Translations under genes and position numbers: made by a program
In this document: positions 1-64,000 of the stretch, in pieces
Position numbering within the stretch: position 1 is the stretch's first letter
Layout of the letters: each line of letters starts with the position of its first letter
Assembly: GCA_016214035.1 (NCBI GenBank)
Contig: JACRPF010000015.1
Coordinates: forward strand, 62,001-126,000
Direction: 5' to 3'
DNA from: Spirochaetota bacterium
GTDB taxonomy: Bacteria; Spirochaetota; Brachyspiria; Brachyspirales; JACRPF01
Length of the DNA: 64,000 bases
The notes under the pieces: generated by a model
Databases searched by the model: none
Told to the model about the DNA's origin: nothing
Seen by the model: only the letters and a program-made list of their open reading frames with translations

Positions 1-79
1 TGTCAAGTTCGGCGTTCCACGACCAGAACGGCGCGGGGTAATAACGATGTCCGGGCTTTTTGAAATCTTTCGTATTCAT
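1..79 (-). CDS. glycoside hydrolase, N-terminal fragment (GH106-like)
   Basis: Only the first 26 codons lie in the window; the gene runs off the left edge on the minus strand. The translation begins MNTKDFKKPGHRYYPAPFWS and continues WNAELD. The Pro-Phe-Trp-Ser-Trp-Asn block followed by a Leu-Asp is typical of the start of large glycosyl hydrolases of the alpha-L-rhamnosidase (GH106-like) type. The ATG is preceded by AAGGAGC at a normal distance, which fixes the start. It is divergent from pyrF. The family call rests on one short motif, so the substrate is not established. Confidence 0.55.
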   Translation of the reverse strand, partial: MNTKDFKKPGHRYYPAPFWSWNAELD

Positions 80-204
80 GCGGTGCTCCTTTTGAACTAC
101 CATACAGTAACTCCTATTCATTATATAGTCTTATGCTAATTTGACAAAAAATGACACTATTTTTACGCATTGACGCTGTCCTGGATATTCGATTTTCTCC
201 CGCA

Positions 205-232
205 TTGACGAAGACGTATGCTCCTGTATACT
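205..232 (+). promoter_or_regulatory. sigma-70-type promoter of pyrF
   Basis: TTGACG (205-210), a 16-bp spacer and TATACT (227-232) lie 22 bp before the pyrF ATG. The same layout recurs before several other genes in this window, which supports it as the housekeeping promoter form. Confidence 0.75.
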
Positions 233-254
233 GTCGCCGTAAAAGGAGCAGCAC

Positions 255-944
255 ATGGATAAGATCATCGTGGCATTGGACTTCGACACTATGGACGAGG
301 TCAAAGCGGCCGTTGATAAACTCGGCAGTGATATACTATGGTATAAAGTGGGGCTGCAGCTGTTCCTTGCGGAAGGCGAAAAGGTGCTCACGTATCTCGC
401 TTCAAAGAACAAGAAGATATTCCTCGATCTGAAATTCTTCGATATACCGAACACGGTTGCCGGTGCGGTGAAGAACGCCTGCCGCATGGGCGCGCAGATG
501 ACTACGCTCCACGCCATCGGCGGAAGCAGGATGATAGAAGCCGCGGCGAATATCATCGCAAAAGAAAAATCCGACATGACGCTGCTCGCCGTGACGATAC
601 TCACCAGCACCGACGAGACGATACTCGTGAACGATATGGGACTTGCATCGCCGATAGAATCGCAGGTGGTGCGGCTTGCCCGCATGGCGGCGAACGCGGG
701 TGCGGGCGGCATGGTCTGTTCGCCCTTCGAGATATCGGCAGTACGTTCTGTCGTCGGCAAACGCGTCATCGTGACACCCGGCGTGCGCATGTCCGGAGAA
801 TCCGTTCACGACCAGAAACGGGTGAAAACGCCGATGGAAGCCATCAACGAAGGCAGCGATTACATCGTCATGGGGCGGTCGATCACAGGAAGCAAGGACC
901 CTTCTGAAGTGATACGGGCGGTTGCCTCGGGAATACACCGGTAA
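255..944 (+). CDS. pyrF: orotidine 5'-phosphate decarboxylase
   Basis: This 229-residue protein should decarboxylate OMP to UMP, the last step of de novo pyrimidine synthesis, in the cytosol. It starts with the family's VALDF strand, carries the catalytic Asp-x-Lys-x-x-Asp signature as LDLKFFDIPNT (about residues 56-66), and ends with a phosphate-binding stretch containing VTPGVR and a late MGRSITGSKDP loop with the conserved Gly-Arg-Ser. Length is normal for the short bacterial PyrF type. The start is set by AGGAG 6 bases before ATG and by the promoter at 205-232. It appears to be a single-gene unit; no other pyr gene is adjacent. Confidence 0.95.
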   Translation: MDKIIVALDFDTMDEVKAAVDKLGSDILWYKVGLQLFLAEGEKVLTYLASKNKKIFLDLKFFDIPNTVAGAVKNACRMGAQMTTLHAIGGSRMIEAAANIIAKEKSDMTLLAVTILTSTDETILVNDMGLASPIESQVVRLARMAANAGAGGMVCSPFEISAVRSVVGKRVIVTPGVRMSGESVHDQKRVKTPMEAINEGSDYIVMGRSITGSKDPSEVIRAVASGIHR

Positions 945-973
945 TACCGCTGCGTTTGCTCTATCCTTCGCCG

Positions 974-1180
974 CTATTTCCGGCGGGATGATGCGTCCTC
1001 TATCGCGACAATTTGAATCGTTTCCCGGTCTTCAAAAAAATAATTGCAGTGATAATCATTCATCGTGAGTGCTCCGAGAATAGCATCCGCTGTTGTAGCT
1101 TCTTTCACACGCACCGAGCCCGAACCCGTACCTTTTACATAGGTGATCTCATCGGGGACCAATATGGTCACTTTTTTCAT
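974..1180 (-). CDS. small conserved-looking protein, unknown function
   Basis: A 68-residue reading frame begins MKKVTILVPDEITYVKGTGS. The start is well supported by GAGGAGG 5 bases upstream. The predicted protein is soluble with a beta-rich first third and an acidic centre; it has no cysteines forming a cluster and no obvious helix-turn-helix. It is convergent with pyrF, whose stop is 29 bp away. I do not recognise a family. The Shine-Dalgarno and codon use make it likely to be real. Confidence 0.6.
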   Translation of the reverse strand: MKKVTILVPDEITYVKGTGSGSVRVKEATTADAILGALTMNDYHCNYFFEDRETIQIVAIEDASSRRK

Positions 1181-1285
1181 GCTGTCCTCCTCGCTACTAT
1201 TCTAATAGTATACTACATTTTCCCGTTGCGCGAATCAGTCGTTTTTTCCGATGTGCAGGCGATACGGATATCATACCAGCATAGC

Positions 1286-1314
1286 TTGACAAAAAGGTCG
1301 CACCTTCATACCAT
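1286..1314 (+). promoter_or_regulatory. promoter of the corrinoid/methyltransferase operon
   Basis: TTGACA (1286-1291) is followed after 17 bp by TACCAT (1309-1314). It precedes the first gene of the operon by about 110 bp, leaving a leader in which I see no riboswitch-like structure I can name. Confidence 0.5.
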
Positions 1315-1422
1315 GTATATTAGAAAGTGAGCAACATCGGTATCTGCTGAAGCGAACATCAGGCATGCGCAACGTATCCCGTGGCCCCGGGTATACAACG
1401 AATCGCTATGCCGGGGGTATTT

Positions 1423-2109
1423 ATGGACGAAACATCAACAATAGGGCAAAACAGAAAAGTTGTTATTGAAGCAATTCTTGAAGGTGAGAAAGAAAAGGCC
1501 GATGCGCTTCTCGACGCATACGCGGCGGAACACGGCTACCGCGATACGATGACCGCCATCCTTGAGCCGGTGCTGGAAGAAATCGGAACCCGGTGGGCGG
1601 CCGAAAGCATATCGCTCGCCCAGGGGTATATAGCCGGAAAAGTGGCCGAGGCGCTGCTGCTGAAGATCAGCAGAGAGGAAGCGGCATCGGATGCAGAACC
1701 CGCAAAAAAACGTCCCGTGGTGCTCGGTAACATTGAAGACGATTATCACTCGCTCGGCAGAAAGCTTGTAGCCATTTTTCTGCAATCGGCCGGATGGGAT
1801 GTCATCGATCTCGGCGGTGACGTTTCAGCGGCGGATTTTGTGGATAAAGCAGTCGCATCCGCTGCCCGCGTGATCGGCGTCTCGGCGATGATGTATACAA
1901 CAGCTGAAAACATAAAAAAGGTGCGCGCGGAGCTCGACCGGAGAAACCTCTCGGGAAAAATAATGCTTGCCGTCGGCGGCGCGGTATTCCGTTTGCGACC
2001 CGAACTCTGCAGCGAGGTAGGCGGCGACGGAACGGCCGCGAACGGATTTCAGACACCGGAGCTTTTCGCCGAGCTCTGGGAGCGTGCGCTGGCGGGAGGT
2101 CCGCTATGA
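1423..2109 (+). CDS. corrinoid (B12-binding) methyltransferase protein
   Basis: This 228-residue protein looks like the corrinoid subunit of an MtaC/MttC-type methyltransferase system, which shuttles a methyl group on cobalt between a substrate-specific and a receiving methyltransferase. Residues about 10-85 form the helical cap domain (B12-binding 2). The C-terminal domain carries Asp-Tyr-His-Ser-Leu-Gly, a match to the cobalt-ligand motif DxHxxG, then VSAMMYTT and an LAVGGAVF Gly-Gly segment that holds the nucleotide tail. I chose the ATG at 1423, behind GGGGGT, over an in-frame ATG at 1381 whose extra residues do not resemble the family. Its stop overlaps the next ATG by ATGA, so the two are translationally coupled. 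Confidence 0.88.
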   Translation: MDETSTIGQNRKVVIEAILEGEKEKADALLDAYAAEHGYRDTMTAILEPVLEEIGTRWAAESISLAQGYIAGKVAEALLLKISREEAASDAEPAKKRPVVLGNIEDDYHSLGRKLVAIFLQSAGWDVIDLGGDVSAADFVDKAVASAARVIGVSAMMYTTAENIKKVRAELDRRNLSGKIMLAVGGAVFRLRPELCSEVGGDGTAANGFQTPELFAELWERALAGGPL

Positions 2110-3116
2110 CCAGCATGGAGCGTGTCCTTGCCGCGCTGCAGGGAAAACCGGCGGACCATCGCGCATTCACGATGACGCTGAGTCTCTACGGCGCGAAACT
2201 CGCCGGCTGCCCGATCCCCGAATACTACACCGACCCGAAGCGCTATCTTGAGGGACAGATAGCCGTGTCCGGGCAATGCAGACCCGACATCATATTCACC
2301 CCGTTCGCATATCCCATCGAGGCGCAGTCGTTCGGCAGCGAGATATTTTTTCTGCCGGGGTATGCCCCGAACGTCAGGAAACCCTTCATCCGCACAACAG
2401 ATGATATATATAAGCTGAAGACGCCGGATATCACGCGGGATAAAGGACTCGTCTATCTTCAGGAAGCCGCAAAGCTTCTTGCCGGTCATTTCAAGATGGA
2501 AGTCCCTGTCTGCGGCGTACTCACCTCCCCGCTCGATCTTCCCGCCATCATCATGGGCGTGGACAACTGGCTCGAGATACTGCTGTTCGACCCGAAAAAA
2601 GCCGACGCGGTGATAACGCACACGTCGGAATATTTCATCACCATGGCGAACACGATGCTCGCGAACGGTGTTGCCTTTGTAGCAATGGCCATGGTGTTCA
2701 ACAATCCGAAGATCGTTTTCGAAAAAACCATACGCGACATCATCGTGCCGGCGCTCGAAAAGATATTCGCACAGATCAAAGGCCCCATCGTATTTCATCA
2801 TGCCGGCATGCCGATAGCCGGATATCTGCCGCTCTATAAAAATCTTCCCAACATAGCGGGCTTCCTGCTCGACCCGCGCGACGACTTTGAAAAAGCGCGG
2901 ACATCCGCAGGCGGCGAGATGCTTCTTCTCGGCAACCTTGACGGACCCACACTCGGCAGGATAAGTACGAAGACGGCTCTTGAGAAAACGCAGAGGATAC
3001 TTGAGAACAGAAAGGATGATCGGCACTACATCTTCGCCACCTCGGGTGCCGATGTAGCCTGGGAAACCCCGATGGAAACGATTACGGGAATCTACGACCT
3101 TATGCAGCAGTATTGA
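2106..3116 (+). CDS. uroporphyrinogen decarboxylase-family (MtaA-type) methyltransferase
   Basis: A 336-residue TIM-barrel protein of the UroD superfamily. Members next to corrinoid proteins, such as MtaA and MtbA, move methyl groups between the corrinoid and a thiol; heme-synthesis HemE is less likely here because of this setting. Recognisable parts are SMERVLAALQGKPADHRA at the N-terminus, a GPIVFHHAGM segment near residue 225 that supplies a metal-binding His, and LGNLDGPTLG near residue 280. Its start overlaps the corrinoid gene by 4 bp and it is followed after 4 bp by a DUF1638 gene, a neighbourhood known for methanogenic and bacterial methyltransferase systems. The substrate cannot be read from the sequence. 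Confidence 0.85.
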   Translation: MTSMERVLAALQGKPADHRAFTMTLSLYGAKLAGCPIPEYYTDPKRYLEGQIAVSGQCRPDIIFTPFAYPIEAQSFGSEIFFLPGYAPNVRKPFIRTTDDIYKLKTPDITRDKGLVYLQEAAKLLAGHFKMEVPVCGVLTSPLDLPAIIMGVDNWLEILLFDPKKADAVITHTSEYFITMANTMLANGVAFVAMAMVFNNPKIVFEKTIRDIIVPALEKIFAQIKGPIVFHHAGMPIAGYLPLYKNLPNIAGFLLDPRDDFEKARTSAGGEMLLLGNLDGPTLGRISTKTALEKTQRILENRKDDRHYIFATSGADVAWETPMETITGIYDLMQQY

Positions 3117-3120
3117 GGTA

Positions 3121-3705
3121 ATGATGTCGGTTACCAACCTCAAATGTCTGAGCTGCGGCGTGTTCCGAAATGAGGTCGAAGAACTGCGCCGGCGGGGAGA
3201 TCTGGATTGCGAGGTGATGTTCCTCGACTCTATGCTCCATATGAATCCCCGCGCGCTGGACCGGGAATTATCGCATATCGTCGACGGCGATGCGTCGAAG
3301 CATTATCTGATACTGTATGGCGACTGTCATCCGCATATGCATGAAATGCAGGCTAAGAAAAATACGGTCAAGGCCGGAGGCTTAAACTGCTGTGAAATTC
3401 TCCTGGGAAAATCCGCGTACCGGGAATTGCAGCAGAGCGGCGCGTTCATCTTTCTGCCGGAATGGACCATGCGGTGGAAGGAAATTTTTACGCGGGAACT
3501 GGGATTCGAGAAGCCTGACATGGCACGTTCCTTCCTGCAGGAACACCGCACGCGGCTTGTTTATGTAGATACCGGCGTCATACCGGTTCCCGTTCAAACA
3601 CTCGATGAAATAGCGGCATACTTCAGCATGCCGCTGGACGTTATGCACATAACCCTTGATATCCTGCTCGAAAACATACGCAACGCGCTCTTGAAATTCA
3701 AGTGA
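3121..3705 (+). CDS. DUF1638 domain protein
   Basis: A 194-residue soluble protein (191 if the fourth in-frame codon region ATG at 3124 is used; two ATGs are adjacent). It matches the DUF1638 pattern: CLSCGVFRNEVEEL at the start, a Leu-His-Met-Asn-Pro element, LILYGDCHPHM in place of the usual Tyr-Gly-x-Cys-Gly, a later Cys-Cys in LNCCEILLGKS, and FIFLPEWTMRW. Conserved cysteines and histidines suggest a metal or cofactor site. The biochemical role of the family is unknown, but it is often found beside corrinoid methyltransferases, as here. It lies 4 bp after the UroD-family gene and 4 bp before the sensor kinase, so all four genes are very likely one mRNA. Confidence 0.8.
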   Translation: MMSVTNLKCLSCGVFRNEVEELRRRGDLDCEVMFLDSMLHMNPRALDRELSHIVDGDASKHYLILYGDCHPHMHEMQAKKNTVKAGGLNCCEILLGKSAYRELQQSGAFIFLPEWTMRWKEIFTRELGFEKPDMARSFLQEHRTRLVYVDTGVIPVPVQTLDEIAAYFSMPLDVMHITLDILLENIRNALLKFK

Positions 3706-3709
3706 GGCG

Positions 3710-6163
3710 ATGAACGTGAGTAAGAACGACACGAACGGCAAGGCGTTTCACGCGCTGCTCAACGACCTTGTGGAGAACATTCTCCGGTTTGCCGACAACC
3801 CCGGCGGCTGCGCTGAATATATCACGAGCCAGATACGCGAACTCATCGGCGTCCGTCTTGTTGCGCTGGTTTCATACGACCCTGAGAACAATCCTCAGCT
3901 GGTGGGCATAAGTCCGCATAAAAAGGAAGCTGAGTGGCGGCAGCCGGGAATAACTGAGTTCGTCACCCGCGCCATGATATTCGATATGCCGCGGATAATA
4001 GATCCGGCACGCGACCCGGAGGGGGCAGGCCTCCTGTCTGCGGGGATAGGCAGATCATTTGTCATTCCGCTTTCTGTCGGAGAGGATCGTGTCGGCATGC
4101 TCATTATGCTGCATCTGCTGGACGATGCCGGTGCCGCGATCATCCTTGATGCACATATACGTGTATCGCGGATACTCGCGCTGATCTTGAAAAATTCGAT
4201 GGTCTACAGGGTCCTTGAGCACACCGTGGCCGCACGAACCGGGGAACTGGCAAAAAGCGAAAAACTTTTCCGGACGCTCTTTGAGCAGTCAGGCGTCGGT
4301 GTGGCGCAGATATCCTCGACGACCGGCCGCTTTATACGGATAAATAAAAAATACTGCGACATTCTCGGGTACACCCCGGAAGAAGCGACTTCACTTGACT
4401 TTCAGACAGTCACGCATCCCGACGATCTGCAGCCGGACCTTGAGAACATGCAGCTGCTGCGATCGGGCAGTATACGCGGGTTCACGATGGACAAACGGTA
4501 TATTCGCAGGGACGGCGCGGCAGTCTGGGTGACGCTTTCCGTTTCGGCGATGTGGGATATCGGAGCGGAACCGGATTATCACATCGCCGTTGTGACTGAT
4601 ATCACCGCGCGGAAGGCCGCGGAGGATGCGCTTCGGGAAAGCACGGCGCGGCTTAATTTCGTGATGGAAGCCAGCAATATCGGCGCATGGGAACTTGACC
4701 TTGATGATCATTCGATGCACCGATCACCCGAGCACGACCGTATTTTCGGATATGACGAACTGCAGCCGCGTTGGACCTACGAGATATTCCTCGAACATGT
4801 GCTGCCGGAAGACCGGACCATGGTGGACGGCAAATTCAGACAGGCGGTGCTGACCCACACCGACTGGAAATTCGAATGCCGCATCCGCCGTGTGAACGGT
4901 GAAATACGGTGGATATGGAAAGCCGGAAGACATCAGATGCATGAGTCGGAGATAATACCGCGTATGGCGGGAATTCTGCTGGACATAACCGAACGCAAGC
5001 AGGCGGAGGACTCGCGTCTGAAATACGAACAGCAGCTGCAGCAGAACCAGCGGCTTGAAGCACTGGGGATACTCGCCGGCGGCATTGCACACGACTTCAA
5101 CAATCTCATGAGCGGCATTTTCGGATATATCGACCTCGCGATGATCGAGAACGACCGCAACAGAGCGACGGAACTTCTGTCGAAAGCGATGAAAACGATG
5201 GATCGGGCACGCGGACTTACCCAGCAGCTTCTGACGTTCTCCAAAGGCGGTGCGCCCATACAGAAAGTGACATCGCTCATTCCGTTCATACAGGAGACCG
5301 CGCAATTCGCCGTAAGCGGTTCGAACGTGCTGTGCCGCTGCGACATACCGGATGATCTCTGGCAGTGCGATATCGATAAAAATCAGGTAGCCCAGGTCAT
5401 CGACAATATCGTTATCAATGCGCAGCAGGCCATGCCCGGCGGAGGAACGATAGAAATTCAGGCGCGGAATATCCCCCACGGCAGAACTGAACACTCGCTG
5501 CTGACCGACGGCAATTACGTGAGGATATCCGTCAAGGACAACGGCATCGGTATCCCGAAAGAAATACTTCCGCGGATATTCGACCCGTTCTACACCACAA
5601 AATCCACCGGACACGGCCTCGGACTCGCCACCTGTTATTCCATCATCAAGCGGCACAGCGGCGCCATCGATATTGAATCCGAACCCGGCAAAGGCAGTAC
5701 GTTCCATATCTATCTTCCGGCGGTCACCGATACCGTATCCACAGCGCCGCAGGAGAGAACTACTGCGGCGAAAGGCAGCGGCACCATACTCATCATGGAT
5801 GATGAAGACGTGGTCCTTGACACGCTCGGCAACATGCTTGAAGCACTGGGCTATACCGTCATCTGCACCGGCAACGGCATGGAAGCTCTTGAGCGTTTTC
5901 TCTCGGAACGTGCCGCGGGACGATCATGTGCCGCGATAATACTCGACCTCACCGTTCCCGGAGCGATGGGCGGAAAGGATGCCGCTGCCGAGATACGGAA
6001 AACAGACCCGGATATTCCCGTCTTTGTGGCAAGCGGTTATGCGGACGACCCGATAATAAAAAACCCCACCCGCTACGGTTTTACCGCCAGCATCGGCAAA
6101 CCGTTCCAGAGAACGGAACTCGCAGAGATGCTTGAACGGCATGTGCACACGCATCACGGTTAA
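3710..6163 (+). CDS. hybrid sensor histidine kinase (GAF-PAS-PAS-HK-REC)
   Basis: An 817-residue cytoplasmic sensor with no membrane segment. Residues about 20-165 resemble a GAF domain, two PAS/PAC units follow (about 185-305 and 310-430, each ending in a DIT-R/E-RK motif), then the HisKA dimerisation helix with the phosphorylated His461 in GGIAHDFNN, an HATPase_c domain with DNGIGIPKE and GHGLGLAT boxes, and a C-terminal receiver domain (about 697-815) with phosphoacceptor Asp in LDLTVPG. It has no DNA-binding output, so signal must pass to another protein. As the last gene of the corrinoid methyltransferase unit it probably senses a ligand or redox state tied to that pathway; this link is inferred from position only. 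The kinase core is closely similar to that of the 23458-27129 kinase. Confidence 0.9.
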   Translation: MNVSKNDTNGKAFHALLNDLVENILRFADNPGGCAEYITSQIRELIGVRLVALVSYDPENNPQLVGISPHKKEAEWRQPGITEFVTRAMIFDMPRIIDPARDPEGAGLLSAGIGRSFVIPLSVGEDRVGMLIMLHLLDDAGAAIILDAHIRVSRILALILKNSMVYRVLEHTVAARTGELAKSEKLFRTLFEQSGVGVAQISSTTGRFIRINKKYCDILGYTPEEATSLDFQTVTHPDDLQPDLENMQLLRSGSIRGFTMDKRYIRRDGAAVWVTLSVSAMWDIGAEPDYHIAVVTDITARKAAEDALRESTARLNFVMEASNIGAWELDLDDHSMHRSPEHDRIFGYDELQPRWTYEIFLEHVLPEDRTMVDGKFRQAVLTHTDWKFECRIRRVNGEIRWIWKAGRHQMHESEIIPRMAGILLDITERKQAEDSRLKYEQQLQQNQRLEALGILAGGIAHDFNNLMSGIFGYIDLAMIENDRNRATELLSKAMKTMDRARGLTQQLLTFSKGGAPIQKVTSLIPFIQETAQFAVSGSNVLCRCDIPDDLWQCDIDKNQVAQVIDNIVINAQQAMPGGGTIEIQARNIPHGRTEHSLLTDGNYVRISVKDNGIGIPKEILPRIFDPFYTTKSTGHGLGLATCYSIIKRHSGAIDIESEPGKGSTFHIYLPAVTDTVSTAPQERTTAAKGSGTILIMDDEDVVLDTLGNMLEALGYTVICTGNGMEALERFLSERAAGRSCAAIILDLTVPGAMGGKDAAAEIRKTDPDIPVFVASGYADDPIIKNPTRYGFTASIGKPFQRTELAEMLERHVHTHHG

Positions 6164-6180
6164 TCTGAACGGTTTTGATA

Positions 6181-6208
6181 TTGACAATTTCATATGTTGC
6201 GGTATACT
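6181..6208 (+). promoter_or_regulatory. promoter of tRNA-Asn
   Basis: A consensus TTGACA (6181-6186), a 16-bp spacer and TATACT (6203-6208) lie 18 bp upstream of the tRNA 5' end. Confidence 0.85.
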
Positions 6209-6226
6209 GCACGGACATTTTTATAT

Positions 6227-6299
6227 TCCGAGATAGCTCAGTCGGTAGAGCAGGTGACTGTTAATCACCGGGTCGCTGGTTCGAGTCCAGTTCTCGGAG
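6227..6299 (+). tRNA. tRNA-Asn (GTT)
   Basis: A 73-nt cloverleaf: acceptor TCCGAGA pairs with TCTCGGA, D arm AGCTCAGTCGGTAGAGC, anticodon stem GGTGA/TCACC around loop CTGTTAA with anticodon GTT, and T arm with GTTCGAGTC. The discriminator base is G, and CCA is not encoded. Confidence 0.97.
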
Positions 6300-6306
6300 C
6301 ATATTG

Positions 6307-6331
6307 AAAAGCCCCGTTTTTCGGGGCTTTT
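6307..6331. terminator. bidirectional intrinsic terminator
   Basis: AAAAGCCCCG and CGGGGCTTTT form a perfect 10-bp stem around five T. A-run and T-run on either side let it serve both the tRNA-Asn (plus) and the FAD oxidoreductase (minus, ending at 6337). Confidence 0.9.
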
Positions 6332-6336
6332 TCGAT

Positions 6337-7743
6337 TTATTGGGGATACGCACCCAGCCGCATACCCTCGGCGCGAATCTTTGCCGCATCCGTCGACCGC
6401 GGCGATGTACCGTTTTTCACCGACACCGCGGCAGCGATGCCCGCAGCCTGTCCCACCACCATCGTCGGCACCATCGCCCGCAGCACCATGGGGTTCCGCG
6501 CGGAGATGCTCCTTCCGGCGCCCATGATGAGCCCGTCGACGTTCTGCGGAAGCAATGCCCGATACGGCAGATCGAACGTGTCGCGCTCCATGACCTGTAC
6601 GCCCCACGCGTTTTTTCCCGTATGCTTTTTTATATCTTTATATCCTACCATCACCGCGACGGCATCTGCATGGCGTGTGCCCGCGTTGACCATATCGCCG
6701 GTAAATGTGAAATCGCTGTCGAGTGAACGCGATACGCGCACGCCGAGATTGTCCGCCACGCCCGCGATGAACGACGTGTCGAAACCGGGGATATATTTCC
6801 TGTAGACATCGGCAACCGTGAACGCCATCTTTCTGCCGTCGATATAGCTTTTCGTTATCATGTCCGCGTCGATGCCGTTGAAGTGCGTGAAGCCGGTTAC
6901 CACATGCGCGATATTGTTGCGTCTGATAAGGTGCATCTGGCACGCGTCGGTGGTGTCCTGAATACCGACGGTCGCGGGAAGATCGCCTGCGCGTTTCGCC
7001 TGCGCGAATGCTTCCATCTGCATGCCGCCGCCGTGGGGGAACAGAAACGTCCCGCAGTCGTCATAGTGCGCCAAAGCCTCCGCCATGTTCCAGTCCACGT
7101 CCATGCGTTCCGGATACTGGTCCGGGTGTTTTCTGAAAAAGTCGACGAACTGGTCCACATCCACATTACCGAGCCGGAAGCAGAGACTGTGAATTCCTTT
7201 TTCCGTCACCTTGAGTTTCGCGTTCGCATGGTGAGCCACATCAGCATCACCGCTTGCATCAACGACCACCTTCGCGCGTATCGCCTCGCGTCCCGATTTC
7301 GTCTCGACGATGACGCCCGAAACGGTGTTTCCTTCCATTACCGTACCGGCTATAACCGCATCGTACAGAATATCCGCTCCGGCATCGCGCACCATCGTCT
7401 CAAGCGTAAGTTTCGCTTGTTCGATGTCATAGATGATGTGCCCTTTGTGTTTATGCCATTTGGCGCCGAATCCCTCCGCCGCGGCGAACCGGTCCGCAAT
7501 TTCAACCGGAATGCCGAAGGTGCCGAGCTTCCCTTCGGATGTATAAAAACAGTTGAATATGGAACAGCACATGCCCGCGGTGGCGACACCGCCGAGATAG
7601 CTGTTGCGTTCTATCACTATGGTCCGCGCTCCGCTTCGAGCAGAGGCTATAGCAGCCGCAACTCCGCCGAGGCCGCCGCCGGCGACGATAACATCGTAAC
7701 TGTCACGTACGTTCGTTTCCCGCGCAGGTTCATGGATAATCAT
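6337..7743 (-). CDS. FAD-dependent oxidoreductase
   Basis: A 468-residue flavoprotein of the FAD_oxidored (PF12831-like) group. Near the N-terminus DVIVAGGGLGGVAAAIASAR is a GxGxxG dinucleotide-binding fold followed by an acidic residue in VIER that contacts the ribose; a GGVATAGMC segment follows, and KVVVDASGDADVAH is the typical second FAD strand with its Gly-Asp. The C-terminus has the family's LIMGAGRSISA-type final FAD loop. The ATG at 7743 is preceded by AAGGAGCAACCG; a much longer open frame upstream has no such site. Members are often annotated only as FAD-dependent oxidoreductases and occur in carbohydrate loci; the substrate here is unknown. It is divergent from the D-aminopeptidase gene. 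Confidence 0.88.
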   Translation of the reverse strand: MIIHEPARETNVRDSYDVIVAGGGLGGVAAAIASARSGARTIVIERNSYLGGVATAGMCCSIFNCFYTSEGKLGTFGIPVEIADRFAAAEGFGAKWHKHKGHIIYDIEQAKLTLETMVRDAGADILYDAVIAGTVMEGNTVSGVIVETKSGREAIRAKVVVDASGDADVAHHANAKLKVTEKGIHSLCFRLGNVDVDQFVDFFRKHPDQYPERMDVDWNMAEALAHYDDCGTFLFPHGGGMQMEAFAQAKRAGDLPATVGIQDTTDACQMHLIRRNNIAHVVTGFTHFNGIDADMITKSYIDGRKMAFTVADVYRKYIPGFDTSFIAGVADNLGVRVSRSLDSDFTFTGDMVNAGTRHADAVAVMVGYKDIKKHTGKNAWGVQVMERDTFDLPYRALLPQNVDGLIMGAGRSISARNPMVLRAMVPTMVVGQAAGIAAAVSVKNGTSPRSTDAAKIRAEGMRLGAYPQ

Positions 7744-7878
7744 CGGTTGCTCCTTGAAAACTCTGATTACACAATAGCCTTTCCGCGCCCGAAAAGCAAT
7801 GGATATTTTGGAAGTTATATGCACGCGCCGATTGCGGCATAGACGGACCTGATATCCATTGATTCTCCGTAAAATCCA

Positions 7879-7907
7879 TTGCCGCAACCGCGATTCATTG
7901 ATATACT
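7879..7907 (+). promoter_or_regulatory. promoter of the M55 peptidase gene
   Basis: TTGCCG (7879-7884), 17 bp, then TATACT (7902-7907), 32 bp before the ATG. Confidence 0.6.
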
Positions 7908-7939
7908 TTCTCCATGATCTGTTCAACAAGGAATCAGTT

Positions 7940-8776
7940 ATGAAGAAATACATGATACGCTGCGACATAGAAGGCGTCACCGGTGTAGTAAGCCTTGCGC
8001 AGGCGGTTCCCGGTGAAAGTGAATATGCGTTCGGGAAGCAGATGTTCATGTCGGACCTTGCCGCACTCGTTGAGGGGCTCAACCGGGGCGGCGCCGATGA
8101 GATATGGATCTATGACGAGCATTGTGATGGAAGAAATATCGATCTCTCCGCCATGCCGAAAAACGTGACCGCCATCTGCGGAAAACCGCCGTATCGCGCG
8201 GATTGGTCCGGCGGGCTCGACCGGACATTCGACGGACTTCTGCTCCTCGGTTTTCACTCGAAATGGGGCACACCGGGCGGACTGCTCCCGCATTCCTACG
8301 AACCGGACATCTGCGACATACAGCTTAACGGCGTGTCCGTGGGCGAGATAGGCATGGAAGCGGCGATAGCGGGCGATCACGACGTGCCGCTACTCCTCAT
8401 CGTCGGCGATTCCGCGGGCGTTGCGGAAGCGGAGCGGCTCATCCCCGGTATCGCCGGTGTATCGGTTAAGACGTCTATCACCGAACATGGCGGCGGATGT
8501 TTCTCAACGGCAAAAACATCCGCGATGATACACGGCGCCGCATGGGGTATCGTGAAAAAAGCCCCGGCGGTGAAACCGTATCGCATCACCGGCGGCGTAC
8601 GCTGCGAGATATCGCTGCTTGAAGGATCGTACCGCACCGCGTTCGCCAAACTGCACAGACCGGCCATGACCGATGAACGGACCGTTGTCATCAACGGAAA
8701 AACGGCCACTGACGTCTGGGCGCGGTACTGGCAGATGAAACTCGCCGCGCAGGCTGAAGCCGCACAAGCAAAGTAA
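7940..8776 (+). CDS. M55 family D-aminopeptidase (DppA-like)
   Basis: A 278-residue cytosolic zinc peptidase of family M55, which removes N-terminal D-amino acids from peptides, e.g. from cell-wall D-Ala-D-Ala. The start CDIEGVTGV is the family's Asp-x-Glu-Gly zinc-binding motif; further His ligands are seen in YDEHCDGRN and LGFHSKWG, and the conserved Glu in VGEIGMEAAIAGDHDVP. It starts at the ATG at 7940 behind AAGGA; an upstream in-frame ATG adds 27 residues not found in the family. The next gene starts 16 bp downstream and is probably co-transcribed. Confidence 0.9.
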   Translation: MKKYMIRCDIEGVTGVVSLAQAVPGESEYAFGKQMFMSDLAALVEGLNRGGADEIWIYDEHCDGRNIDLSAMPKNVTAICGKPPYRADWSGGLDRTFDGLLLLGFHSKWGTPGGLLPHSYEPDICDIQLNGVSVGEIGMEAAIAGDHDVPLLLIVGDSAGVAEAERLIPGIAGVSVKTSITEHGGGCFSTAKTSAMIHGAAWGIVKKAPAVKPYRITGGVRCEISLLEGSYRTAFAKLHRPAMTDERTVVINGKTATDVWARYWQMKLAAQAEAAQAK

Positions 8777-8791
8777 TACAAGGATAACACT

Positions 8792-9697
8792 ATGCAAGGA
8801 TCGATACGCGATGTTGCCGCCATCGGGCTCGTACATCACATGCTCTATCCGCGCTGTACAATGGATGAGAACTATCACGCGGAGACACTTTCCCGGTTTG
8901 TGAAGCGTGATGATATCGACATGTTCGACTTCTGTCTTCCTTACGATGAAAAACTCCGCGCCGGTCTTATACCGGTCGTGCGCTCATCCGGCAAACCGCG
9001 CTGCTACGCGACGCATCTTATCCCGCTGCGGAAACTGTCGTACGCAAGCGTTGTGCCCAGCGAGCAGGCCATCATGCGCATACTCACCAAAAACCAGATG
9101 GCCGCGGCTCATGCTGCCGGTGCGACGGAGTTCATATTCGCCTCCGGTTCCGACGTCCCCGAGGATAAACGCCCCGCGGCACGCACTGCCTTCCGCGAGA
9201 TGCTCCGCTGGATGTGCACCGAGATGAAACCGCTCGGCATCACGGCGCTGCTCGAGCCGTTCGACCGCACCTTCGACAAGAAATTTCTATTCGGCCCGAG
9301 CATTGAGTGCATCGACATGATACGCTCGCTCGAACCGGAAGTAAAAAACCTCGGCATCGAACTCGACATGGCGCATGTCCCGCTCATGGACGAGACGTTC
9401 GAACACGCCATACGCACCTGCGCGCCGTATCTCAAGCGCGTGCATCTGGGCAACTGCGTGAAGAAAGACCCGTCGAACCCGTGGTACGGCGACAATCACC
9501 CGCCGATGGGCATTGCCGGCGGTGAGATTGACGTTCCGGAACTTGCGGGCATACTCAGACTGCTGGCTGATGTCGGCTATATCGGCAGCAATCGCGGTGC
9601 GCTTATCATCGAAATGCAGCCGTTCCCCGGCATGAGCGAGGACGACACCGTGAAGGATAATTTCGCGCGTCTTGACAAAGCGTGGGCGATGGCCTGA
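8792..9697 (+). CDS. sugar phosphate isomerase/epimerase-like TIM barrel
   Basis: A 301-residue protein of the xylose-isomerase-like (AP_endonuc_2) superfamily. It shows the expected pattern of acidic and His metal ligands at strand ends: FDFCLP, LLEPFDR with the catalytic Glu, ELDMAHVPL with Asp and His, KRVHLGNC with His, and a final ALIIEMQPF with Glu. These normally hold a divalent metal for aldose-ketose isomerisation or epimerisation. It lies 16 bp after the D-aminopeptidase gene. The exact sugar cannot be assigned. Confidence 0.82.
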   Translation: MQGSIRDVAAIGLVHHMLYPRCTMDENYHAETLSRFVKRDDIDMFDFCLPYDEKLRAGLIPVVRSSGKPRCYATHLIPLRKLSYASVVPSEQAIMRILTKNQMAAAHAAGATEFIFASGSDVPEDKRPAARTAFREMLRWMCTEMKPLGITALLEPFDRTFDKKFLFGPSIECIDMIRSLEPEVKNLGIELDMAHVPLMDETFEHAIRTCAPYLKRVHLGNCVKKDPSNPWYGDNHPPMGIAGGEIDVPELAGILRLLADVGYIGSNRGALIIEMQPFPGMSEDDTVKDNFARLDKAWAMA

Positions 9698-9834
9698 ACA
9701 GAATCGTGCTCATGCGCGACGGCCGGATAATGTTATAGGCTCAACGGAACATTTATGGGCAATTGTGTTTGTTTTTTTATGGAAATCAGTTACTATCGGC
9801 ATTCTATACACTGCGTCACGGAGAAAAGCATCGC

Positions 9835-10041
9835 ATGTCTTCGGAACAGGACTTGATTGAGGCTATCAATAAGATAATGCCGTTCGGCAAGTATCAGGGC
9901 CGTAAGCTTATGGATATTCCCGAGCCCTATCTGGTATGGATGCATCAAAAAGGCTTTCCCAAAGGAAAACTGGGACAGCAATTGGCCTTGATATATGAAG
10001 TAAAATTGAACGGGCTGGAAGATCTGCTGAAAAAACTATAG
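9835..10041 (+). CDS. DUF3820 family small protein
   Basis: A 68-residue protein with the DUF3820 signature MPFGKYQGRKLMDIPEPYLV followed by WMHQKGFPKGKLG. The family is small, soluble and of unknown biochemical role; its fold resembles nucleic-acid or nuclease-associated domains, and some members were named as quorum-sensing-regulated factors. I start it at the ATG at 9835, behind GGAG 11 bases upstream; an ATG at 9763 would add an N-terminus outside the family. Confidence 0.8.
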   Translation: MSSEQDLIEAINKIMPFGKYQGRKLMDIPEPYLVWMHQKGFPKGKLGQQLALIYEVKLNGLEDLLKKL

Positions 10042-10111
10042 CGACAGCATGAAGCTTTTTTCCGAAGTGATGATGGCGTGTTTCATGTCACCAGCAACCG
10101 GTTTTCCCGCG

Positions 10112-10618
10112 CTATGGATTTGCAGCGTTCGTCTCTGCGGGTGAATCGGGCCGGAATTTCCTGATTATACCGCGCAGAAAGGCGCGGAGGTACTGATCAC
10201 CGCAATCCTTATAATTATGATGACCTGCTTTCCGGAAAAAGGCGCTCAGTTCCGGTTTTGATACTTTCTTATCACCCAGTTCAAAGACGGCGAGCATATC
10301 CTCATCCTTGAATTCAAATGCTATACGCAGTTTTTTCAGAATGATATTGTTTGAAAGACGTATGTTCGCATCTGTCTGCGGCGCGGGCGCGCCCTCGCGT
10401 CTGCCGCGTCGGTCGATGATAAGCCCGTCCAGGAACAGCGCAAGCTTATAGTCACTGCACGCTTCAAAACCCGGGTCCTCTTCTTTCTTCATCAACGATA
10501 CCACCTCGGGAATACCGCACCGGTAACCGGCGTTGCCAAGAATATCCACCACCGCGGTGTCCCTGAGATTCAGGGCAAAACGCAGCCTGCGCAAAACGTC
10601 ATTATATGTCGATATCAT
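10112..10618 (-). CDS. DUF1456 (YehS-like) family protein
   Basis: A 168-residue protein with two copies of the DUF1456 helical unit: NDVLRRLRFALNLRDTAVVD near the start and NNIILKKLRIAFEFKDEDML in the second half, each followed by a Lys/Glu-rich loop and a Phe-Leu-Arg/Asp-Gly helix. This is the two-repeat form seen in E. coli YehS, whose function is unknown. The ATG at 10618 is preceded by AAGGA; the open frame extends upstream without a ribosome site. Confidence 0.85.
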   Translation of the reverse strand: MISTYNDVLRRLRFALNLRDTAVVDILGNAGYRCGIPEVVSLMKKEEDPGFEACSDYKLALFLDGLIIDRRGRREGAPAPQTDANIRLSNNIILKKLRIAFEFKDEDMLAVFELGDKKVSKPELSAFFRKAGHHNYKDCGDQYLRAFLRGIIRKFRPDSPAETNAANP

Positions 10619-10755
10619 CACTATTCCTTGCGATGCAGATTCAAGACGATGCATTTCACCGTGTAAAGCGGCTGCTTCGATATATCGCATGATATATGGA
10701 TGTACGTTTTTTTCAACCGCATGACTTCCCTACGGCGTTCCGCGCGTGCCATTTA

Positions 10756-10783
10756 TTGACATTACAGCAAAACGTGGTATACC
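10756..10783 (+). promoter_or_regulatory. promoter placed for a leaderless TSUP mRNA
   Basis: TTGACA (10756-10761), 16 bp, TATACC (10778-10783). The ATG of the downstream gene lies only 8 bases after the -10 box, so transcription should start at or next to the A of the ATG. Confidence 0.7.
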
Positions 10784-10791
10784 GAAGCGAT

Positions 10792-11613
10792 ATGACGAAT
10801 ATAATCACCGGCTCAGACATCAGTACCGCGGCCATGCATCTGTTCATAACGCTGCTCATTCTCGGATCATTCGGCGGATTTCTGTCCGGAATGCTCGGCA
10901 TCGGCGGCGCCATCGTCATGATACCGCTCATGCTAACCATCCCTCCGCTCCTGGGGCTACCGACGCTCGACATGAAAACCGTCGCGGGGCTGTCGATGAT
11001 ACAGGTCATTTTCGCGTCGATATCGGGCGTGCTCCGGCATCGCAGACACAATTTCGTCGACAACAGGCTTCTGATATTGCTCGGAAGCACGATGGCAACG
11101 GGAACATTTATCGGCGCGTTCGTCTCGAAATATATCAACAACGCCATGCTGATGATAATCTTCGGCATACTGGCGCTCACCGCAGGCATCATGATGTTTT
11201 TGAAACCGCCCGGAGAGACGACGGATCAGCCGGCGGAAGCGCATATCAACCTGCCATTGACGCTCATCATCGGCTTGATCATCGGAAGCGTATCAGGCAT
11301 GGTGGGTGCCGGCGGCGGCTTCATCCTCATCCCGATAATGATCTACGTGCTCCGCATCCCCACGCGTATTACCATAGGCACAAGCCTCGGCGTCGTAATG
11401 ATAGGCGCTATTGCCGGCGGGATAGGCAAGATCGCCACCGGACAGGTTATGTGGCTGCCGGCGCTCGCGCTCATCCTCGGTGCGGTTCCCTTTGCGCAGC
11501 TCGGAGCAACCGTGAGTAAAAAACTTCCGACGCGCGTGCTGCACATCCTCCTTATTGTCATCATAACCGCCACCTGTATTCAGATATGGTGGAAAATATT
11601 ATTCACGCATTGA
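10792..11613 (+). CDS. TSUP family membrane transporter (TauE/SafE-like)
   Basis: A 273-residue inner-membrane protein with about eight hydrophobic segments and two related halves. Each half carries the glycine-rich TSUP signature: SGMLGIGGAIVMIP in the first and SGMVGAGGGFILIP in the second. Family members export or import sulfite, sulfoacetate or related organosulfur anions; the substrate here is unknown. The chosen ATG at 10792 comes directly after the promoter with no Shine-Dalgarno, so translation is probably leaderless. An upstream in-frame ATG at 10696 would precede the promoter. Confidence 0.85.
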   Translation: MTNIITGSDISTAAMHLFITLLILGSFGGFLSGMLGIGGAIVMIPLMLTIPPLLGLPTLDMKTVAGLSMIQVIFASISGVLRHRRHNFVDNRLLILLGSTMATGTFIGAFVSKYINNAMLMIIFGILALTAGIMMFLKPPGETTDQPAEAHINLPLTLIIGLIIGSVSGMVGAGGGFILIPIMIYVLRIPTRITIGTSLGVVMIGAIAGGIGKIATGQVMWLPALALILGAVPFAQLGATVSKKLPTRVLHILLIVIITATCIQIWWKILFTH

Positions 11614-11621
11614 GTTAAACC

Positions 11622-14576
11622 ATGACAGAACAGAAACAAATTTCCGAAGGTGCCGTTGTCGAAGGATTTATCGTCGAGCGCGTACGCCACCTCCCGGGCC
11701 TTAACGCCGACGGTGTATATCTCACGCATAAACGCCTCGGCACGCGGCTCCTGCATGTGCACAACAGCGATGTTGAAAACCTCATCGCCATCACCATACC
11801 CACGCCGCCCGCGGACGACACGGGGCTCCCGCATATCATGGAGCATTCAGTGCTCGCCGGATCGAAACGCTTCCCGCTCAAGGACCCGTTCTTCGAGATA
11901 CTCAAGTGCTCGCTTGCCACCTTCATCAATGCGATGACGTTCGACACGTTTACCATGTATCCGTTCTCAAGCGCCGTGCGCAAGGACCTCTTCAATCTCG
12001 CGGAGCTTTATTTCGACGCGGTGTATCATCCGCTCATCAGCAGACAGACATTTGCCCGCGAGGCGTACCATCTCACACCCACGGGAAAGGCCGACGAGCC
12101 GCTCGCCATCAACGGCATCGTGTATAATGAGATGAAGGCTGCGTATTCATCGCCTGATTCTTTTCTCTGGCAGAACGTGATGCGCATGCTCTACCCCGAC
12201 ATACCGCTCCGTTTCGAGTCCGGCGGGGACCCCGCGGCAATACCCGATCTCACGTATGAGACGTTCCGTCGCTTTCATGAAACACTCTATCACCCGTCAC
12301 GGAGCTACGTGTTCTGCTGCGGTAATATTCCCACCGCCGACTTCTGCCGTTTTTTCGACGCCGGTTTTGCGCCGTTCAGCAAAGCGGACAACGGCTTCTC
12401 ATTACAGCAGCAGCCGCGATGGTCGTCGCCTAAAAAACATCGTGCGCATTATCCCGTCGGAGCGAATGAATCCGTCTCCGGGAAAACATATCACCAGCTT
12501 GCCTGGGCCGCCGGAGGACTTGCCGCACGCGGCGAATTCCTGCCGCTCGCAACGCTCATGCAGGTGCTCACCGGCACCGATGCGGCACCGCTCAAGAAGG
12601 CCGTCATCGACTCCAAACTCGGCGCCGATGTGAACAACAACATGGTTCATGCCATGGCGCCGGAAATCATTTGCTCCACAGGCATCAAAGGAAGCGAGCC
12701 GGAGCACGCGGACGCGTATACATCGCTTGTGCTCGACACGCTTGCGGACGTCAGACGCGACGGCATAAAACCCGACGCGATACGCACGGCCATACGCCAG
12801 CTTTCATACCGGTACTGCGAACGTACGTCGCGCTCGCTTGTGGATCTTGCCGCGCAGCTCATGCCCAACTGGCTTACCACGGACGACCCGTTCTCGTTCG
12901 TGGATCTGCCCGCACTCATAAAAAACGAGGAAGCCCATCTCGCCTCGGGCGATGTGCTCATGTCGCTCCTTGAAGAGCGCATCCTGAAAAACAATCACAT
13001 GCTCGCGCTCACACTTTCGCCGGACGCCGGCATGAAAATCCGCATGGATGAAGCGCACACAAACGCGATGAAAGCACGCGCGGCGAAACTCTCGGCCGAC
13101 GATATGCGCAAGCTCAGGGAACAGACGGAAGAACTTGATTCGCAGAACGCGGCGGCAGACACGCCGGAGGTGCTCGCAACGCTTCCCCGGCTCACGATCG
13201 GCGACATTCCGCAACGTCCCTATGAGATCAGCACCGCTGCGGAAATTATCAACGGCCGCGTAACGCTTCTGTGCAACGATATGCAGTCCAACGGCATCGC
13301 CTACTGCATCATCGACGCCGATCTCAGCGGATTGCCCGCGGAGCTGTACCCGCTCCTGCCGGTGTTCAAGGACATCTTTGACCGCATGGGAACCGAACAG
13401 GTGTCGTACGTGGATATGGCGAAACGCCGTGCGGCCGCCGCGCGCTATATCACCTCGTCATTCTATTTCAGCCCCGATGCAAAGAAACCGGGCAAAGTGA
13501 CGCCGCACCTGAAATGCTGGTTCGTGACCACCGAGGATTCGTTCGATGACGCGCTTGCCGTCATGGCAGAACTCATGTCCGGCATCTCCGCCGCCGATGA
13601 AGCGCGTCTTTCCGATGTGGCGCGCCGCTATCATGCGTCGTTCCGCGACCGGCTCATGAACGACCCGCTGGAAATAGCACAGCTTCACGCGCGCCGGAAC
13701 CTCAGTGCATACGCCCGCATGGACTATGAAATGCGCGGCGTTCCCGGCTACCGGTTGAGCCAACGCTTCGCCGACGAGTTTTTATCCGCGAAAGACGATG
13801 TAATACGCTCGGTCGCCGCAATCAGGGACCATGCGCGCGCATCGGGACGCATCACCGCGTCGTGCACCGGTTCATCCGCGGTTATGAAAAAAGCAAGGAG
13901 TTTTCTGCAGTCGTATTATGCCGACGATGCATCATGCACCGCCGAGGCACTCCGTGAGCATGCATACGCGCCGGTATTCGACGGTATCGCGCTGTCGCTG
14001 CAGACGTCTCATAGTGTTTTTGCAATGCCGGCGATACATGCGACACACCGGGACACGCATGTACTCAAACTCGCAACCGCACTCGCCACCAATGACTACT
14101 GGCTGCCGGAAGTCCGTTTGAAAGGCGGCGCATACAGCGCATTCATTTCCTATGACCACCGGCTCGGCACCTGGAGCGCATGGTCATATGCCGACCCCGA
14201 TTTCCTGAAGACACAGACGGCGTTCAGGGGAATGCTGCGCTACATTACCTCGGTGTCGATAGATGCGGATCATCTTGAACAGACAATCATCGGGCGTCTC
14301 AAACATCACATCAACCCGCTCATGCCCGATCAGGCCACGCACGCGGCGCTTGAACGCCACCTGATTCATGAAACACCCTCGGACCGCGCGGCCGCATACG
14401 ACGCCATACGGAGCGCGACGGGAGACGATGTCAAGCGCGTACTCCGCGAACATCTCGAAGCGAACGCCGACACCGCGTCAATGAGCGTAGCGGGAAGCCC
14501 TGCCGACCTCACACGCATCTCCGCCGCACTCGACAAACCGCTGGCGATAGATGATGTGTTCGGTAATGCGGAATAA
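11622..14576 (+). CDS. M16C family zinc metalloprotease (presequence-protease type)
   Basis: A 984-residue enzyme with the inverted zinc motif HxxEH as His71-Ile-Met-Glu-His75 in GLPHIMEHSVLAG and the distal Glu ligand in INGIVYNEMKAA about 95 residues later. The length and the FINAMTFDTFTMYPFSS segment match the M16C subfamily (PreP/CymC-type), which has four homologous domains forming a closed chamber that degrades unstructured peptides of up to about 65 residues. No signal peptide is seen, so it should act in the cytosol on peptide debris. It starts 8 bp after the TSUP gene and its stop overlaps the shikimate kinase start (TAATG). Confidence 0.93.
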   Translation: MTEQKQISEGAVVEGFIVERVRHLPGLNADGVYLTHKRLGTRLLHVHNSDVENLIAITIPTPPADDTGLPHIMEHSVLAGSKRFPLKDPFFEILKCSLATFINAMTFDTFTMYPFSSAVRKDLFNLAELYFDAVYHPLISRQTFAREAYHLTPTGKADEPLAINGIVYNEMKAAYSSPDSFLWQNVMRMLYPDIPLRFESGGDPAAIPDLTYETFRRFHETLYHPSRSYVFCCGNIPTADFCRFFDAGFAPFSKADNGFSLQQQPRWSSPKKHRAHYPVGANESVSGKTYHQLAWAAGGLAARGEFLPLATLMQVLTGTDAAPLKKAVIDSKLGADVNNNMVHAMAPEIICSTGIKGSEPEHADAYTSLVLDTLADVRRDGIKPDAIRTAIRQLSYRYCERTSRSLVDLAAQLMPNWLTTDDPFSFVDLPALIKNEEAHLASGDVLMSLLEERILKNNHMLALTLSPDAGMKIRMDEAHTNAMKARAAKLSADDMRKLREQTEELDSQNAAADTPEVLATLPRLTIGDIPQRPYEISTAAEIINGRVTLLCNDMQSNGIAYCIIDADLSGLPAELYPLLPVFKDIFDRMGTEQVSYVDMAKRRAAAARYITSSFYFSPDAKKPGKVTPHLKCWFVTTEDSFDDALAVMAELMSGISAADEARLSDVARRYHASFRDRLMNDPLEIAQLHARRNLSAYARMDYEMRGVPGYRLSQRFADEFLSAKDDVIRSVAAIRDHARASGRITASCTGSSAVMKKARSFLQSYYADDASCTAEALREHAYAPVFDGIALSLQTSHSVFAMPAIHATHRDTHVLKLATALATNDYWLPEVRLKGGAYSAFISYDHRLGTWSAWSYADPDFLKTQTAFRGMLRYITSVSIDADHLEQTIIGRLKHHINPLMPDQATHAALERHLIHETPSDRAAAYDAIRSATGDDVKRVLREHLEANADTASMSVAGSPADLTRISAALDKPLAIDDVFGNAE

Positions 14577-15076
14577 TGAAAACGAACATAGTACTCACCG
14601 GAATGCCGGGTGCCGGAAAAAGCACGGTCGGTGTGCTGCTCGCGAAGATCACGGCGAAGGAATTCATCGACACGGATATTCTGATACAGACGCGTGCGGG
14701 CAAACCGCTGCAGACAATACTTGACGAAAGCGGTTATCTGAATCTCCGGCGCATCGAAGAATCGGTGCTGCTTACGCTGGCTGTAACGGACCATGTCATC
14801 GCCACCGGCGGAAGCGTGGTGTACAGCGACGCGGGCATGCGGCATCTCAGCGGACACGGCACGGTGGTATTCCTCGATGTCCCGCTTGACGAGGTTCGCC
14901 GCCGCGTCCATGACTTTTCAACGCGCGGCATAGCCTGTGACCCGGCCATGACACTCGACGACCTATACGCCGAACGCCGGCCGTTGTATCTGCGTTACGC
15001 GGACATCATCATTCCCTGCGGCGCGATGACGCACGACGCCGTGGCCGCCGCGGTCATTGCGGCATCCGGTCATTGA
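14576..15076 (+). CDS. aroK: shikimate kinase-like protein
   Basis: A 166-residue P-loop kinase. The Walker A is GMPGAGKST (residues about 9-17), followed by FIDTDILI with the shikimate-contacting Asp, the Arg-containing NLRRIEE, VIATGGSVV (the conserved Gly-Gly) and RRPLYLRYADI near the C-terminus as the lid/adenine segment. These fit shikimate kinase, which phosphorylates the 3-hydroxyl of shikimate on the way to chorismate; the lid Arg region is RGIA. The ATG overlaps the stop of the protease gene in TAATG. No other aro gene is nearby, so a related small-molecule kinase remains possible. Confidence 0.82.
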   Translation: MKTNIVLTGMPGAGKSTVGVLLAKITAKEFIDTDILIQTRAGKPLQTILDESGYLNLRRIEESVLLTLAVTDHVIATGGSVVYSDAGMRHLSGHGTVVFLDVPLDEVRRRVHDFSTRGIACDPAMTLDDLYAERRPLYLRYADIIIPCGAMTHDAVAAAVIAASGH

Positions 15077-15100
15077 TTTCACCTGCGGATGGATTATACT
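15073..15100 (+). promoter_or_regulatory. promoter of the ACT/UPF0210 pair
   Basis: TTGATT (15073-15078), 16 bp, TATACT (15095-15100). The -35 box overlaps the stop of the shikimate kinase gene; the ACT gene starts 28 bp downstream. Confidence 0.7.
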
Positions 15101-15128
15101 GCATCCATCAGACCGACGCAGAGGCATT

Positions 15129-15419
15129 ATGAAAAAGAAAACCGGCAAAGAACTTTCCTTCATCACCGTGATGGGGCAGGACAGAAAAGGCATCGTCGCA
15201 TCGGTGTCTCAGTTCCTGTACAAGAACGAGATCAACATCGAGGACATCAGCCAGAAAATCATTGAAGGATATTTCGTGATGACCATGCTCGTAGACATCG
15301 CAAACGCGGCGATACCGCTTGAGAAACTCCGCGACGGACTTGACGGCATCGGGAAAAAGCTCAGGATCAAGATCACCATTCAGCATGAAAATATTTTCAA
15401 GATGATGCACCGGGTATAA
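15129..15419 (+). CDS. ACT domain protein (UPF0237 type)
   Basis: A 96-residue single ACT domain: SFITVMGQDRKGIVASVSQF is the first strand-loop-helix with the Gly-Ile ligand turn, followed by IEDISQKIIEGYFVMTMLVD. Such stand-alone ACT proteins usually bind an amino acid and act as allosteric partners. It ends 2 bp before the UPF0210 gene, a pairing that is conserved in many bacteria, so the two proteins likely work together. Start chosen at 15129 after GAGGC; the frame is open further upstream across the promoter. Confidence 0.9.
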   Translation: MKKKTGKELSFITVMGQDRKGIVASVSQFLYKNEINIEDISQKIIEGYFVMTMLVDIANAAIPLEKLRDGLDGIGKKLRIKITIQHENIFKMMHRV

Positions 15420-15421
15420 CC

Positions 15422-16780
15422 ATGTCCATCACCGTTGACGAAATATATCAGACACACGCGATGGTGGCCGAACAGCACCTCGACATACGCACGACAACAC
15501 TCGGACTCAATCTCAAGGACTGCATCGACTCGGACTTCTCGCGCTTCAGGAAAAATGTATACAACCGCATCTATCCCGCGGCGATGAAACTCGTGAAGGA
15601 AGTGAAGCTCCTTGAGATGAAATACGGCATCCCCATCGTCAACAAACGCATCTCGATAACACCCATCGCGTTCGTCATGGAAACACATGCGACGATTGCG
15701 AAATATATCGCCATGGCAAAAACGCTTGACGATGCCGCCGCTGATGCTGGCATCGATTTCATCGGTGGTTTCGGCTCGCTCGTGCAGAAAGGGCTCACGC
15801 ACGCGGACCGGGTGCTCATCGAAGCGCTGCCTGATGTACTCTCGCAGACCAAACGCGTATGTTCGTTCCTCAACGTGGGAAGCAATGTGGCAGGTCTCAA
15901 TCTCGACGCGGTCAATCTGCTCGGCCCGATGCTTTCATCCGCGGCGAAAAAAAGCAAAAACGGCATCGCCTGCGCCAAGTTCGTGGTGTTCGTGAACGCT
16001 CCCGAGGACAATCCGTTCATGGCCGGGGCATTCCACGGCGTGGGCGAGGGTGACGCGACGATTAACGTGGGTGTTTCCGGCCCCGGCGTGGTGCGAAGCG
16101 TCGTCGCCAAAAACCGCACCTGCGATCTCACCGAACTTTCCGAAGTCATAAAAAAGACCACGTTTAAAATTACGCGCGCGGGTGAGCTCATCGGAAGGGA
16201 ACTGGCCACGAACACCGGCATACCATTCGGCATCGTGGATATTTCACTCGCGTCGACCACCGCACAAGGCGACAGCGTCGCCGATATTCTGCGGGCATTC
16301 GGCATCGAGCAGGTGGGCGCACACGGGTCAACGCTCGCGGTAGCGCTCCTCATGGACGCGGTAAAAAAGGGCGGCGCCATGGCAAGCGGCAATGTGGGCG
16401 GCTTAAGCGGCACCTTCATTCCGGTAAGCGAAGACGCGGGGATGATAGAAGCGGTAAAAAAAGGCGCGCTCTCGCTCGATAAGCTTGAATCGCTCACCGC
16501 GGTCTGCTCGGTGGGTCTCGATATGTTCGCCATCCCGGGTGATACACCGGTCGAGACGATCAACGCCATCATCGCCGACGAACTGGCCATCGGCGTCATC
16601 AATAATAAAACGACCGCGGTCCGGGTCATTCCGGCCATCGGTAAACGTGTGGGTCAGTCGGTTGATTTCGGCGGATTACTGGGCGAAGCACCGGTGATGA
16701 AGGTAAACAGATATTCGGCGAAGGATTTCATGCGCCGGGGCGGACGAATGCCCGCACCGGTGACGAGTATGAGAAATTAA
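15422..16780 (+). CDS. UPF0210/PFL family protein (DUF711)
   Basis: A 452-residue protein of the UPF0210 family, related in fold to pyruvate formate-lyase/ribonucleotide reductase barrels. Recognisable segments are IRTTTLGLNLKDCID near the N-terminus, DFIGGFGSLVQKG, FLNVGSNVAGLNLDAV, INVGVSGPGVVR and the late GGRMPAPVTSMRN tail. The reaction is unknown. The gene follows the ACT gene by 2 bp and precedes the DUF4914 gene by 16 bp, suggesting a three-gene unit. Confidence 0.9.
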   Translation: MSITVDEIYQTHAMVAEQHLDIRTTTLGLNLKDCIDSDFSRFRKNVYNRIYPAAMKLVKEVKLLEMKYGIPIVNKRISITPIAFVMETHATIAKYIAMAKTLDDAAADAGIDFIGGFGSLVQKGLTHADRVLIEALPDVLSQTKRVCSFLNVGSNVAGLNLDAVNLLGPMLSSAAKKSKNGIACAKFVVFVNAPEDNPFMAGAFHGVGEGDATINVGVSGPGVVRSVVAKNRTCDLTELSEVIKKTTFKITRAGELIGRELATNTGIPFGIVDISLASTTAQGDSVADILRAFGIEQVGAHGSTLAVALLMDAVKKGGAMASGNVGGLSGTFIPVSEDAGMIEAVKKGALSLDKLESLTAVCSVGLDMFAIPGDTPVETINAIIADELAIGVINNKTTAVRVIPAIGKRVGQSVDFGGLLGEAPVMKVNRYSAKDFMRRGGRMPAPVTSMRN

Positions 16781-16796
16781 ACGGCAGGGTACACGT

Positions 16797-18713
16797 ATGA
16801 AAAACGATTCACGTCTGAAGAACATCATGCTCCCGGCGCATATCGCGGATATGTTCGCCCGGTCGCCGGAAGTGCTCATCGCAGGTTCTGCCGATGAGAT
16901 TGCATCACATGTCTGTCCGTCAGCCGGCGGAAAATTCGCCGTATCGTATGATGTCCCGGGAAAGGGCGTCATCACCGAGGCGACCGTATGCATGGCAAAG
17001 AACGGATTTGTCGCGAACTATGAAGAGGAATACATGCGCCGGCGCGACCCGGCATGCATGCTGATCGGCGATGACCTCCCTACCGATAAAGACCGGTTCT
17101 CCGGCAGATTCGCGTTCGATTTTGCATCCGTAAAAAAAGATACGTTCGCCTGGATGACGGATCAGCGGCTTCTCGCCTTCATGTTCTGGGCGGGCGGCGA
17201 GGCGATTCGCATTCCGGCGCTCGCCATCGTACCGGCGAATGCGGCATTCTTCGCCTACGGGCTTTCGCTGCTGCAGGGGTGTTTCGATCCCTCGGCGCTT
17301 CCATCGCCGGTATCCCCGCGCGCGATCATGTACGTGGCTCCCACGCTCCGGCATACCCATTTCGGCGGCAAGCAGATCGTCGTGCACGCCCGCGGCGATG
17401 TCCATGAGGTCTTCAGTTTCAATCTGTATCCCGGCCCGAGCGCAAAAAAAGGCGTCTACGGGGTGCTTCTCACCATCGGCGAAAAAGAACAGTGGATCAC
17501 CGCACACGCATCCGCCGTGCGCGTGGTCACGCCGTATGACAACAGGACGGTCATCATGCACGAGGGTGCGAGCGGCGGCGGCAAAAGCGAGATGCTCGAG
17601 CACGTGCATCGGCAGGACGACGGATCGCTCCTCGTGGGGACGAACACGGTGAGCGGCGAGACGATGTCTATCGTGCTTCCGAAAACCTGCGAACTCAAAC
17701 CGATAGCCGACGATATGGCGCTCTGTCACCCGTCGTTCCAGCGCGACAACGGAAAACTCTACATACGGGACGCCGAGCACGGCTGGTTCATCCGCGTGAA
17801 TCATATCACCAATTACGGCACCGACCCGGATATCGAATCACGATCGATTCATCCCTCCGAGCGGCTGCTCTTCCTCAATATAGACGCGTCACCCGGGAGC
17901 ACGGCGCTGCTCTGGGAACATATCGAGGACGCACCGGGGAAACCCTGCCCCAATCCGCGTTTCATATTCCCGCGATCGTCGATGCCCGGCACTATCGAAG
18001 GGGCATGCGGTGTGGATATCAGAAGTTTCGGCGTCCGCACACCGCCGTCCACCGCCGCTTCGCCCGGCTACGGCATACTCGGGCTTATCCAGGTGCTTCC
18101 GCCGGCGCTCGCGTGGCTCTGGCGTCTGGTCTCGCCGCGCGGCTACGATAATCCGAGTATTGTCGCCGATTCGGGCATCGGCTCCGAAGGCGTCGGTTCA
18201 TACTGGCCGTTCGCAACGGGGCTGCGCTGCGATCAGGCGAATCTGCTGCTTGAGCAGATCGTCCGTACGCCGCGCGTCCGTTACATCCTTACGCCCAATC
18301 AGCATATCGGCGCATGGCGTGTGGGGTTCATGCCGCAGTGGATCATGCGCGAATATTTTGCGCGCCGCGGTTCGCACGGGTTCTCGCGGAATGAAATACA
18401 CCCGTCACCGTGTCCGCTCCTGGGGTATGAGATGAACCGCATTGTGGTTGAAGGGCAGGCCATTGAGCCGTTTCTGCTGCACACGCGGCTGCAGCCCGAG
18501 ATGGGCGACGCCGGATTCGCCGCAGGCGCTGCGGTGCTCACGGCGTTCTTCCGTGAAGAATTGGCGCATTACGCCGCGGGACTGTCGCCGCTGGGTAAAC
18601 GCATTATCGCATGCTGTCTGCAGAACGGCGGCATTGCCGATTATGAATCACTGATACCGTCCGATGGATTCTGGCATGAGGATGACGGAGACGACACTGT
18701 TGCCGCGCGCTGA
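16797..18713 (+). CDS. DUF4914 family P-loop protein
   Basis: A 638-residue protein. The sequence matches what I know of DUF4914: VAYEVPGKG-like start (here VSYDVPGKGVITEA), YMRRRDPACMLIGDDLPTDK, LRHTHFGGKQIVVH, then IMHEGASGGGKSEMLE, which is a Walker A-type loop as in HPr kinase/PEPCK-like enzymes, and KPIADDMALCHP as a possible metal-binding Walker B-like segment. No signal peptide or membrane segment. The function is unknown; an ATP-dependent kinase or carboxykinase-like reaction is a reasonable guess. It is in line with the ACT/UPF0210 pair. Confidence 0.8.
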   Translation: MKNDSRLKNIMLPAHIADMFARSPEVLIAGSADEIASHVCPSAGGKFAVSYDVPGKGVITEATVCMAKNGFVANYEEEYMRRRDPACMLIGDDLPTDKDRFSGRFAFDFASVKKDTFAWMTDQRLLAFMFWAGGEAIRIPALAIVPANAAFFAYGLSLLQGCFDPSALPSPVSPRAIMYVAPTLRHTHFGGKQIVVHARGDVHEVFSFNLYPGPSAKKGVYGVLLTIGEKEQWITAHASAVRVVTPYDNRTVIMHEGASGGGKSEMLEHVHRQDDGSLLVGTNTVSGETMSIVLPKTCELKPIADDMALCHPSFQRDNGKLYIRDAEHGWFIRVNHITNYGTDPDIESRSIHPSERLLFLNIDASPGSTALLWEHIEDAPGKPCPNPRFIFPRSSMPGTIEGACGVDIRSFGVRTPPSTAASPGYGILGLIQVLPPALAWLWRLVSPRGYDNPSIVADSGIGSEGVGSYWPFATGLRCDQANLLLEQIVRTPRVRYILTPNQHIGAWRVGFMPQWIMREYFARRGSHGFSRNEIHPSPCPLLGYEMNRIVVEGQAIEPFLLHTRLQPEMGDAGFAAGAAVLTAFFREELAHYAAGLSPLGKRIIACCLQNGGIADYESLIPSDGFWHEDDGDDTVAAR

Positions 18714-18721
18714 GTGATGCG

Positions 18722-19657
18722 CTAACTCCGGCTGACGGTTTTTTGTCCGCCCTTACTGCTTCCGTACACTTTCCCGTGTATCCTTCCCCGTACAATGCCC
18801 GTCACGTCGCCTTTGACATCCCCCTTCACATCACCGCCCACTTCGCCGGTGATATTCCCGAACACGCTGCCGTCGATATCGCGGTCGACCCTTCCCGCCA
18901 TATCGCCCGTGATGTCGCCGCGTACATTGCCGCACAGATGGAAAAAATCGAACCAGTGCGATTTGACATGACCGTCCTTTGAAATACTGCCGACCGTCCC
19001 GTATACGTTGCCGAAGACAACGCCGCTGATATCGCCCGCCACACCGCCCCGTACGGCGCCTGCTATTTTTCCGCGTACGTCACCGCCCACGCCCCCGTCG
19101 ATGCTGCCGGCGATTTTCCCGGTGACCGATCCGCCCACGCCTTCGCGGACATTGCCGGCAATTGAGCCGCCCAGATCACCGCCGATGCGCTTTACATTAC
19201 CGCTCACATGCCCCGTAAGATCTCCCGTTACGTCGCCGCGTATGCTGCCGGCCACGCTCCCCGAGACGTCACCCTTCACATCGCCGTTCACATTGCCGGC
19301 GATGCTGCCCGAGAGATCGCCTTCAATGTCCCCGTGCACATTGCCGAACACCTTGCCGGCGAGCGGGCCGCGCACCGTGCCGTTCAGATTACCCATGATC
19401 TTTCCCCAGAAACCGCCGTCGATATCGCCGTTGTAATTGCCGGCGATGCTGCTGTGCATTCCCTGTGTTGGCCGACCCTGCCCGTTGCGTTTTGCATGAG
19501 CGGCATCAGCGTTCGACTGCCGCGGACGTGTGCCGCCTGACGAATCGGTATGTCCTGCGGCGGTATCCTGCATCTCATCAAGCAGTTTTTCGCCTTCGCC
19601 GGGAGATATCTGTCCTTTCTGAACTTTTTTGAGAATATCCATCATCCGCTTGTTCAT
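18722..19657 (-). CDS. SHOCT-like N-terminus plus Gly-x-Val/Ile-x tetrapeptide-repeat protein
   Basis: A 311-residue protein. Residues 1-30 (MMDILKKVQKGQISPGEGEK) form a short SHOCT/DUF2089-C-like helical hairpin also found in the upstream neighbour and regulator. After a polar linker, residues about 70-300 are an almost unbroken series of four-residue units Gly-x-(Val/Ile/Leu/Met)-x, often alternating Gly-Asn, Gly-Asp and Gly-Ser, broken once by the non-repeat SKDGHVKSHWFDFFHLCGN. No signal peptide or membrane anchor. A regular hydrophobic residue every four positions suggests a stacked beta structure, as in bactofilins or adhesin-type beta-helices, but with a shorter period. Last gene of the DUF2089 unit. 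Function unknown. Confidence 0.85.
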   Translation of the reverse strand: MNKRMMDILKKVQKGQISPGEGEKLLDEMQDTAAGHTDSSGGTRPRQSNADAAHAKRNGQGRPTQGMHSSIAGNYNGDIDGGFWGKIMGNLNGTVRGPLAGKVFGNVHGDIEGDLSGSIAGNVNGDVKGDVSGSVAGSIRGDVTGDLTGHVSGNVKRIGGDLGGSIAGNVREGVGGSVTGKIAGSIDGGVGGDVRGKIAGAVRGGVAGDISGVVFGNVYGTVGSISKDGHVKSHWFDFFHLCGNVRGDITGDMAGRVDRDIDGSVFGNITGEVGGDVKGDVKGDVTGIVRGRIHGKVYGSSKGGQKTVSRS

Positions 19658-19671
19658 ATGCCGTATGCTCC

Positions 19672-20355
19672 TCAGTTATTTCCGGAAATCTTTCCGCGAA
19701 CTCTGCCGATGATAGGCCCCTTGACGGAACCCTTCACGTCGCCGTTGACCACGCCGATAAGCGGGCCGTTGATATCGCCTTCAACATTGCCGCCCACTGT
19801 GCCGGTAAGCGGACCGTATATGTCGCCTTTCACGCTGCCGTGCACACTGCCGATGAGCGCGCCTTTGATATCACCGTCAACGTTGCCATACACCTGCCCC
19901 ACCATGGAACCGCCGATGGACCCGTTCACATCACCCTTCACGGTGCCGGCGAGATTCCCGCCGATGGAACCGTGCACGCTGCCTTTCACGATGCCGAAGA
20001 GCCCGCCTTTGATGTTGCCTTTCACGCTGCCGTTGATGCGGCCGCGCAAGTCTCCGTTCACATCACCCTCGATGTCGCCGTCGATCACCGTAGCCGCTTC
20101 GCGCATCTCGTGCCGGGCGCGCTCGAACGCGGTTTCAATGGTGTCGCCCAGCGCCGAAAACGCGCCGGTCATAGAGTCCCAGAAATCACCGTCGCCGCGC
20201 GCATATGTTTTCTGGCGTCCGTCTTTTTTCTGCTCATCCTTCGCGTCGTCGTCCGGCGGTGCGTACCCGAGGTCCTTGAGTTTTGCACGGCCTTCCTCAA
20301 CGCTCATCTCGCCTTTGCGGATCTTTTCCAGAATGTTCATTATTTTGTCGTCCAT
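19672..20355 (-). CDS. second SHOCT-like plus tetrapeptide-repeat protein
   Basis: A 227-residue paralogue of the neighbouring repeat protein. The start DDKIMNILEKIRKGEMSVEE is the same short helical hairpin; a central acidic/charged helix (about residues 60-100, with FWDSMTGAFSALGDTIETAF) follows, then about 115 residues of Gly-x-Val/Ile-x repeats, rich in GSVHGSV, GDVNGSI and GPLIG units. The ATG at 20355 lies one base after the stop of the DUF2089 gene, with AGGAG just upstream, and is preferred over an in-frame ATG at 20412 inside that gene. No export signal, so both repeat proteins are probably cytosolic scaffolds. Function unknown. Confidence 0.85.
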   Translation of the reverse strand: MDDKIMNILEKIRKGEMSVEEGRAKLKDLGYAPPDDDAKDEQKKDGRQKTYARGDGDFWDSMTGAFSALGDTIETAFERARHEMREAATVIDGDIEGDVNGDLRGRINGSVKGNIKGGLFGIVKGSVHGSIGGNLAGTVKGDVNGSIGGSMVGQVYGNVDGDIKGALIGSVHGSVKGDIYGPLTGTVGGNVEGDINGPLIGVVNGDVKGSVKGPIIGRVRGKISGNN

Positions 20356-20356
20356 A

Positions 20357-20749
20357 TCATTTCTCCTGTTTTTTATCGCCGGACTGCCAGGTGCCGATGA
20401 CACCGGCCGCATCGTCGATGGAAATATCGCCGCGGCTTAACGCCTCAAGCACATCGGTCTTGTCGCCCTTTCGCCGTACCGGATATCCCATCGCGGCAAG
20501 GACGTCGTCAAGACGCGAACGCACCGTGGGATATGAAATGCCGAGCACCTTCTCCACTTCCTTGATGTTGCCGCGGCATGCGAGAAAAACCTCGGCAAAG
20601 GCCGTCTGTTCACCGTTGAGCATGCTCAGTTTTCCGGTGCCGAACTGCCCCTCCAGTTTGCTTTTGCATCCATCACACTGAAGCTGTGTGACGACATACG
20701 CTCCGCCGCACACGGGACATTTTGACGGAATCAGCCACTTTTTTGCCAT
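20357..20749 (-). CDS. DUF2089 zinc-ribbon/HTH regulator
   Basis: A 130-residue protein of the DUF2089 family. The N-terminus has a zinc ribbon CPVCGG...CDGC (residues about 10-29), then a helix-turn-helix ACRGNIKEVEKVLGISYPTV RSR-type segment, and a C-terminal SHOCT-like hairpin LEALSRGDISIDDAAGVIG matching the N-termini of the two following proteins. This shared hairpin suggests the regulator and repeat proteins bind each other or a common partner. Probably an autoregulator acting at the palindromes upstream. The start ATG at 20749 follows AAGAGGAATTG. Confidence 0.9.
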   Translation of the reverse strand: MAKKWLIPSKCPVCGGAYVVTQLQCDGCKSKLEGQFGTGKLSMLNGEQTAFAEVFLACRGNIKEVEKVLGISYPTVRSRLDDVLAAMGYPVRRKGDKTDVLEALSRGDISIDDAAGVIGTWQSGDKKQEK

Positions 20750-20778
20750 TCAATTCCTCTTTTTTATTTAATTTATTG

Positions 20779-20839
20779 ATTAATATAATACAAATATTAA
20801 TAAAGTCAACACATATATTAATAATATTAATATATGTGT
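20779..20839. promoter_or_regulatory. AT-rich promoter island with two palindromic operators
   Basis: Upstream of the DUF2089 gene lies a roughly 90-bp stretch that is almost pure A+T. It contains a perfect inverted repeat with 14-bp arms, ACACATATATTAAT (20809-20822) and its complement (20826-20839), around a 3-bp centre, and a second, shorter palindrome ATTAATAT (20779-20786) / ATATTAAT (20794-20801). Both share the half-site ATTAATAT. This is what operators for a dimeric autoregulator look like; the DUF2089 protein is the obvious candidate. Confidence 0.65.
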
Positions 20840-20981
20840 TCTTATAATTAACAAATATGCGCGTTTTCATCAAATTCTGCATGCTTTTCGATATCAAACT
20901 CAGTAAAGGATACACCTGAAACGCAGCGGCGGTAATGTACGGAATTCAGCTTCCGGAGTGAGGAAGTGCGGTAGCGGATGA

Positions 20982-22337
20982 CTATTTCAGAAAATAACAG
21001 ACAAGCATATTACCGTGCCTGAGATATATCCTGTCCCCGGCGATGACCGGTTTCGTCCATACGCGTTTTTTCCCCTCGGGTATGGCGCCTTTCATTTTGG
21101 TAACGATTACCGGCCCGCTGGAATCGGCTTTTACAAGGTATAGTGTGCCGGAAAGATCGAGACAGATAAGATGTCCGTCAGCGGCAATTGTGGTACCGAT
21201 ACCGAGCGCATTGGTTTTCCACATCTTTGCCCCGTTGGAAAGATCAACGCACACGAATGAGCCCATGGAATTGGCAAGCGGCATGCCGCTGTAGCCGTAC
21301 GCATATCCGTTGATGAGGATGGGGTCCGTCATGTACGCCTGCAGACTGTTGGTCGCCCACATTTTTTCCGGTCTGCCGTTGGTAATGCGTATGCAGATGC
21401 TGCCGCCGCCTTTGAGCGTGCTCACCAACACGGTGCTGCCGAGTATCGCCGGTGTTACCGCCGTCATGTCGCTCGCGTATCTGCCGGTGGGAATATTCCA
21501 CATTGTTTTGCCGGTTGCCGCGTCGATGAAACTCACCGCGGGCTTATGATAGAGGACGATGTAATCCTTTGCGCCGATCGTCATCACCGCCGGTGTTGAA
21601 TAGCATCCCATACCGGGTGCGGATTTCCAGCGGAGCGTTCCGTTCACTTTATCAAGCGCAACGGCCACCGATTTCCCGCCCGCATGCACGATGACCGTAT
21701 CCTTGTATATGAGCGGTGAGCCGGAAGAGCCCCATTCCGGCGGCGTGCATCCGGCATTGGTTATGTTGTATTCCCAGCGCAGTGCGCCGTCGAAAAGCGC
21801 GTTGCACCGCACATCGCCCTCGCGCGATATCGTATACACCGCGTCGCCGTCTATCGCGGGCGTGGCGCGCTGACCCTGTCCGTAATTGTCCTTCGCATTG
21901 AGCGGATATTTTTGCAGCCATAAAAGGGCGCCGGTAAGCGGATCGAGACAAAAAAGATAATCGTTCGTTGCGTCTCTTCCGGGGACAACGAGCCGGTTCC
22001 CTCGTATCGCGGGACACGCCCATGACATTGCCTTGGGGCCGGTGCAGAGATACCCTATCTCCCACGCTTTCTTCAGCCCGCGCGACCAGTCCTTCTTTAT
22101 ACCCGTAACCGGACTTGTATTGTTGCCGAGCGGTCCAAGCCATGACGTCCAATCCGCCGTCCCTGCGGCAGTTGCCGTAACCGGCGGTATGGTCTTCGCC
22201 AGCGCGGGTATCCTGTCCGAACGCCAGGCTATATCGCCAGAAAAACTTACGGACCACTGCATAAACCAGTATCCCGCGGCGAGAAGCACCGCAAGAACTC
22301 CGGCGATGATAATAATGACGCGTACCGCTTTATTCAT
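20982..22337 (-). CDS. PQQ-like beta-propeller protein, membrane-anchored
   Basis: A 451-residue protein with an N-terminal anchor (residues about 6-28, VIIIIAGVLAVLLAAGYWFM) followed by a periplasmic beta-propeller of PQQ repeats. Repeat-like strands are seen as NYLFCLDPLTGALLWLQKYP, VYTISREGDVRCNALFDGAL RWEY-type, TVIVHAGGKSVAVALDKVNG and VSFIDAATGKTMW. It resembles BamB/quinoprotein-dehydrogenase-like propellers without the extra residues of a true dehydrogenase catalytic site, so a protein-binding or structural role is as likely as enzymatic. Single gene; divergent from the 22596 gene. Confidence 0.85.
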   Translation of the reverse strand: MNKAVRVIIIIAGVLAVLLAAGYWFMQWSVSFSGDIAWRSDRIPALAKTIPPVTATAAGTADWTSWLGPLGNNTSPVTGIKKDWSRGLKKAWEIGYLCTGPKAMSWACPAIRGNRLVVPGRDATNDYLFCLDPLTGALLWLQKYPLNAKDNYGQGQRATPAIDGDAVYTISREGDVRCNALFDGALRWEYNITNAGCTPPEWGSSGSPLIYKDTVIVHAGGKSVAVALDKVNGTLRWKSAPGMGCYSTPAVMTIGAKDYIVLYHKPAVSFIDAATGKTMWNIPTGRYASDMTAVTPAILGSTVLVSTLKGGGSICIRITNGRPEKMWATNSLQAYMTDPILINGYAYGYSGMPLANSMGSFVCVDLSNGAKMWKTNALGIGTTIAADGHLICLDLSGTLYLVKADSSGPVIVTKMKGAIPEGKKRVWTKPVIAGDRIYLRHGNMLVCYFLK

Positions 22338-22405
22338 AGGTAAGTCTCCTTGACGATGACCAGTATACCGTCTTCATGATTCATGTCAATGAATCGCTGA
22401 GGTGC

Positions 22406-22475
22406 GGGGAACACCGGACAAGGGAGCATCCCTCGGCTACGCTCGGGAACCGTGCTCCCTTGTCCGGTGTTCCCG
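22406..22475. repeat. long perfect inverted repeat, copy 1 of a dispersed hairpin element
   Basis: GGGAACACCGGACAAGGGAG plus CA (22407-22428) is exactly complementary to 22453-22474, giving a 22-bp stem with a 24-nt loop. The loop holds ATCCCTCGGCTACGCTCGGG and AACCG. There is no T-run, and the element sits between two divergent genes, so it is not a simple terminator. A diverged copy lies at 36999-37056 on the other strand. Confidence 0.85.
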
Positions 22476-22595
22476 CGACAACCTTCGCACGTCGTGCAAC
22501 ACTAATACGTATATATAACCGTAAGCTCATGAACATAAGTCAAGCGCGCTGACGAAAAGCTCATGAACCTTACAAATATTTTAAGGAGGTGATTT

Positions 22596-22982
22596 ATGAA
22601 ATCACTCAACGGAACTTCGAAGCGGGAATTCGCGATACGGATTCTCAACGTTCTCACGACCAACGCCGAAGCGGCAAAGCCCGCAGGCGTGGACACATCG
22701 GTGAAGGCCGCCAGACTGAAGGCGCTCATCGACGCGGTATTCGCGGCCAAGGATGCGCAGCTTGCCATCCAGGCACAGTCGCTCGCGGCGACGAAACGCG
22801 CGCGTGAGGCGCTTGAGGATGCGTATGCGGAAGCATCCGCCGCCGTCGATCTGTTCGCCGGATGTCTCGGCAAAAAGGATGCACTGGTGCATCGCCTCAA
22901 GAGAATCCGTGACGAAGTGTCGCGGGGATCTCCGGAAGATGCGGCTGCCGCACCGGATACCAACGAACAGAAGACCGCATAA
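22596..22982 (+). CDS. small helical protein of unknown function, strong ribosome site
   Basis: A 128-residue protein predicted to be almost all helical and rich in Ala and Lys (AVFAAKDAQLAIQAQSLAAT and following). It has one Cys and no membrane segment. I do not recognise a family; phasin-like or nucleoid-associated proteins have a similar composition, but that is only a resemblance. The start is certain: TAAGGAGGTGAT, the full complement of the 16S rRNA 3' end, stands just before the ATG, pointing to high expression. It ends in a strong terminator and seems monocistronic. Two direct repeats AGCTCATGAAC (22524, 22558) lie upstream. Confidence 0.75.
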   Translation: MKSLNGTSKREFAIRILNVLTTNAEAAKPAGVDTSVKAARLKALIDAVFAAKDAQLAIQAQSLAATKRAREALEDAYAEASAAVDLFAGCLGKKDALVHRLKRIRDEVSRGSPEDAAAAPDTNEQKTA

Positions 22983-23002
22983 CGTGATGGAAACGCACGT
23001 TG

Positions 23003-23037
23003 ACCCGGACGGGATGATTATCCCGCCCGGGTTTTTT
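23003..23037 (+). terminator. intrinsic terminator of the 22596 gene
   Basis: ACCCGGACGGGAT (23003-23015) pairs with ATCCCGCCCGGGT (23020-23032) with one mismatch, followed by a run of six T. Confidence 0.92.
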
Positions 23038-23078
23038 ATTGCATAATTTCATCAAAAAACAGCAGTTCTAATCCATCT

Positions 23079-23404
23079 TACAGAGCTTTCACGATATCGC
23101 ACCGGGTTGCTGCGGTATCGTACCGCCTCCGTACACCTTCTTACGGCCGTTCTACGCCGGCGTACAGCCGCTATAATCAGGTATCAGCGTTGTAAGATAA
23201 CGTACGGCGTCTGTGCACCTTCTTACCGCGGCTGTAAGAGAGCTTACGGACACGATATGATATCGTACATACCTGCCGCATGAGCGTACGGACCCGGTAC
23301 GCCGGTGCAGAACTGTTGTTTACTGCAGGATAACATACGGCCGGAAACGGGCAGTATGCACTAATGCGGCGTACAGCTCACTGACGTGCGCTATTCACCG
23401 TTCT
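23079..23404. promoter_or_regulatory. non-coding region with TA steps phased every 10-11 bp
   Basis: No gene is seen from 23040 to 23457. TA steps, nearly all within TAC or GTA, lie at 23121, 23132, 23142, 23153, 23163 (spacings 11, 10, 11, 10) and, after a 2-bp phase slip, at 23182, 23193, 23203, 23224, 23235, 23245, 23256, 23266, 23287 and 23298 (spacings 11, 10, 21, 11, 10, 11, 10, 21, 11). The gap at 23214 has TG instead. Weaker continuation is seen at 23362, 23372 and 23392. The bases between are mostly G+C. The region ends at the -10-like TATACT (23409-23414) of the following kinase gene. Confidence 0.75.
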
Positions 23405-23457
23405 ATGGTATACTATGAATGCTGGCACACGGTACTTTTCCATTATCGGAGCGTACT

Positions 23458-26400
23458 ATGAAAAAAAAATCTGAACCAACGGTACCCGCGGAGGATGACG
23501 GCCGGCAATTGACCCGCATCCTTCCCATGCTCATCCTGATATCACTGACAGCATATCTTGTTGTTTTCATCTCCGGCTTGTACTATAAAGACAGGAATGT
23601 GCTCGCGGTGACGGTATGCGGCGGCGCCATGCTGCTCGTGCCGTATATCCTGTTCCGCCGGCGGATGTTTACCGCAAGCAGCTGGGCACTCTCTCTGAAC
23701 ATGATTATCAGTGTCACCCTGCTGGCAATGTTCGGACAGGGATATAATGATATCGCCATCTTCGTATTTCCCGTCATCCTGTTATTGACCGGCATAACCC
23801 TGAAACGCATTTTTGTTCTGATAAATACCGGGCTGATGCTGGCAGTTATCGCCTGGCTTGTCCTTGCCCAGAAATTCGGCTGGTTTATACCCGTGCCGAG
23901 TCCGCCATCATACGGTATCGATTTTATCCTGCTGACGGCAATAATGCTGATCCTGGCGTTCGCCATCGATCTTTTGACGAGGAATATGCGCAGCAATCTT
24001 GAACAGGCGCAGAGTGAGCTGGCGCAGCGTAAACTCGCGGAAGAAAAGCTCCGGACAAGCGAAGAAAGTTACCGCCAGCTTTTCGATGCAAGCCCCGACG
24101 GCATCGTGCATATCGGACCCGACGGACGTATTACCCGTGCGAATATCATGGAAGCCCGGATGTTCCGCTATGATTCGCCGGAAAAGCTTATCGGTGTTCA
24201 TGCCACACTGCTGGTGGCGCCTTCTTCGCGGGAGTATTCCGCGGAGATAATGAAACGCCGCCTGAACGGCGAGCATATCGACATGCAGGAGTACGAGCTT
24301 GTCCGAAAGGACGGAAGTACGTTCCACGGCGCCGTTACCGCGTCAGTCCTGCGCGATGCCGCCGGCGCAGTCTCCGGATATATATGCACTACACGGGACA
24401 TCACCGAACGGAAAATAGCCGATGATGCGCGCATGGAGAGCGAAGTGCGGATCCGGGCATTTGTTGAGCAGGCGCCTATCGCCATCGGTCTTTTCAATCT
24501 TGAAGGGCATGTCCTTTATATAAATAAAAAATACGCAGAGGTGCTTGGGCTCGGCAGCATCGACGATGCTATCGGACGTCCCGCATACGAGTTCTTTGCG
24601 CCGCAATTCCGCGAAGAAAGCAAAGAGCGAACACGGCGGCGGACAATGGGACTGCCGGTGCCGCCCGAATATGAATCGGTAGCACAGCGTGCCGACGGTA
24701 CAACATTCCCCGTGCATCTGGCTGTCGGTCAGATACATCTTTCAAGCGGTATCGCGAGCATCGCATTTCTTACCGATATCACTGAGCGCATAGAGACAGA
24801 ACAGCAGATACGCGACAGTCAGGAACGGCTGGCATTGGCAGCTACCTCGGCCCAACTGGGCATATGGGACTGGGACATCGTCAACAACAAAATGACCTGG
24901 GACGATCAGATGTATCGCCTTTATGGCGTATCTAAAAAATCCGCTCTTTCCGGCATCGAACTATGGCAGAACGGTCTGCACCCCGATGACTTTGCCTACG
25001 CGTGGGAGGCATGTCAGGCGGCAATGCGCGGAGAAAAGCCGTACAATATCGAGTTCCGGGTAAAACATCCTGACGGAGCGGTGCGGTACATAAAAGCAAA
25101 CGGTATTGTACTGCGGGATGAACACGGCAATGCCATCCGCATGATCGGCGTCAATCACGACATTACCGAGCGCAAGCAGACTGAAGCGAAGATTCAAGAG
25201 AAAGACATCCAGTTCAGAAAGCTTTCAGCCAATGTTCCAGATTTGATTTTTCAATTTACAAGGAAACCTGATGGCAGCTATTGTGTTCCGATAGCTTCAG
25301 ACGGCATCAAGAACATTTTTGGGTGTTCGCCGGAAGATGTGCTTGACGATTTTACTCCGATTGGGAGAGTGATTTACCCCGAAGATGCGGAAAGAGTAAT
25401 AAGCGACATCGAATATTCTGCAAAGCACTTGACTTACTTTACCTGCGAGTTTAGAGTACAAATACCCGGCAGGGAAGTTCAATGGATTTATTCCCGGTCT
25501 GCGCCGGAAAAACTGGAAGATGGCAGTATAACCTGGTTCGGCTTCAATACAGATATAACCGAGCGCAAAAAGGCAGAACAAGTACATCTAAAATATGAGC
25601 AGCAACTGCAGCAAAACCAGAAGCTCGAAGCCCTTGGAATTCTCGCCGGCGGCATTGCGCACGATTTCAATAATCTTATGGGCGGCATATTCGGCCATAT
25701 CGACATGGCTCGTGAATATGCCGCCGATGAAAAAAGCGAGCGGCATCTGTCACTGGCGATGAACGCGCTTGAGCGGGCACGCGGACTTACCGCGCAGCTC
25801 TTGACGTTTGCAAAAGGCGGCGATCCGGTCCGGAAAATCGGCCGTCTTTTTCCGTTCGTCGAGGAAACCGTACGGTTTGCGCTCAGCGGCGCGGCAGTCG
25901 CATGCACGTTCGATGTGCTGCCGGATCTCTGGGCTTCCAGTTTCGATCGCAGTCAGATTGCCCAGGTCATCGACAATCTGGTCATCAATGCCCAGCAGGC
26001 CATGCCGGCGGGCGGGATGATGACCGTGACCGCACGTAATAGTTCGTTCGCGGAAAAGGAACATCCGCTCCTCCCGAAAGGCGATTACGTCATGCTCTCC
26101 GTGAAGGACACGGGCATCGGCATACCCAAGGAACTGCAGTCACGCATCTTCGACCCGTTCTTCACCACGAAAGAAAAAGGACACGGACTCGGCCTTGCAA
26201 GCAGTTATTCCATCGTCAGCCGTCATGGCGGATGCATCACCGTGGAGTCCGAGCCGGGGAGCGGCAGTACATTCACGGTGTATCTGCCCGCGTATGCGGC
26301 CTCAGCCATATCCGAGATCGAAATACCGGCGCAGCACCATACCGGCAGCGGCACGTTCGTGGTCATGGATGACGAAGAGATAATGCGCAGCACCATCGGC

Positions 26401-27125
26401 GATATGCTCACCTCGTTCGGATACACGGTGGTATGCAAAGAGAACGGAAAAGACGCCGTCGACTTCCTTGCGGCGGAAACGGAAGCGGGCCGAACGGTTG
26501 CCGGCATGATATTCGACCTCACCGTTCCGGGCGGCATGGGCGGCAAGGATGCCGTGGCATTGATACGTAAGCTCAATGCCGCCGTCCCCGTCTTTGCGGC
26601 AAGCGGATATGCCGATGACCCGGCGATGCAGCATCCGTCTGCGTACGGATTCACGGCCAGTATCTGCAAGCCCTTCAGGAAAAGCGATCTTGAAAAAATG
26701 CTCGCCGCGGCGGCATCATCCATGGCGCATGCCGACGCGATATTGATGATCGAAGATGAGGATGTTATCGCATCCCAGTGCGTTGAATTCCTTACCGACG
26801 CAGGATATACGGTGTATGCGGCCGCACGCGGCGCGGACGGACTACGCCGCTTCCGGGAACTCCATCGTGAAATAGGTCTTGTCATCGCCGATGCGGGCGA
26901 AGCCGGAAACGGACTTTTGGCGGAGATCAGAAAGATTAATCCGCTGGTGCATCTGGCCGTCATCAGCGGGAATGATCCGTCATCCCCTGACGTGCTGGCA
27001 GTTCTCAAGGGCATATCCGATTATACATTCCTGGGAAAACCATTCCGGCTGCGGGCAAACCCGAATCAGCCCGGAGAGCAATGCCTCATGTCCGTGGTAC
27101 AGAAATACATCAGACCGACGATCAC

Positions 27126-27129
<4 letters not shown>
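23458..27129 (+). CDS. multi-PAS membrane hybrid histidine kinase with two receiver domains
   Basis: A 1223-residue sensor. Residues about 20-170 hold five or six membrane segments without a large periplasmic domain. Four PAS/PAC units follow (about 205-320, 335-450, 455-575, 580-705), each ending in a DITER-type motif, then HisKA with His735 in GGIAHDFNN, HATPase_c with DTGIGIPKE and GHGLGLAS, a first receiver with Asp in FDLTVPGG, and a second receiver with Asp in VIADAGEAG. The kinase core is paralogous to the 3710-6163 protein. Start at 23458 after GGAG; nine A follow the ATG. The fourth PAS unit (25190-25600) has visibly lower G+C and different codons. No DNA-binding output. Confidence 0.93.
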
Positions 27130-28716
<1,587 letters not shown>

Positions 28717-28724
<8 letters not shown>

Positions 28725-29583
28725 TGCCCCTCCGGAATACGGTGGGGATAACGGGGGTGAGACCGGTATGAAATCCGAATATCGATTCCGAATGGCCGAT
28801 GAAAAACCAGCCGTCATCGCTAAGCGACGCGCGAAGATGCTGTATGATGCGTTCCTGCGTGGGTTTTTCAAAGTAGATGAGCACGTTTCTGAGAAATATG
28901 ATATCCATCGATTCCGTAAGGTCATATGAGTCTTCCATAAGATTGAGCGCCCGGAAGCGGGTGTGCGCGCGCAGTGCGGGCGTTATGCGCACGAGCCCCT
29001 CGTGTTCACCGGTGCCGCGCGTGAGATACCGCTGCCGGTATTCAACCGGTATCGGTTCCGCAAGCCGCTCGTTGTACACGGCGCGTAGCGCCTTGTGCAG
29101 CGCGTGCTCGGAAATATCGGTGCCCAGAACGCTGAACTGCGGATTCGGTATGCCGTTCTTTATAAAAAAATCGTCGATGACCATGGCAAGCGTATAGACT
29201 TCCTCGCCGGTGGACGCAGCCGCACTCCATACGTTGAGCGTACGTTTCGTACCCGCGCCGTCCTTATGAAGTCCGGGCAATACGGTGGCGAGCAGATAAT
29301 CAAAATGACTTTTCTCACGGAAGAAATCGGTTTTATGCGTGGAGACAAGATCGCTGAAGTGTATCATCTCCTCTTCCTGACCATGCTCACTCATGAGGAA
29401 TTCATAATAAGCTTCGAACGAGGAGAGATGCAGTGCGCGGAGACGTTTTGAGAGCCGGCCCTCAAGCAGCGTTTTTTTAGCCGCCGGCATGCGTATGCCG
29501 AACGTGCTCTCGATGAAGGCGCTCATCCGTTCGCGTATCTCTTCCGACATGTGGAACGAATGAAGCTCTCTTATGTTATCCAT
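28717..29583 (-). CDS. cheR: chemotaxis methyltransferase CheR
   Basis: A 288-residue SAM-dependent methyltransferase that methylates Glu residues of MCPs. It has the N-terminal helical substrate domain (FGIRMPAAKKTLLEGRLSKR), the linker with THKTDFFRE, the SAM-binding loop NVWSAAASTGEEVYTLAM (family: WSAGCSTGEEPYS) and DIIFLRNVLIYF with the conserved Arg-Asn-Val-Leu-Ile-Tyr-Phe. I use the ATG at 29583, preceded by GAGAGGTC; ATGs at 29610 and 29634 lack a ribosome site. First gene of cheR-cheD-cheB. Confidence 0.95.
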
Positions 29584-29669
29584 AAGCGGTGACCTCTCGG
29601 TGTGCTTCATCGATTCTATCATGCCGCATTCCATTTTACAAATGCTGATGCACTGCGCCTCGAGATTTC

Positions 29670-29697
29670 TTGCATTTTACCCATTTCGCCGTATACT
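29670..29697 (+). promoter_or_regulatory. promoter upstream of the nucleotidyltransferase gene
   Basis: TTGCAT (29670-29675), 16 bp, TATACT (29692-29697). The first ATG (29705) is only 7 bases downstream and opens a 64-codon frame, not the nucleotidyltransferase frame. Confidence 0.6.
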
Positions 29698-29704
29698 ATA
29701 ATAG

Positions 29705-29899
29705 ATGGAAACACGGATACAAAAAACGGTTTCACGGCACATGCTGGGTGAATCCACCTCGAACAGGGACAGGGCTTTCTGGTTATCACGATCATCGAAC
29801 GAACGCCTTGCGGCGGTTGATTTTCTTCGACGGCAGTTTTATGGAAAAACAGGACGACTTCAAAGAATTGCTCGCATTGTTCAACAATCACGGGGTTGA
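29705..29899 (+). CDS. possible leaderless short frame overlapping the nucleotidyltransferase start
   Basis: A 64-codon frame whose ATG stands 7 bases after a TATACT box, the same spacing as the two clear leaderless genes at 10792 and 52340. It is Arg/Ser-rich and overlaps the first 59 bp of the following gene in another frame. It may be a leader peptide that tunes translation of the downstream gene, or chance. I recognise no family. Confidence 0.25.
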   Translation: METRIQKTVSRHMLGESTSNRDRAFWLSRSSNERLAAVDFLRRQFYGKTGRLQRIARIVQQSRG

Positions 29900-30287
29900 A
29901 TATCTTATTGTCGGCGGTTATGCTCTCGCTTTTCACGGTGCACCGCGGTCTACCGGCGATATCGACCTTTTTGTGAATCCCGACCCCGTCAATGCTGAAC
30001 GGATTATGAAAGCGCTTGATGTGTTTGGTTTTGGTGACGTAGGTCTCACTGCGGCCGATTTCTCCGCTCCCGGCAGAGTGGTGCAACTCGGATATCCGCC
30101 GGTGCGTATTGATATCCTTACATCCATCAGCGGCGTAACCTGGGAAGCGGCCTGGCAGGGCCGTTCCGCCGGCATGTATGATGATCTTTCTGTTCATTTT
30201 ATCGGCAAACGCGAATTTTTAAATAACAAAAAGGCTGCAGGAAGGAAAAAGGACGATGCCGATACGGAAGCATTGACTGAAAAATAG
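29841..30287 (+). CDS. nucleotidyltransferase (DUF6036/AbiEii-like)
   Basis: A 148-residue minimal nucleotidyltransferase. The start VEYLIVGGYALAFHGAPRST followed by GDIDLFV is the family's Gly-Gly/Ala helix and Asp-x-Asp catalytic pair; VQLGYPPVRIDILTSISGV supplies the third Asp, and KKAAGRKKDDADTEAL is the conserved C-terminal segment. Relatives are toxin components of AbiE/MNT-type systems, but many solitary homologues are found as here; no antitoxin-like partner is adjacent. No clear ribosome site precedes the ATG at 29841. Confidence 0.85.
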   Translation: MEKQDDFKELLALFNNHGVEYLIVGGYALAFHGAPRSTGDIDLFVNPDPVNAERIMKALDVFGFGDVGLTAADFSAPGRVVQLGYPPVRIDILTSISGVTWEAAWQGRSAGMYDDLSVHFIGKREFLNNKKAAGRKKDDADTEALTEK

Positions 30288-30295
30288 ATTCCTCC

Positions 30296-30994
30296 TCATA
30301 TCTTAAACGTTCCCGTATACCAGACATTCACCCCGGTACTCAACGTCCCGGACGTCACATTCATGAACGGAACGCCCACACAGAGCTGATGCGCATTATC
30401 AGCGAAGCAGAAACACACGCCGGGCACAACGGCGAGCGCAAAACTCCCGCCGAACGTATATGACGGATCCACCTCGACGAACAGATGGAATGAAGGCTTC
30501 ACCACTTTCCAGACCGGCGCGATGATGGCCGATACCACGGTATTTTCCGGCGCTGATAACGGCACGGAAACGATTGCATTTATTTCCAGAGCACATGCAT
30601 CGTTCTCATAGAAGAAATGATACTGCGGTGCAAGAAGCGCGCTCACGCCCGTAGCGGCATCGTACGCAAGCGTTGCCTGCAGCGCCGCGATATTATTATT
30701 GCCGAAGTCGTAGCGCGGCATAATCCACGCCTGCGTGAAACCGAATGTGGGGGCAAAGGTGAGTGTTGAAACATCCGCGAACACATCAAAGTTAGGTGTG
30801 ATTCCGTAGCCTAACACGAGATCGGTCGATGCCTTGAATGACGGCACCACAGGAACGTAGAACGTGGGCACAACGGCAAGCGTCCGTGCGCCGGTCATGG
30901 CGCCGTATGCACTGAACGAATATCCGGATGACGGCACAGGAATTGCCAGTGTGACCATGACTGCGACAAACAGTAACAACTGCAATTTTTTCAT
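30296..30994 (-). CDS. outer-membrane beta-barrel protein
   Basis: A 232-residue exported protein. The first 24 residues are a classic signal peptide (MKKLQLLLFVAVMVTLAIPV, then Pro-Ser-Ser-Gly). The rest alternates hydrophobic and polar residues with many aromatic residues at strand ends, e.g. FGFTQAWIMPRYDFGN and SFHLFVEVDPSYTFGG, and ends in an amphipathic strand VWYTGTFKI as barrel proteins do. About eight to ten strands are plausible. No specific family recognised; a porin-like or structural role is possible. GGAG precedes the ATG. Single gene. Confidence 0.75.
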   Translation of the reverse strand: MKKLQLLLFVAVMVTLAIPVPSSGYSFSAYGAMTGARTLAVVPTFYVPVVPSFKASTDLVLGYGITPNFDVFADVSTLTFAPTFGFTQAWIMPRYDFGNNNIAALQATLAYDAATGVSALLAPQYHFFYENDACALEINAIVSVPLSAPENTVVSAIIAPVWKVVKPSFHLFVEVDPSYTFGGSFALAVVPGVCFCFADNAHQLCVGVPFMNVTSGTLSTGVNVWYTGTFKI

Positions 30995-31028
30995 ATCGTA
31001 TCTCCGAGTATGGCACTGACGAGTGCAG

Positions 31029-31058
31029 CGCCCGGAGAAATCCGTTTCCCCGGGCGCA
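31029..31058 (-). terminator. G+C-rich hairpin downstream of cheW copy 1
   Basis: GCGCCCGGAG and CCCCGGGCGC form a 10-bp imperfect stem. It is almost the same as the hairpin at 33642-33671 behind cheW copy 2, so it probably came with the tandem duplication. No T-run follows on the minus strand, so termination here is uncertain. Confidence 0.5.
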
Positions 31059-31244
31059 ACAGCTTCGTTACAGTCTATAGAAACATCGTACCGCTTTTCC
31101 TAACGTGCTGACGCTCTCGCCGAACATCCCGTTCGGCTGGCGCTCGCTGCCGCGGGCAAAGCCTTCTGAAAGTTGGCGTCGCGCATCCGTGCGCGTTATG
31201 AACGCCGGTTCCTTTTCTATCTGATGCAGTTCCATGCCCGCGGC

Positions 31245-31760
31245 TCAAACGGCGACCGCTTCCGCGTCCGTCGAAGATATTTCTCTCACGTACTCAAGCT
31301 CCTTCTGTGAGAACACCTTGCCCGCCGAAAGGATGATGATGAAATCATTTCCCTTCTTGCCGATGTTCTCGATGAACTCGCCGCTCACGTTCATGCCCAC
31401 CTTCGGCGGCGCCTCTATCTGTGACGAATCGAGGCGTATCACCTCTTTCACGCCGTCAACCAGCGCGCCGATGACAATGGTCTCGCCGTCGAACTCCGTC
31501 TCCACGATGATGATGGCGGTGTCCACATTGCGGTCCTTGCCTATCATCTCGAACTTGATGCGGAGGTCGATTACAGGCACCACGCCGCCGCGCAGGTTGA
31601 TGACACCCGTCATGAACGGCGGGGTCTTGGGCACCTTGGTGACGCGCGTCACCTCAAGCACCTCCTTTACTTTCAGAACTTCGAAGGCGAATATCTCCTT
31701 ATCGAGCGTGAAGGTGAGGTACTGCTTCGATTCAAGCGTTGCTTTTGTCTTTGCTTCCAT
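31245..31760 (-). CDS. cheW: CheW coupling protein, copy 1
   Basis: A 171-residue CheW-domain scaffold that joins MCPs to CheA. Clear CheW elements: YLTFTLDKEIFAFEVLKVKE at the start, TKVPKTPPFMTGVINLRGGV with the conserved Asn-Leu-Arg-Gly, PVIDLRIKF, and TAIIIVETEFDGE. It differs from copy 2 at only a few positions. AAGGAGG lies 7 bases before the ATG; the preceding MCP stops 14 bp upstream. Last gene of the large che operon. Confidence 0.96.
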   Translation of the reverse strand: MEAKTKATLESKQYLTFTLDKEIFAFEVLKVKEVLEVTRVTKVPKTPPFMTGVINLRGGVVPVIDLRIKFEMIGKDRNVDTAIIIVETEFDGETIVIGALVDGVKEVIRLDSSQIEAPPKVGMNVSGEFIENIGKKGNDFIIILSAGKVFSQKELEYVREISSTDAEAVAV

Positions 31761-31774
31761 ACAATACCTCCTTT

Positions 31775-33520
31775 CTAATACTTTTTGAATTCCCCGTCTT
31801 CGGTGTCGCTCGGATTGGTCATCTCGTACTCAAATCCCTTGGGCTTCGCTTTTGCCGCGGCACCCACCGCTTCCTTTATCTCGATGTGCTTGGCCTTCAC
31901 GTCATGGCCGTTCCCCGGAACTGCTGTGTGTACCGAAGCTAAATGCGCGGGAGCTGTATGCACCGGCCGAGCTGCCGCCTTCTGATGCGTCCAAGTCTGC
32001 GTTTTCGCCTTCTTCTCGTCGCCGATCTTGAAGAACGATATCGTATCCTGAAGCTGTATCGCCTGGCTTGAGAGTTCTTCCGCCGTCGACGCCACTTCTT
32101 CGGCGCCCGACGCGTTCTGCTGCACCACGCCGTTCAGCTGCTGCACCGCATTGTTGATCTGCTGCGCGCCGTTGTTCTGCTCGTTGCTCGCCGCATTGAT
32201 CTCGGCAACCAGTTCCGCCGTCTTCTGGATATCCGGCACCAGTTTCTCGAGCAACGTTCCCGCCTTCTCGGCAACCTCAACGCTCGATTTCGAAAGATCG
32301 CTTATCTCGCCCGCGGCAAGCTGACTGCGCTCGGCGAGTTTCTGCACTTCGCTTGCCACAACCGCGAATCCTTTGCCGTGCTCGCCCGCGCGCGCCGCTT
32401 CAATGGATGCATTCAATGACAGCAGATTCGTCTGCCGCGCTATTTCCTGTATGATGGATACCTTGCCGGCGATTTCTTTCATCGCTTTCACCGTCTGCTT
32501 CATCGCTTCGCCGCTGTCTCTCGCGTCATTCGCGCTCTTTGCCGCTATTTTTTCTGTCTGGCTCGCGTTGTCCGCGTTCTGGCGAATCGTCGCCGTCATC
32601 TCTTCGATGGACGATGACACTTCCTCTACGCTTGCAGCCTGTTCGCTCGCGCCCTGCGACAACTCTTCGCTCGATGAACTCATCTGCTCGCTGCCGGAAC
32701 TTACATTGCCTGTTGCCGTCTTTACTGAGCTGACCACTTCGGTGAGTTTCTTAAGCATGTTATCGAGCGCTTTTGCCAAGTTACCGATCTCATCACTTCG
32801 TTTGACTATCTTATCCTCAATGGATGTCTCAAGATTACCGTTGGACAGCTCGTTCGCGAATTTCACTCCGACATTGAGCGGATTGGTGATGGACATGCTG
32901 AGCCCAATTCCGATACCGAGTGCAAGAAGCACGCCCAGAACAAGTACCGTTATCATTATCGTTGACGCCATGTTGGCCAATTGTGTATTGTCATCCGATG
33001 TCTCTTTCGCAAGTGCAATTTTCGAAGAAACAAGTGCCTCAATTTCCTTCTGTTCTTCAAATGCCGCCTGTTTCATCTCGCCCCGGACAATTTCCATTGC
33101 CTCTTTGTCTTTATCGGCTTTCGCAAGCGGTATTACCTGATCTAGATATTTGCCGTATTCTTCTCTAGCCTTTTTGAACTTTGCAAAATCATTTCGTCCT
33201 GTCTCGGTAAGAATTGTTTTCTCGAACAGTTCGGAGTTTTTCGCTGTTTCTTCACGCAATGTTTTGATCGTATCAATTGCCTTTTGCATATCTGCGGCAT
33301 TGTCTGCTTCTATCATATCGCGCACGTTGATACGCACCCGCTGAAATGCTTCCGTTATGTTTAGAAGCTCAGACAGCGGAACGGTCATTTTCTCATACAA
33401 TTTAGTGTCCGCAGCAGCGATGGTACGCATCTGAACCATGCCGAAAATACCGATGACAGCGGCTATTGCCGCCACCGCCACGAATCCCGCGATCAGTTTT
33501 GCTCCGATTCCCAGTTTCAT
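31775..33520 (-). CDS. methyl-accepting chemotaxis protein, copy 1
   Basis: A 581-residue MCP: first membrane helix about residues 8-30 ([20 protein letters not shown]), a periplasmic four-helix-bundle domain of about 155 residues, second membrane helix about 190-212, HAMP ([20 protein letters not shown]), and a cytoplasmic hairpin whose tip is [21 protein letters not shown] Ser/Glu-rich methylation-type helix ([13 protein letters not shown]) is present. It ends in EDGEFKKY, shared by the other MCPs here. The cytoplasmic part is nearly identical to the MCP half of 34217-36949; the membrane/linker part is more diverged. AGGAGG precedes the ATG. Confidence 0.96.
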
Positions 33521-33641
33521 ACATCCTCCTGCCTATACATTGTGTTTCATATATGCAATAGCCCGTACGGCTATGAAAAAAGGGGAAGCACGATGGTAAC
33601 ACTCCAAAAGGAGCTCTCTCTATGTCACCACCGCACAGAAA

Positions 33642-33671
33642 AGCGCCCGGAGTCTTCCGTTACCCCGGGCG
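33642..33671 (-). terminator. hairpin terminator behind cheW copy 2
   Basis: On the minus strand GCGCCCGGGG and CTCCGGGCGC pair across a 10-nt loop and are followed by TTTTCT, 13 bases after the cheW stop. It may partly end transcription before the downstream MCP copy. Confidence 0.65.
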
Positions 33672-33683
33672 CCCATGTCCGCG

Positions 33684-34202
33684 TTATACAGCAACCGCTT
33701 CCGCGTTTGCCGTTGATGAAACATCCCTCACGTACTCAAGCTCCTTCTGTGAGAACACCTTGCCCGCCGAAAGGATGATGATGAAATCATTTCCCTTCTT
33801 GCCGATGTTCTCGATGAACTCGCCGCTCACGTTCATGCCCACTTTCGGCGGCGCCTCTATCTGTGATGAATCAAGGCGTATCACCTCTTTCACGCCGTCA
33901 ACGAGCGCGCCGATGACGATGGTCTCGCCGTCAAACTCCGTCTCCACGATGATGATGGCGGTGTCCACATTGTGGTCCTTTCCTATCATCTCGAACTTGA
34001 TGCGGAGGTCGATCACCGGCACCACGCCGCCGCGCAGGTTGATGACACCCGTCATGAACGGCGGGGTCTTGGGCACCTTGGTGACGCGCGTCACCTCAAG
34101 CACCTCTTTTACTTTCAGGACCTCGAAAGCGAATATCTCCTTGTCAAGCGTGAAGGTGAGGTATTGCTTCGATTCAAGCGTTGCTTTTGTCTTTGCTTCC
34201 AT
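33684..34202 (-). CDS. cheW: CheW coupling protein, copy 2
   Basis: A 172-residue CheW almost identical to copy 1; differences are a His for Arg in GKDHNVDTAI and a changed C-terminal tail (VSSTANAEAVAV against ISSTDAEAVAV). It follows the carbonic anhydrase-MCP gene by 14 bp and is followed by the hairpin at 33642-33671. The pair (MCP, cheW) with the hairpin forms one of two tandem 2.3-kb units. Confidence 0.96.
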   Translation of the reverse strand: MEAKTKATLESKQYLTFTLDKEIFAFEVLKVKEVLEVTRVTKVPKTPPFMTGVINLRGGVVPVIDLRIKFEMIGKDHNVDTAIIIVETEFDGETIVIGALVDGVKEVIRLDSSQIEAPPKVGMNVSGEFIENIGKKGNDFIIILSAGKVFSQKELEYVRDVSSTANAEAVAV

Positions 34203-34216
34203 ACAATACCTCCGTA

Positions 34217-36949
34217 TTAATACTTCTTGAACTCGCCGTCCTCAGTGTCGCTCGGATTGGTCATCTCGTACTCAAATCCCTTGGGCTTCGCCTTCGCCGC
34301 TGCACCCACCGCTTCCTTTATCTCGATGTGTTTGGCCTTCACATCATGACCGTTCCCCGGAACTGCTGCATGTACCGGAGCTAAATGCGCCGGCGTATGC
34401 GTCGGACGTGCAGCCGCTTTCTGGTGCGTCCATGTCTGCGTCTGTTTAGTCTTCTTCTCGTCACCGATCTTGAAGAACGATATGGTATCCTGAAGCTGTA
34501 TCGCCTGGCTGGAGAGTTCTTCCGCCGTGGATGCCACTTCTTCGGCGCCCGACGCGTTCTGCTGCACCACGCCGTTCAGCTGCTGCACCGCATTGTTGAT
34601 CTGCTGCGCGCCGTTGTTCTGCTCGTTGCTCGCCGCGTTGATCTCCGCAACCAGTTCCGCCGTCTTCTGGATATCCGGCACGAGTTTCTCGAGCAACGTT
34701 CCCGCCTTCTCGGCAACCTCAACGCTCGATTTCGAAAGATCGCTTATCTCGCCCGCGGCAAGCTGACTGCGCTCGGCGAGTTTCTGCACTTCGCTTGCCA
34801 CAACCGCAAATCCTTTGCCGTGCTCGCCCGCGCGCGCCGCTTCAATGGATGCATTCAATGACAGCAGATTCGTCTGCCGCGCTATTTCCTGGATGATGGA
34901 AACCTTGCCGGCGATTTCTTTCATCGCTTTCACCGTCTGTTTCATCGCCTCGCCGCTGTCCTTGGCGTCCGTGGCGCTCTTTGTCGCGATTTTTTCCGTC
35001 TGGCTTGCATTGTCCGCGTTCTGTCGTATCGTGGCCGTCATCTCTTCAATGGACGATGACACTTCCTCTACGCTTGCCGCCTGTTCACTTGCACCTTGCG
35101 AGAGTTCTTCGCTCGATGAACTCATCTGCTCGCTGCCGGAACTCACATTGCTGGTCGCAGTTTTCACCGTGCTGACCACCTCGGTGAGTTTTTTGAGCAT
35201 ATTATCAAGCGCCTTAGCCAGGTTTCCAATCTCATCACTGCGTTTGACAATCTTATCCTCTATGTTCGTCTCAAGATTACCGCCGGCGAGTTCGTTCGCG
35301 AATTTCACTCCGACATTCAGCGGATTGGTTATCGACAGACTGAGCACGACACCGATGATGATTGCCATGATCACACCGAGAACGAGCACCGTTATCATGA
35401 TTGTCGATGCCATGTTCGCGAGACTTGTATTTTCATCCGACGTTTCTTTTGAAAGCGCTATCTTAGAGGAAACCAGCGCCTCAATTTCCTTCTGTTCTTC
35501 GAATGCCGCCTGTTTCATCTCGCCCCTGACAACATCCATTGCTTCTTTGTCTTTATCGGCTTTCGCAAGCGATATTACCTGATCAAGATATTTGCCATAT
35601 TCTTCTCTGGCCTTTTTGAACTTTGCAAAGTCATTCCGTCCTGTCTCGGTAAGAATTGTCTTTTCGAACAGTTCGGAGTTTTTCGCTGTCTCCTCACGCA
35701 ATGTCTTTATCGTATCAATTGCCTTCTGCATATCTGCGTCATTATCAGCCTCTATCATATCGCGAACGTTGATACGCACCCGCTGAAATGCTTCCGTTAT
35801 GGACAGCAATTGCGACAGCGGAACCGTCATCTTCTCATACAATTTCGTGTCTGCTGTTGCTATGGCACCCATCTGCACCATTCCAAAAATACCGATGATA
35901 GCCGCAATGGCAGCCACCGCAACGAATCCAGTAATCAGTTTTGCTCCGATTCCCAATTTCATAAAGCTTCCTCCAGTCTCACGTTTTTTTTGTACACTAT
36001 AAAAAATAGCCGCCGCGGCTATGAGTAGAATGATGATACCTCCGACTATCAGGGGAAAAAGCGGTCCCGCCCCCTCTCCCGATTTCCTTTCATCCTTATG
36101 AGACACTACAGACTGCTCGGCCCGGGATGAGACATGCGTTGCAGTTACCGGAAGAGCCGATGCCGATGCAGCATGCTCCTCCGGATTTGATTCCGTTACT
36201 GCGGCAAGCAACCCCCTCTCACCGGGATGCCTGCCGAGCCATTTTACGCGTCCGGTTCCGATATCATATTCAGCGCCGATAACGGTAAGTTTTCCCTCAT
36301 TTACCAGTTCCCTGATTTCAGCGCTGCGCTTGAATACGTCTTCAACGGACTGCCATACGTTCAGTTCAATTGCTTTTGCGATGAGCGCGGGTGTTACGGT
36401 CCCGCCCAGCTCTTTTTTCGCCTTCGCCGCGGCGGGAACGATGTTGTCCACAAGCGACGGTATGCTGCCGTGCACCGTGTCGCCCTTCACCACCGCCGTC
36501 ACCGCGCCGCATTTGCTGTGGCCGAGCACCACGAGCAGCGGCGTACCCAGATGTCCCGCGCCGTATTCGATCGTCCCCACCTCGTCCGTATCGGCAACAT
36601 TGCCGGCAACGCGGACGACAAAGAGATCGCCAACGCCCGCGTCGAACAGATGTTCGAGCGGTACACGCGAGTCCGAACAGCCGAGTATGGTGACGAACGG
36701 TTTCTGGCCGTTCTGCGCGGTGTCGGCAAGCCGCGCCCTGTCCTGATTCGGCTGTAAACGTTTACCCGAAACAAAACGCTCGTTGCCGTTCACAAGCTTT
36801 GTCTTCGCCTCGTCGGCAGACACGCCCGCACCGCCGCCTGACGCGAACACTGCGGCGGAGAAGAATAGTGCGAGCATAGCCCCGAACATCACCGCCGCGC
36901 GTTTCGGAAGGTGAACGGGAGTAATCCGGTGTTGTTTGCTGCTTTTCAT
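34217..36949 (-). CDS. periplasmic beta-carbonic anhydrase fused in frame to an MCP
   Basis: As read, a 910-residue protein. Residues 1-37 are a signal peptide (ends AAVFASGGG). Residues about 45-245 are a beta-carbonic anhydrase with zinc ligands Cys91, His144 and Cys147 and the Asp93-Arg95 dyad ([19 protein letters not shown]). Residues 296-318 are a membrane helix ([20 protein letters not shown]). Residue Met330 is the exact start of a complete 581-residue MCP, the same length as copy 1, with its own Shine-Dalgarno. The order signal peptide, periplasmic enzyme, helix, short cytoplasmic loop, MCP helix pair is topologically sound for one chain. Start at 36949 after AGGAG. See the junction feature: one base less in an 8-A run gives two separate genes. 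Likely role: CO2/bicarbonate-linked chemotaxis (inference). Confidence 0.9.
35959..35991 (-). promoter_or_regulatory. fusion junction: A8 tract, Shine-Dalgarno and internal ATG
   Basis: On the minus strand the junction reads GTAC, eight A (35991-35984), CGTGAGACTGGAGGAAGCTT and T, then ATG (35962-35960). GGAGGAAG (35974-35967) is a strong ribosome site for the internal ATG. With seven A the upstream frame would end at a TGA overlapping this ATG as ATGA; with nine A it would stop two codons after the tract. Only eight A gives the fusion. Homopolymers of this length are prone to replication, transcription or sequencing slips. Confidence 0.85.
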
Positions 36950-36998
36950 TTTTTCTCCTATGGCTGTTTTCTGAAAATATAAAATGATGCTCCGTTTT

Positions 36999-37056
36999 AT
37001 TGCGCAAGGGGCTCGGTTCCCGAGCATTGTCGAGGGATAAGCCACTTGTTCCCAGG
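36999..37056. repeat. dispersed hairpin element, copy 2
   Basis: Read on the minus strand, this stretch contains GGGAACAAGTGGCTTATCCC, then TCGACAATGCTCGGGAACCG and AGCCCCTTG. It aligns with 22416-22464: the loop ATCCCTCG-C-A-GCTCGGGAACCG is conserved while the stem has changed on both sides (AAGTGGCT with AGCCCCTT here, AAGGGAGC with GCTCCCTT in copy 1), so base pairing is kept. It lies between cheA and the carbonic anhydrase gene. Confidence 0.65.
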
Positions 37057-37070
37057 ATGTAAGTGTCTCC

Positions 37071-39179
37071 TCATGCTTCCGCCATCCTTTCCGCATGCGC
37101 GGTTTCTACAAGTGCTATTTCATTCTTGATTATCGTGTTCGCGTCGAGTATAAGCGCCACAGTACCGTCGCCGAGTATTGTCGCACCCGCGACCTCTTCG
37201 ATGCCGCGAAACGTGCTGCCGAGCGATTTGATGACCGTCTGATGCTGCCCGAGCACATCGTCCACCACAAGCCCCACGCGCCGTTCGCCCATCTTTGTCA
37301 CCACCATACGTTCGATGAGCGGCACATTCCCGTTGATATTGAAATTCTTTCTGAGCCGTACATAGGGTATTATCTCGCCGCGTATGTTCACCACATTGCT
37401 GCCGTGTCCGGTGTTGACGATATCCTCGGTGAGATCCACGCATTCGTCCACGTTCGAAAGATTGAGCACGAAGTAATCATTGCCGATGCGGGCGAGCAGG
37501 CCCTCCACGATGGCAAGCGTAAGCGGGATCTTCAGCGTGAACGTGGTCCCCTGTCCCGCCGCCGACTGTATCTCAACGGTGCCGCGGAGTTTCTCAACGT
37601 TCTTTTTCACCACGTCCATTCCCACGCCGCGGCCCGACACGCTGGTGGCCTTATCAACGGTTGAGAAGCCGGGCAGGAATATCATCTGTTCTATTTCATG
37701 CGCCGGGAGCTCGGCATTCTCTTTCACGAGCCCGCGCTCAATCGCTTTTTTCAGTATGCGCGAACGGTTAAGCCCGCCGCCGTCATCGGAGACGGTGATG
37801 AGCACATGTGCTCCCGCATGAGCGGCGGAAAGCGTTATCGTACCCTTCGCGTCCTTGCCGTTCGCCCGGCGTTCTTCGGGCTGTTCGATGCCGTGGTCGG
37901 CGGCGTTGCGTATGATATGCAGGAGCGGGTCTTTCAGCGCCTCGATGATATTTTTGTCCAGTTCCGTTTCGGCGCCGTTCGTCACCAGTTCGATGTCCTT
38001 GCCGAGGTCTTTTGACAGGTCACGCACCAGGCGTGAGAAACCCTTGAACATCTCGTCAACGGGAATCATGCGGAGCGCCATCGACGTGTCACGAAGCTCG
38101 TCGGTGAGGCGCGCGAGCATTTCGGTGAGCATGCGTCCGTCGCCGAGACGTTTCGCCCCCGAAAGCTGATTGAACCGCGCGGTGAGTGTGACGAGTTCGC
38201 CAACCAGATTCACAAGCTTGTCGAGTTTTTCGCTCTTAACGCGTATGCTCGATTTGGAGACATCATCACGCCGTTTCATGCGCTCGCTGCGCACAACATT
38301 CTGTTCGGCGAGCGCCGCGGCCACCTGCGCTTCGGTGACATAGCCTTTCTCCACCGCTATCTCGCCAATCATCTTGCGCGAACTGAGTATATCGGATAGA
38401 TCCTCTTCGCTTATGTCGCCGCGTTCCACCAGAATATCGCCGATGCGCTTATATTCCTCGGTCGCCGATGTCGTACTGCCGGTATCGATGACCTCGATTG
38501 ATATTTCGCTCGTATCCTCAACGAATATGAAGATGTCGCGCAGGGCGTTCGCATCCTTCTCCGTGCTCAGGATGATGGTCCATGCGGTATAACATTTCTC
38601 GGCGTCCATATTATCGAGCGTTTTAGAACTCGGTGTGGCAACGATGACGCAATCCCCCGCGCGTTTGAGCTCGTTGAATAAGGGCTCGAGTCTCGCGCCG
38701 TGCATGAAAATGTCTTCTTTCGGTTTGAACTGTATGCGGTAGGTGTTCCGTTCGACGGCGGACGGAGCTTTTGCATCCTCTTTTTTCACCGCCGGTGCGG
38801 CGGCAGTAATGCCCGTCGTCGTGCGCATGGTGTGTATCAGCGCGGCGGTATCCCCGATGGGGACCGATTGTTCATCACCGAGCACTGCTTTAAGATGATC
38901 CGCCGCGGCAAGCGTAAGATCGATAATTTCCTTGGTGACGGCGAGACTTCCCTTGCGTATCAGATCGAACAGCGTCTCGAATTCATGCGCGAATTTCGAT
39001 GCGCGGTCGAAACCGAACATGGCGCCCGAGCCTTTGATGGTGTGCATGCCGCGGAATATGGTGTTGATGGTCTCCGCGTCGGACGGGTCTTTCTCAAGCT
39101 CGATCAGCGACTGTTCAATGCGTTCGATTATCTCGAACGCCTCGTCGCGAAAAGCGTCGCTGAACTTGCTGACATCCAT
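37071..39179 (-). CDS. cheA: chemotaxis histidine kinase CheA with an added MshEN-like motif pair
   Basis: A 702-residue CheA. P1/Hpt at 1-105 with His46 in [12 protein letters not shown]; a P2-like domain about 145-230; then residues 245-293 hold two copies of a GspE-N/MshEN-like motif, [20 protein letters not shown] and [20 protein letters not shown], which is not part of ordinary CheA; P3 dimerisation from [18 protein letters not shown]4 ATPase with [20 protein letters not shown] and [11 protein letters not shown]5 CheW-like domain from [20 protein letters not shown] to the end. It phosphorylates CheY and CheB. It follows the STAS gene by 48 bp in the large che operon. Confidence 0.97.
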
Positions 39180-39227
39180 GTTCCGTCTCCCTTGTTGCCG
39201 CAGACTTAGTGCCGCAGAATAGAACCG

Positions 39228-39581
39228 TTACGCGCTGAGCATCTCGTGCATGAGACAATAACACTTGCAGTCAGCGCTGCATCGCCGCTGGGCGAAAAAG
39301 CCGGAATGCTTGGCTGCGTTCACCACGGCCTGAGACACGTGATTGTTGCAGAATGAGATAGTGTGTTTGCGCTTCATGAGCAGTTTGTGCGTCGCGTCAA
39401 TTATCTGCATGAACGAGATGTCCGCTTCAGTAACCTCGTTCGTATCAAGCACGATGTCGCGACCCTCATTCACCGCCGCGAGCAGTCCCTGCTGCAGCGC
39501 TTTCGCATGGTCGATGGTGGCGTCCCCTTTGATCCGGGCCACGAGCACGTCATCCTGCCGTTCTGTTTCAATGGTAAACAT
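39228..39581 (-). CDS. STAS domain protein with C-terminal cysteine cluster
   Basis: A 117-residue STAS (anti-sigma antagonist-like) protein between cheY and cheA. The core is normal: VARIKGDATIDHAKALQQGL, then DTNEVTEADISFMQIIDATH in which Ser56 sits at the usual phosphorylation position. STAS proteins in che operons are used for protein-protein switching. Unusual is the tail Cys101-x3-Cys105-x-Cys107-x-Cys109 (RRCSADCKCYCL), which could hold a metal or iron-sulfur centre. Ribosome site AAGGAGG is upstream. Confidence 0.9.
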   Translation of the reverse strand: MFTIETERQDDVLVARIKGDATIDHAKALQQGLLAAVNEGRDIVLDTNEVTEADISFMQIIDATHKLLMKRKHTISFCNNHVSQAVVNAAKHSGFFAQRRCSADCKCYCLMHEMLSA

Positions 39582-39598
39582 ATGTTCCTCCTTATTCC

Positions 39599-39964
39599 TT
39601 ATCCGACTACTTTTTTGACGGTCTCTTTCAGCTTATCCGGCGTAAACGGCTTCACGAGCCAGGCGGTGGCCCCGGCGGCCTTTCCCTCATCCTGCTTTCC
39701 CTGCTCCGATTCCGTCGTGAGTACGATGATGGGCAGGAATTTGCTCTTGTCATCCTTGCGGATATTTTTGATGAGCTCGATACCGTTCATCCCCGGCATA
39801 TTGATGTCGGTGATGACGAGTTTCGGCGACGAACCCGAAAGCTTCGTAAGCGCCGACGTTCCCGAGTCCGCCTCCACCACTTCGTAGCCGTCCTCGGTGA
39901 GCGTAAAACCCACCATCTGCCGCATCGACGGTGAATCGTCAACAACCAGTACTTGTGATCCCAT
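39599..39964 (-). CDS. cheY: CheY-type single-domain response regulator
   Basis: A 121-residue stand-alone receiver. It has VLVVDDSPSMRQMVGF with the acidic pair, phosphoacceptor Asp in LVITDINMPGMNGIEL, the Thr in IIVLTTES and the Lys in WLVKPFTPDKL. In the che operon it is the natural output that binds the flagellar switch. AGGAGGG precedes the ATG; the MCP upstream ends 12 bp away. Confidence 0.95.
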   Translation of the reverse strand: MGSQVLVVDDSPSMRQMVGFTLTEDGYEVVEADSGTSALTKLSGSSPKLVITDINMPGMNGIELIKNIRKDDKSKFLPIIVLTTESEQGKQDEGKAAGATAWLVKPFTPDKLKETVKKVVG

Positions 39965-39976
39965 ACTGCTACCCTC

Positions 39977-41254
39977 CTATTGTGCCGCGGCCACATGCGC
40001 CGCAAGTGCTTTATGTAGAATATCTTTTTCTTCTTTCATCGTGTAGAACCCCGCCAGATAATGGGCGATGTCGCCGGATTTCCCGTCGCCGTCGCCGCCC
40101 ATGGTGCCGGCGATGACCTTGAGTTCGGCGCCGAAATCGTTGAGCGGCCCGATGACATGTTCAACGCGCTGGCGGATGATGTCATGCGCCTGCATGGACA
40201 CCACGATGGCGTTCGTATCCACCGCCAGCGCCTCGGTATCCTTCTTGAGCGTCTCAAGCTCGTGCTTCACGTCCTCAATGGTATTGTTGATGGTCGCCAG
40301 CGTCGAGTCGAACGCCGTTTCCGCATTCGCGGTGTGCTTATTGATTGCGATGGCGCCTTCCTCGATCTCGTTGTGCATGCCGTGCGCGGCGCTCATCACT
40401 TCTTCGAGTATGACTGCTATTTCCTTGGCCGCGTTCTCGCTCAGGCGCGAGAGCTTCCTCACCTCATGGGCCACCACCGCAAATCCCCTGCCGCTTTCTC
40501 CGGCACGCGCCGCTTCGATGGCCGCGTTGATGGCAAGCACATTCGTCCGGTCCGCGATGCCGCCGATGCTGCCGATGATCTCGCCGATGTTCTTCGCCTG
40601 CTCGATGATGCGTCCGATGCCGTCGAGATTCTTCTTCGTTATGCCCGTGGTGGCGCGGAAATTCTCCATAAGTCCGCGCATGACGTCCTTGGTGACGTCA
40701 AGCACGGTGCCGCCCGAGGTGAGCCCGTTGCCCGATAGTGTGCCGAAAACGGCCGCGGTCTTTTCGGACTGATGCCGCGCCTTGGAATTGATATCGAGAA
40801 AACTTTTCGAAAGTTCAACGGCCGTCGTCTCTATCTGCTCACGTACCGCCGTAAGCTGACTCACCAGTACGCCGATGCCTTTGGTGCGGTCGTTGAGCAT
40901 GCTTGCAACCGGACTGATTATTGTTGCGAATTCCTCAAGCTTGCGGTCGCGCTGTTCAATCTCGTTACGCAACGATGCGATTACGGCATCGGTTTCTTTA
41001 ACATGTGCCGCATGCGCCAGGGCAACCTTCGCCTCGGCGGCGATGTTTATTTTCTTCCGCTCATCGTCCAGTGACGCGTACATCGCCTCGGCATGCGCGC
41101 ACTTTTTCGACGCAAGCAGCATCGGATACAATGTAACTGCCGCAGCCGCGAGTACGGTGAACAGACGCAGCGGAACGTTCGGAATGAACGCTGATGCGAG
41201 TGCAAGGGCGACCACAGCCCCGAAGGGCAGCATGAATCGCGGCATTGCTTTCAT
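39977..41254 (-). CDS. atypical methyl-accepting protein without sensory domain
   Basis: A 425-residue protein with two close N-terminal hydrophobic segments (about 8-24 and 29-47) and essentially no periplasmic domain, then a long coiled coil. The MCP tip is clear: [33 protein letters not shown]. It has no HAMP. The C-terminus has [20 protein letters not shown], a Gln-x-His-Asp-Ile-x-Arg-Gln-Arg motif found in a group of short MCP-like proteins. It may sense a cytoplasmic or membrane signal. Its ATG overlaps the preceding CxxC gene as ATGA. Confidence 0.9.
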
Positions 41255-41439
41255 GACGCCTCCTGTGTTGAATTTTTATGATTGTTCGTTTCATCGTTTG
41301 TCTGTGCGGCAAGCGGAGAAACTTTTATAATCTCAAGAAAGCAGGAGCTGCATACGAAATGATATTTGTCGGTATAATGCTCAACACTGTACAAGCGCAG
41401 TGTGAGCTTTTTGCAGCACTCGCATTCCTTAATGTCCAT
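41251..41439 (-). CDS. small CxxC zinc-ribbon-like protein, copy B
   Basis: A 62-residue protein with CECC near the start and VCSSC at about residues 29-33 (pattern C-x-C-C ... C-x-x-C), which suggests one bound zinc. It is paralogous to copy A just upstream: both share ECC, RL, YT-K, VC-SC and II at the same spacing. It overlaps copy A by 11 bp and the MCP by 4 bp, so it is certainly in the che operon. Function unknown. Confidence 0.75.
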
Positions 41440-41617
41440 GTGAGGCCCCGTGAAGCGTGTTGTTTTTCACGGCCAAACCGCGGTTCTTCGGATTATCCAA
41501 AGACTGGCCGATTATCATCAACGCACAGCTGCCGCAGACATAGGTGAATTTTCTGGTGTAATCCCGGATGTTGAACAGCCTTGCTTTTGTATCACCGCAG
41601 CATTCGCATTTTTTCAT
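41429..41617 (-). CDS. small CxxC zinc-ribbon-like protein, copy A
   Basis: A 62-residue protein (64 if a TTG at 41623 is used) beginning MKKCECCGDTKARLFNIRDY and later VCGSC. The four-cysteine layout fits a small zinc ribbon. First gene after the sigma-54-type promoter. GAGGG is 10 bases before the ATG and 4 before the TTG, so the start is not settled. Function unknown; a redox or metal sensor, or a structural adaptor in the chemosensory complex, is possible. Confidence 0.72.
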   Translation of the reverse strand: MKKCECCGDTKARLFNIRDYTRKFTYVCGSCALMIIGQSLDNPKNRGLAVKNNTLHGASHGH

Positions 41618-41671
41618 TTTCAAACTACCCTCGAGTTTCGAAGATTTGAAACTGTCAACGACTATATATAG

Positions 41672-41686
41672 GCAATATGTGTGCCA
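41672..41686 (-). promoter_or_regulatory. sigma-54 promoter of the large che operon
   Basis: On the minus strand TGGCACACATATTGC has the exact -24 GG / -12 GC geometry of the consensus TGGCACG-N4-TTGC. The start point would be near 41660, about 45 bp before the first gene. Confidence 0.8.
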
Positions 41687-41755
41687 TACACGACATGCAT
41701 ATTTTGATGAATTTTAATGGTTTTTATTCTTTACTGAGCGGCTAGAAACGAGAAA

Positions 41756-41800
41756 TGTCCGAAATCGTACAATGGAACGTTACAATGTCCGGAAATGAGC
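41756..41800 (-). promoter_or_regulatory. conserved upstream element A (putative enhancer-binding site)
   Basis: In plus orientation TGTCCGAAATCGTACAAT, 7 bp, then TACAATGTCCGGAAATGAGC. Nearly the same 45 bp occurs at 44635-44679. It starts 70 bp above the TGG of the sigma-54 promoter, where activators of sigma-54 normally bind. Direct repeats TGTCCGRAA (30 bp apart) and TACAAT are visible. Confidence 0.75.
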
Positions 41801-41809
41801 ATTAATAAT

Positions 41810-41854
41810 AAAAAAAAACGCGCTCAGGAATAGTTGATTCCTTGAGCGCGTTGT
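41810..41854 (-). terminator. intrinsic terminator of the MCP3-cheW3 operon
   Basis: On the minus strand AACGCGCTCAAGGAA pairs with TTCCTGAGCGCGTT (one bulge) and is followed by nine T, just after the cheW stop at 41866. Confidence 0.92.
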
Positions 41855-41865
41855 AATTGACTGCA

Positions 41866-42381
41866 TTACACTGCTACGGCTTCATCCTCCGTACGGGATA
41901 CATCCCTCACATATTCTAATTCTTTCTGCGAGAAAACTTTGCCTGCGGCGAGGATGATTATAAAATCACTTCCTTTTTTACCGATATTCTCGATGTATTC
42001 ACCGCTCACATTCATGCCCACCTTCGGCGGTGCCTCAATCTGCGACGCATCGAGTCGTATTACTTCTTTCACACCGTCAACCAGTGCGCCGATGACGATG
42101 GTCTCGCCGTCAAATTCCGTCTCCACGATAATGATGGCGGTGTCCACGTTGTGGTCCTTGCCCGCCATATCAAACTTGACGCGAAGATCTATCACCGGCA
42201 CAACGCCACCGCGCAGATTTATCACGCCCGTCATAAACGGCGGGGTCTTCGGCACTTTGGTGACGCGCGTCACTTCCAGCACTTCTTTTACTTTCAGTAC
42301 CTCGAAGGCGAATATCTCCTTATCAAGCATGAAGGTGAGATATTGCTTCGATTCAAGTGTCGTTTTTGTCTTGGCTTCCAT
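41866..42381 (-). CDS. cheW: CheW coupling protein, copy 3
   Basis: A 171-residue CheW about 90% identical in protein to copies 1 and 2 by eye; changes include MLDKEIFAF for TLDKEIFAF, FDMAGKDHN and SGEYIENIGKKGSD. DNA identity is lower than between copies 1 and 2, so it is the older duplicate. It follows MCP3 by 8 bp and is followed by a strong terminator. Confidence 0.96.
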   Translation of the reverse strand: MEAKTKTTLESKQYLTFMLDKEIFAFEVLKVKEVLEVTRVTKVPKTPPFMTGVINLRGGVVPVIDLRVKFDMAGKDHNVDTAIIIVETEFDGETIVIGALVDGVKEVIRLDASQIEAPPKVGMNVSGEYIENIGKKGSDFIIILAAGKVFSQKELEYVRDVSRTEDEAVAV

Positions 42382-42389
42382 AACAGCCC

Positions 42390-44363
42390 CTAATACTTCT
42401 TGAATTCGCCGTCTTCAAGGTCACCGGGATTGTGCATATCAAAGGTATAGCCTTTCGGTTTCACCTTCCCGGCAGCGGCCGCCACGGTCTCCTTGATTTC
42501 TAATTTTTGCTTATTACCGTTCTGACCGCCGTTTGAATTCTGCTGATTATTCACCGGCAGCACATGCGCGGCTGCAAGTACCGGCGGCGTATGCACCGCT
42601 GTATTCTGCTGCGTTTGGTGTATTGCACTGTGCGCTGCAGGGTGCTTCGCTGAACCGGACGACGCACGCTTTCCTGCAGATGTTTCCGTGTCATCATCGA
42701 TCTTGAAAAAAGCTATTGTATCCTGCAGCTGCATCGCCTGCGATGAAAGCTCTTCTGCGGTCGAGGCAACTTCCTCGGAACCCGATGCATTCTGCTGAGC
42801 GATCTGTGATATCTGCTGCGTGGACGCGTTCACCTGCTGTACGGCGCTGGATACCTGCTGTATAGCCCCGGATACCTGTTGTATAGCTCCGGATACCTGC
42901 TGTACGGCGTTATTTATCTGCTGAGAACCGTTGCTCTGTTCGCCGCTCGCGGCATTAATCTCAGCGACAAGCTCCGCCGTCTTCTGAATATCGGGAACAA
43001 GTTTCTCGAGCATACTGCCCGCGCGTTCGGCAACCTCAACGCTTGATTTCGAAAGCACGCCAATCTCTCCGGCAGCCATCTGGCTTCGCTCCGCAAGTTT
43101 CTGCACCTCGCTTGCGACCACCGCAAAACCTTTGCCGTGTTCGCCGGCGCGCGCCGCCTCTATGGACGCGTTGAGCGACAGAAGATTCGTCTGCCGCGCA
43201 ATCTCCTGGATAATGGATACCTTATCCGCTATTTCCTTCATCGCCTTAACCGTTTCCTTCACCGCTGCTCCGCCTTCTTTCGCGTCGGAGGCGCTTTTCT
43301 GTGCGATCTTCTCGGTCTGGCTTGCGTTATCCGCGTTCTGACGTATCGTCGCCGTCATCTGTTCCACCGAGGCTGAAACTTCTTCAATTGACGATGAGAC
43401 CTGTTCCACCGAGGCTGAAACCTCCTCCACTGATGATGATACTTCTTCGATGGACGATGACGCTTCCTCCACACTCGACGCCTGTTCGCTTGCGCCCTGT
43501 GACAGCTCCTCCGCCGATGAACTCATCTGTTCGCTTCCCGATGCGACATTGACCGCTGAACTTTTCACCGAGACGACGATTTCAGTGAGTTTTTTGAGCA
43601 TAGCGTTGAGCGCATTTGTAAGCGTGCCTATTTCATCCTGCAGTTTGAGGTGTTTCTCATCGATATGCGTGGCAAGATTGCCCTCGGCGATATCGTTGGC
43701 GAATTTCACACCCGCGGTAAGCGGTATCGTTATACCGCGTGTGATGATAACGGCGATGGCGACTGCGGTGATCACTCCGATAATGAGCAGAAGTATGGAT
43801 ATGGTCCGCACCGTGAAGTATACGCCGTCATATTTTGCGTCAGAGGCCTTTGCAATATCCTCCATCTCTTTTGACAGATCACGAAGGGGAACCTGCATGT
43901 CTTGAAGATGCTTATCAAGATCCTCGTCGATATCTACCATTTTCTGGGCGTTGGCGGCCTTATTGTTCGCCAGAAGCACCGGTTTGAGCTGCGTCTCATA
44001 CACATCTATCATTCCTTCGGTCTCCTGCGTCGCTTTTTCAACCCACTTCTTTTCCTCGTCTGTCTCGGCTATCTTTGCGAGATCCTTCATCGTCGCCCGT
44101 GCTTCTTCGCTGTATTCTTTCCAGGTTTTCTCAAGCCCGGTTGATATGCCGTTAATCTGGGCGTCCGCCATTACCGTGTACAGCTTATATCCCACGCGGC
44201 GGGCTTTCTGCGTGGTTGCATCTTCCTTTGAATGTTCATACACCTCATCCTGCAGCGTCTTCATCTGCTGCATCTGCACCGTGTTGTATATCACGAGCCC
44301 TATCATGATGGCCAGCAACGCTCCGAATCCTAAAAATAACTTCATCCCGATTTTCAATTTCAT
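42390..44363 (-). CDS. methyl-accepting chemotaxis protein 3, extended coiled coil
   Basis: A 657-residue MCP with first membrane helix about 10-30, periplasmic helical bundle to about 185, second membrane helix, HAMP ([20 protein letters not shown]) and the usual tip [20 protein letters not shown]. Relative to the other two MCPs it has 28 extra residues (four heptads) in each arm of the cytoplasmic hairpin: [14 protein letters not shown] units before MTATIRQ and VSGAIQQ-type units after INNAVQQ. The tail ends EDGEFKKY. I start it at 44363 (AAAGGAGC upstream), not at 44432. First gene of a sigma-54-type operon with cheW3. Confidence 0.95.
42834..42917. repeat. four 21-bp tandem repeats inside MCP3 (descending arm)
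   Basis: Units of the form CTGCTGTATAGCCCCGGATA plus C begin at 42834, 42855, 42876 and 42897. Each encodes one heptad on the minus strand. Confidence 0.85.
43359..43442. repeat. two 42-bp tandem repeats inside MCP3 (ascending arm)
   Basis: CTGTTCCACCGAGGCTGAAA begins both 43359-43400 and 43401-43442. Each copy encodes two heptads on the minus strand, matching the added length of this arm. Confidence 0.9.
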
Positions 44364-44561
44364 ACCATGCTCCTTTCTTTTATTTTCGCGGCACACGCGC
44401 CGCTGCAACACTCCTATTTCACCTCCGGTCACTGTTCGAACCGCTGCATATCATCCTGCTGCACTCCTTGCGACGCTTTCTCCAGGCACCGCGCTGAATA
44501 TAACTGCAACGCCAAAACGGCCTTCGCTGCCTCATACATAAATAATCTCACTGGATTAGAT

Positions 44562-44576
44562 ACAAAATCCATGCCA
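44562..44576 (-). promoter_or_regulatory. sigma-54-like promoter of MCP3-cheW3
   Basis: On the minus strand TGGCATGGATTTTGT matches TGGCACG-N4-TTGC except C-to-T at two places, with correct spacing. It lies about 200 bp before the MCP3 start. The whole 44364-44743 gap holds only this, a TCCAGA/TCTGGA palindrome (44615-44632) and the element below. Confidence 0.6.
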
Positions 44577-44634
44577 TACTCAATGTGCGTTTTTATATAA
44601 AATATGCAGGAAATTCCAGATATATTTCTGGATT

Positions 44635-44679
44635 TGTCCGAATTCGTACAATCAGACGTTACAATGTACGAAAATGAGC
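44635..44679 (-). promoter_or_regulatory. conserved upstream element B (putative enhancer-binding site)
   Basis: In plus orientation TGTCCGAATTCGTACAAT, 7 bp, then TACAATGTACGAAAATGAGC; same internal spacing as element A. It begins 59 bp above the sigma-54-like box, 11 bp closer than in element A, i.e. one helical turn. Confidence 0.75.
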
Positions 44680-44743
44680 GTTTTTGTACCGGTAATTAGC
44701 TGCCTAAGAATGGCCGCATAGTATGGATGGATGTACAGCCGAG

Positions 44744-45952
44744 CTAAAAAGAAAACGGATAGAACTTGATGCCGGCGCTGATGCGTATGTCATCCACAAC
44801 CGGTGCAAAATCCGTCATAAGGAATCCGCCGATCACGTCCTCAAGCGCAGCATTTTTACTCGGACGTTCGGGATTCATGTTCAGCCCTTTGTGATATGCG
44901 GCTTCAGCATAGAATGAAAAGGTCTCATTGAAATTAATCTCCACGCCCGCATGCGGCAGAATGCCCATGCCGAAGACAGATGAACCGCGCGAGCCGGCGG
45001 CAAGTGCATTGTCCCAGGAAATAGTCCAGAGCGACAGTCCTATGCCCAGATACGGCTGAATGAAATCGCTCATCAGACCGAAGGGCTTGAATGAAAAATA
45101 CGCCGTCACGCGCGGAGCGAAATAGTTCATCTCGATGATTTTCCCGACGAATGTTTTTCCGTATCCAACCGGCGGTATATCGATGATGTTGGTATTGCTG
45201 TATTCGGCGGATGAAAAAAAGTGCCCCACGACAAAGCTCACGGAAAACGGCATGAAGGGAAGCGCTTCGGTGAGGAATTTGGCGGTAATGCCGAGATTCA
45301 TCGCCCCGCCCGCCGCGGATATCTCCGGAGATGCAAGCGGTCCCGGCAGCGTTGCGTTCGAGGTAACCACGTTATTTGAAACAAATGACATGATGAAACT
45401 GCCTTTCAGCGTTCCGAATTCACCGCCCGCAAAACCGCCGAGCTTGAAATAGCCGGTATTCTGTTTTCCGGCGCCGCTGCTGATGGTCACCACTTTATCG
45501 CCTTTAATCGATTTGACAAATGATATCACCATGGCGCGCGAGACGGTGAGCATATCATCGAGCGAAGCCGCTATTTCACGTTTGGAAAATACGATCTCTG
45601 ATGTCTCAACATTTACCATGGAGACGAACAATACGAATTTGCCGCCGAATGTGCTCACATTGCCGCTGATCATGTACTGTACCGAAAGCAGTTTTCCTAT
45701 CTTCACCGCGCATTCGGTGTCGGTGCAGCCGGTCGCCTGCAGCGCCTGTTCCTTGAGTATGTTTTCCATATTGCCGCGGTCGACAACCGAGAATTCCTTT
45801 GAGTTCACGAGGTCGGTACGAAAAAAATCCGACACCGTGTCGGCATCCTGCACGCTCACGCCGCGCGCGGTGAACGAGAGTACCGCAACACGCGCATGCG
45901 GAGCCGCGACCAGTGTACCGGCGATAAGCAGACAGAGTATGATGTTGCGCAT
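44744..45952 (-). CDS. CsgG-like N-domain with C-terminal outer-membrane barrel
   Basis: A 402-residue exported protein with a signal peptide (MRNIILCLLIAGTLVAAPHA). Residues about 20-145 resemble the CsgG/TolB N-terminal fold found in many lipoprotein-like proteins: VAVLSFTARGVSVQDADTVS, FSVVDRGNMENILKEQAL, GCTDTECAVKIGKLLSVQYM ISGNV. Residues about 165-402 alternate as beta strands rich in Gly, Phe and Tyr and end ISAGIKFYPFSF, as an outer-membrane barrel does. Probably an outer-membrane assembly or transport component; there is no curli operon here. A TTGACA/TATAAT promoter lies upstream. Confidence 0.78.
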   Translation of the reverse strand: MRNIILCLLIAGTLVAAPHARVAVLSFTARGVSVQDADTVSDFFRTDLVNSKEFSVVDRGNMENILKEQALQATGCTDTECAVKIGKLLSVQYMISGNVSTFGGKFVLFVSMVNVETSEIVFSKREIAASLDDMLTVSRAMVISFVKSIKGDKVVTISSGAGKQNTGYFKLGGFAGGEFGTLKGSFIMSFVSNNVVTSNATLPGPLASPEISAAGGAMNLGITAKFLTEALPFMPFSVSFVVGHFFSSAEYSNTNIIDIPPVGYGKTFVGKIIEMNYFAPRVTAYFSFKPFGLMSDFIQPYLGIGLSLWTISWDNALAAGSRGSSVFGMGILPHAGVEINFNETFSFYAEAAYHKGLNMNPERPSKNAALEDVIGGFLMTDFAPVVDDIRISAGIKFYPFSF

Positions 45953-46019
45953 GATGAGATCCTCATATGAAGTAAAAATTCAGAATGACCGATCGTGAGA
46001 TAGCCGCCATTCGTTCCTT

Positions 46020-46048
46020 ATTATAATACCCGCCGGTTTATTTGTCAA
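46020..46048 (-). promoter_or_regulatory. promoter of the CsgG-like gene
   Basis: On the minus strand TTGACA (46048-46043), 17 bp, TATAAT (46025-46020): a full consensus promoter. Confidence 0.85.
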
Positions 46049-46067
46049 AAAATACGGCAATCCGCTA

Positions 46068-46095
46068 TTGACTCTGTATCATAGCGGCGTATACT
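46068..46095 (+). promoter_or_regulatory. promoter of the oxidoreductase-AraC operon
   Basis: TTGACT (46068-46073), 16 bp, TATACT (46090-46095), back to back with the minus-strand promoter 20 bp away. Confidence 0.8.
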
Positions 46096-46149
46096 TATAT
46101 CCGCAATACACGCACATGCACATAATCTGAATCTCATCAAGGAGTTCCC

Positions 46150-47271
46150 ATGGATAAGGTAAAGGTAGGCATCATCGGCTGCGGCAATATCTTCAAGGCA
46201 TACGCACAGGGCTGCCGCAGGTTCGAAATACTTGACGTTGTCACCTGCGCCGATATCGACATCGCGCGCGCGAAAGTCGTTGCCGAGGAACATAAGATAC
46301 CGAAGGCATGCAGCGTTGAAGAACTGCTCGCCGACAAGAGCATCGATATCGTCGTCAATCTTACGATACCGAGCGCGCACGCCGAAATAAACATGAAAAT
46401 ACTTGAAGCGGGAAAACACGCATACACGGAAAAACCGTTCGCCACCAAACATGAGGACGGCGTCACGGTTCATAAAAAGGCAAAAGAAAAAGGGCTGCTC
46501 ATCGGTTCGGCACCGGACACATTCCTCGGCGCGGGACTTCAGACCTGCCGGAAGATCGTCGATGACGGCTGGATTGGCAAGCCCATCGGCGCTGCGGCGT
46601 TTTTCTGCGGCCACGGCATGGAATCATGGCATCCGAACCCCGAGTTCTTTTTCAAAGCGGGCGGCGGACCGATGCTTGACATAGGACCGTATCCCCTCAC
46701 CGCGCTCGTCACCATCATGGGTTCCATCAAACGCGTCACAGGATCCACCGCGATATCATTTCCGGAACGCATCGTCACAAGTCAGGGGCCGAATTTCGGA
46801 CAGCGTATCAAGGTTGAAGTCCCCACGCACTATGTGGGCACCATCGATTTCGCCAACGGCGCCGTGGCCACGATGATGGCAAGCTTCGACATGTGGAAAA
46901 GCTCGCTTCCGCGCATCGAGATATACGGCACCGAAGGTACGCTCCAGTGTCCGGACCCCAACACGTTCGCCGGTCCCGTGAAAGTGTTCCGCCCCGGCAG
47001 CGACCCGAAAACCGCGGACTTCACCGAGATACCGCTCACGCATATCTATAACGAACAGGGCCGCGGCATGGGCGTCGCCGACATGGCATATGCGATAACG
47101 TTCAAACGCAAACACCGCGCCACCGGCGATCTCGGGCTCCATATCCTCGATGTCATGCTCGCGTTCGAGGAAGCGTCGAAAACCGGAAAACATGTGGAGA
47201 TTCAGAGTTCGGTGGAACGCCCGGCGATGATACCGCTCGGACTCAGATACGGCACACTCGACGAGAAATGA
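46150..47271 (+). CDS. Gfo/Idh/MocA family oxidoreductase
   Basis: A 373-residue NAD(P)-dependent sugar dehydrogenase-like protein. The Rossmann start KVGIIGCGNIFKAYAQG has GxGxxx; CADIDIARAK supplies the acidic residue typical of NAD preference; AGKHAYTEKPFATKHEDGV is the family's Glu-Lys-Pro active-site motif; GGGPMLDIGPYPLTALVTIM carries the catalytic Asp-Ile-Gly-x-His-like stretch, here with Tyr in place of His. The substrate is unknown. Its stop overlaps the AraC start by 4 bp, so both share an operon. Confidence 0.92.
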   Translation: MDKVKVGIIGCGNIFKAYAQGCRRFEILDVVTCADIDIARAKVVAEEHKIPKACSVEELLADKSIDIVVNLTIPSAHAEINMKILEAGKHAYTEKPFATKHEDGVTVHKKAKEKGLLIGSAPDTFLGAGLQTCRKIVDDGWIGKPIGAAAFFCGHGMESWHPNPEFFFKAGGGPMLDIGPYPLTALVTIMGSIKRVTGSTAISFPERIVTSQGPNFGQRIKVEVPTHYVGTIDFANGAVATMMASFDMWKSSLPRIEIYGTEGTLQCPDPNTFAGPVKVFRPGSDPKTADFTEIPLTHIYNEQGRGMGVADMAYAITFKRKHRATGDLGLHILDVMLAFEEASKTGKHVEIQSSVERPAMIPLGLRYGTLDEK

Positions 47272-48242
47272 CAACAGCACCGCTGCTGTCCCCGTATCGT
47301 CTCTATCCCCGGCAGCCCGGCCTCTCCTGGAAGGAACGCATCGTCAAACGTGATGACGCCTTTACGTTCGCCGAACATGAACGTTCATCCATTCTGCCGA
47401 TATATAACTGCTACCGGAATACGAGGGAGATTCCCGCGCACTATCACCGCTTTCTTGAAATATCATTGATACTCAGCGGCAAAGGTACGGCGTTTATCGA
47501 CGACAGGACAACGCCGCTGGCGCCGGGCACACTGCTCTTCATCAATCATCTGCAGCGGCACGCCGAGGTGTTCCGCTCCGCACGCGTTGAGAAAATGATA
47601 CTGGCGATACTGCCGTCGGTCGTTGAGTCCGGCCTGAGCCTGTCGATGTCGAACGGGCTCTTCCGCGCGTTCTCGCTCACGGAGCCGTTTTTCCGTACCG
47701 CGGCAATCAACGCCGTTTCACTCGATGCGCATGCGCTTACGCGTGTCGCGCGCAGCTGGTGCGGTCTTTTACACGCGTATAATGCAGGCGCGCCGGACGA
47801 CGCCGTCATCGCACACACCAGATCACTCCTCGAGTTCATCGTTGACGAGTACGGTACGCGCACCACCGGCAGACGGACACCGGAAAGCGTCATCGCACCG
47901 GCGCTGTATCACCTCAGGATGAACCTGAAACAACCGGATATTGCCGCGGCGATCGCCTCCACCGGATTGAGTAAAAGCCATTTCTACAAGGTATTCGGCA
48001 AAGAGATAGGCATGCCGCTCGGTAAATATCTGATTAAAATGCGCCTTGAAAAAGCGGTTACATTGCTCCGCTCAACAACGCTTCCCGTCGTATATATCGC
48101 GGCCGATCTCGGTTTTTATGATGAAAGTCATTTTCATCATGCGCTGAAACGGGAAACGGGCAGCGGCGCAGCGTTTTACCGGAATAAGAACGTCGTACAA
48201 TCCGATAAGACCCGTGTACCTGGACAGAAAACGCCGCGCTGA
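47268..48242 (+). CDS. AraC family transcriptional regulator
   Basis: A 324-residue regulator: an N-terminal cupin sugar-sensing domain (about 40-130; NTREIPAHYHRFLEISLILS, GTLLFINHLQRHAEV) and a C-terminal pair of helix-turn-helix units (about 225-310; DIAAAIASTGLSKSHFYKVF GKEIG, VVYIAADLGFYDESHFHHAL). It most likely controls the adjacent oxidoreductase and the glycoside hydrolase that follows after 64 bp. Confidence 0.93.
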   Translation: MTTAPLLSPYRLYPRQPGLSWKERIVKRDDAFTFAEHERSSILPIYNCYRNTREIPAHYHRFLEISLILSGKGTAFIDDRTTPLAPGTLLFINHLQRHAEVFRSARVEKMILAILPSVVESGLSLSMSNGLFRAFSLTEPFFRTAAINAVSLDAHALTRVARSWCGLLHAYNAGAPDDAVIAHTRSLLEFIVDEYGTRTTGRRTPESVIAPALYHLRMNLKQPDIAAAIASTGLSKSHFYKVFGKEIGMPLGKYLIKMRLEKAVTLLRSTTLPVVYIAADLGFYDESHFHHALKRETGSGAAFYRNKNVVQSDKTRVPGQKTPR

Positions 48243-48249
48243 CTATACT
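48221..48249 (+). promoter_or_regulatory. promoter of the GH5-like gene
   Basis: TGGACA (48221-48226), 17 bp, TATACT (48244-48249). It overlaps the end of the AraC gene. Confidence 0.6.
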
Positions 48250-48306
48250 GATCTGACAGCCTCAAGCGTTAGCAACTGGCGTTAGCACAGCATCAAGGAG
48301 CACATC

Positions 48307-50958
48307 ATGGCGCGAATACTCTTTCTGTTCCTGTTCATTTCCATGTTTGCCGGTGCGGCAGAATACACCGCTCCGTTTTCGCCCTGGAAAGCGTCACTGG
48401 CATTTCCACCCGCGGGAAGCGCATTCGACATGAAACACCTTAACAATTATGACATTGACAGCAATGGTTTTGTCACCATCCGCGACGGCCGTTTTTATAC
48501 GAAGGGCGGGCGTCTGCGATTCTGCGGGCAGAACCTCGCCTTCAACGCGATGTTTCCGCCGCATGCGCTGGCAGAACAGATGGCCGAGCACCTGGCGCGA
48601 CAGGGTGTCAACGCGCTTCGCGTGGTGAGCATCGACAATATCAGCGGCACGCCGGGATATAATATCTGGGGAAAATATGCGGCAACGCAGGAGCAGTTCG
48701 ATCCTGACCAGATGGAAAAGCTCGATTACTTCTTCTGGCAGCTCAAGCAACGCGGCATCTATCTCTGCTTCGACCTGCACTTCAACCGCGTCTATCCGGA
48801 TACGCCGAAGTATTCCTGGAAAACGCTCTGGCCGAAAGGAACCTACTGCAAGGGCATCGACAACTTCATTCCCGAGCTCATCGATCTGCAGAAAAAGTTC
48901 ACCACGGATTTTTTCGCGCATGTGAACCCGTACACGAAGCTTGCCTATCGTGACGATCCGCAGTTCGCGCTCATCGAGATCAATAATGAGAACGCGTTCT
49001 ACCGCGAGATGATATCGTCGCGGAAACTGCCGGAACTTCCCGAAGTGTTTTCGTCGATACTCAAAAACCGCTGGAATGATTTTCTTTTAAAGAAATACGC
49101 TTCGTTCCCGGCACTCGCAGCGTCATGGGGTAATGACCGTGCGTCAGGCGCGCATGCCGCTATTGATGGAATTATGCCGCTGACCAAAGACAATAAATGG
49201 CAGGCCGAGATAACCGACCCGTCGAAAGGCGTTATCACCTTCGCCGATGATGTCATTGATCTTACGCTGGCCACGCAGGAAAAGAAAGGGTTCTTCAACG
49301 TGCTCAAGACCGGTCTTGCATTCGAAAAAGGGAAGGCGTACACGCTGACGGTGACGCTCAAGGCGAAAAAAGGCGCCGTCTTCTCGGTAAACGCCATGCG
49401 TATGGGTCCGCCGTGGGGATACATCGGACTTGTGGCGAAGATCAAGGTGGATTCGTCCGAGATGAAACCATATAAAGCGGGTTTCGTGGCCACCGTGGAT
49501 ACGAAGACCGCCGAACCGAACTACGGACGCATCACGATACGCGACTTCGAAGGCAGCGACCGCTTCGTAATATCGTCGGTTACCGTAGAAGAAGGCGCGT
49601 ATGCCGTTGACGCGCTCGGTGCTGCGACGGCGTTCGGATCCATTGCGCTGCCGGACACGGGCAATCTCACGAGCTATCCCGCCGCCGCGCAGAAGGACTT
49701 TATGGAATTCATCCACGCGCTGGAAAAAGACTACTGGGTTACCATGCGCGATCACGCGAAAAACGCCGCAGGGATACGCGCGCCCGTCACCGGAACGCAG
49801 ATCGATTACACGTTTGCCGACATGGCTGAAGTGTACGATTATGTCGATTTCCACGCATACTGGCAGCATCCGGCATTCCCCGGCGGCGGCTGGGACGGGA
49901 AAAATTATTATGTGGGCAACACGTCGATGCTGCCGCCGAGTGACGGCAACACGCTCATGAAAATGATGCCCTACCGCGTGAAAGGGAAGCCCTTCGTCGT
50001 GAGCGAATACGACCATCCATTCGCGAACGATTACGCGGGCGAGAGCGCTCCGTTCATGGCGCTCATGCAGAACCTCCATGACCTTGACGGCGTGTTCTTC
50101 TTCTGTTTCCTGTCGACGCTGGACAATCTGAACAGCATCGGATACTTTTCCTATTTCAACAATTTTATAAAATCACACACCATGCCGTTCACCGCGTATC
50201 TCATCAGAGGCGGCACGGTTCCGCCCTTCGCCAACGAGGTGTCGCTCGGTATGACACATGACGCGCTTCTCGGCGCAAGCGTGCTCAACCCCGGTTCGCC
50301 GAACATCTATTACCGCACGCTTCCGCTCGCCGCGTTCACCGGCGGCCGGTTTTCGCTCGCGCTCGGCGCAGCACCGGCTGAAGTCTCCGCTGCCGCACAA
50401 TCGCTCAGCACCGTTCCCGATAAGCGCCTGGTCTGGACGCAGGTCTCTAACAACGTGAAGGATAATTATCTGTCGTTCAACGATCGTAACGCGAAACTCT
50501 ACGCCGGCTGGACGACAGCGGAGAACAGGTATCGCCTCGGCAATGTCACGCTTTCGGATGTAACATCGCTGAACGGATATTTTCTTTTCACGGTATTCAG
50601 CAAGGACGGCAGTGTGGGCGGACGCGGTACGCATATCGTTACGCTCGCGAGCAAGAACCGCTACAGCGGACTTGATTATCTGAATTACGACACGAAGACG
50701 CCCGTCGGCACGGGAGGCGACAGTCACGGTATTAAAATGACGACGAAAAACACAGCATCCGCGCAGACGGAATACATCGAGGGCGTTACGGGAGAAATAT
50801 CGCTCACACTTGACGCCGGCGTCACTGCGGCAGCCGTTACCGCCATTGCAAACGGCGGCGGCAGACTCGAGATTCCCGCGCGGCGCGATGGGCAGACCGT
50901 GTCTTTCACCGCCGACCCCAAATACGGAACGCTGGTGTATATTATCGAAGCGCACTGA
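48307..50958 (+). CDS. secreted glycoside hydrolase (clan A, GH5-like) with inserted CBM
   Basis: An 883-residue exported enzyme. Signal peptide about 1-18 (FLFLFISMFAGAAE). The catalytic barrel begins with GGRLRFCGQNLAFNAMFPPH and has the acid/base Glu in LIEINNENAFY (about residue 226); about 160 residues of a CBM4/9-like beta sandwich (about 290-430, VITFADDVIDLTLA to FVISSVTVEEGAY) are then inserted before the second half, which has YVDFHAYWQHP and the nucleophile Glu in FVVSEYDHPFAND. The C-terminus (about 650-883) is a beta-rich accessory region. Substrate unknown; a beta-linked plant or algal polysaccharide is likely. Confidence 0.83.
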   Translation: MARILFLFLFISMFAGAAEYTAPFSPWKASLAFPPAGSAFDMKHLNNYDIDSNGFVTIRDGRFYTKGGRLRFCGQNLAFNAMFPPHALAEQMAEHLARQGVNALRVVSIDNISGTPGYNIWGKYAATQEQFDPDQMEKLDYFFWQLKQRGIYLCFDLHFNRVYPDTPKYSWKTLWPKGTYCKGIDNFIPELIDLQKKFTTDFFAHVNPYTKLAYRDDPQFALIEINNENAFYREMISSRKLPELPEVFSSILKNRWNDFLLKKYASFPALAASWGNDRASGAHAAIDGIMPLTKDNKWQAEITDPSKGVITFADDVIDLTLATQEKKGFFNVLKTGLAFEKGKAYTLTVTLKAKKGAVFSVNAMRMGPPWGYIGLVAKIKVDSSEMKPYKAGFVATVDTKTAEPNYGRITIRDFEGSDRFVISSVTVEEGAYAVDALGAATAFGSIALPDTGNLTSYPAAAQKDFMEFIHALEKDYWVTMRDHAKNAAGIRAPVTGTQIDYTFADMAEVYDYVDFHAYWQHPAFPGGGWDGKNYYVGNTSMLPPSDGNTLMKMMPYRVKGKPFVVSEYDHPFANDYAGESAPFMALMQNLHDLDGVFFFCFLSTLDNLNSIGYFSYFNNFIKSHTMPFTAYLIRGGTVPPFANEVSLGMTHDALLGASVLNPGSPNIYYRTLPLAAFTGGRFSLALGAAPAEVSAAAQSLSTVPDKRLVWTQVSNNVKDNYLSFNDRNAKLYAGWTTAENRYRLGNVTLSDVTSLNGYFLFTVFSKDGSVGGRGTHIVTLASKNRYSGLDYLNYDTKTPVGTGGDSHGIKMTTKNTASAQTEYIEGVTGEISLTLDAGVTAAAVTAIANGGGRLEIPARRDGQTVSFTADPKYGTLVYIIEAH

Positions 50959-51023
50959 CATTGCGCTGCAGTACCCGTAGAAATATTTCTCCTGCCATGA
51001 TAGTATTCTGACAGGAGAGCGAT

Positions 51024-51365
51024 ATGGATCTAAAAACAAAAAAAGTAAATAACGTGTTCGTGGTTTATCTGAGCGGAAGGCTTGATATCAATTACGCTTC
51101 GGATATTGAGATCGAGATCAACCGCATCATCAAGGAGAATCCCGATTCTCATATTCTGCTCGATCTGAGCGCCGTTGAATACATGAGCAGCTCGGGAATA
51201 CGTGTGTTCGTGGCCACCACACGCATTCTGAAGGAAGCGAAACGAAAACTGAAGATCAGCGGCATGAGCGATGCGGTGAAGAAAATATTCAGCGTGGTAG
51301 AATTGATGGACCTGTTCGACGTCCACGACACCGAAGCCGGGGCGCTTGCGGCGTTCGGAAAATAA
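51024..51365 (+). CDS. STAS anti-sigma factor antagonist-like protein
   Basis: A 113-residue STAS protein: YLSGRLDINYASDIEIEINR and the phosphorylation loop LLDLSAVEYMSSSGIRVFVA with the expected Ser. In SpoIIAA-type systems dephosphorylated protein binds an anti-sigma kinase. No kinase or PP2C phosphatase partner is adjacent. AGGAGAG stands before the ATG. Convergent with the next gene. Confidence 0.92.
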   Translation: MDLKTKKVNNVFVVYLSGRLDINYASDIEIEINRIIKENPDSHILLDLSAVEYMSSSGIRVFVATTRILKEAKRKLKISGMSDAVKKIFSVVELMDLFDVHDTEAGALAAFGK

Positions 51366-51371
51366 GCACTG

Positions 51372-52229
51372 CTATTTTTTTCCGGCAGTACGCGGTTTCG
51401 CAAAAACGCCGAAGTGATTGCCCACCACGCGCTCGGTTCCCGCAGCCATGCCGTGTACCGGTGTATTGATGACGCGCGGCTGTCCGTTTGTGTTCTCAAC
51501 CACCATGGTTGTTGATCCGCCGCCGTCAAAGGCGAGCGCATTATACGCACCGAAGGACTGCAGCCACAGCGCCGTCTCATAAAGCGTGGCGCCCTTGCTC
51601 TCATCGCGTCTGCCGTCGATAACCATGAGAATAAGCGTTTTTCCATCAACGGTGATGCCCGCGGCTGTGCGGGGATGACGGTCGGTGTTCGTTCCGGTTG
51701 TTACACCCCGTTCAAGAATGAGATATTGTCCCGATGCCGCATGCATAATCCTGCCGTTGGTGAACGGAGGCTTACCGATGACGACCGAACGGTTACTGTA
51801 GACAACGAGCGCCGGAAGCGTCCGTGAATTTTCATACAATTTGTTCGACGATACCGCAAGCCCGTACACCGAACGGGGTGCGCCTTCAATGTCATCAACC
51901 GGCGAGAACCCCGCAGCGTTCACGGCAAGCTGCGCATGATAGCGCGAGAGAAACGTGCTCGTTTTCATGCCGTCGGTGTCCCCGGGCTTCGGTCCGTTCG
52001 GCGGTGTTACAAAAAAGCGTATACCGTCCGCGGACACCGATATGAATGCCGCATAGATGATGAGCGGCGGATTAACGACATGCACGGTGCGCAGCGTAAT
52101 GCCGTTGAACAGATACTCTTCAGTCTGTGACTGTACGGTGCCGGGAAGGACATCGCCGCCATGCAGGCGGATGTATGACATCATGCCGGCCGCAAATAAA
52201 AATATCGCTGTCAAACGGATTCGCATCAT
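51372..52229 (-). CDS. exported phosphodiester glycosidase (NAGPA/DUF2233) family
   Basis: A 285-residue protein with an N-terminal signal or anchor (IRLTAIFLFAAGMMSYI). It has the DUF2233 motifs: VNAAGFSPVDDIEGAPRSVY, TAAGITVDGKTLILMVIDGR and ALAFDGGGSTTMVVE, the last carrying the Asp-Gly-Gly-Gly-Ser-Thr signature. Family members cleave sugar-1-phosphodiesters, as in the mammalian uncovering enzyme, or act on exopolysaccharide. Two adjacent ATGs (52229, 52226) are possible. Divergent from the deacetylase gene. Confidence 0.87.
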   Translation of the reverse strand: MMRIRLTAIFLFAAGMMSYIRLHGGDVLPGTVQSQTEEYLFNGITLRTVHVVNPPLIIYAAFISVSADGIRFFVTPPNGPKPGDTDGMKTSTFLSRYHAQLAVNAAGFSPVDDIEGAPRSVYGLAVSSNKLYENSRTLPALVVYSNRSVVIGKPPFTNGRIMHAASGQYLILERGVTTGTNTDRHPRTAAGITVDGKTLILMVIDGRRDESKGATLYETALWLQSFGAYNALAFDGGGSTTMVVENTNGQPRVINTPVHGMAAGTERVVGNHFGVFAKPRTAGKK

Positions 52230-52303
52230 GGGCGATATACTATCCCACCGTGTGTTTTTTTCAATCGTTGTCACGGCTGCTGCATCATGCAATGGCCGAA
52301 TAT

Positions 52304-52332
52304 TTGACAGCGCTCCGTGAGCAGAATATACT
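52304..52332 (+). promoter_or_regulatory. consensus promoter of the deacetylase gene, leaderless spacing
   Basis: TTGACA (52304-52309), 17 bp, TATACT (52327-52332). The ATG at 52340 is 7 bases past the -10 box, so the message should start at or beside the ATG. Confidence 0.8.
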
Positions 52333-52339
52333 GAATATC

Positions 52340-53392
52340 ATGATATCCCGGACCTGTTCTTACCTGAGATGTGTAATCCGTATAGCGGTATCTGTTATCA
52401 TGGTCTTCGCCTGCTGCATCCCGCATGCAAACGCCGTTTCATTGGAATATGATATGCCGTTCAATCTGTACTATGACGACCGATTTCTCCTCCATGACAC
52501 GGGACGCGGGCATCCGGAAAATGCCGACAGGCTGCGTGCCGTTATTGCCGCCATCAATGCCGGCGGGTTCACCAATCTGTCGAGGCCGGCCTTTTTCCCC
52601 GCGCCGCTTGATATTATTGCGCTGGTGCATGAGCGTTCATATATTGAACGAGTAAAGAATACCATCGCCGCGGGAGAACGCATACTCCCCACCGGCGACA
52701 CGCCGGTTTCCGCGGGCTCCTGGGATGCGGCACTGCTCGCCGCCGGGGCAGTCACCGCGGCATGCGATGCGATGATGGCGGGGACACGCAGTTTCTGTCT
52801 CGTCCGTCCGCCCGGACACCACGCATCATCAAACCGCGGCATGGGCTTCTGCATATTCAACAATGCGGCTATAGCTGCGCGGTATGTGCAGCGGCGGCAC
52901 GGTATCAAACACGTACTCATCGCCGATATCGACGTGCATCACGGCAACGGCACGCAGGACATTTTCTACCGCGACGGAAGTGTGTTCTACTTCAGCGTCC
53001 ATGAGGACGGCATTTATCCGGGCACCGGACACGCGGATGAGCGCGGCGCGGACCGCGGCAGGGGATGCATCATGAACGTGCCGCTATCCCGCGGCAGCGG
53101 CGACGAAGCGGCGCTCAACGCCCTGCGTCAACAGCTTGTCCCGGCAATGCGTACGTTCCGCCCCGATTTCGTCATCGTCTCTGCCGGATTCGATGCGCAC
53201 ACCGGTGACCCCGTCGGCGGGCTCGCATATTCCGACGACGGTTATGCATCGATAGCGCGTATGCTCATCGACATAGCGGATACGTATGCGTCCGGACGTA
53301 TCGTATGCACGCTTGAAGGCGGATACGACGGGGCTGCATTGGGAAGCTCGGTGGTGCGCGTAATCAGGATGTTGATGGAAACGAAGCACTGA
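52340..53392 (+). CDS. exported histone deacetylase superfamily protein
   Basis: A 350-residue arginase/deacetylase-fold zinc hydrolase. HDAC motifs are complete: DTGRGHPENADRLRAV, VRPPGHHAS with the His-His pair, GFCIFNNAAIAARY, IADIDVHHGNGTQDIF with the Asp-x-His zinc ligands, and VSAGFDAHTGDP with the final Asp. Bacterial relatives deacetylate acetylpolyamines, acetoin-related or other small acetyl compounds. Unusually, the first 35 residues form a signal peptide (VIRIAVSVIMVFACCIPHAN, then Ala), so it may act in the periplasm. No Shine-Dalgarno; probably leaderless. Confidence 0.9.
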   Translation: MISRTCSYLRCVIRIAVSVIMVFACCIPHANAVSLEYDMPFNLYYDDRFLLHDTGRGHPENADRLRAVIAAINAGGFTNLSRPAFFPAPLDIIALVHERSYIERVKNTIAAGERILPTGDTPVSAGSWDAALLAAGAVTAACDAMMAGTRSFCLVRPPGHHASSNRGMGFCIFNNAAIAARYVQRRHGIKHVLIADIDVHHGNGTQDIFYRDGSVFYFSVHEDGIYPGTGHADERGADRGRGCIMNVPLSRGSGDEAALNALRQQLVPAMRTFRPDFVIVSAGFDAHTGDPVGGLAYSDDGYASIARMLIDIADTYASGRIVCTLEGGYDGAALGSSVVRVIRMLMETKH

Positions 53393-53442
53393 ATCCCGCG
53401 TCATATACAGGAACAATGGCAGCCGGCAAAAGTCCTGCCTGC

Positions 53443-53470
53443 TTGCGAAAATACGTTTTCTTTATATAAT
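53443..53470 (+). promoter_or_regulatory. promoter of tRNA-Ser
   Basis: TTGCGA (53443-53448), 16 bp, TATAAT (53465-53470), 13 bp before the tRNA. Confidence 0.75.
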
Positions 53471-53483
53471 CCGCATACTTCAA

Positions 53484-53566
53484 GGAGAGTTTGCCTAATT
53501 GGTAAGGCACCGGTTTCGAAAACCGGCGCGAGCAATCGCTTGGGGGTTCGAGTCCCCCACTCTCCG
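53484..53566 (+). tRNA. tRNA-Ser (CGA)
   Basis: An 83-nt class II tRNA: acceptor GGAGAGT/ACTCTCC, anticodon stem CCGGT/ACCGG around TTCGAAA (anticodon CGA), a long variable arm CGCGAGCAATCGCTTG, and T arm GGGGGTTCGAGTCCCCC. Discriminator G; CCA is not encoded. Confidence 0.97.
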
Positions 53567-53580
53567 TATTCAGCGCCGGA

Positions 53581-54447
53581 TCAGCGTACCACTTTCCACT
53601 CGATATTATTCTTGCCCGCGCGTTTCACCGCATACATGAGCTTGTCGGCGATACGTATCACGTCATCCACCGTTTGAGGCGGAGTAACGAACGTTGCCGC
53701 ACCGATGGAAAGGCTTATCGGATACCGTTTCCCGCGTACGGCACGCATGATAGATTTCATGAGCTTTTTCAGCACTGTCCGCGCGTCCTGCTCACCCGTT
53801 TCGGGGAAGAGCACCACGAATTCATCGCCGCCAACACGCGCCGTCCTGTCGTTCACGCGTGTGTTCACGCGTAACAGCCGTGCGACATCGCGGAGCACAT
53901 CGTCGCCCCGTCCGTGACCGAAACGATCGTTGACAATCTTGAAATTATCAAGATCGATGAACGCGACCGTGAATACGCGGCTGTAGCGGCGAAGACGCGC
54001 TATCTCCTCCGCAATTGCCTCATTCATTTCACGCATATTCCAAAGACCGGTAAGCGGATCGGTTCGCGCCCGGGTCCGTTCAAACTCAAGCAGCGTGCGT
54101 ACCTTCTTTACCAGAGTGGTGATGATGAGAAAATAGATAAGCCGCAGCAGCGTATTCCAATAAAGGATTATACCGTTGGCGTAGATGTGACCCGAAGCGA
54201 CATCTGCAAAACCCCACATAACCGCAGAAAGCGCCGAAAGACCGATAACCCAGCGGATACGTACGGGCGACCAGGCGGCAAGCAGAATGGGGAACAGGTA
54301 GAACAGCGAAAACGCAATCTCAGGTCCGGTGATATAATCCAGATATCCGAGAACAGCGATCAGCAGCAGGCTTAATGCCATCGTCATGATTTTCGGCATC
54401 GCCGATATCCCGGATGCGATACGCCAGAGAACATTATCTGATGTCAT
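53581..54447 (-). CDS. membrane GGDEF diguanylate cyclase
   Basis: A 288-residue protein with four to five N-terminal membrane helices (about 15-115) and a cytoplasmic GGDEF domain (about 125-285). The active site is intact: DPLTGLWNMREMNEAI, FIDLDNFKIVNDRFGHGRGD and ARVGGDEFVVLFPE. The inhibitory RxxD site five residues before GGDEF is absent (RTAR). It should make cyclic-di-GMP. AAGGAG precedes the ATG. This is the only GGDEF gene seen here; no EAL or HD-GYP protein is present. Confidence 0.93.
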   Translation of the reverse strand: MTSDNVLWRIASGISAMPKIMTMALSLLLIAVLGYLDYITGPEIAFSLFYLFPILLAAWSPVRIRWVIGLSALSAVMWGFADVASGHIYANGIILYWNTLLRLIYFLIITTLVKKVRTLLEFERTRARTDPLTGLWNMREMNEAIAEEIARLRRYSRVFTVAFIDLDNFKIVNDRFGHGRGDDVLRDVARLLRVNTRVNDRTARVGGDEFVVLFPETGEQDARTVLKKLMKSIMRAVRGKRYPISLSIGAATFVTPPQTVDDVIRIADKLMYAVKRAGKNNIEWKVVR

Positions 54448-54471
54448 GCCGAAACTCCTTGTACATGGCGG

Positions 54472-56208
54472 TCACTCGTCATCGACAATCCGTATCGAAA
54501 GCATGTCGCTGCCGTTAACGATGGCCGGTGCGGCCGCCGTGCTCCGGGTAACGTTCATGACGGCCGCTTTCTCCGATGTCATCTCTTTGGACAGAATGCC
54601 GTAATACGATGCGGGAAGCAATTCGAATTCCCTGCCTTTCATAACAAGACCTTTTACCGAAACATACATCCACACATTCAGCGCGCGCGGATCGAGCGGG
54701 CGCGAGAGCATCGTATATATATCGTCAATACTCTTTACGGAGAAGAGTGCCGGAAAGAACGTCCGCTGGAACTGGTCATACGATCCGTCCCCGCCGACAT
54801 ATACCGTATAGGTTCCCGGCCGTACGTTCGCCGGAATCGTAAGTGTCATGGTACGGTATCCGCGCTCTCCCTGATTCGGGCGCAGTCCGATGTTCAGCTG
54901 CATAGTATCGCCGCGGTGATATTCGCTCTTATCCGCCGTCACTTCCTCAACGGATGTATAGGCGAGATCATCGCGCACCGCTACGTCGACCGTGACCCCT
55001 TTGATATCGAGCTTGCGGAAGCGGTTGAAGATGAACATCTGCACCGGATACAGGAGGTCCTGCGCCGCGGCCTTGTACGCATCGCGGGATTTGTAGGTGA
55101 GATACAGATTTGTCATTATCAGCGGTTTGCCGTAGCTTGACTGTATCGTGATAGCCGCATGTACCGTGGCTTCTTCGCCCGTCCCTTCGGCCGACAGCAC
55201 CGCGAGCAGCGATGACGCGAGCATATCGGGAAACACGGATGCGTCACGGATGATGCGCACACGGGTGCTGTTCGTAAGTCCGCCTTTGGCAACGGTGAAC
55301 GTCACCGGTATCATGTCGATATCTTTTTTTCCGTATTCGCCGCTCACGCCGAGCTCGCCGTCGAACACGGTATAGCCGAGCACATCGCCGTATGCGGTGC
55401 CGAGTTTGAACGATATCTGCTGCGACGGGATGACCGCATGAATATACGCCTTGCTCACCGGGGCTTCGAGACGGCCCTTCATGAACATCGAATGACCGAA
55501 CAGGAGAAAGCGTTTGTCATCGGTCGCCGTAACCGTGCCGATGCCCGAGGCGTTGAGATCGCCTTCCATGAGCTTGATGGCGCATGCGTCTCCGGGCGCG
55601 AACGTGCGTGATTCCGCCGCATTCGACGCGGCCTTCACCGTTCCGCCGCCGATGAGCGGTATGAAACCCATATTCCTGAAATTATCGTGATACAGGTCGA
55701 TGACTTCCTGATTGAAACCCGAAAGCATGAGCGGCGCGGATGTATTCATGCCGTCGGATGTCCTAACCCGCGCGTCGGCGGTGCGCTTCGTCTCCGGCTT
55801 AGCGTCAAAATAATAACCCGTACGCGAGTCTTCGGCTGTGTGCCGGTCATAGATCTTAAGCATATCCGCGATGGGCGTCACACCGCCCGAGGCTTCCTTG
55901 TTATACGCCCAGCCGAACGATACGGCGCCGGCGAGTTTTCCATTGAAATATACCGGCGAGCCGCTCATCCCCGCGATGATGCCGCTTTTATCGAGGTTCA
56001 GCCCGTCAACCTTCACGAGAATGGCGTCCGAACGGCCGCGCGCCTTTTTCAGGACACCGAGCACCGTCACATTGAACGGCTCGATGTTCGTTCCGTGAAT
56101 GACCGTGTATCCGACACCCTGCATTCCCTCGGTGAGCGCGTCGGGCAGTATGATATCCGCGGCGATGGCGGAGCCGGCAATAAACAAAAAGAGCAGCAGT
56201 TGTTTCAA
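54472..56208 (-). CDS. SpoIVB-type (S55) serine peptidase family, exported
   Basis: A 578-residue exported protein. A signal peptide of about 16 residues (LKQLLLFLFIAGSAIAA) leads to the S55 domain: PDALTEGMQGVGYTVIHGTN, KSGIIAGMSGSPVYFNGKLA with the catalytic Ser in Gly-Met-Ser-Gly-Ser, and GGVTPIADML. SpoIVB is known from endospore formers, but homologues occur in non-sporulating bacteria with unknown targets. The long C-terminal half is beta-rich. The start is a TTG overlapping the preceding stop as TTGA, with GGAGGGCG upstream. Confidence 0.85.
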   Translation of the reverse strand: MKQLLLFLFIAGSAIAADIILPDALTEGMQGVGYTVIHGTNIEPFNVTVLGVLKKARGRSDAILVKVDGLNLDKSGIIAGMSGSPVYFNGKLAGAVSFGWAYNKEASGGVTPIADMLKIYDRHTAEDSRTGYYFDAKPETKRTADARVRTSDGMNTSAPLMLSGFNQEVIDLYHDNFRNMGFIPLIGGGTVKAASNAAESRTFAPGDACAIKLMEGDLNASGIGTVTATDDKRFLLFGHSMFMKGRLEAPVSKAYIHAVIPSQQISFKLGTAYGDVLGYTVFDGELGVSGEYGKKDIDMIPVTFTVAKGGLTNSTRVRIIRDASVFPDMLASSLLAVLSAEGTGEEATVHAAITIQSSYGKPLIMTNLYLTYKSRDAYKAAAQDLLYPVQMFIFNRFRKLDIKGVTVDVAVRDDLAYTSVEEVTADKSEYHRGDTMQLNIGLRPNQGERGYRTMTLTIPANVRPGTYTVYVGGDGSYDQFQRTFFPALFSVKSIDDIYTMLSRPLDPRALNVWMYVSVKGLVMKGREFELLPASYYGILSKEMTSEKAAVMNVTRSTAAAPAIVNGSDMLSIRIVDDE

Positions 56209-57269
56209 AAGACGCCCTCCGACAGTTCTTTTTTTTCGCGGACCTTTTCAGCCTGCGACAGTAAGGCGCCGAGCGGATAGCGCGCGTACTCAATCATCAT
56301 GGTGTACATGAAATCGATGTATTTGGCGTGAGAATACGCGGCGTCAAGATCGCGCACGCGCGCCATAATTTTCTTGCGCTCTTCCTCGTCAAGAACGGCG
56401 GGTTCGTCTTTCGGGTTTGCCTCCGCAAGCGGCGCGTAATCTGAATAATATGCATTGTTCAACGCGTCAAGAAAAGCAGTCCTGTCGGCCTCGTTCTCGA
56501 TGACGGCTGCCGACGGACGCACGATGCGGACGAAGCGGTCGAGTACGGTAAGCTCTTTTGCGGCGAACGAACTTACGCCGGGCAGAAGCACCACCACGCG
56601 CGGGCGGCAGTTCTTGTAATGATTCACTAAATTGAGCACTTCTATCTTCACCAAGGGCTCATCATTTTTCGCGTTCACCACCGCCTGCACCCGGACGCCG
56701 TCGAAGGTCTCCATGTGGCGCATGGTGAACCACTTGAGGCGCGAATCCTCCATGCGGTTCGAACAGACGAGCATGATGCCCCATTCGCTGAGCATATATT
56801 CCACCGGCGGCGCCGTTACGCCGGCAAAACGTTTCACGACCGGGTTGAGCACCGGCACCGTCAGCGCCATGCCGTCGGTGATAAGTTCGCCCGCCTCTTC
56901 GTCGGTAAGATTGCTCTTGGCGGTCATCTGACGCTGTATTCTGGACAGCGCGTTCATGCTCTCAAGCTGTTTCGCCGTCAGAAGCAGTTTATCCACGCCT
57001 TTGGCGTCATAGATGCCGCGATACGATGCCGGATATTTTTTCTTCAGGAGCGCCATCAGCACCGGATTGAACTCTACATGCGCGTCCGCCGATTTTTCCT
57101 TGAGCTTTTCAAGATACGGTTTCGTGCAGTCAACATGCGTCTGTATGTTCTTCCCTTCGGCAACATACACCTGCGAATCCTTAACCGCGTTTAAAAGCAT
57201 TTTCAGCCGCATGCCGGCGAGATTATGCTCTTCCCACAGCTCGAGCAGTTGTGCGATTGCGATGCGCAT
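56205..57269 (-). CDS. unknown protein coupled to the S55 peptidase
   Basis: A 354-residue soluble protein I cannot assign. It begins with helical MRIAIAQLLELWEEHNLAGM, has a central alpha/beta part with RVVVLLPGVSSFAAKELTVL, and ends in a charged helix. It has no signal peptide, Walker motif or cysteine cluster. It overlaps the S55 gene by 4 bp and follows GH57 by 20 bp, so the three are probably co-transcribed. Confidence 0.7.
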   Translation of the reverse strand: MRIAIAQLLELWEEHNLAGMRLKMLLNAVKDSQVYVAEGKNIQTHVDCTKPYLEKLKEKSADAHVEFNPVLMALLKKKYPASYRGIYDAKGVDKLLLTAKQLESMNALSRIQRQMTAKSNLTDEEAGELITDGMALTVPVLNPVVKRFAGVTAPPVEYMLSEWGIMLVCSNRMEDSRLKWFTMRHMETFDGVRVQAVVNAKNDEPLVKIEVLNLVNHYKNCRPRVVVLLPGVSSFAAKELTVLDRFVRIVRPSAAVIENEADRTAFLDALNNAYYSDYAPLAEANPKDEPAVLDEEERKKIMARVRDLDAAYSHAKYIDFMYTMMIEYARYPLGALLSQAEKVREKKELSEGVF

Positions 57270-57289
57270 GCAGTTTCCGCCGTTCCCCG

Positions 57290-58885
57290 TTACTGCCGTG
57301 TCGCGTAGATGCGGTAATCGATCTCGGAGAAGATATCGTCGCGTGATTCGATCTTCTGCAGCCAGCCTTCGTTAAGGTCGCGGTTCTTTATCGCATAGTA
57401 CAGATCGGTGAACCGGTTGATGTGGAGCTTTGTCCGGCGCACCGCATATTCCACGGTGGTCCCCATTTTCATGATGAACGCCCAGTCCGAGCTTTGCGCG
57501 AGCAGTAATTCCCGCGCGGCCTGATTGAGCGCACGCGCATACAATCCCGTCTCACTGAAATAGGTGTCAGCGAGTTCCGTCATCCGTTCAGCGGCCTTGT
57601 GCAGATGGCGGTATATCCAGTCGTTCGTACCGTCGCACCATACCTCGCAGTAGCCCTTGTGTCCCCAGCTTGAGAACGACGGCATCGAGATCTGGTTCAC
57701 CGGATGACGGCGCAGATATTCCTTCGGCGTGATCATCTCGACGGTTGACTGATCAAAGGCGATCTTCCTGATGAGATAGTTGATGAAGTACGGACCCTCA
57801 TACCACCAGTGACCGAAAAGTTCGGCGTCGTACGGCGAGACGATAATCGGCGGACGGTCCATGAACGACGTAAGATGCTCAACCTGCTTCTCGCGGTTGA
57901 ACATGAAGTTGCCGGCATGTGTGGCAGCGGCCTGCATGGCTTCATCATAATTATACGGCTGTTTTTCCACGTTGCGGCCGGTGATTTTGTGATACTTGAT
58001 ACCGGTGTTGATCCGGAGGCCGTTCTCGTGGATGAACGGGCCTATGTAATCGAGCGGCAGATCGAAACCGATGTCGCGATAGAACTCGCGGTAGCGCGCG
58101 TCGCCGGGGTATCCCTCTTCGGCCGACCAGACGCTTTTTGACGATTCGATATCGCGGCCGAACACCGCAACCGGATGCTCCCGGGAAGCGATGAGCGGAG
58201 CATAGACGCCGTATTTCGGGCGCTTGTCGGCATGAAGGATGCCGTGCGTGTCGACGAAGAAGTAGCGTATGCCGTTGTTATGCAAATGGGTTTCGAGACC
58301 CGGAAAGTAGCCGCATTCGGCGAGCCATATTCCCGTGGGCTTTCGTCCAAGATGCTTTTCATGCGTATTGACCGCCGCTTTAAGCTGCGCATCGATGGCT
58401 TTCGGGAATTCCTCCATGAGCGGGAAAAAACCGTGCGTTCCTCCGCAGGTGATGACTTCAAGACATCCGTGTTCCAGGAAACGGCGGAATCCTTTGTTGA
58501 GGTTGCACTGATAACGGTCCACAAAAATCTCACGCGCACGGTGGAATTTCGACAGATACATCTGCGCGCTGCGGTTGAAATGCGGTTCATGTTTCGTGCG
58601 GTCGCATTCCATCTCCGCAAGCCGTATGAGCTGCTCAAGATGGCGCACATAGCGGTACTGCAGAAGCTCATTGGCGAGCATGTTCATGAGCGGCGGCGTG
58701 AGCGACATGGTTATCTGGAACGGGACATTGTCGTTGACAAGACCCTCGAAAATATCGAGCAATGGGATATAGGTCTCGGTTATGGCCTCAAAGAGCCAGT
58801 CTTCTTCAAGAAAATTCTCATGTTCCGGATGGCGTACATAGGGGAGATGTGCGTGTAGTACCAACGCGAGATAGCCTTTCGCCAT
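57290..58885 (-). CDS. GH57 family glucan-processing enzyme (DUF1957-like)
   Basis: A 531-residue cytosolic GH57 protein. It has the family start LVLHAHLPYVRHPE, the nucleophile Glu in GIWLAECGYFPGLE, and the acid/base Asp in IIVSPYDAELFGHWWYEGPY. The C-terminal helical domain (about 420-531) is the DUF1957-type extension seen in 1,4-alpha-glucan branching enzymes of this family. It probably forms alpha-1,6 branches in glycogen, or hydrolyses alpha-glucan. GAGAGG precedes the ATG. Confidence 0.92.
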   Translation of the reverse strand: MAKGYLALVLHAHLPYVRHPEHENFLEEDWLFEAITETYIPLLDIFEGLVNDNVPFQITMSLTPPLMNMLANELLQYRYVRHLEQLIRLAEMECDRTKHEPHFNRSAQMYLSKFHRAREIFVDRYQCNLNKGFRRFLEHGCLEVITCGGTHGFFPLMEEFPKAIDAQLKAAVNTHEKHLGRKPTGIWLAECGYFPGLETHLHNNGIRYFFVDTHGILHADKRPKYGVYAPLIASREHPVAVFGRDIESSKSVWSAEEGYPGDARYREFYRDIGFDLPLDYIGPFIHENGLRINTGIKYHKITGRNVEKQPYNYDEAMQAAATHAGNFMFNREKQVEHLTSFMDRPPIIVSPYDAELFGHWWYEGPYFINYLIRKIAFDQSTVEMITPKEYLRRHPVNQISMPSFSSWGHKGYCEVWCDGTNDWIYRHLHKAAERMTELADTYFSETGLYARALNQAARELLLAQSSDWAFIMKMGTTVEYAVRRTKLHINRFTDLYYAIKNRDLNEGWLQKIESRDDIFSEIDYRIYATRQ

Positions 58886-58999
58886 TACGTCCTCTCAGGT
58901 GGTTGATTTCCGCCGTTCGTATCTATATGGAAGAATTGCCATGACCGGCGGCTTCGGTGTTTCATTATACTACCTCGAATATATATTTCAAGTCACACC

Positions 59000-59028
59000 T
59001 TGACAACACTCGGCAATTGTCGTATAGT
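59000..59028 (+). promoter_or_regulatory. promoter of the GH50-like/LacI operon
   Basis: TTGACA (59000-59005), 17 bp, TATAGT (59023-59028). The expected start point falls in the palindrome that follows. Confidence 0.8.
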
Positions 59029-59034
59029 AAATTG

Positions 59035-59050
59035 ATGTTAGCTATAACAT
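59035..59050. promoter_or_regulatory. palindromic operator over the transcription start
   Basis: ATGTTAGCTATAACAT has perfect 6-bp arms (ATGTTA/TAACAT) around 4 bp. Its size and even symmetry fit a LacI-family operator, and a LacI-family repressor is encoded in the same operon. Confidence 0.6.
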
Positions 59051-59064
59051 AACCGGAGCGCGCC

Positions 59065-61899
59065 ATGCGACAAATGTTGAAAAAGCAATCAGCACGTAAT
59101 GTATCACCGCTGCTCACCATCATCACGCTATGCCTGATAATTCCATCAACCGTGTCGCATGCCGGGACGCTGAAATGCTCCGAAAAAGGGATAACCATTG
59201 AGGGATTGAAAAGCATACTGACGCTCGAGTATCCTGCTGAAGAATTGACCGGCGGTGGTAAAGCGAAAATCGCCGACCAGACCCCGTCAGCTTCCGGCAT
59301 GACGCTTCGCTACGACAACGGCAGCGAAACCGTCGTCGATCTTTCAAAGCCCGACGCGATCGTCTTTCGTTTCAAGAATATGCCCGCCGGTGTGAAGTTC
59401 CGCATATCGATGCTCATTGACTTCAACTTCTCGGAAGGCGGCGGCTGGCGCATCGGGAAAAAAAGCGAGGAGGCATTCCCGGCGCTGAAACCGGCGAAGC
59501 CGCATCTGTTTCAGGGCGGATCCGACGAACTGTTCATCCGGCATCCCGACGGACGGACGCTGACATTCTCTTTCGATGTGCCGTGCAAAGACCTCTATCA
59601 GCAGCTGCAGGACAACCGCGAGTGGGGATGGAAGACATTCCAATGGACCGGCTGGTTCACCTATGGCGATGAGGCAACCGCAACCATCAAAGTGACTGCG
59701 GGTAAACCAAAAGCCGACGGACAGGCGCAGCCGCAGAAGATACTCGACCGTTTCGGGCAGGACACGAAAAAGGATTGGGCCGGCAAAGTGCGCGATGAAT
59801 CGGAGTTAACCGCCGATAAAAAAGCGGACGCCGACTATTACAGCGGCCTGAAGCAGATCACATCGCTTGACCGGTTCGGCGGTGCCGCCGGCAGCGGCGC
59901 ACGACTGAACCTTTCGAAGACCGGTTTTTTTCATGTCGAAAAGAAACAGGGAAAATGGAATCTCGTCGACCCCGACGGGAACCTGTTCTTTCATCTGGGC
60001 ATCTGCAGCTTCGGCATGGGCGGTGATCATTACACGTATGTTGAAGGACGTGAGGACAGTTACGAATGGCTTCCCGGAAAAAACAACGACCCGTTCGCGT
60101 CGGCATGGCATCCGGACAAATACTGGGGGAAAGTCGCCGTGTCGTTCTATCTCGCCAATGTGATCCGCAAATATCAGAAACCGGTTGATGCCGACGAATT
60201 CCTCGCACGCATGATCAGACGTGTGCGCGCGCTCGGTTTCAATTCCGCAGGGGCATTCGGCGGCGCAAGTCCCGTGTATAAGGAATCATCATTCCCGTAT
60301 GTGCTCAGTCTTCCGCTCGGTGAATGGACGCTGAAACGGCAGCTCACCGGGCTGCGCGGTTTCTTTGACCCGTTCGATGAACTTACCGTAAAAAAGATCG
60401 GCGAACTGTTCGCATCGTCGCTTCCCGCGCGTGCCGACGACCCGCTCCTCATCGGCTATTTTCTTGAGAACGAGCAGGCCTGCGAGGACATACCGCGCGT
60501 GATACCCGGCCTCAAGGGCGACGCGCCGGCGAAAAAACGGCTTGTCACCATGCTTGAAGAAAAATATTTGTCCATCGACCGTTTCAACGCCGCCTGGAAT
60601 ATGAACGCCGCTTCGTTCACTGAACTTGCCGGACGCGGGCTGCCGGTGACCACACGCGAGGCGTCGGCGGACATGGAGGCGTACACGCGAATCTTTCTTG
60701 AGGAATATTATCGCGTGATAACAACGGCGTTCAAGCTGCATGATAAAAACCATATGCTGCTCGGCAACCGCTGGCAGCCCCTCACCGCGAACAGCGAGAC
60801 GCTCGTGTCCGTAGCGGGAAAATATATGGACATCGTGAGCGTCAATTATTATTCGTATACCATCGACCGCACGTTCCTCGACCGCCTCTACAAATGGAGC
60901 GGCGAGCGTCCGTTCATGCTGAGCGAGTGGCATTTTTCATCGCCGTCGGACTCGGGTCTTCCCGGCGGCGCGAAAGATGTGGCGAGTCAGGATGAACGCG
61001 GGCTCGGATACCGCGCGTATGTGGAGCAGGCCGCCGCCACCGGTTACATCATCGGCCATGAGTGGTTCTCGCTTGTCGATCAGGCGCGCACCGGACGATT
61101 TTTTTCCAAGTACAACGGCGAGAACGGCAATATCGGCCTTATCAGTGTCGCCGACCGGCCGTGGCGAAAGCTCACCGACCGCTGCTTTGAAACGCATAAC
61201 CGGATCTACGATGTGTTGACCGGCAGTGCCGCACCGTATAAAAGCGATATCGCGCGATTCACGACGGGCGCCAAGGGCGCTCAGAAGATAGCGAAGATCA
61301 TGCGCGTGACGGAACCCATCATCATCAACGGCGCCACCGCGGGATGGCCCGGTGTTCCGCCCGAGTTCATCGGCGCGGCTAACCTCGTCAACGGGGCGTC
61401 GCATGGCGGCGTGAACGCGTCATATCGTCTTGCGTGGGACAATGCAAATCTCTATATACTCGCCGACGTTGAAGACCCAACGCCGATGCAGAACACCCGG
61501 GAAAACGGTGGCCTCTGGGCCGGCGACGGCATTGAGCTTTTCATCGGTCCCGAGAAGATCGATGACGGCGGGCCGCTTCTTTTCAGCGACCGTCAGATTC
61601 TTCTGGGTGCTGCAAAATCGAATGACGGTGCTAAGTATTACTTTGTACGCCAGGACAGACAGCCGTCATGCCGTTCAATCGTATTGCCGCGTACCGACGG
61701 TAAAGGATATATCATCGAAGCCGCAATACCGTTTGACGCACTCGGCTTCACGCCGAAGCCCGGACAGACGATACGCTTTGACATGGCGATAGACGACAGC
61801 TCCGACGGGAAAAACCGTGAACGCCAGTTCGCGTGGAACGGCACAGCCAATAACTCCGGCGATCGCGGCAACTGGGGAAAAGCGGTGTTCAGCGAATGA
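59065..61899 (+). CDS. secreted GH50-like (beta-agarase-type) hydrolase with CBM9-like C-terminus
   Basis: A 944-residue exported enzyme. Signal peptide about 12-32 (LLTIITLCLIIPSTVSHA). An N-terminal beta sandwich (about 35-215) precedes a barrel that begins GFFHVEKKQGKWNLVDPDGN and has the acid/base Glu in LIGYFLENEQACED and the nucleophile Glu in PFMLSEWHFSSPSDSG. Residues about 745-944 form a CBM9/DOMON-like domain (SYRLAWDNANLYILADVEDP, GDGIELFIGPE). The barrel pattern resembles GH50 agarases, which release oligosaccharides from agarose; a related beta-galactan or beta-glucan is possible. Its stop overlaps the LacI start as ATGA. Confidence 0.8.
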   Translation: MRQMLKKQSARNVSPLLTIITLCLIIPSTVSHAGTLKCSEKGITIEGLKSILTLEYPAEELTGGGKAKIADQTPSASGMTLRYDNGSETVVDLSKPDAIVFRFKNMPAGVKFRISMLIDFNFSEGGGWRIGKKSEEAFPALKPAKPHLFQGGSDELFIRHPDGRTLTFSFDVPCKDLYQQLQDNREWGWKTFQWTGWFTYGDEATATIKVTAGKPKADGQAQPQKILDRFGQDTKKDWAGKVRDESELTADKKADADYYSGLKQITSLDRFGGAAGSGARLNLSKTGFFHVEKKQGKWNLVDPDGNLFFHLGICSFGMGGDHYTYVEGREDSYEWLPGKNNDPFASAWHPDKYWGKVAVSFYLANVIRKYQKPVDADEFLARMIRRVRALGFNSAGAFGGASPVYKESSFPYVLSLPLGEWTLKRQLTGLRGFFDPFDELTVKKIGELFASSLPARADDPLLIGYFLENEQACEDIPRVIPGLKGDAPAKKRLVTMLEEKYLSIDRFNAAWNMNAASFTELAGRGLPVTTREASADMEAYTRIFLEEYYRVITTAFKLHDKNHMLLGNRWQPLTANSETLVSVAGKYMDIVSVNYYSYTIDRTFLDRLYKWSGERPFMLSEWHFSSPSDSGLPGGAKDVASQDERGLGYRAYVEQAAATGYIIGHEWFSLVDQARTGRFFSKYNGENGNIGLISVADRPWRKLTDRCFETHNRIYDVLTGSAAPYKSDIARFTTGAKGAQKIAKIMRVTEPIIINGATAGWPGVPPEFIGAANLVNGASHGGVNASYRLAWDNANLYILADVEDPTPMQNTRENGGLWAGDGIELFIGPEKIDDGGPLLFSDRQILLGAAKSNDGAKYYFVRQDRQPSCRSIVLPRTDGKGYIIEAAIPFDALGFTPKPGQTIRFDMAIDDSSDGKNRERQFAWNGTANNSGDRGNWGKAVFSE

Positions 61900-62942
61900 A
61901 GCGCCGGGCCGCAAGCATCAACGACATCGCCCGGATAGCGAAGGTAAGCGCGATGACGGTGTCCCGTGTGCTGTCCGATCCGTCGCGCGTGAGTGAAAAA
62001 ACGAGCGCGCGGATCATGCAGGCGATACAGGAAACCGGATACCGTAAAGACGTGTACGCGAGCATCAACTCCAGAAAACGGCGCGATATACACCACCGCA
62101 CCATCTGCATCAACTGTCCGTTCGATTATCTGGTCGCTGCCAAGGATTTCCCGTTTTTCAGCATCATCTATTTTTCATTCATGCGCGAGATAATGAATCA
62201 CGGCTACCGGACGGTGCTCACCGACATCGACCGCGACACCGCGCAGTTCGTAAACGCGGGGCACTTCGACGCCGTCATGCTCTGCGGTCCGGTGAACGCG
62301 GCATCATATGAATTCGTTACCCGTTCGGCCGGCGCAACACCGGTGCTGACCGTCTGCGCGGGACCGGGAGCGTCATGTTCCATTGACCCTGATGATGCCG
62401 CCGGCGGAGTAAAAGCGGCTGAGCATTTTGCCGCACACGGGCATACACATGTCGCTGTGCTTACCTCGGAGCGTGAACCCAATCATCGCGACCGCTATGA
62501 ACATTTCAAAAATAAATTTCTGTCGCTGGTTCCCGCAGGACGTGTTGACCGAATCGACGGCGAACTGACGCGTGAACAATCCATTACGGACGCGAATATT
62601 TTCAGCGCATTGTCGTCATATTTTTCAGACGTCGCTGCCGCAGCACCCACAGGTTTCTTCGTCACCAACAGCTACAGCGCCTATCTTGCGTACCGTTTTC
62701 TTCAGGAACGCGGCATCAGGATACCGAAGGACATCTCATTTCTCGGCTACGACAACGTGCCGTTCTATGATACCGCCGCCGTGCCGCTGTCGCGTATCTG
62801 GTTCGATCCGGTCAAAGTCGGCACCGCGGCCGCGGACATGGTCGTACACATGCTCGCAAAACCGAAGATCCGGCGGAGGACATTGATACCGGTAAAATTT
62901 TCCGATCTCGGATCGGTCATCGATTGTACAATACACAAATGA
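61896..62942 (+). CDS. LacI family transcriptional regulator
   Basis: A 348-residue repressor. Helix-turn-helix: INDIARIAKVSAMTVSRVLS (about residues 6-25), hinge helix with SEKTSARIMQAIQETGYRKD, then a periplasmic-binding-protein-like sensor domain with DAVMLCGPVNAA, HFAAHGHTHVAVLTS and IRIPKDISFLGYDNVPFYD. It overlaps the GH50-like gene by 4 bp and likely represses this operon through the palindrome at 59035-59050, released by a breakdown product. Confidence 0.94.
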   Translation: MKRRAASINDIARIAKVSAMTVSRVLSDPSRVSEKTSARIMQAIQETGYRKDVYASINSRKRRDIHHRTICINCPFDYLVAAKDFPFFSIIYFSFMREIMNHGYRTVLTDIDRDTAQFVNAGHFDAVMLCGPVNAASYEFVTRSAGATPVLTVCAGPGASCSIDPDDAAGGVKAAEHFAAHGHTHVAVLTSEREPNHRDRYEHFKNKFLSLVPAGRVDRIDGELTREQSITDANIFSALSSYFSDVAAAAPTGFFVTNSYSAYLAYRFLQERGIRIPKDISFLGYDNVPFYDTAAVPLSRIWFDPVKVGTAAADMVVHMLAKPKIRRRTLIPVKFSDLGSVIDCTIHK

Positions 62943-62963
62943 ATCGGGAGGATTTCCGTAAAT

Positions 62964-64000
62964 ATGAGAATACTCTGCATCATACTGGCGATCGGTAACA
63001 TGTGGGCACAATCGGGTTCCCTGCTTCCGGACGGCGCAATGGAAAGCATCTGGGTGGTGAAAGGTGCGGTTACGCCGGTGGACGTGCCGGGGCAGGCGTT
63101 CGCAAAAGCATTCCACGCATCGGTTGCCCAGAAGCCGGTGAATGCCTGGGATGTTCAGATAGAAGCCCGCATACCGGCTGCATTTACGCCGGGGACTATC
63201 GAGATATCATTCAAACTGCGCGACGCTTCCTCGAACCGTGAAACGTCCGTGTGTTCCGCGGGAATCGTCATCATCACCCGGCCGGGGAACAAATTGCTGG
63301 GATTTAAAACGGTGAATGCCGGACAGGAATGGAAAACCATACGCTATCATTACTCTGTAAGCGCGGACTATGCCTCCAATACCGTGGGCGTTGCCATCAC
63401 CTTCGGCGGCATGGTGCAGGAACTTGAGATCGGCGATATCCGGGTTCGGACGGTCTCTGAAAAAGAGAAAGCGGAGATGCTTGCCGAAGAGCGCATGCTG
63501 CGTGCGGCTGAAGCGGCGCAACGTCCCCGCATCGACGGACTGCCGTCAGTGCCGGCGGGTGAAACGTGGAAGATCGCGTTTCAGGACGAGTTTGACGGAA
63601 CAACTGTTGATGAAACGAAATGGACGATACGCGAAGGAAAACGCCGCGACATGATGCGCAGCCGCAAAGCCGTCTCGCTCGACGGCGACGGCCATCTGGT
63701 AATGAGCATATTCAAAGAGGGCGACAAGTTCTATGACAGCTGGATCGACACCAAGAATAAATGGACGCAGACCTACGGCTTCTGGACGGCGCGCATCAAA
63801 CTGCACCGCTCCGAAGGCCATTGGATAGCGTTCTGGCTCATGCCGCAAAGCGGAAATACCGTCGGCAGTCCCGGGCGCGAGATCGACATCATGGAATGCA
63901 ATCGTCTCAATGACGAGGTCAATCACGCCATTCACTGGAACGGATACGGCAAGGACCATAAATCAGAAGGACACCGGGAGATGACCCCCGGATTGACCGA
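62964..64000 (+). CDS. GH16 family endo-glycanase, partial at the right edge
   Basis: The gene runs off the window; 345 codons are present. It has a short signal peptide (MRILCIILAIGNMWAQSG), an N-terminal beta-sandwich (about 20-165) that may bind carbohydrate, a charged helical linker (EKEKAEMLAEERML), and the GH16 domain from about 195 (WKIAFQDEFDGTTVDETKW). The catalytic motif is present as EIDIMECN (Glu-x-Asp-x-x-Glu). GH16 enzymes cleave laminarin, agarose, carrageenan or porphyran. GGGAGG lies 11 bases before the ATG. It is 21 bp after the LacI gene and probably in the same operon. Confidence 0.88.
   Translation, partial: MRILCIILAIGNMWAQSGSLLPDGAMESIWVVKGAVTPVDVPGQAFAKAFHASVAQKPVNAWDVQIEARIPAAFTPGTIEISFKLRDASSNRETSVCSAGIVIITRPGNKLLGFKTVNAGQEWKTIRYHYSVSADYASNTVGVAITFGGMVQELEIGDIRVRTVSEKEKAEMLAEERMLRAAEAAQRPRIDGLPSVPAGETWKIAFQDEFDGTTVDETKWTIREGKRRDMMRSRKAVSLDGDGHLVMSIFKEGDKFYDSWIDTKNKWTQTYGFWTARIKLHRSEGHWIAFWLMPQSGNTVGSPGREIDIMECNRLNDEVNHAIHWNGYGKDHKSEGHREMTPGLT

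Follow-up and report, generated by a model that had tools for sequence, protein, structure and literature searches.

A 24-nt REP-like unit at the centre of dispersed palindromes in a Spirochaetota genome, with empty, filled and self-nested sites

REPs of the GTAG and CGTC superfamilies have been described as dispersed hairpins of 20–40 bp with a terminal tetranucleotide, occurring as singles, dimers and clusters and in some cases within genes (PMC3733652; Di Nocera et al., 2013). The CGTC superfamily ends in CGTC (or TGTC/CCTC) and has stems of 8–9 bp; the elements GTAG-15, GTAG-23 and CGTC-1 were reported inside palindromes, and by the same account, in two of these three cases no REP-free form of the palindrome was found (PMC3733652). 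REPtrons combine REPs with a TnpA-REP/RAYT gene (Quentin, 2018, PMC6006769; PMC8266576), and cleavage and joining of ssDNA hairpins have been shown for TnpA-REP (PMC8266576). Other related systems are the TIRYTs, which are RAYT genes flanked by TIRs (PMC3733652), the Rickettsia palindromic elements (RPEs) of about 150 bp that are inserted in frame in protein genes (PMC10969869), and IS1397, IS621 and ISRm22, complete insertion sequences that carry a transposase gene and insert into REPs, ISRm22 at the axis of palindromy (PMC1525189). From these sources it is already known that REPs can lie inside palindromes and in frame within genes, and that insertion sequences can enter at the axis of a REP. 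What is surprising about the present element is an exact 24-nt quantum together with self-nesting, and string and topic searches of the open-access literature returned no report of a YGGT foot with a GAGC-N3-GYCGA loop, of a 24-nt empty/filled series, or of self-nesting.

The window is a stretch of 64,000 nucleotides (G000:C12:62001-126000) of a 5.2-Mb genome assembled in 22 contigs. A hairpin at 22406-22475 had been predicted from this sequence, its loop recurring inverted at 36999-37056, and the recurrence was confirmed, with a common unit on the minus strand in copy 1 and on the plus strand in copy 2. Each copy consists of two nested repeat elements, a palindrome outside and a separate 24-nt unit at its exact centre. 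The arms of copy 1 (22407-22428 and 22453-22474, annotated without strand) are 22 nt long and 100% complementary around a 24-nt spacer, and the left arm is composed of a unique outer part (22407-22415, GGGAACACC) and a shared inner part (22416-22428, GGACAAGGGAGCA) that recurs empty elsewhere. The spacer is the unit itself (22429-22452), which on the minus strand reads foot CGGT (22449-22452), stem TCCC (22445-22448), loop GAGCGTAGCCGA (22433-22444) and stem GGGA (22429-22432). In copy 2, the unit CGGT TCCC GAGCATTGTCGA GGGA occupies 37014-37037 on the plus strand between the strandless arms CAAGGGGCT (37005-37013) and AGCCACTTG (37040-37048). The claim that the stems are complementary in each copy holds for copy 1 and only in part for copy 2, whose arms contain one mismatch and two extra bases (TA, 37038-37039) that are unpaired. 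Palindrome 2 without the unit is present elsewhere in the same genome as ACAAGGGGCTTAAGCCCCTTGT (G000:C1:457524). The cores of the two copies share a 31-nt match with 84% complementarity, and a consensus scan of the window returned these two copies only, a count reached in 0 of 100 shuffles. The stretch at 31110-31160, proposed as a weaker similar member, does form a 7-bp hairpin (GCCGAAC/GTTCGGC; folding z = -1.4) but lacks the loop motif, and it does not belong to the family.

Copy 1 (22407-22474) is located between divergent genes, a PQQ_2/BamB-like gene (20982-22337, minus) and a gene for a 128-aa protein with no Pfam match (22596-22982, plus). Copy 2 (37005-37048) is located between co-directed genes on the minus strand: a CheA-like kinase gene (37071-39179) ends on one side of it, and a carbonic anhydrase/MCP fusion gene (listed ORF 34217-37096, start ATG at 36949) begins on the other. 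When folded as DNA, copy 1 is strongly structured (z = -9.6 and -9.0 for the two strands), as would be anticipated if the element were a functional RNA or regulatory hairpin (a terminator or mRNA stabiliser) under selection and not mobile, and a T run after copy L001 points in the same direction. That reading is very unlikely in our opinion, as copies occur within coding sequences and between divergent as well as co-directed genes, the unit is missing from the corresponding site of paralogues, and a search of the window with the Rfam 15 models found two tRNAs only and no match to the unit. A terminator or a known Rfam RNA was rejected on account of the absent Rfam match and the coding and divergent-promoter locations. 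Copy 2 alone folds weakly (z = -1.8 and -1.1), and so does a lone 24-nt unit (-1.6 kcal/mol).

Two further features of the window were observed. Between 31268 and 43733, related regions lie 2,442 bp and 8-11 kb apart, with blocks of 70-99% identity, and overlap the carbonic anhydrase/MCP fusion gene; judging from these alignments, a recent duplication of chemotaxis-type genes appears to have taken place. Between 18798 and 20078, a repeat is phased in 12-bp multiples, with a 49-nt stretch present 21 times, within long ORFs on both strands.

Further copies in the genome, on which the original prediction had staked the resemblance, were found at 14 places with no more than three mismatches, against 0 for the reversed control pattern. 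A looser pattern matched 30 places, of which 16 were taken as units, the first 14 and two more; the other 14 were mostly three-mismatch matches (control, 3). Chance resemblance or an assembly artefact is hardly conceivable; the division of the assembly into 22 contigs could be cited in its favour, but besides the 14 matches against 0, the chosen regions hold 41 perfect hairpins against 2 in their shuffled sequence, and the unit recurs in independently assembled genomes. The consensus of the unit is YGGT-N4-GAGC-N3-GYCGA-N4', that is, a foot, a 4-bp stem and an invariant loop GAGC-N3-GYCGA, 24 nt in total, and the window type reads CGGT-TCCC-GAGCGTAGTCGA-GGGA on the foot-first strand. An inverted repeat surrounds every one of the 22 TCCC/CCCC-type sites (16 from this genome and 6 from the sister genome G001), with the unit at its centre, and the units of the two genomes with other stems are partly free. 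Carriage by viruses found no support, as a narrow exact unit pattern had 0 matches in viral contigs.

The unit shares with the GTAG and CGTC REPs, as they are described in PMC3733652, the character of a dispersed short hairpin present as singles, dimers and clusters, in some cases within genes or palindromes, and in this broad sense it qualifies as a REP of low copy number (16 pattern places in this genome). It differs from those REPs in its YGGT foot, in a loop that is invariant while the stems vary, in its exact 24-nt presence or absence in paralogues, and in nesting in its own loop. The foot was CGGT or TGGT at 19 of the 22 sites (CGAT, TCGT and TGAT at the other three), and GTAG was present only inside some loops, so the unit is not a GTAG-superfamily REP, which has a 5' GTRG foot at the hairpin base. 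With its YGGT foot and 4-bp inner stem, it is not a CGTC-superfamily REP either. The suggestion of a REP-type or mobile hairpin is thus upheld as regards dispersal, the conserved loop and covarying stems, but what was taken for a loop is an element in its own right, 24 nt long and placed on the dyad of a second palindrome.

The dispersed outer palindromes belong for the most part to three types (GGACAAGGG..CCCTTGTCC, GGACAGCGGGG..CCCCGCTGTCC and GCAGGCGCGGTC..GACCGCGCCTGC), and the arms around the unit are of several types (...AAGGGAGCA, ...AAGGGCTCA, ...AGCGGGGCA, ...AAGGGGCT and ...GCGCGGTC), often extending outwards into copy-specific sequence. Among 21 distinct rows, 13 of 18 pairs showed changes on both sides, and 81.5% of cells were paired, compared with 69.4% after shuffling (81.5% reached in 0/500) and 43-53% when slid. 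The covariation of the outer arms in the two window copies, from which selection on a fold had been argued, is not proof of such selection because the copies are different palindrome types and because templated correction is also possible; the argument survives for the inner 4-bp stem. Templated correction within a palindrome can equally yield perfect complementarity of long unique outer arms, and such correction would be the simplest origin of the arms seen here.

The inner stem was examined in 55 distinct units outside the two genomes, which were picked on foot and loop only, although the fetched loci had partly been chosen with the closing pair fixed as Y-R. Four of four pairs were formed in 40 of them, three in 11 and two in 4, with 16 stem sequences among the 40 fully complementary units and four pairs in 0 of 87 shifted controls. 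It is well supported by these alignments that the fold of the inner 4-bp stem matters, as many different complementary stems enclose one loop across phyla. The covariance-model search that had been proposed (model R1) gave 19 matches in this genome and 15 in G001, and matches at E<=0.01 in 17 of 247 sampled genomes of the phylum. The foot and loop pattern GGT-N3-Y-GAGC-N3-GYCGA-R was found in 68 of these 247 genomes (483 places; reversed control, 19 genomes, tallied by eye). It was likewise common in the Ignavibacteria, Bacteroidales and Gordonia genomes covered, which were preselected for having the core. Head-to-tail tandem arrays with a period of 24 were seen in four genomes (G043, G108, G248 and G249). 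In genomes beyond this family most units are free and not palindrome-borne, often as CGGT...ACCG forms that resemble the "double foot" forms of REPtrons (PMC6006769, PMC8266576). Among the exceptions is L141 (G125), in which a perfect 14-bp palindrome surrounds an exact 24-nt unit.

Sites with and without the unit were compared within the genome. Empty palindromes with the same stems as filled ones include ACAAGGGAGCA^TGCTCCCTTGT, at three places, and others. The pattern ACAAGG-N(6-36)-CCTTGT matched 18 places, comprising 5 filled sites, 10 empty sites (among them ACAAGGGAGCATGCTCCCTTGT at three places and the empty form of palindrome 2) and 3 unrelated loops. As the reversed control matched 18 places too, the number by itself carries no weight, and the evidence lies in the 15 full palindromes. 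In a pair of repeat copies with common flanks, C21:134784 is empty and C3:102085 is filled, the difference being the unit, and the aligned pieces, arms included, measure 37 nt (92%) and 75 nt (80%).

The clearest series is found in paralogous ECF sigma-factor genes (Sigma70_r2 and r4), which carry the elements within the coding sequence, in the linker preceding a conserved C-terminal tail. With length differences taken between fixed anchors, site A is empty in L122, longer by 24 nt in L128, L132 and L116, and longer by 72 nt in L124; site B is empty in L122 and carries +24 in L114; and site C is empty in L114, L132 and L124, carries +24 in L128, L133 and L130 (in L130 in the opposite orientation) and +72 in L122. 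The three sites together give 14 instances, 5 empty, 7 with +24 and 2 with +72, and each 24-nt step equals 8 codons and keeps the frame. At these sites no clear palindrome was seen in the sigma copies L118, L120, L131, L126 (stop codon) and, for site C, L116, or in the G001 homologues L115, L119 and L121; all of these are outside the 14, and L117 is cut by a contig end and unreadable there. The gene tree of the paralogues is poorly resolved. Between L128 and L130 the arm TGCGTCATGGAGG has become TGCGTTTTATAGG, and its partner arm has changed to match, inside the coding region. Since 24 nt are 8 codons and stop-free in these frames, such insertions would be tolerated in protein linkers, and the sigma factors represent a clear case of palindrome-borne, frame-keeping insertions reshaping one. 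In this they are comparable to RPEs, the likeness being one of in-frame behaviour, since RPEs are reported at about 150 bp (PMC10969869) and the quantum here is 24 nt. Paralogues of this family were also observed at contig ends (L122 and L124 at the ends of C1, L116 in C22 and L126 in C6); the assembly is probably broken by this repeated family, of which there may be further copies.

In the two +72 cases (L122 and L124), three units are present, each inside the loop of the next. The inner pair, a CGCT-stem unit holding a CACC-stem unit, is identical in both and is carried by a CACT-type unit at L124 and by a TCCC-type unit at L122, which indicates that a loaded unit has itself been transferred. 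Four further loci are nested by one step, with covariance-model matches of 76 nt (three) and 75 nt (one) compared with 52, and the length steps between states are 24 nt. Empty, filled and doubly nested states with defined 24-nt ends thus coexist in paralogous genes of one genome, which makes hairpin-tip insertion directly testable.

A different explanation of these series is that only the outer palindrome moves, its 24-nt loop being passed on or lost when palindromes with common stems recombine or undergo gene conversion. Filled and empty sites do have common stems, the sigma paralogues have long common flanks as well, and some arms are mosaic, as in L132, whose left and right arms belong to different types. 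However, the unit is found in several stem types whose sequences differ as far as the junction itself, within a palindrome from another family of the phylum (L141), nested in the loops of further units, and as a free element in other phyla, none of which conversion could start, so that we regard this explanation as quite unlikely.

We favour, with a confidence that is evenly balanced, the interpretation of the unit as a REP-like non-autonomous mobile element that is targeted to hairpin tips, with a Y1 transposase as the likeliest enzyme. In single-stranded DNA the unit would adopt a foot and an imperfect hairpin, with tandem G.A mismatches below a short loop, would be excised and joined as a 24-nt piece, and would enter a single-stranded hairpin tip, either the centre of a palindrome or its own loop. 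The REP-targeting insertion sequences in PMC1525189 offer a parallel in their insertion into REPs, although they carry a transposase gene. On chemistry, Y1 HuH enzymes (TnpA-REP/RAYT) are the first choice as the class moving the unit, since cleavage and joining of ssDNA hairpins are known for TnpA-REP; we rate the chance of this choice being right at about one half. The unit looks like one of the smallest DNA pieces able to spread in a genome, and the finding bears on how REPs multiply.

The search for a REP-associated transposase gene, as proposed with the original prediction, identified three Y1_Tnp (Y1/RAYT-like) genes in this genome, and all three proteins match the NCBIfam REP-associated transposase model, one of them above the cut-off. 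Y1 genes were present in 43 of the 68 unit-positive genomes and in 54 of the 179 others (odds ratio 4.0, p = 4e-6, from raw counts without correction for kinship or genome size). The association is of a different kind for the two nested elements. Palindromes of the CAAGGGG type adjoin Y1 genes in a few cases (L015; L182 of G188, on both sides; L204 of G064), so the outer palindrome probably belongs to such a Y1 gene as its REP or TIR, whereas the 24-nt unit generally does not adjoin them: among 30 loci of L017-like Y1 genes, the 4-bp-stem unit occurred only near the gene of this genome (seen twice, in overlapping loci). Compared with REPtrons as described by Quentin (2018, PMC6006769) and in PMC8266576, the unit shares a foot, a mismatched hairpin and Y1 genes in the genome, but the repeat flanks the Y1 gene there, as the outer palindrome does here and the unit does at L017 only. 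The CAAGGGGNN palindromes near RAYT genes recall the self-complementary repeats of TIRYTs, though the latter figure in that account as terminal repeats and not as targets for nesting (PMC3733652). An L017-type Y1 protein as the partner of the unit is unsupported by the flanks of the 30 loci or by G001, in which a Y1_Tnp search at E<=0.001 found no gene despite 15 model and 17 pattern matches. Within the L016 locus a hairpin with 19-bp arms was observed inside a Y1/RAYT-like coding sequence (1754-1803), a related hairpin lying upstream (1239-1286). Separately, G000:C16:286828-287766 (L276) matches the integron integrase model TIGR02249 with 375 bits (cut-off 265), and by this match the genome may contain an integron.

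An alternative is that no dedicated enzyme is involved and that host repair spreads the units. SbcCD is a nuclease that cleaves hairpins at their tips, and template switching corrects quasipalindromes; a nuclease of this sort could open extruded palindrome tips, where a short hairpin fragment would be captured, or lagging-strand template switching between hairpins could add a copy of another unit. Unit-rich genomes devoid of Y1 genes exist (9 of the 33 genomes with at least 3 units, G001 among them), the targets are palindrome centres that share little sequence, and the outer arms are perfect and specific to each copy, pointing to templated repair there. On the other hand, a constant foot and loop and a quantum of exactly 24 nt at many sites speak for defined ends, and we consider spread by host repair alone somewhat unlikely. 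Returning to a mobile unit, a bolder form of this interpretation, which we put forward tentatively and think rather unlikely, is a self-nesting hairpin that moves independently of Y1, in exact 24-nt quanta, into hairpin tips including its own loop, in several phyla. If true, it would be among the smallest mobile DNAs, with a new chemistry of hairpin-tip insertion, and would in addition give rise to in-frame peptide insertions in proteins.

Long hairpins of a second family were seen in four of the sampled stretches, one per stretch (L086:7663, L092:12321, L093:6108 and L100:19521). Complementary arms, for example TCGTCAAAA/TTTTGACGA, enclose 81-87 nt of the form CTGTNNGAGCA...GCGAGTT, and the hairpins are possibly attC-like or another nested repeat.

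Follow-up and report, generated by a model that had tools for sequence, protein, structure and literature searches.

The window analyzed here, a stretch of 64,000 nucleotides from a Spirochaetota bacterium (contig JACRPF010000015.1, positions 62,001 to 126,000 of the forward strand), contains a non-coding array in which TA steps recur in phase with the DNA helix. The array lies between a gene encoding a protein of 128 amino acids (aa) and a sensor kinase gene at position 23458. In window coordinates, the features of this locus are as follows.

22495 to 22525, plus strand: promoter-like motif TGCAACAC-N5-CGTATA-N6-GTAAG, common to most full-length genes of the 128-aa family and the gene for an ECF sigma factor
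22521 to 22573, plus strand: conserved 5' leader with a two-part stem (GTAAG...CTTAC); 10 predicted pairs, 6 of them compensated among nine leaders
22596 to 22982, plus strand: gene for the 128-aa protein, predicted to be all-helical, of a paralogous family of about 17 copies (~125 aa; 17 matches in the genome, alignment, AlphaFold2)
23003 to 23038, plus strand: Rho-independent terminator between gene and array, with 13-bp arms (23003 to 23015 and 23020 to 23032; 92% complementary) and then a T run
23057 to 23069, plus strand: left inverted end of the array, AAACAGCAGTTCT, as read from the sequence; alignable in all four close copies
23072 to 23308, no strand assigned: phased array of degenerate 21-bp units, dyad symmetric, with inverted left and right halves (lag-21 z of 7.7 to 8.0)
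23309 to 23321, plus strand: right inverted end of the array, AGAACTGTTGTTT; kept in one sister copy and replaced in two

Upstream of these features, between a gene for an outer-membrane-type, PQQ-repeat-like protein and the 128-aa gene, lies a long near-perfect hairpin (22401 to 22479), which draws spurious microRNA-family matches. Additionally, the minus strand of positions 18722 to 20412 encodes two adjacent proteins that are built of short G..GD.. repeats and look bactofilin-like, and then a 130-aa protein.

A first-pass annotation had described TA steps spaced by 10, 11, or 21 bp between 23121 and 23298, and the comparison with shuffled sequence that it suggested confirmed them. With 2,000 dinucleotide shuffles as the reference, this region contains 11 TA-TA pairs at lag 21 versus 1.7 expected (z = 7.9) and 6 each at lags 10 and 11 versus 1.8 each (z = 3.4 and 3.5, respectively), with none at all at lags 12, 13, 20, and 22. 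Its Fourier peak, at 10.4 bp, was not matched in height by any of 2,000 shuffles. The reported single phase shift of 2 bp is likewise present, the TA steps clustering at 0.52 to 0.57 and then at 0.33 to 0.38 of a turn, as is the G+C between them: TA/WW steps alternate with G+C at 10.5 bp, both here and in several other degenerate arrays. Weaker traces had been described out to 23079 and 23392; the wider region (23079 to 23404) does peak at 10.5 bp (P = 0.0045), but phasing at 23330 to 23404 is weak, and the natural limits of the array, marked by the inverted ends, are at approximately 23057 and 23321. Within these limits, the units read as 21-bp sequences of the form CTTACRGCCNCCGTACGATAT, running in opposite directions in the left and right halves. 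The dyad score of the array (23072 to 23308) is 2.75, versus 1.13 in column shuffles, none of which (0 of 500) reached the observed value.

No second non-coding array was found within the 64-kb window, in line with the claim that no other intergenic region there is of this kind, but many exist elsewhere in the genome. The array is, in fact, a dispersed repeat of the 5.2-Mb assembly (22 contigs), a property that the first-pass annotation had missed, together with the linkage to the upstream gene. Three close copies are located at C11:60421 (87% identity), C11:23193 (minus strand, 82%), and C17:43576 (83%), and a diverged copy at C18:185189 to 185499 matches on both strands owing to the quasi-palindromic structure of the array. 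In an alignment of the four close copies, including that of the window, 77 of 252 core columns are variable, without a single gap, and 18 TA steps are common to all four. Variability is lower at TA columns than elsewhere (0.19 versus 0.33) and has a 10.5-bp component along the alignment (P = 0.012). The helical phasing of the window array thus looks constrained. Flanking sequences of the close copies are either different or pairwise common, as after segmental duplication. Since the other copies flank other, unrelated genes, the proposed control of the kinase at 23458 is unsupported, and the kinase is most likely a bystander. A similarity search with the array in 60 relatives, the nearest of which belongs to another genus, gave no match, and conservation of its place upstream of a kinase therefore cannot be demonstrated; a pattern search with the consensus unit brought little or no gain over a reversed control.

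The same copies bear on the idea that the array works as RNA, with tandem hairpins that would sequester the neighboring protein or be processed by it, in the manner of a type III toxin-antitoxin system or a CsrB-like decoy. Many units are dyads that could form hairpins, and a single copy folds somewhat better than shuffled sequence (z = −3.5 and −2.9), but compensatory changes among the four copies were seen in 0 of 61 pairs on the plus strand and 1 of 63 on the minus strand. Moreover, the array lies past a terminator and at some loci 5' of a promoter, and an RNA function gives no reason for a period of exactly 21 bp. Rfam gave no match at the gathering score. We regard a role as RNA as hardly probable.

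A scan for TA phasing at 10.5 bp (~0.86 Mb) ranked four of the five known copies first to fourth and that of the window sixth; when extended, it led to arrays of other sequence types. A sequence-blind autocorrelation scan was then applied to 2.05 Mb read base by base (~40% of the genome). It yielded, at z > 5, 14 self-similar non-coding loci, with best lags of 21 (seven loci), 42 (five loci), 64 (one locus), and 18 (one locus); at a second window size, the best lag was 21, 42, or 64 in 16 of 18 such loci. In 400 kb of random stretches from a sister genus (genome G001), no non-coding array of this type was found. Nearly all of the 29 arrays listed have a high lag-21 signal and low signals at lags 20 and 22, and the folded unit is dyad symmetric (P < 0.05) in about two thirds of them. 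Most of their units are mutually unrelated in sequence (e.g., TTCACAGTCGAAGGCGCTGCG, CCGCACGACCTTGCGGGAAGT, GAGAAAACCGTCCGCTCGATC, CACGCATCCCCGTGGGGCGGT, and GACTCTCGGCACAGCGAGTTA). The TA or TAC character, which the first-pass annotation took for the key feature, is confined to some types; several sister arrays keep the 21-bp period with only 0 to 2 TA steps per 100 bp.

That annotation had also proposed that TA-step-flexible DNA wraps an HU/IHF-like or histone-like protein and thereby controls the kinase. The alternation of TA/WW steps with G+C at 10.5 bp would fit wrapping, and so would the greater 10.5-bp WW phasing of degenerate than of homogeneous arrays (Spearman coefficient of −0.58, P = 0.0002), a statistic that, like those on TA, is biased because several arrays were found via TA phasing and some are of one type. 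Many sister arrays, however, keep 21 bp without TA or WW phasing. No histone-fold match (PF00808) exists in the genome, nor does a full HU gene; the only trace of the latter is a weak, partial PF00216 match (28 bits) inside a 470-aa frame. Given, in addition, that copies of the array flank unrelated genes and that it is unmatched in 60 relatives, wrapping by such a protein is quite improbable. As for HU itself, the partial PF00216 match recurs in several relatives of the same order, and a full HU/IHF gene was found neither in this genome (G000) nor in G002, G005, G010, G014, G018, and G022 of the same order; most other families of the phylum, as well as G001, do have one.

Twenty-one base pairs also equal seven codons, and the arrays might have expanded by slippage, as minisatellites or as heptad-coding DNA that has decayed and lost its translation. 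Some frames are open in several of the homogeneous arrays, and the genome does contain coding 21-bp repeats, such as that of the chemotaxis receptor (42832 to 42909 of the window). The window array and its copies, on the other hand, carry stops in all six frames, lag-21 identity is even across codon positions, and other codon multiples (18, 24, and 27) are not favored outside genes. Slippage, for that matter, accounts neither for 77 variable sites free of indels nor for the linkage to one gene family. This origin is already disfavored, and we consider it unlikely.

That linkage concerns the gene directly upstream of the window array, for which about 17 relatives exist in the genome. In the 2.05 Mb, a lag-21 signal (z > 5) was present within ~480 bp of all 10 family genes and of 5.4% of 1,531 other genes, a comparison set of open reading frames from a simple caller that itself includes genes near arrays and true coding repeats. 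None of the 10 family genes had a signal at lag 18, 19, 20, 22, 23, or 24. Copies outside the 2.05-Mb sample agree, with arrays at L053 and L064 to L068; family gene L059 has no array, and a contig end truncates L070. The array is usually located 3' of the gene's terminator, with five loci (L061, L067, C18:34543, C3:85838, and L214 of genome G142) at which it is found 5' of the promoter. By one search, the family was found in only 4 of 393 genomes of the phylum, and by another in a fifth. Arrays accompany three of five family members in G001 and, in G142, which belongs to another order of the phylum, L197 (unit GGCAGAGCTTGCCCTAAGTGG, z = 16), L213 (unit CTTACACAGAGCCTGGTATTC, z = 18), and L214 (unit TGTAGA...TCTACA, z = 8.8). 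Family genes L193, L196, and L210 of the other order are without an array, and none was found at family members in G174 and G107.

Likeness between arrays is limited to pairs of genes whose proteins share 65% identity or more, among them a cross-genus pair (L054 and L055); L051 and L053, with proteins that are ~69 to 70% identical, nevertheless have unrelated array types. About 18 arrays are solo, with no full family gene in the vicinity, and 10 of these 18 match gene-linked types (W, i.e., the window type, B, CTGCAT, L061, and L065). From the likeness among kin genes and the solo copies, we conclude that arrays travel with the gene, disperse alone, and drift or get replaced, always at 21 bp. 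The window array is linked to the upstream gene and not to the downstream kinase; it is a member of a class of intergenic arrays with a period of 21 bp, or two helical turns, beside one family of helical proteins.

Some further observations concern individual arrays. The notion that homogeneous arrays occur solely beside genes was dropped, homogeneous solo arrays being present at C3:142250 and C1:454750. The latter (C1:454750 to 455110), of the L065 type, adjoins a gene that, by our reading of its product, resembles an IS256-kind transposase. Contig C7 ends, downstream of its L053 gene, in the same CGAGACAGCTCGGCAAGGCAA array with which C12 begins; the assembly was probably interrupted by this array, whose full length would then exceed the visible part.

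The AlphaFold2 model of the 128-aa protein is all-helical (pLDDT of 87, pTM of 0.57), with helices at residues 6 to 22, 24 to 30, 35 to 91 (57 residues), and 96 to 109. Foldseek returned nothing significant for this model in PDB (E ≤ 0.001) or BFVD, and the family had no significant relative in Pfam, NCBIfam, PHROG, PADLOC, or PDB sequences, where the lone low E value comes from a short overlap with k-cTRP5, a designed protein, and no individual stretch of that overlap passes. Short peptide patterns of the family returned nothing from collections of genome contigs and viral contigs. Most family proteins are basic (pI of 8 to 10), with a basic tail, and the paralogues are followed by similar terminators. 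In the 2.05 Mb, the promoter-like motif occurs before seven family genes, one MKKI-type gene, the ECF sigma factor gene (C1:519457), and the divergent neighbor of the latter (C1:519344). It is a putative ECF promoter, and its presence before the sigma factor gene and its neighbor, too, suggests an ECF regulon. The divergent pair (L155 and L156; G000 C1:519326 to 520145), both members of which lie behind the TGCAACAC...CGTATA motif, comprises the gene for the ECF sigma factor (matching Pfam Sigma70_r2/r4) and one for a protein of 208 aa that matches fn3 weakly. The MKKIVINLTLP... gene (173 aa, no family match) carries the same motif at C12:180176 and C11:60726, and sits just past a B-type array at one of these loci and a W-type array at the other. 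Finally, the structured leader, also present at L054, L057, L058, L061, L063, L066, L067, and L070, is possibly a new cis-regulatory RNA of the 128-aa family.

As the best explanation, we tentatively favor the arrays being platforms of dyads, spaced by two turns, on which protein dimers, most likely of the adjacent gene's product, would assemble on one face of the DNA. Two-turn spacing puts each dyad on the same helix face, as cooperative side-by-side assembly of dimers would need. The dimers might form a nucleoprotein filament or a wrap, for which the product of the adjacent gene is the obvious candidate, and the array would then act in the manner of phased operator arrays, such as those of partition systems. 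Each pair of array and protein would keep its spacing because geometry matters, with the base sequence drifting or being replaced. Several findings speak against such an assembly: the 128-aa protein has no recognized DNA-binding fold, the solo arrays lack a full family gene nearby and some family genes lack an array, the array lies 5' rather than 3' of the gene at five loci, the similar proteins of L051 and L053 stand beside unrelated arrays, and slippage alone could give a compact spread of identical units.

Plasmid and phage iterons, phased repeats of ~17 to 22 bp bound by a protein encoded alongside, have a comparable layout; here, in contrast, no replication initiator was recognized, and the copies lie scattered over large contigs. 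The assembly on one face that we favor finds a parallel in the plasmid ParMRC centromeres, in which tandem, often helically spaced sites (parC) lie beside the gene for a small protein (ParR), as they do here beside that for a putative DNA-binding protein. In ParMRC systems, the DNA wraps on ParR, and parC repeats vary in sequence and spacing between cognate families (11 bp in R1, 10 bp in pB171, 17 bp in pCW3, and 20 bp in pSK41) (PMC9426499). The present arrays differ in that their period is fixed at 21 bp, ~17 paralogues occur in one genome, the array is usually past the gene's terminator, and the protein is not recognized as ribbon-helix-helix. No ParM or ParA motor gene was found among the neighboring genes inspected, which were those of the window and of a few other loci.

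The main rival, only slightly less probable, is a gene-associated interspersed repeat without host function, mobile or replicating and REPIN/BIME- or MITE-like, that is born beside a family gene and dispersed as solo arrays by an enzyme that acts in trans, with the 21-bp unit reflecting how the dispersing machinery measures DNA. This would account for the solo arrays that match gene-linked types, and the inverted ends of the W and B types have TCAAAAAACARCA in common, as read from the sequence; terminal inverted repeats are not evident in the L063 to L066 arrays. In RAYT systems, the gene is bordered by its own palindromic REPs, BIMEs form beside it (PMC2817692), and solo copies are dispersed (PMC2817692, PMC3116915); the arrays here resemble such repeats in being mostly palindromic and in occurring both beside the gene and dispersed through the genome. 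Three Y1 (IS200/RAYT superfamily) transposase-like proteins are encoded in the genome, but none of their genes has a 21-bp array in its 1.5-kb flanks, and no search identified the family protein as a transposase, the family having no match of any kind above noise in Pfam, NCBIfam, or PHROG. Unlike in REPs, the units are arranged head to tail at 21 bp, are low in copy number, and are unrelated between most paralogues although the period is fixed. Clean target duplications were not seen, and the window's locus and L002, as well as L002 and L004, share flanks as in segmental duplications. The BrickBuilt MITE minisatellite of Porphyromonas gingivalis (PMC4596501) is similarly intergenic, with tandem units about two helical turns long and small inverted ends. 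Its 23-nucleotide unit and single sequence family set it apart from the 21-bp unit, the many sequence families, and the gene-family linkage observed here. On the features tested, the arrays do not qualify as REP/RAYT or histone-type sites and, judging from the neighborhoods read, probably not as ParMRC; searches of open-access papers turned up no account of gene-linked, helically phased 21-bp arrays.

Bacterial intergenic repeats are normally defined by a shared sequence. The property common to the arrays described here is a length, 21 bp, that is kept across unrelated sequences and, in two orders of the phylum, is linked to one gene family. It is possible, if uncertain, that selection acts on their geometry (dyads two turns apart, without indels) and leaves the sequence free, in which case the arrays would form a previously undescribed track of fast-diverging, helical DNA-binding proteins under the control of an ECF sigma factor. 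If proteins do assemble on one face of these arrays, the class would amount to a set of natural experiments on helical phasing and would provide a search principle, that of constant period and free sequence, for elements that tools based on sequence similarity miss.
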